Source of the DNA: Nanobdellati archaeon
GTDB taxonomy: Archaea > EX4484-52 > GLR71
Direction of reading: 5' to 3'
NCBI GenBank assembly: GCA_019429005.1
Contig: JAHYJR010000010.1
Location: forward strand, 1 to 12,137
Length of the DNA: 12,137 nucleotides
Shown: one piece after another, positions 1 to 12,137 of the stretch
Layout: each line of letters opens with the position of its first letter
Numbering within the stretch: position 1 is the stretch's first letter
Translations under genes and position numbers: made by a program
The notes under the pieces: model-generated
Told to the model about the DNA's origin: nothing
What the model saw: the letters and a program-made list of their open reading frames with translations, nothing else
Databases searched by the model: none

Positions 1-131
1 CAACATACAATAAAGATGCAAACATAGGCATAAACACAAGAAGCGGCGGGAATGTTTGGGACGACTCAAGATATTCAGCAACAACATACAATAAAGATGC
101 AAACATAGGCATAAACACAAGAAGCGGTGGA
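1..131 (+). repeat. 81-bp direct coding repeat
   Basis: Bases 1-46 recur exactly at 82-127, an offset of 81 bases (27 codons). After that the copies differ at single bases (47 C versus 128 T; 50 G versus 131 A). The near identity at the nucleotide level, inside a coding frame, points to recent duplication or gene conversion. The array probably continues to the left of the window. Confidence 0.9.
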
Positions 132-170
132 ACAGTATGGTGTGATGAAGATAACTGGTGTCACAGTTAG
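1..170 (+). CDS. 3' end of a W-x-D-x-R-Y repeat protein (partial)
   Basis: Open from the left edge (first whole codon at base 3) to TAG at 168-170, giving 55 residues. The fragment contains one complete 27-residue repeat and most of a second. Each has a T-Y-N-K-D-A-N-I-G-I stretch followed by S-G-G-x-V-W-x-D; the first copy continues S-R-Y-S, while the last copy diverges to C-D-E-D-N-W-C-H-S and ends the protein. The same G-G-x-V-W-x-D-x-R-Y motif occurs three times in the gene that starts 19 bases downstream, so the two are probably paralogues in one operon. The family is not one I recognise. By analogy with the neighbour it is probably secreted, but its N-terminus lies outside the window. 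The two cysteines in the last copy may form a disulfide or cap the array (inference). Confidence 0.75.
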   Translation, partial: TYNKDANIGINTRSGGNVWDDSRYSATTYNKDANIGINTRSGGTVWCDEDNWCHS

Positions 171-189
171 ATTATAGAGATGAAATAAA

Positions 190-768
190 ATGATTAAAAA
201 AACACTTATCTTAACTACAATAATCTCACTTTATATCTTAATCTTAATGCCAACAGCATATGCAGAAATAAAATGTTATGCACCCTCCTGTAACTCTGAA
301 AACACATATAAAACAGTCACGTATAACATAGGTGGAACTGTTTGGAATGATCCTAGATACAGTCCAACACAAATCAACAATAACAATACAGTTAAATCTC
401 AAATGGGCGGAGTTATTTGGAGTGATCCAAGATATGCACCAAAAACACCAACTAAAACAAATTTCACATTAGGAATAACACAAAATTGGACAGTCTGGCA
501 CGATGAACGTTATGCACCAGATCAATTTGACCAAGATTTTTTCTTAATAAAACCGAAAACAACAACAACATACCAAAATACAAATTCATATAACACAAAC
601 AATTATAACACTAAATATTATAACTCAAAAAAGTACAACACCAAATATTATTATAAAAACGACAATCATAACAAAAAATATTATAAAACAGAACAACCAA
701 TAGAATTCAAACCCTGGAGAACAAGCGGTATAGAACTAAACTCTCATGAACTTATAAAAATATACTAA
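190..768 (+). CDS. Secreted repeat protein with three G-G-x-V-W-x-D-x-R-Y motifs and a Tyr/Asn/Lys-rich tail
   Basis: A 192-residue protein of unknown function. Residues 1-25 look like a Sec signal peptide: Lys-Lys start, a long hydrophobic stretch, and a likely cut after A-Y-A. Cys29 and Cys34 follow. Three motif copies centre on Trp52, Trp77 and Trp103: GGTVWNDPRYSP, GGVIWSDPRYAP and a variant with WTVWHDERYAP. Residues 125-166 are low complexity, made of Thr, Tyr, Asn and Lys with repeated Y-N-T and Y-Y-K. The ATG at 190 is preceded by AGAGATGA at 176-183, an acceptable ribosome-binding site. It follows the upstream related gene by 19 bases, so they are likely co-transcribed. A surface or extracellular role is inferred only from the signal peptide and composition; aromatic D-x-R-Y repeats might bind polymers or one another. 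Confidence 0.85.
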   Translation: MIKKTLILTTIISLYILILMPTAYAEIKCYAPSCNSENTYKTVTYNIGGTVWNDPRYSPTQINNNNTVKSQMGGVIWSDPRYAPKTPTKTNFTLGITQNWTVWHDERYAPDQFDQDFFLIKPKTTTTYQNTNSYNTNNYNTKYYNSKKYNTKYYYKNDNHNKKYYKTEQPIEFKPWRTSGIELNSHELIKIY

Positions 769-791
769 AAAATTTTAAAAAAATCAGTTAA

Positions 792-800
792 AAATATAAA
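792..800 (+). promoter_or_regulatory. TATA-like box upstream of the tRNA
   Basis: The A/T-only stretch AAATATAAA lies about 31-39 bases before the mature tRNA 5' end. That is a suitable place for an archaeal TATA box with a short 5' leader. The match is only by composition, and the region is AT-rich throughout. Confidence 0.4.
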
Positions 801-830
801 ACTACAACACCCCATATTATAATACTCTAT

Positions 831-905
831 GGGCCGGTGGTCTAGACTGGTTATGACATCGCCTCGACGTGGCGAGGATCGCCGGTTCAAATCCGGCTCG
901 GCCCA
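831..905 (+). tRNA. tRNA-Val, anticodon GAC (866-868), with C33 and G37
   Basis: A 75-base cloverleaf. The acceptor stem is 831-837 with 898-904 (six Watson-Crick pairs plus G7-U66) and the discriminator base is A905. The D arm is 840-857, the anticodon stem TCGCC/GGCGA (859-863 with 871-875), the variable loop five bases, and the T stem GCCGG/CCGGC with loop TTCAAAT. The loop is TCGACGT, which places GAC at positions 34-36 (Val). The D-arm sequence resembles archaeal tRNA-Val as I remember it. Two oddities: position 33, almost always U, is C (865), and position 37 is G (869). Sliding the loop by one base to restore U33 breaks the anticodon stem. No CCA is encoded and there is no room for an intron. 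Confidence 0.88.
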
Positions 906-911
906 TACTTA

Positions 912-918
912 TTTTTTT
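912..918 (+). terminator. T-run after the tRNA
   Basis: A run of seven T starts seven bases after the tRNA 3' end. Archaeal RNA polymerase commonly stops at such T-runs without a hairpin, so this is a plausible terminator for the tRNA transcript. Confidence 0.5.
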
Positions 919-938
919 ACACCTACAAAATAATAACA

Positions 939-947
939 TTTATAAAA
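939..947 (+). promoter_or_regulatory. TATA box, likely leaderless promoter
   Basis: TTTATAAAA is centred about 26 bases before the ATG at 969. That spacing puts the transcription start at or next to the start codon, and no ribosome-binding site is visible in between. A leaderless mRNA is the simplest reading. Confidence 0.55.
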
Positions 948-968
948 TTGATTACTATCTAATATATC

Positions 969-1493
969 ATGGATTCAAATAAACCAGATCAATTTATTTC
1001 ATCAAAAAACGAAATATCAAATAGATATAATGATGAAATAACTGAAATTGAATGGAACCATACAGGCCAAAGTACTCTAAAACAGGGACTTTATAAAAAT
1101 AATAATACTAACGAAATGTACAGATGTGTAGAACTTATATTACCTTCAAATCAAAATGGTTATTTTAATGAGTCTGTAATACCTGTATTTATCGGCATAA
1201 AAATTCAAGACACAACTAAAGATTTAATAGATAAATTTGATCAGATATTTGAAATATTAGAAAACCACGAAAATGTAACATACCCCGAAACTTATTTTAT
1301 AGATCAATATATTGGAATCAATAAAGAAATTATAGAAAAACTTCAAAATAAAATTGATTTTATATTAGATATACAAGACGCATTAATACCAAAAATAACC
1401 GTTGATGGCGAAAAACTAGCAGATATTTATGTTTCTAGTAGATTTGATGGTAACGAATTATTAGATTTTAGTAAAGATGGTCAAAACACTTAA
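969..1493 (+). CDS. Unrecognised 174-residue protein
   Basis: I do not recognise a family. The protein has no signal peptide or membrane segment and is acidic and Asn/Ile/Asp-rich. A predicted helical middle (about residues 82-96, D-L-I-D-K-F-D-Q-I-F-E) and a second helix (about 115-140, N-K-E-I-I-E-K-L-Q-N-K-I) are separated by a loop. The N-terminal half looks beta-rich. It is a complete ORF with typical codon use for this window, preceded by a well-placed TATA box, so it is likely a real monocistronic gene. It ends only eight bases from the end of the opposing HIT pseudogene (convergent). The function is unknown. Confidence 0.65.
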   Translation: MDSNKPDQFISSKNEISNRYNDEITEIEWNHTGQSTLKQGLYKNNNTNEMYRCVELILPSNQNGYFNESVIPVFIGIKIQDTTKDLIDKFDQIFEILENHENVTYPETYFIDQYIGINKEIIEKLQNKIDFILDIQDALIPKITVDGEKLADIYVSSRFDGNELLDFSKDGQNT

Positions 1494-1527
1494 TTCTAAG
1501 ATTAATCCACATTAAGATACTTAGAAT
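1493..1527. other. Inverted repeat between convergent genes
   Basis: ATTCTAAG (1493-1500) and CTTAGAAT (1520-1527) are perfect inverted copies separated by 19 bases. They sit where the + strand gene and the - strand pseudogene converge. The repeat could act as a two-way terminator stem, but it is AT-rich, lacks a clear T-run and may be chance. Confidence 0.3.
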
Positions 1528-2199
1528 CAAAATTATTTTTTAAAGTATCAACTATATTTTTTCACAATTCTGGTGACATAATTAAATCATCATTTGTTTT
1601 AGGAAACGATACAAGTATTGTTGGAGCAATATAAATTCCAGCATCAGACATAGAATTTGCAATTATACCAGTAGAACTATATTCAGAAAACATATATCCT
1701 GCAAATCCAATCCCCCCCTTCATAAGTTGGAAAAAAATCCAAACTCGGATGAACTGAAGATATAACAAGAGAATCTATCAAAGGAAGACCTTATCGCTCT
1801 TTTAGACCATATTCTTAAAATGATACTTCAATTGCATCAGTACTTGCTTTAACTAAACCTCTTAAATGACGAACCTCATCATGATTAAGAGTATTAAGAC
1901 CATATTATTATAGCAGTATGAAATATACCGCCCTTATTGACATCATGATTAAGAGTATTAAGACCATATTGACCATCAACCCCTAAATGTCTTTTAGAAA
2001 TAATCGCACAACGTCCTAAATATAGACCCTATCTTGGATTTAATGCGACAGTAAAAAGAAAATTATCTCCAATTATATTTGAATCATCTTTATCAGGCCC
2101 TATAAAACCCGTACATATCGGACAAGAATTATCATAAATATCTTCAATAGCTCTAAGATTCTATGCAAGTAGATACTTAGAAAAATTAATTGGTTTCAT
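1502..2199 (-). pseudogene. Decayed HIT-family (histidine triad) nucleotide-binding protein gene
   Basis: Reading from an ATG at 2199 across defects gives a protein of about 210 residues to a TAA at 1502-1504. It shows C-P-I-C near the N-terminus, then L-N-P-R-x-G-L-Y-L-G-R-C and S-K-R-H-L, and later V-H-P-S-L-D-F-F-P (1728-1751). The last aligns with the H-x-H-x-H-x-x-P active site of HIT proteins, but the second and third His have become Ser and Asp. Defects: in-frame TAG at 2161-2163 and 2029-2031; a 64-bp internal duplication that shifts the frame; TAA at 1815-1817 and 1791-1793; a +1 shift at the C7 run 1712-1718; TGA at 1562-1564 where Trp would fit. Intact relatives bind or hydrolyse nucleotide derivatives. 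The open stretch 1562-1768 is only a remnant. The family call rests on motifs read by eye. Confidence 0.7.
1877..1970. repeat. 30-bp direct repeat from a 64-bp duplication
   Basis: Bases 1877-1906 and 1941-1970 are identical over 30 bp with an offset of 64. The repeat lies inside the HIT pseudogene. Because 64 is not a multiple of three, the duplication shifts the reading frame; removing it rejoins the two conserved halves of the protein. Confidence 0.9.
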
Positions 2200-2230
2200 A
2201 TAAACAATTATAAAATTTAACTTTAAATTA

Positions 2231-2557
2231 CTATTTAATAACAAGACTTTCCTTATACTTTTTTGCCATCTCAAATTCAGGCCCTAAAACAAGGCATTTT
2301 GTAGGACAAACTTCTTGACACCGTCCGCAAAAGATGCATTTTCCAAGATCAAGTGTCCAAATCTTTTCATCTCTAGATACAACAATTGCACCAGTCGGAC
2401 AAGCCCTCTGACACATACTGCAATAGATACATTTAGATTTGTTGTACTTATGTTTACCCCTAAAATCTTTTGACATTATTGGTTTAACATATGGATATTT
2501 CTGAGTAAAAGGTTTCTTAAAAAGATTTCCCACAACATCAAACAATAAATTAGCCAT
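2231..2557 (-). CDS. mbhN: Hydrogenase ferredoxin-like subunit, MbhN/EchF/NuoI type (two [4Fe-4S])
   Basis: Carries electrons between a ferredoxin partner and the small subunit of the group 4 hydrogenase on the cytoplasmic side. Counting from the ATG at 2557 (108 residues), two classical 4Fe-4S motifs are visible: C43-x2-C46-x2-C49-x3-C53-P and C74-x2-C77-x2-C80-x3-C84-P. The N-terminal 40 residues carry the R-G-K-H/K-Y region typical before the first cluster. A GTG at 2569 would add four residues, but AAGGTG at 2567-2572 sits nine bases before the ATG at 2557, which makes that ATG the better start. This site overlaps the mbhM stop codon, so translation is probably coupled. It is the last gene of the operon. 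The length fits the small MbhN/EchF form, not bacterial NuoI. Confidence 0.9.
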   Translation of the reverse strand: MANLLFDVVGNLFKKPFTQKYPYVKPIMSKDFRGKHKYNKSKCIYCSMCQRACPTGAIVVSRDEKIWTLDLGKCIFCGRCQEVCPTKCLVLGPEFEMAKKYKESLVIK

Positions 2558-2566
2558 AATTAAAAA

Positions 2567-2572
2567 CACCTT
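2567..2572 (-). promoter_or_regulatory. Ribosome-binding site that decides the mbhN start
   Basis: On the - strand AAGGTG overlaps the TAA of the previous gene and lies nine bases before ATG 2557. It matches the archaeal 16S 3' end and argues against the in-frame GTG at 2569, which falls inside this site. Confidence 0.65.
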
Positions 2573-3449
2573 AAAAAAATATTACCCTGAAAAGATCAAT
2601 AAATACAATAATCCCAGACATCCAATAGATGTTTACCGCCTGATTAATCTTTAAACGTGCAAAAATAACTCGGGAAATAAGAATTACAAACAATACAAAT
2701 ATACTTTTTAAAACAAAAATTAAAAGTGAAGAAGCACCACCCAAATAAAGCGATACCATTAAAGCTATAAGCACAAAGGTCTTAATCATATGAGCTAATT
2801 CAAGAATAGCTAACCTTGAACCCGTATATTCAGCAGTAGAACCTGCTACAATCTCTTGATGGCTCCCAGGTATATGAAATGGTGGCATCTCAATTTTAGC
2901 AAAAAAAGCAAGTAAAAAACCAAAACCAGCCAAAGGATATGAATTGATAAGCCAATTTGAATTATACACAATTGACGCAGAATTATTTACAACTGCAACT
3001 ACAACAATTGACATAGCAAGCACAATCTCATACGCAATCATTTGAACAATACCACGTATCGCACCGTGTATACCAAAAGGATTACCAGATGAAAAACCTG
3101 AAAGATAATATGCAAGAGAACTCAATACAAGCATATATAACACAAAGATAAGATCACCATTAAAAGATATCAAACCAGAAAAAACAATAGGGACTATAAG
3201 AGACACAATCAACACAGAAGATAAAGATATTACAGGCCAGATACTGAAACCATAACCTGACTGATGTGGGACAACACCCTCTTTTCCAAAAAGCTTGATT
3301 ATATCATAAACTGGTTGAATAATTGGAGGACCTACACGATTCTGCATAACTGCCGCAAGCTTTCTCAAAATACCAAAATAAAGGATACTTAAAACTAAAA
3401 CTAATAATATACCAGGATAAAACAGAATATTAAACATAGTCTCAATCAT
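2571..3449 (-). CDS. mbhM: Hydrogenase membrane subunit, MbhM/EchB/NuoH type
   Basis: A 292-residue membrane protein of the NuoH/ND1 family with about eight hydrophobic helices. It anchors the hydrogenase to the membrane and, in the family, forms the proton or sodium path next to the catalytic module. Conserved signatures are N-R-V-G-P-P (38-42) with Q-P-x-x-D-x-x-K-L-F following, and the cytoplasmic loop at about 187-210 (E-M-P-P-F-H-I-P-G-S-H-Q-E-I-V-A-G, then E-Y-T-G). In complex I relatives this loop usually reads P-F-D-x-P-E; here the Asp and the Glu are His and Gly, which may alter the ion path. AGAGGT lies about eight bases before the ATG and overlaps the mbhL stop, suggesting coupled translation. 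Confidence 0.92.
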   Translation of the reverse strand: MIETMFNILFYPGILLVLVLSILYFGILRKLAAVMQNRVGPPIIQPVYDIIKLFGKEGVVPHQSGYGFSIWPVISLSSVLIVSLIVPIVFSGLISFNGDLIFVLYMLVLSSLAYYLSGFSSGNPFGIHGAIRGIVQMIAYEIVLAMSIVVVAVVNNSASIVYNSNWLINSYPLAGFGFLLAFFAKIEMPPFHIPGSHQEIVAGSTAEYTGSRLAILELAHMIKTFVLIALMVSLYLGGASSLLIFVLKSIFVLFVILISRVIFARLKINQAVNIYWMSGIIVFIDLFRVIFF

Positions 3450-3460
3450 TCAAATTACCT

Positions 3461-4657
3461 CTAATTATATTTTTTATCAGCAATAGATCTTAAATTACTT
3501 GCATCAAGAATTTCATTTCCTGTTTGTTTTAATATAGTAACTCTATCTGTACAAGCAAAACAAGGATCAAGTGCACCTACAACAATAACAGGAACATCTG
3601 CTAAATCATGACCTATAAGCATAGTCTTGACAGATAAAAGATTAGCATAAGTAGGTGTTCGGATTTTCACACGTGCGGGTTTATTTGTACCATCAGATTT
3701 AACATAATATATCAGTTCTCCTCTTGGAGCTTCAACACGAGTTACAACCTCACCTGAAGGAACAATCAACGGCAATTTAATGTATATATCCCCTTTAGGT
3801 ATATGTTTAACACAATGTTTTACAATATCAGATGACACTATAAGTTCTTTTGCACGTACTACAACTTTTGAAAACACATCACCTTTAGTTTCAGTTATAA
3901 CATCAAATCGAATATATTTATAAGCCTCATATCCAGTATCACGCACATCATATTTTATTCCTGATGCTCTTGCTACAGGACCTACTGCAGAATATTTCTT
4001 TGCATCTTCTTTGCTTAATATACCAATATCTTTAGTCCTTAAAATAACAATATTATCTTTTGACACAATATCAATATAATGAATAACTTGTTTTTTTATG
4101 ATATCCATTGTCTTTGATATTTCGGAAAGTATTTTTGGATCCAAATCACGCCGTACACCACCGATTTTATTCATTGCATAATTGACACGATTTCCAGATA
4201 TTTTTTCAAGAAGATCCATTACATGTTCCCTATCACGCCAAACAAGTTGAAAAAGCGTATCAAGACCAATCTCATAACCAACAACACCAAGCCATAACAT
4301 ATGAGAATGAATCCTCTCTAACTCTGCAATAATTGTCCGAATATATTTAGCACGCATAGGAATCTCAGCACCATGTAACAATTCAATCGCACCACAATAT
4401 GCTATAGTGTGATGAGAACTGCAGATACCACAAATTCGCTCTGTAAGAAATACACTTTGAACATAATCTTTTTTCTCTAATGCTGCTTCAATCCCACGAT
4501 GAAGATAACCAACATTTATATCCGCATCTATTATTGTCTCACCATCAAGCCTAATATTAAAATATTCAGGCTCAAGAAGTGCAGGATGTTGTGGACCTAT
4601 TGGAATTGAATTTGATATATCTGAATTCACATTACATTTAGGTATCTTATCATCCAT
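3461..4657 (-). CDS. mbhL: [NiFe]-hydrogenase group 4 large (catalytic) subunit, MbhL/EchE type
   Basis: The 398-residue subunit that binds the Ni-Fe centre and makes or uses H2. Both metal-binding cysteine pairs are present: C76-G-I-C79 in E-R-I-C-G-I-C-S-S-H-H and C366-F-A-C369 in D-P-C-F-A-C-T-D-R. These pairs are missing in true complex I NuoD, so this is a hydrogenase. Other family marks are G-P-Q-H-P (21-25), G-Y-L-H-R-G-I-E (50-57) and the E-R-I-H-S-H helix at about 113. A 29-residue tail follows the last Cys; whether it is removed on maturation cannot be told from sequence. The start is supported by GGAAGTGAT a few bases upstream, close to the full archaeal consensus, overlapping the stop of the NuoC-like gene. 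No hyp maturation genes are in the window. Confidence 0.95.
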   Translation of the reverse strand: MDDKIPKCNVNSDISNSIPIGPQHPALLEPEYFNIRLDGETIIDADINVGYLHRGIEAALEKKDYVQSVFLTERICGICSSHHTIAYCGAIELLHGAEIPMRAKYIRTIIAELERIHSHMLWLGVVGYEIGLDTLFQLVWRDREHVMDLLEKISGNRVNYAMNKIGGVRRDLDPKILSEISKTMDIIKKQVIHYIDIVSKDNIVILRTKDIGILSKEDAKKYSAVGPVARASGIKYDVRDTGYEAYKYIRFDVITETKGDVFSKVVVRAKELIVSSDIVKHCVKHIPKGDIYIKLPLIVPSGEVVTRVEAPRGELIYYVKSDGTNKPARVKIRTPTYANLLSVKTMLIGHDLADVPVIVVGALDPCFACTDRVTILKQTGNEILDASNLRSIADKKYN

Positions 4658-4661
4658 AATA

Positions 4662-5042
4662 TCACTTCCTTAATGGTGTCTTTGGTGAATCGTGAGCAAG
4701 AAACAAATTTTCAGGTTCATCATTACCAACAATTTTCACACCAAGCATCTCTGACAATTCTCGCTCATACAATTTTGCACCTGGATACATCCCAATTATA
4801 GTATTTATTTTAGGATTATCACGCACAATCTCAATTTTTAAATTAATTGGAATATTATCCCAAATAAAAGTATATATTACTTCAATTACTTCCCCCGTAT
4901 CACAACCAGTAATATTTGAAATCCTATAGATTCCCAATTTCATTAATACGCTAAGAGCCTCTTCAAGATCTTTAACTAAAATATAATAACCGCTATTATC
5001 TTGCTTATACAAATTTCCCAATTCTTTTAACACAGCTTTCAT
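4662..5042 (-). CDS. mbhK: Hydrogenase linker subunit, MbhK/EchD/NuoC type
   Basis: A 126-residue soluble subunit that, in the family, sits against the large and small subunits and has no cofactor. The conserved C-terminal signature is visible as P-G-A-K-L-Y-E-R-E-L-S-E-M-L-G-V (about 88-103), followed by a short acidic and Pro segment ending L-F-L-A-H-D. The protein is short even for the compact NuoC type, with the N-terminal fold reduced to a helix-strand-helix region. AAAAGTGATAACTT precedes the ATG and gives a good GTGAT ribosome-binding site. It lies between the small- and large-subunit genes, the order found in mbhJKL. Confidence 0.88.
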   Translation of the reverse strand: MKAVLKELGNLYKQDNSGYYILVKDLEEALSVLMKLGIYRISNITGCDTGEVIEVIYTFIWDNIPINLKIEIVRDNPKINTIIGMYPGAKLYERELSEMLGVKIVGNDEPENLFLAHDSPKTPLRK

Positions 5043-5078
5043 AAGTTATCACTTTTATTATAAAATATTATCAATCAA

Positions 5079-5531
5079 TTAATTAGTCTCAAGAAGTTCA
5101 ATCGCTTTAATAATCCCATCCATTATAGCCTCAGGTTTAGGCGGACAGCCAGGAACATAAATATCAACAGGTATAATTTTATCAACAGGCCCTACAGAAT
5201 TATATGCATCATGAAATATACCTTTTGAAATCGCACATGCACCTATTGCAACAACAACTTTGGGTTTTGACATCTGATGATATATAAGATCGACCACATC
5301 CTTATTCTTTGCAGTAACTGTACCTGCTATTGCAAATACATCTGAATGCCTAGGATTGCCTTTCTCTTGCATTCCAAAACGCTCAACATCATACCTCGGA
5401 CTAAGGCACGCAAAAGTCTCAATACTACAACCATTACATCCACCACACTCGTAATGTAAGACCCAAGGCGATTTCTTTCTTGCAATGTTTAATATCTTAT
5501 CTTTAATTCTAAAAAGAGCAGTCTTTATCAT
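5079..5531 (-). CDS. mbhJ: [NiFe]-hydrogenase group 4 small subunit, MbhJ/EchC/NuoB type
   Basis: A 150-residue subunit holding the proximal [4Fe-4S] cluster next to the Ni-Fe site. The likely ligands are Cys32 and Cys35 (in G-G-C-N-G-C-S-I-E), Cys99 (I-G-A-C-A) and Cys129 (V-P-G-C-P-P-K-P-E). Extra cysteines at 29 and 42 are not normal ligands. The run S-P-R-Y-D-V-E-R-F-G and the R-H-S-D-V-F stretch match the MbhJ/NuoB fold. It is the first gene of a five-gene operon in the order J-K-L-M-N. No Mrp-type or antiporter-like gene precedes it: the 111 bases upstream hold only promoter-like sequence and then the end of the BatD-like gene. The ATG at 5531 has only a weak ribosome-binding site and could belong to a short-leader or leaderless mRNA. 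Confidence 0.94.
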   Translation of the reverse strand: MIKTALFRIKDKILNIARKKSPWVLHYECGGCNGCSIETFACLSPRYDVERFGMQEKGNPRHSDVFAIAGTVTAKNKDVVDLIYHQMSKPKVVVAIGACAISKGIFHDAYNSVGPVDKIIPVDIYVPGCPPKPEAIMDGIIKAIELLETN

Positions 5532-5555
5532 TATAGATATCTTTGTTAAGGTTGA

Positions 5556-5601
5556 ATATATAGATTTGGGATTTGATTAATTAAAATTAAATTTTATAAA
5601 A
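5556..5601 (-). promoter_or_regulatory. Candidate promoter of the hydrogenase operon
   Basis: Two TATA-like boxes read on the - strand. CTATATAT (5556-5563) is about 28 bases before the mbhJ ATG and would give a leaderless mRNA. TTTTATAAAA (5592-5601) would give a leader of roughly 35 bases. Either would let the hydrogenase operon be expressed apart from the upstream Bat-like operon. No operator or regulator site is recognisable. Confidence 0.5.
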
Positions 5602-5611
5602 ATAATCAAAC

Positions 5612-5640
5612 AATCCAACCAACAAAATAAAACATTCTTT
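5612..5640 (-). terminator. Possible T-rich terminator after the BatD-like gene
   Basis: Just past the TGA at 5643-5645, the - strand has a T-rich run with TTTTATTTTGTT and no hairpin. Archaeal termination at such tracts is common, but this window is AT-rich everywhere, so the call is weak. Confidence 0.3.
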
Positions 5641-5642
5641 AC

Positions 5643-7490
5643 TCACTCAACAATCTCAAACCCATATTTCAAGATCAGATTAAAATCTTTTGTATTAGGC
5701 TTATACTTTGCAAACTTAACAAGATCACATGTTGAGAAACATTTACGTACAACGCTTAATTTTTCAGGCATCAGAGATTTAACAACCTTCAAGGCTTCAG
5801 TACTTGTGATATGCGTTTCAACCTTATCTATTGTATCACTCTCACTCAAGATATAAAATCTAACAGCTTTTGATACCATGATATATGCCTGTTTCTTATC
5901 ACCTTTATCATACATTTTTTCAGCATTCTTAAGCATCTTAATTGCTTCTTTAGAAGGATTAATTGGCACTGAAAAGAATGATTTTTCTAAAGAACCACTG
6001 ACCCGCTTAGATAAATGGTAATAATACAATATCAAAGATAAAACAAATAAGAACAAAATATATTTATAATAAGAATTTTCAAGACCTTTTACTTTTAGAT
6101 TATCAACTTCAACAGAATTTTCAGAAAAATCAGCTGTACCTGTTATATTCGCATAAGACATTGTACCGTTTTCCTCTTTAAAATATTCAACATTAAATTT
6201 TGTAGAATTTGATTTTATAGGTTCAGCATTAAGATCACTTCGCGTATAATTAAGATTTTTAAGCATCGCATCCTTCTTCAAAAAATCATCATCACTTTCT
6301 AAAGCTGAAGATATATCAGACAGATCCTTATCAGACAATTTAGCTAAATCTTTAGGATCAAAATCATCCATTTTTCCAGTAATATTTGCCGTCTCTCCAT
6401 TTGGACCTTCATACTCATATTTGAAATCAGACATATTATCCTTATCCAAACCATCAAACTCTTTATATTTCAAAGAATAACCATCCTCTTTAAGACTTTC
6501 ATCAAGCTCCTTAAATTCATCTGTATTTTCTAACGCCTCAGAAAGTTCTTTTTCATCTTCAGGACTCATCTTTTTCAAATCATTTACAGAACCATCTTCA
6601 ATATTACCTTTAATGCTCGCTTTACTACCATCTGGCTTCTTATAATCATAACTAAACTCACTATCATTTCCAGAAGTTGGTTCAATATTTTTTTCATCCA
6701 ATAAATAGCCTTTATCTTCAAGAGATTCTTGCATATCTTGGAAATCCTTATCCTCTGACAAAGCCTTATCAAGAGACTCCATTCTTTCCTTATCAATACT
6801 TGCCTTTTCATCAGAAAGCTGCTGTTTCACAGAACTCATATCTTGCTTAGATCGCTGTTTCACAGAATCAAGCTTATCTTGCATAGGATTAGGCTCAGGT
6901 GCTGGTGCTTGTTGTTCCTTTTTTTGTTCTTCAAGCATCTTATCTAAAGATTCTTTAAGCTTCTCAGTCATAGATTTCTCTTCTTCTTGTTGCTCTTCTT
7001 GCTGTTGCTGCTGTTGTTGTTGTTGCTGTTCTTCATCTTCGGTTTCATCAAACTCACACTGTACTATGACTTGTGTGGTTGTCTGTTGAATATTGCTTAC
7101 ACCCACAACTTCAATACTAATATCTTCAACACTTTCAACAATTTCAACATCTCCAGTCTCAAGATTGGTATATTTAACTTTTAATTTGCCGAGAGTATAA
7201 GTTCCAGGAGCATATGCTTGAAGAGACATATACTCAGCAACGCCAGACAATTCATTTATCTGTGCAGATTGACATTGGGTATCAATAATATTCCCACCAA
7301 TATCATTATAATCTTTAACCATAAATGAAAGAGACTGATTAAACGGATTATTAATTTTCAGAAAAATATTAACCGTTTCGCCAACATTCACAACTGTATT
7401 ATCCACAGCTTTTTCAATAGATAAAGACTCAGCATACACAGATGTTCCAAAAAGCATAAGTATCATAAAAACATAAAACCATCGTCTCAT
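5643..7490 (-). CDS. BatD-like membrane protein with poly-Gln tract and triple repeat domain
   Basis: A 615-residue last gene of the MoxR/vWA operon. Residues 1-20 are a signal peptide (likely cut after V-Y-A). Residues 22-130 look like an Ig-like beta domain, as in BatD N-termini. Acidic residues and ten Gln in a row (155-164) follow, then a charged coiled-coil-like part to about 235. Residues 237-468 hold three degenerate copies of a ~77-residue unit (A-L ... F-x-Y-x-Y ... D/N-G ... A-x-I-x-G). A membrane helix spans about 475-493, and a 120-residue helical cytoplasmic tail contains C-D-L-V-K-F-A-K-Y, similar to BatD tails. Its ATG overlaps the stop of the vWA gene (ATGA), and GGGTGTTATC precedes it. 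The BatD call rests on position, architecture and the tail motif; the middle repeats are not something I recognise. Confidence 0.8.
   Translation of the reverse strand: MRRWFYVFMILMLFGTSVYAESLSIEKAVDNTVVNVGETVNIFLKINNPFNQSLSFMVKDYNDIGGNIIDTQCQSAQINELSGVAEYMSLQAYAPGTYTLGKLKVKYTNLETGDVEIVESVEDISIEVVGVSNIQQTTTQVIVQCEFDETEDEEQQQQQQQQQQEEQQEEEKSMTEKLKESLDKMLEEQKKEQQAPAPEPNPMQDKLDSVKQRSKQDMSSVKQQLSDEKASIDKERMESLDKALSEDKDFQDMQESLEDKGYLLDEKNIEPTSGNDSEFSYDYKKPDGSKASIKGNIEDGSVNDLKKMSPEDEKELSEALENTDEFKELDESLKEDGYSLKYKEFDGLDKDNMSDFKYEYEGPNGETANITGKMDDFDPKDLAKLSDKDLSDISSALESDDDFLKKDAMLKNLNYTRSDLNAEPIKSNSTKFNVEYFKEENGTMSYANITGTADFSENSVEVDNLKVKGLENSYYKYILFLFVLSLILYYYHLSKRVSGSLEKSFFSVPINPSKEAIKMLKNAEKMYDKGDKKQAYIMVSKAVRFYILSESDTIDKVETHITSTEALKVVKSLMPEKLSVVRKCFSTCDLVKFAKYKPNTKDFNLILKYGFEIVE
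6087..6782 (-). repeat. Three degenerate ~77-residue protein repeats in the BatD-like gene
   Basis: The copies cover about residues 237-315, 316-393 and 394-468. Matching points recur at near-constant spacing: A-L at 243, 319 and 396; the F-x-(Y/V)-x-Y strand at 279, 356 and 432; and the Gly closing A-x-I-x-G at 295, 372 and 451. Each copy looks like one helix followed by several strands. The DNA copies are diverged, so the duplication is old. Confidence 0.75.
6999..7028 (-). repeat. Ten-codon poly-Gln tract
   Basis: Ten Gln codons, CAA and CAG mixed, encode residues 155-164 of the BatD-like protein, flanked by Glu-rich sequence. The mixed codons suggest selection for the amino acids rather than simple slippage. 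A Leu-rich + strand ORF across this stretch is only its shadow. Confidence 0.85.
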
Positions 7491-8434
7491 GATAACACCC
7501 GATACTTTACAGTCCTCAAATAAAACTCAGACAAAATAAAAATAAAAGACATAAACATAAACCACATTCTTGTACTTGTCTCATCATTCGTACGCTCAAT
7601 TTTTTCAGAAAGTGAACTGTAAATATCTTCAAGTGTATTGTCATCAATAGATTTGAAATATTCACCATTAGTCTCTTGTGCTATTAACTGAAGCGCCACC
7701 TCATCAAACTCAGCATACATAGGCCGTCCAAAGAAATCATATCCAAGTACAACCTGTCCATTCGAACCCATACCGATTGTAAATACTTGTATATCTTGAG
7801 AATTTGCAAACTCTATAGCCTCATTAATACTGATTACACCAGCATTATTAACACCATCACTTAATAATATAACAAACTTCTTTTTACTAGGGTTCGATGT
7901 TACCATATCAACTGAAAGTGCAAGACCATCCCCAATTGCTGTCATCCCTTGAGACACTTTGATATTCTTAAGACTTGCTAAAGTCCTATCTTTTGATGTT
8001 GTAAAGAATGATTGAGCTGTTGCACCATCTGAAAAAACAATAATTCCTACACGATCGTTAAGATTCAAATTTTGAACAAAAAGCTCAGCATTTCGTTTAG
8101 CAGCCTCAATCCTGTTAGGCGTATAATCTGTAGCAACCATACTCCCCGAAATATCAATTGCAAGAACAATATTTACACCTTCCTCACGATGAAGAAGAGC
8201 CACTTGCGGATCTGCTAATGCGAATATGACTGATGTGAACGCCAAGAATTTTAACAATAAAAGTATATTATTTCTAAACCAATTTTTATGTTTTGAAACT
8301 GTTGTCTTTATCAGGCGAATATCACTAAATTTTATAGCAGACAATCTATTTTTTTCTAAAGATAGATGGTATATATAATAGATTATTGGCAATAACACTA
8401 AAAATGAAAGCCAAAAAGGTTCTTCAAAATACAT
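7487..8434 (-). CDS. BatA/BatB-like membrane vWA protein
   Basis: A 315-residue protein with two N-terminal helices (about 6-25 and 55-74), a von Willebrand A domain (about 88-285) and a C-terminal helix (about 290-308), the usual BatA/BatB layout. The MIDAS metal site is complete: D94-I-S96-G-S98, T165 (in G-M-T-A-I-G-D-G) and D193 (L-L-S-D-G). It should bind a divalent metal and a protein partner. Since both helix sets flank the domain on one side of the membrane, the family expectation is that it works with the MoxR ATPase and the BatD-like protein, whose gene overlaps it by four bases. GAGGAGAGGT lies upstream of the ATG, over the end of the preceding gene. It is a typical length with no defects seen. 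Confidence 0.93.
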   Translation of the reverse strand: MYFEEPFWLSFLVLLPIIYYIYHLSLEKNRLSAIKFSDIRLIKTTVSKHKNWFRNNILLLLKFLAFTSVIFALADPQVALLHREEGVNIVLAIDISGSMVATDYTPNRIEAAKRNAELFVQNLNLNDRVGIIVFSDGATAQSFFTTSKDRTLASLKNIKVSQGMTAIGDGLALSVDMVTSNPSKKKFVILLSDGVNNAGVISINEAIEFANSQDIQVFTIGMGSNGQVVLGYDFFGRPMYAEFDEVALQLIAQETNGEYFKSIDDNTLEDIYSSLSEKIERTNDETSTRMWFMFMSFIFILSEFYLRTVKYRVLS

Positions 8435-8440
8435 ATTATA

Positions 8441-9046
8441 TCAAGACCTCTCCTCTTTTTTATAAATGGATTCTGAAAATTTATCAATCAACCTAAATAG
8501 ATATTTATCTTTCAAAGAATCGATATAGACATTTATCCTTAGAGATAAATCAATATAAAAAGCCACCATTCGGTTCAAAAGACCCTTATAATAAATATGA
8601 TATAATACATTCACAGGTAATGCTGCAAAGATTATATTTATTATAGATACATCTTTATTCGAATAACTAAAAAAAGATAAAAAATATAGGAAAATAAATA
8701 CCTGCTTCAATACATAATTTTTCAAAATAGTTTCTTTTTTCATAAAAAGTCCAGAAAATGCAGACATTAATATATACAATATAATCAATAACAGAAAATA
8801 ATTAACAAACAAATCTGATAACGGTAAAAGATCCAGCTTTAGATAACTTATGTATTTTAAAGGTAAAATTGTCAACAATGATAATACAATCACAAGTGAT
8901 GCAATAAACAGGCCTTTAATAAAAGTAATAATTTCAACAGATAATTTTCGACCAACTTTAATAGAATAAAAAAATATCAAAACTATAGACAGTACTAAAG
9001 ATAAGACAATCATAAAATAGGGTATTTGAGATAATACAGATGTCAT
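8441..9046 (-). CDS. Unrecognised five-helix membrane protein of the MoxR/vWA operon
   Basis: About 201 residues from the ATG at 9046, with five hydrophobic segments. Counted from an upstream in-frame ATG at 9061, these are about 14-34, 43-68, 83-107, 118-133 and 138-157, followed by a charged tail of some 45 residues. Starting at 9061 would overlap the DUF58 gene by 11 bases and has no ribosome-binding site. Starting at 9046 begins five bases after that gene's stop and fits re-initiation, so I prefer 9046 with moderate confidence. I do not recognise a family. Its place between DUF58 and the BatA/B-like gene is where Bat operons often carry a small membrane protein, so a role in the same membrane complex is likely. 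Confidence 0.7.
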   Translation of the reverse strand: MTSVLSQIPYFMIVLSLVLSIVLIFFYSIKVGRKLSVEIITFIKGLFIASLVIVLSLLTILPLKYISYLKLDLLPLSDLFVNYFLLLIILYILMSAFSGLFMKKETILKNYVLKQVFIFLYFLSFFSYSNKDVSIINIIFAALPVNVLYHIYYKGLLNRMVAFYIDLSLRINVYIDSLKDKYLFRLIDKFSESIYKKEERS

Positions 9047-9050
9047 AAAT

Positions 9051-9953
9051 TTAACACACATTTCTTATATTTTTTGGAATCCTACTTTTAAAAAATCCTG
9101 AAAGAGACTTAAACCATTCCGAACCATTTTGTATACCTATATAATCTGAACCGGATAATATTATCTTCTTTCTTATATATTCAAGATCCAATTCAACAAG
9201 CCTATGGTAATCCTCATAAAACTCTGGATTTGATGTATCAACAAGAACCTGTTCACCCGTTTCCATATCTTCAAGATATATCATACCTACATCGGGTATA
9301 TCTATCTCACGCTCATCCATAACACGAATAGATATAAGATCATGTTTCCTTGAAACAATCTTAAGATACTTATCCAGATTTTGTGGAAGATTCATAAAGT
9401 CAGATATAACAAAGATAATACTTTTTCTTTTTGTGATATTATTTATATATTTTAATGCTGATGACATATCAGTTGTTTTATTTACAGAATTAAAAGACAA
9501 AATATCTTTAATCATATGTAACACATTCTTACGCCCACGCTTTGGTGGAATTATATGTTCAACCTTATCTGAAAATAAAATAAGTCCAACACGATCATTA
9601 TTATGCACTGCTGCAAAAGCAAGTGTCGCTGAAATTTCTGCTGCAATCTCCCTTTTAATATTCTTTTTTGATCCAAAATCAAAAGACCCCGAAACATCAA
9701 GTAAAATATAAACTGTCATATCACGCTCTTCAACAAATTCGCGAACATAGGGTTTATTCATTCTTGCAGTAACATTCCAATCAATATTCCTTATATCATC
9801 TCCAAAACTATATTTACGATAGTCTGAAAATTCAATACCCGAACCTTTAAACTTAGAACGATAAAAACCCTGAATAAAACCTTCTGAATAAGACCGTGTC
9901 TTAAGTTCAATTTTACGTACAGTTTTAATAATATCTTTTTCAATAAGAGTCAA
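9051..9953 (-). CDS. DUF58 family protein (vWA-like), MoxR partner
   Basis: A 300-residue soluble protein. The DUF58 signature is clear: G-S-G-I-E-F-S-D-Y-R-K-Y (37-48), G-D-D-I-R-N-I-D-W-N (51-60), T-A-R, and P-Y-V-R-E-F-V-E-E-R-D (68-78). It continues into a vWA-like fold with D86-V-S88-G-S90, Thr160/161 and D185 in V-I-S-D-F, so the metal site looks intact. Proteins of this family are encoded beside MoxR ATPases and are thought to be their partners or adaptors. The start is TTG at 9953: GGTG lies five bases before it, over the end of the MoxR gene, and there is no ATG before residue 65, well inside the conserved domain. The gap to the MoxR gene is 12 bases. Confidence 0.93.
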   Translation of the reverse strand: MTLIEKDIIKTVRKIELKTRSYSEGFIQGFYRSKFKGSGIEFSDYRKYSFGDDIRNIDWNVTARMNKPYVREFVEERDMTVYILLDVSGSFDFGSKKNIKREIAAEISATLAFAAVHNNDRVGLILFSDKVEHIIPPKRGRKNVLHMIKDILSFNSVNKTTDMSSALKYINNITKRKSIIFVISDFMNLPQNLDKYLKIVSRKHDLISIRVMDEREIDIPDVGMIYLEDMETGEQVLVDTSNPEFYEDYHRLVELDLEYIRKKIILSGSDYIGIQNGSEWFKSLSGFFKSRIPKNIRNVC

Positions 9954-9968
9954 AATAACACCAATCTA
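9954..9968 (-). promoter_or_regulatory. Ribosome-binding site for the TTG start of the DUF58 gene
   Basis: The - strand reads TAG (stop of the MoxR gene), then ATTGGTGTTATT, then TTG. The GGTG supports the rare TTG start, which has no good alternative downstream. Confidence 0.6.
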
Positions 9969-10952
9969 TGGAACATTTACTACATTCAATACCTTATTTA
10001 TAATATAACTAGAATCAATATTTTCTGCATCAGCTTCATATGTCATCAAAACACGATGCCTTAATACATCAGGAGCAATCCCCTTTATATCTTCAGGTAT
10101 AACATAAGCACGACCATTCATAAGAGCATGAGCTTTTGCACCTAAAGTTAACCAAATAGACGCACGCGGTGATGCACCATATGCAACAAAATTAGTGAAA
10201 TCAAGACCATACACATCTGGATTTCGTGTAGCATTAACAATATCTGTCACATAATTTATGACTTTCTCATCTGCATAAATACTATGACAAAATTTTTGCA
10301 TCTCAATTATCTTAACAATATCAATAACTTTTTTTGCAGAAGGCATAACACCCGAAGTCATCCTCCTCACAATCTCTTTCTCATCATTTAAAGATGCATA
10401 TTTAACAGGAATCTTAAACATAAACCGATCAAGCTGAGCTTCTGGTAAAGGATACGTACCTTCTGTCTCTATAGGATTCTGTGTTGCAAGAACAAGAAAT
10501 GGTTTTGGAAGTGGAAATGTTTCACCAGCAATTGTTACCTGACACTCTTGCATTGCTTCAAGCAAAGCGGATTGTACTTTAGGTGGTGCACGATTTATTT
10601 CGTCTGCAAGAATAAAATTCGAAAACACGGGACCTTTCTTTGTCGAAAATGTTGCAGTTTTCTGATTATATATTTTTGTTCCAAGTATATCAGATGGAAG
10701 TAAATCTGGTGTAAACTGTAATCGTCTAAAATCAGCATGTGTTGTGTCAGACAATGTTTTAATCATAAGAGTTTTAGCAAGACCTGGAAGACCTTCAAGA
10801 AGCGTATGTCCACCTGCAATAAGAGAAATCATTAATTTATCCAAAACATCATCATTACCTACAACAACCTTTTTAACCTCACCAATAACCTTATCAGTTA
10901 ATGATGCATATTCCTCTGCCTTTAAATTAAGAGCTTTCATATCTTGTGCCAT
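9966..10952 (-). CDS. moxR: MoxR-family AAA+ ATPase
   Basis: A 328-residue ATPase. Walker A is G-L-P-G-L-A-K-T (54-61), Walker B I-L-A-D-E-I-N (114-120), sensor 1 A-T-Q-N-P (156-160), the arginine-finger region E-A-Q-L-D-R-F (171-177), and sensor 2 G-A-S-P-R in the C-terminal lid. The family uses ATP to remodel or activate partner complexes, usually with vWA proteins encoded beside it. It is the first gene of a five-gene operon (MoxR, DUF58, membrane protein, vWA, BatD-like). GGTGA four bases before the ATG gives a good ribosome-binding site. It is full length with no missing motif. The client of the system is unknown; the hydrogenase operon directly downstream is one candidate. Confidence 0.96.
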   Translation of the reverse strand: MAQDMKALNLKAEEYASLTDKVIGEVKKVVVGNDDVLDKLMISLIAGGHTLLEGLPGLAKTLMIKTLSDTTHADFRRLQFTPDLLPSDILGTKIYNQKTATFSTKKGPVFSNFILADEINRAPPKVQSALLEAMQECQVTIAGETFPLPKPFLVLATQNPIETEGTYPLPEAQLDRFMFKIPVKYASLNDEKEIVRRMTSGVMPSAKKVIDIVKIIEMQKFCHSIYADEKVINYVTDIVNATRNPDVYGLDFTNFVAYGASPRASIWLTLGAKAHALMNGRAYVIPEDIKGIAPDVLRHRVLMTYEADAENIDSSYIINKVLNVVNVP

Positions 10953-11003
10953 CTATTCACCGTAAAATATTGAATATCCTTAATTCAATAATGACTAAAA
11001 GAT

Positions 11004-11016
11004 TATTATATATTTT
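11004..11016 (-). promoter_or_regulatory. TATA box of the MoxR/vWA operon
   Basis: AAAAATATATAAT on the - strand lies about 58 bases before the moxR ATG. A start some 26 bases downstream would leave a leader of about 30 bases carrying the GGTGA site. The stretch 10953-11105 holds nothing else that I can identify. Confidence 0.55.
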
Positions 11017-11105
11017 TCGTTTTTGATAATAATAATACAAAATAATTTTAAATATAAACAATAAACCTAAATCCATAAACTACTAACTTCAAATAATAAA
11101 AAAGT

Positions 11106-11938
11106 TTATTCCGTTTTCAACAATAACGTTGAACCCACAATAAGAATACCACCAATAAAAAGATTCAAAGTTACAACTTCTCCTAAAAATAAAACACCAA
11201 ACACAAGGGCACTAATTACTTCAATATAAGCCAAAAATTATGCTGTTGATACTTTTATGTTCTTTAAAGCTGAAAAAAAAAGTCCAAAACCAATAACTCC
11301 AACAAGAACTGCATGAACTGAAACAATATCAACCTTAAAAAAACTTAAACTAGACCAACCCCTAAAAAGGAAAGGTAAAAATACAAAACTACCAACTAGA
11401 TTTTGATAAAAGATAATCTCAAATTGTGAATATTTTTTTGATTCGCTCTTAAATATTATGATAGTCATAGAATAAAAACATGCAGATAAAAGCATAGCAG
11501 ACATACCTATAAAATCTTTGCTTAAAAATGAAAAACCGTTTCCCATATACACAATAACAATACCTATAAATGATACAAAAAGAAGAAAGATATTCATACA
11601 TTCAATTTTTTCTTTTAAAAAAAATACTGAAAATCGCGCAAAAATAGGCCAAGTATAAAGCATTATAACTGCATTGCTTACAGAAGCATAAGTGAATCCT
11701 ACAAAATAAAGAAACATGCGTAAAGCATTCAAAAATGAAGCTAAAAACATAGGCCTATCTTATTTAAGTAATAATTTACGCTTTTCAATTTTAAAAAAAA
11801 GAAAAAGTATTAATGTAGGTATTAACATCCTAAAAAAGTCATGATTGTAGGAGGAAAATTAAGATATTTAACAAATACTCCAGTTGATCCAAAAATGATT
11901 GCTGCAAAAATAACTTCAATATGAGGATTTAATTTCAT
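11106..11938 (-). pseudogene. Decayed EamA/DMT-family transporter gene
   Basis: Reading from an ATG at 11938 to TAA at 11106-11108 rebuilds a protein of about 277 residues, the normal size for this ten-helix drug/metabolite transporter family. Visible family features are the I-F-G-S-T-G start region, Y-A-S-V-S-N-A-V-I-M-L-Y-T-W-P in the first repeat with F-L-K-E-K-I-E after it, and L-F-L-G-E-V-V-T near the end. Defects: a one-base loss at the A6 run 11832-11837 (after T-I-M-T-F), an in-frame TAA at 11760-11762, and an in-frame TAA at 11238-11240. The longest open piece (11238-11750, 170 residues) lacks the first helices and the last two, so it is unlikely to work. The substrate is unknown; family members export amino acids and metabolites. 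Confidence 0.88.
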
Positions 11939-11960
11939 AAGTAACAACCATTTGTTTTGA

Positions 11961-11988
11961 TATTAATAAACCCTACAATTATAAAATC
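11961..11988 (-). promoter_or_regulatory. Possible relic promoter of the EamA gene
   Basis: TATTAATA (11961-11968) lies about 26 bases before the ATG at 11938, and a second A/T box is near 11977-11988. Either could be the old TATA box. The region is too AT-rich for a firm call. Confidence 0.3.
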
Positions 11989-11995
11989 CTAAACT

Positions 11996-12137
11996 ATAAT
12001 ATCACAAAAGATAATATCACAAAAGATAATATCACAAAAGATAATATCACAAAAGATAATATCACAAAAGATAATATCACAAAAGATAATATCACAAAAG
12101 ATAATATCACAAAAGATAATATCACAAAAGATAATAT
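11996..12137. repeat. Perfect 15-bp tandem repeat, about 9.5 copies, running off the window
   Basis: The unit ATAATATCACAAAAG repeats without a single mismatch for 142 bases up to the window edge. There are no spacers, so it is not a CRISPR array. The unit is five codons long and leaves two frames open on each strand (for example I-T-K-D-N on +), so coding use beyond the edge is possible, but no start codon is visible inside the window. Other readings are a minisatellite, an iteron-like protein-binding array, or an assembly artefact at a contig end. Confidence 0.9.

What the first reader, a model, noticed from the sequence alone, without database searches (positions are those of the whole stretch)
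2231..5531. Mbh-type [NiFe] hydrogenase operon without any antiporter subunit
The five genes match mbhJKLMN in order, and the large subunit keeps both Ni-Fe cysteine pairs. Group 4 respiratory hydrogenases I know of carry at least one NuoL-like antiporter subunit (EchA, MbhH, CooM, HycC), and Mbh also has Mrp subunits. Here the operon starts at the small subunit and ends at the ferredoxin subunit, with a different operon upstream and a pseudogene downstream. This is either a minimal enzyme with only the NuoH-like membrane part, or one whose pumping arm is encoded elsewhere.
Basis: partly seen in the sequence, partly recalled or inferred. Interest (0 to 1): 0.68.

Follow-up and report, generated by a model that had tools for sequence, protein, structure and literature searches.

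The report
Split-operon Mbh hydrogenase, pump encoded elsewhere
A small uncultured archaeon carries an ordinary hydrogen-making, ion-pumping membrane enzyme (Mbh), but its genes sit in two separate clusters, so the enzyme only looks as if it had lost its pump.

Summary
The five genes are real: mbhJKLMN at 5531-2231, minus strand, with both [NiFe] cysteine pairs, and no antiporter gene at the locus. The minimal-enzyme reading fails. The same genome (1.08 Mb, 93.6% complete) has a complete mbhABCDEFGHI cluster on contig C4 (84355-88592, minus strand), followed at once by hypC, hypD and hypE, with hypF, hypA and the hycI protease close by. It holds the genome's only PF00361 antiporter gene, encodes the Mbh-specific subunit MbhI, and keeps MbhD and MbhE unfused, unlike the stand-alone Mrp of Pyrococcus furiosus. 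Trees of J-N and of A-I place both halves with the same relatives (distance correlation 0.99 within the order). One relative in the order (G013) and two Hadesarchaea keep all fourteen genes on one contig. The window's own family shares the I|J break; another genus of the order broke the operon between J and K. Best reading: a normal ferredoxin-dependent, H2-evolving, Na+/H+-pumping Mbh whose operon was split at the boundary between hydrogenase and pump. A new member of a known kind, of modest interest.

The parts
5079..5531 (-). mbhJ, [4Fe-4S] small subunit (NuoB-like)
   Evidence: Pfam Oxidored_q6 1.5e-31; 51% identical to MbhJ of a Thermococcales-like genome, copy 2
4662..5042 (-). mbhK, NuoC-like subunit
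   Evidence: Pfam Complex1_30kDa 3.3e-18
3461..4657 (-). mbhL, [NiFe] large subunit with both CxxC pairs (ERICGIC, DPCFAC) and the conserved Glu (Glu21 in P. furiosus) of the beta1-beta2 loop
   Evidence: Pfam Complex1_49kDa 1.3e-71; PDB 6cfw_L 2.4e-88; alignment; motif check
2571..3449 (-). mbhM, NuoH-like membrane anchor
   Evidence: Pfam NADHdh 4.4e-60
2231..2569 (-). mbhN, two-[4Fe-4S] ferredoxin-docking subunit; the likely true start is the internal ATG at 2557
   Evidence: Pfam Fer4 8.3e-16; alignment; sequence
5532..5642 (-). intergenic region upstream of mbhJ with a TATA-like stretch (TTTATAAAAT), candidate promoter; read by eye, not tested
   Evidence: sequence

Best explanation
The window holds the hydrogenase half (J, K, L, M, N) of a complete fourteen-subunit, Mbh-type, energy-converting [NiFe] hydrogenase. 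The ion-pumping half (A-I) is encoded as a second operon on another contig (C4) next to the maturation genes. [quoted passage not shown] The ion gradient would drive the A-type ATP synthase encoded on C11. Shown: all genes, the cofactor ligands, uniqueness of the antiporter gene, congruent ancestry of both halves, and the intact operon in relatives. Inferred: assembly into one complex, the ion pumped and the direction of reaction. The locus arose by splitting of an ancestral contiguous mbhA-N operon at the I|J boundary.
For: Only one PF00361 gene in the genome, at C4:84903-85766. It lies in a nine-gene cluster in the order A-B-C-D-E-F-G-H-I; Pfam finds MNHE, MrpF, MnhG, MbhD, MbhE, MnhB, Oxidored_q2 and Proton_antipo_M for A to H. 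MbhI has no Pfam match but is homologous, by sequence search, to the gene after mbhH in 13 other genomes. MbhH's best solved relative is P. furiosus Mbh 6cfw_H, 6.9e-62, ahead of Mrp and complex I chains. hypC, D, E, F, A and hycI flank it. Only one Complex1_49kDa gene exists in the genome, the one in the window. G013 of the same order has A-N on one contig, as do Hadesarchaea L040 and L042. G002, G003 and G004 of the window's family have A-I and J-N as separate pieces well inside contigs. Concatenated trees: own J-N with family f1 92/92, own A-I with f1 98/99; both within one clade of the order at 100. Distance correlation of J-N against A-I 0.989 over 17 genomes, 0 of 2000 permutations as high. 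Similar composition of the two contigs (GC 0.30 and 0.28, tetranucleotide r 0.985). Transmembrane Glu, Lys, His and TM12 Lys positions of MbhH present. Module division of Mbh: PMC8415708; coupling loops: PMC11228991.
Against: Assembly of the two products is not shown. With mbhL alone, the placement of the own sequence inside family f1 was unresolved (f1 as one clade in 8% of bootstrap trees). MbhI is only 21-35% identical to relatives. No hypB was found, so nickel insertion would need another route or the gene lies in the missing part of the draft. Lys24 of P. furiosus MbhL is Tyr here, so details of coupling may differ. C1 and C4 are contigs of a draft genome. Distance correlation shows shared descent, not physical contact.
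Confidence: 0.92

Rival explanations
1. Minimal, non-pumping hydrogenase: J-N works on its own with MbhM as sole membrane part, and the A-I cluster on C4 is an independent Mrp-type Na+/H+ antiporter.
For: The two gene sets are physically separate. In P. furiosus a stand-alone Mrp lacking MrpA exists (PMC8415708).
Against: The C4 cluster encodes MbhI, which the P. furiosus Mrp lacks, and unfused D and E, as in Mbh. It directly adjoins hypCDE. In G013 and the Hadesarchaea the same A-I genes are in line with J-N. Both halves share one history.
Confidence: 0.05
2. The split is an artefact: contig C1 (or C4) is misassembled or is contamination from another organism, and the real operon is contiguous.
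For: The genome is a 15-contig draft and J-N lies about 2 kb from the end of C1.
Against: A-I lies at least 65 kb from either end of C4, and both sets have their own unrelated flanking genes. Composition matches. Family f1 genomes G002, G003 and G004 from other assemblies show the same I|J separation inside contigs. Estimated contamination is 1.1%.
Confidence: 0.02
3. A sulfur-reducing MBS-type or Fpo/Nuo-like complex rather than a hydrogenase.
For: The subunits are homologous.
Against: All four [NiFe] cysteines are present; the match to MbhL 6cfw (2.4e-88) far exceeds that to the MBS chain 6u8y (1.5e-50); hydrogenase maturation genes and the HycI protease are present.
Confidence: 0.01

Closest known systems
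Pyrococcus furiosus Mbh (PDB 6cfw), the membrane-bound [NiFe] hydrogenase with an Mrp-like arm
   Same: All fourteen subunits A-N, same gene order within each half, both nickel cysteine pairs, the beta1-beta2 Glu, MbhI present.
   Different: Two clusters on different contigs instead of one operon; Lys24 of MbhL replaced by Tyr; 27-51% identity per subunit to the nearer of the two copies in a Thermococcales-like genome.
Hadesarchaea mbhA-N loci (L040, L042)
   Same: The same fourteen genes, followed by hycI, hypC, hypA and hypE; 47% identity in MbhL (L040).
   Different: Operon intact; different phylum.
Stand-alone P. furiosus Mrp antiporter
   Same: The C4 cluster shares the Mrp-type subunits with it.
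   Different: The P. furiosus Mrp lacks MbhI and has D and E fused (PMC8415708).

Membership tests
Mbh-type group 4 [NiFe] hydrogenase | Large subunit with both CxxC nickel-ligand pairs | tested here: met
   ERICGIC and DPCFAC
Mbh-type group 4 [NiFe] hydrogenase | Hydrogenase module J, K, L, M, N | tested here: met
Mbh-type group 4 [NiFe] hydrogenase | Mrp-like membrane arm A-H in the same genome | tested here: met
   C4:84678-88592
Mbh-type group 4 [NiFe] hydrogenase | MbhI linking subunit | tested here: met
   C4:84355-84681; homologous to the gene after mbhH in 13 other genomes; no PDB match by single-sequence search
Mbh-type group 4 [NiFe] hydrogenase | All genes in one operon (typical, not defining) | tested here: not met
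   two contigs; also split in relatives
Mbh-type group 4 [NiFe] hydrogenase | Maturation set hypA-F and endopeptidase in the genome | tested here: inconclusive
   hypA, C, D, E, F and hycI found; hypB not found
Mbh-type group 4 [NiFe] hydrogenase | Ferredoxin-dependent H2 evolution coupled to ion pumping | not testable with these tools
   needs biochemistry
Stand-alone Mrp antiporter (for the C4 cluster) | No MbhI and no adjoining hydrogenase-related genes | tested here: not met
   MbhI present, hypCDE adjoin
MBS sulfane sulfur reductase | Large subunit without the full set of nickel ligands (from established knowledge of MBS) | tested here: not met
   all four cysteines present

The most novel reading that the evidence does not exclude
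Splitting the operon exactly at the hydrogenase/pump boundary lets the cell make the two modules in unequal amounts, so that J-N can evolve H2 without pumping, or A-I can work as an antiporter without the hydrogenase, under some conditions.
Probability: 0.08. Interest if true: 0.5.

Novelty: new member of a known kind. Interest (0 to 1): 0.22.

Why it matters
It shows how easily an operon read alone can suggest a minimal enzyme. It adds a nanohaloarchaeal order with a complete Mbh, including its Mrp-like subunits, although one survey found Mrp subunit families apparently absent from DPANN (PMC9258230). Two different breakpoints in one order (I|J in family f1, J|K in genus g10) give a small natural series for studying how large complexes assemble once their genes are unlinked.

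Tried and rejected
Minimal enzyme: rejected by the A-I cluster. Contamination or misassembly: unlikely by composition, tree and relatives. MBS or Fpo: rejected by nickel ligands and maturation genes. Independent Mrp: disfavoured by MbhI and by contiguity in relatives. A sigma-70 promoter scan gave no more than chance (25 found, mean 20.7 in shuffles) and does not model archaeal promoters. A test for a shared motif upstream of mbhA and mbhJ was started but its script stopped; the two upstream sequences were only printed. MbhI gave no PDB match. No structure prediction was run, because only single chains can be folded and the question is one of assembly. Literature searches found no description of Mbh in this lineage, within an open-licence library only.

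Full report
What was claimed.

Observation. The five ORFs are at the stated places and in the stated order, with the expected Pfam domains. The large subunit has both nickel-binding cysteine pairs, and its best match among solved structures is P. furiosus MbhL (6cfw_L, E 2.4e-88). The operon is bounded upstream by a MoxR/vWA gene set and downstream by an ORF remnant with stops.

Where the window lies. It is the first 12,137 bases of a 24,640-base contig (C1) of a 1.08 Mb draft genome in 15 contigs, 93.55% complete. Four same-order genomes have MbhL contigs whose lengths match records titled 'Candidatus Nanohalarchaeota archaeon' (8,837, 23,028, 7,102 and 10,390 bases), so the order belongs to that DPANN lineage.

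The missing arm. The genome has one PF00361 gene, on contig C4 (153,733 bases). Around it lies a complete mbhA-I cluster in canonical order: A 88086-88592, B 87859-88089, C 87523-87858, D 87280-87522, E 86936-87283, F 86495-86920, G 86145-86504, H 84678-86141, I 84355-84681, all minus strand (Pfam). Next on the same strand come hypC, hypD and hypE, and within about 7 kb hypF, hypA and the hycI protease. The cluster lies at least 65 kb from either end of C4. Only one Complex1_49kDa gene exists in the genome, the one in the window. One hydrogenase and one antiporter module are thus the only partners available to each other.

Mbh arm or stand-alone Mrp? In P. furiosus the stand-alone Mrp has MbhD and MbhE fused and no MbhI (PMC8415708). 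The C4 cluster has D and E as separate genes and has MbhI, and MbhI homologues follow mbhH in 13 other genomes. MbhH matches Mbh 6cfw_H best among solved chains. This marks the cluster as an Mbh arm.

Relatives. G013 (family f6, same order) carries A-B-C-D-E-F-G-H-I-J, a UMP kinase gene, then K-L-M-N on one contig. Family f3 (G010, G016, G021) carries A to H, J, a fused K-L, M and N on one contig; no mbhI was detected there. G010 has the same UMP kinase gene between J and K-L. The two Hadesarchaea are contiguous A-N. In the window's own family f1, genus g3 is split at I|J (G002, G003, G004 inside contigs). Genus g10 of family f6 is split elsewhere: A to J plus the UMP kinase gene in one place (G023, G033), K onwards in another. 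So the ancestral state in the order was most likely contiguous, and the operon broke at least twice at different points. In genus g3 hycI and hypA lie beside mbhN, whereas in the window's genome they lie near the A-I cluster, so further rearrangement followed, or the f1 breaks were separate events.

Shared history. A concatenated J-N tree puts the window's genome with family f1 (92/92), an A-I tree does the same (98/99), and each finds the whole order as one clade at 100. Distances in the two trees correlate at 0.989 within the order. This shows joint vertical descent; it does not by itself show contact. With mbhL alone the position inside f1 was unresolved.

Mechanism. By homology to Mbh: ferredoxin to MbhN to MbhJ to [NiFe] in MbhL, H2 release, and coupling through loops of L, J, M and I to H and the Na+ module (PMC11228991; PMC8415708). 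The Glu21 and Asp379 equivalents of MbhL and the transmembrane Glu, Lys and His positions of MbhH are conserved; the Lys24 equivalent is Tyr. The genome also has an A-type ATP synthase whose rotor subunit has Gln and Glu-Thr-...-Tyr at positions typical of Na+-binding rings (the motif reading is from general knowledge), a pyruvate-type oxidoreductase and an aldehyde ferredoxin oxidoreductase family protein, which could supply reduced ferredoxin. Fermentative H2 production with a Na+ gradient for ATP is the most likely role. This is inference.

Verdict. The enzyme is an ordinary Mbh with a split operon: a new member of a known kind, of modest interest.

Noticed in passing
L047:7956-13548 and similar loci L016-L020, L022-L030, L032, L034, L037 (mostly Bathyarchaeota): An MbhL relative with both nickel cysteine pairs in most members sits in an operon with K- and J-like genes, a poly-ferredoxin and HdrB/HdrC-like genes (CCG domains), followed by hypF in several loci. 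No NuoH-like or NuoL-like gene was detected in up to 21 kb. This is a better candidate for a group-4-like hydrogenase without any pump; it forms one clade at 100/100. The rest of these genomes was not searched, and the literature was only touched.
   Followed up: partly
L115:8318-9001, L116:11484-12170, L105:7900-8577, L100:10272-10958: A UMP kinase gene (pyrH; NCBIfam 2e-69 for the L115 copy, the others by sequence likeness) lies directly after mbhJ in several genomes of the order and marks the J|K breakpoint in genus g10.
   Followed up: partly
L098:10028-10594 and L099:8258-8827: Genus g3 of the window's family has an extra gene, apparently an HD-domain protein by eye, between mbhK and mbhL.
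   Followed up: no
G000 (whole genome): No hypB was found although hypA, C, D, E, F and hycI are present.
   Followed up: no
window 1502-2199, minus strand: An ORF remnant broken by several stops, with a direct repeat of about 30 bases (AATATGGTCTTAATACTCTTAATCATGATG), downstream of mbhN; family not identified.
   Followed up: no
L133:3097-3351 (G000 contig C11): Rotor subunit of the A-type ATP synthase with a possible Na+-binding pattern.
   Followed up: no
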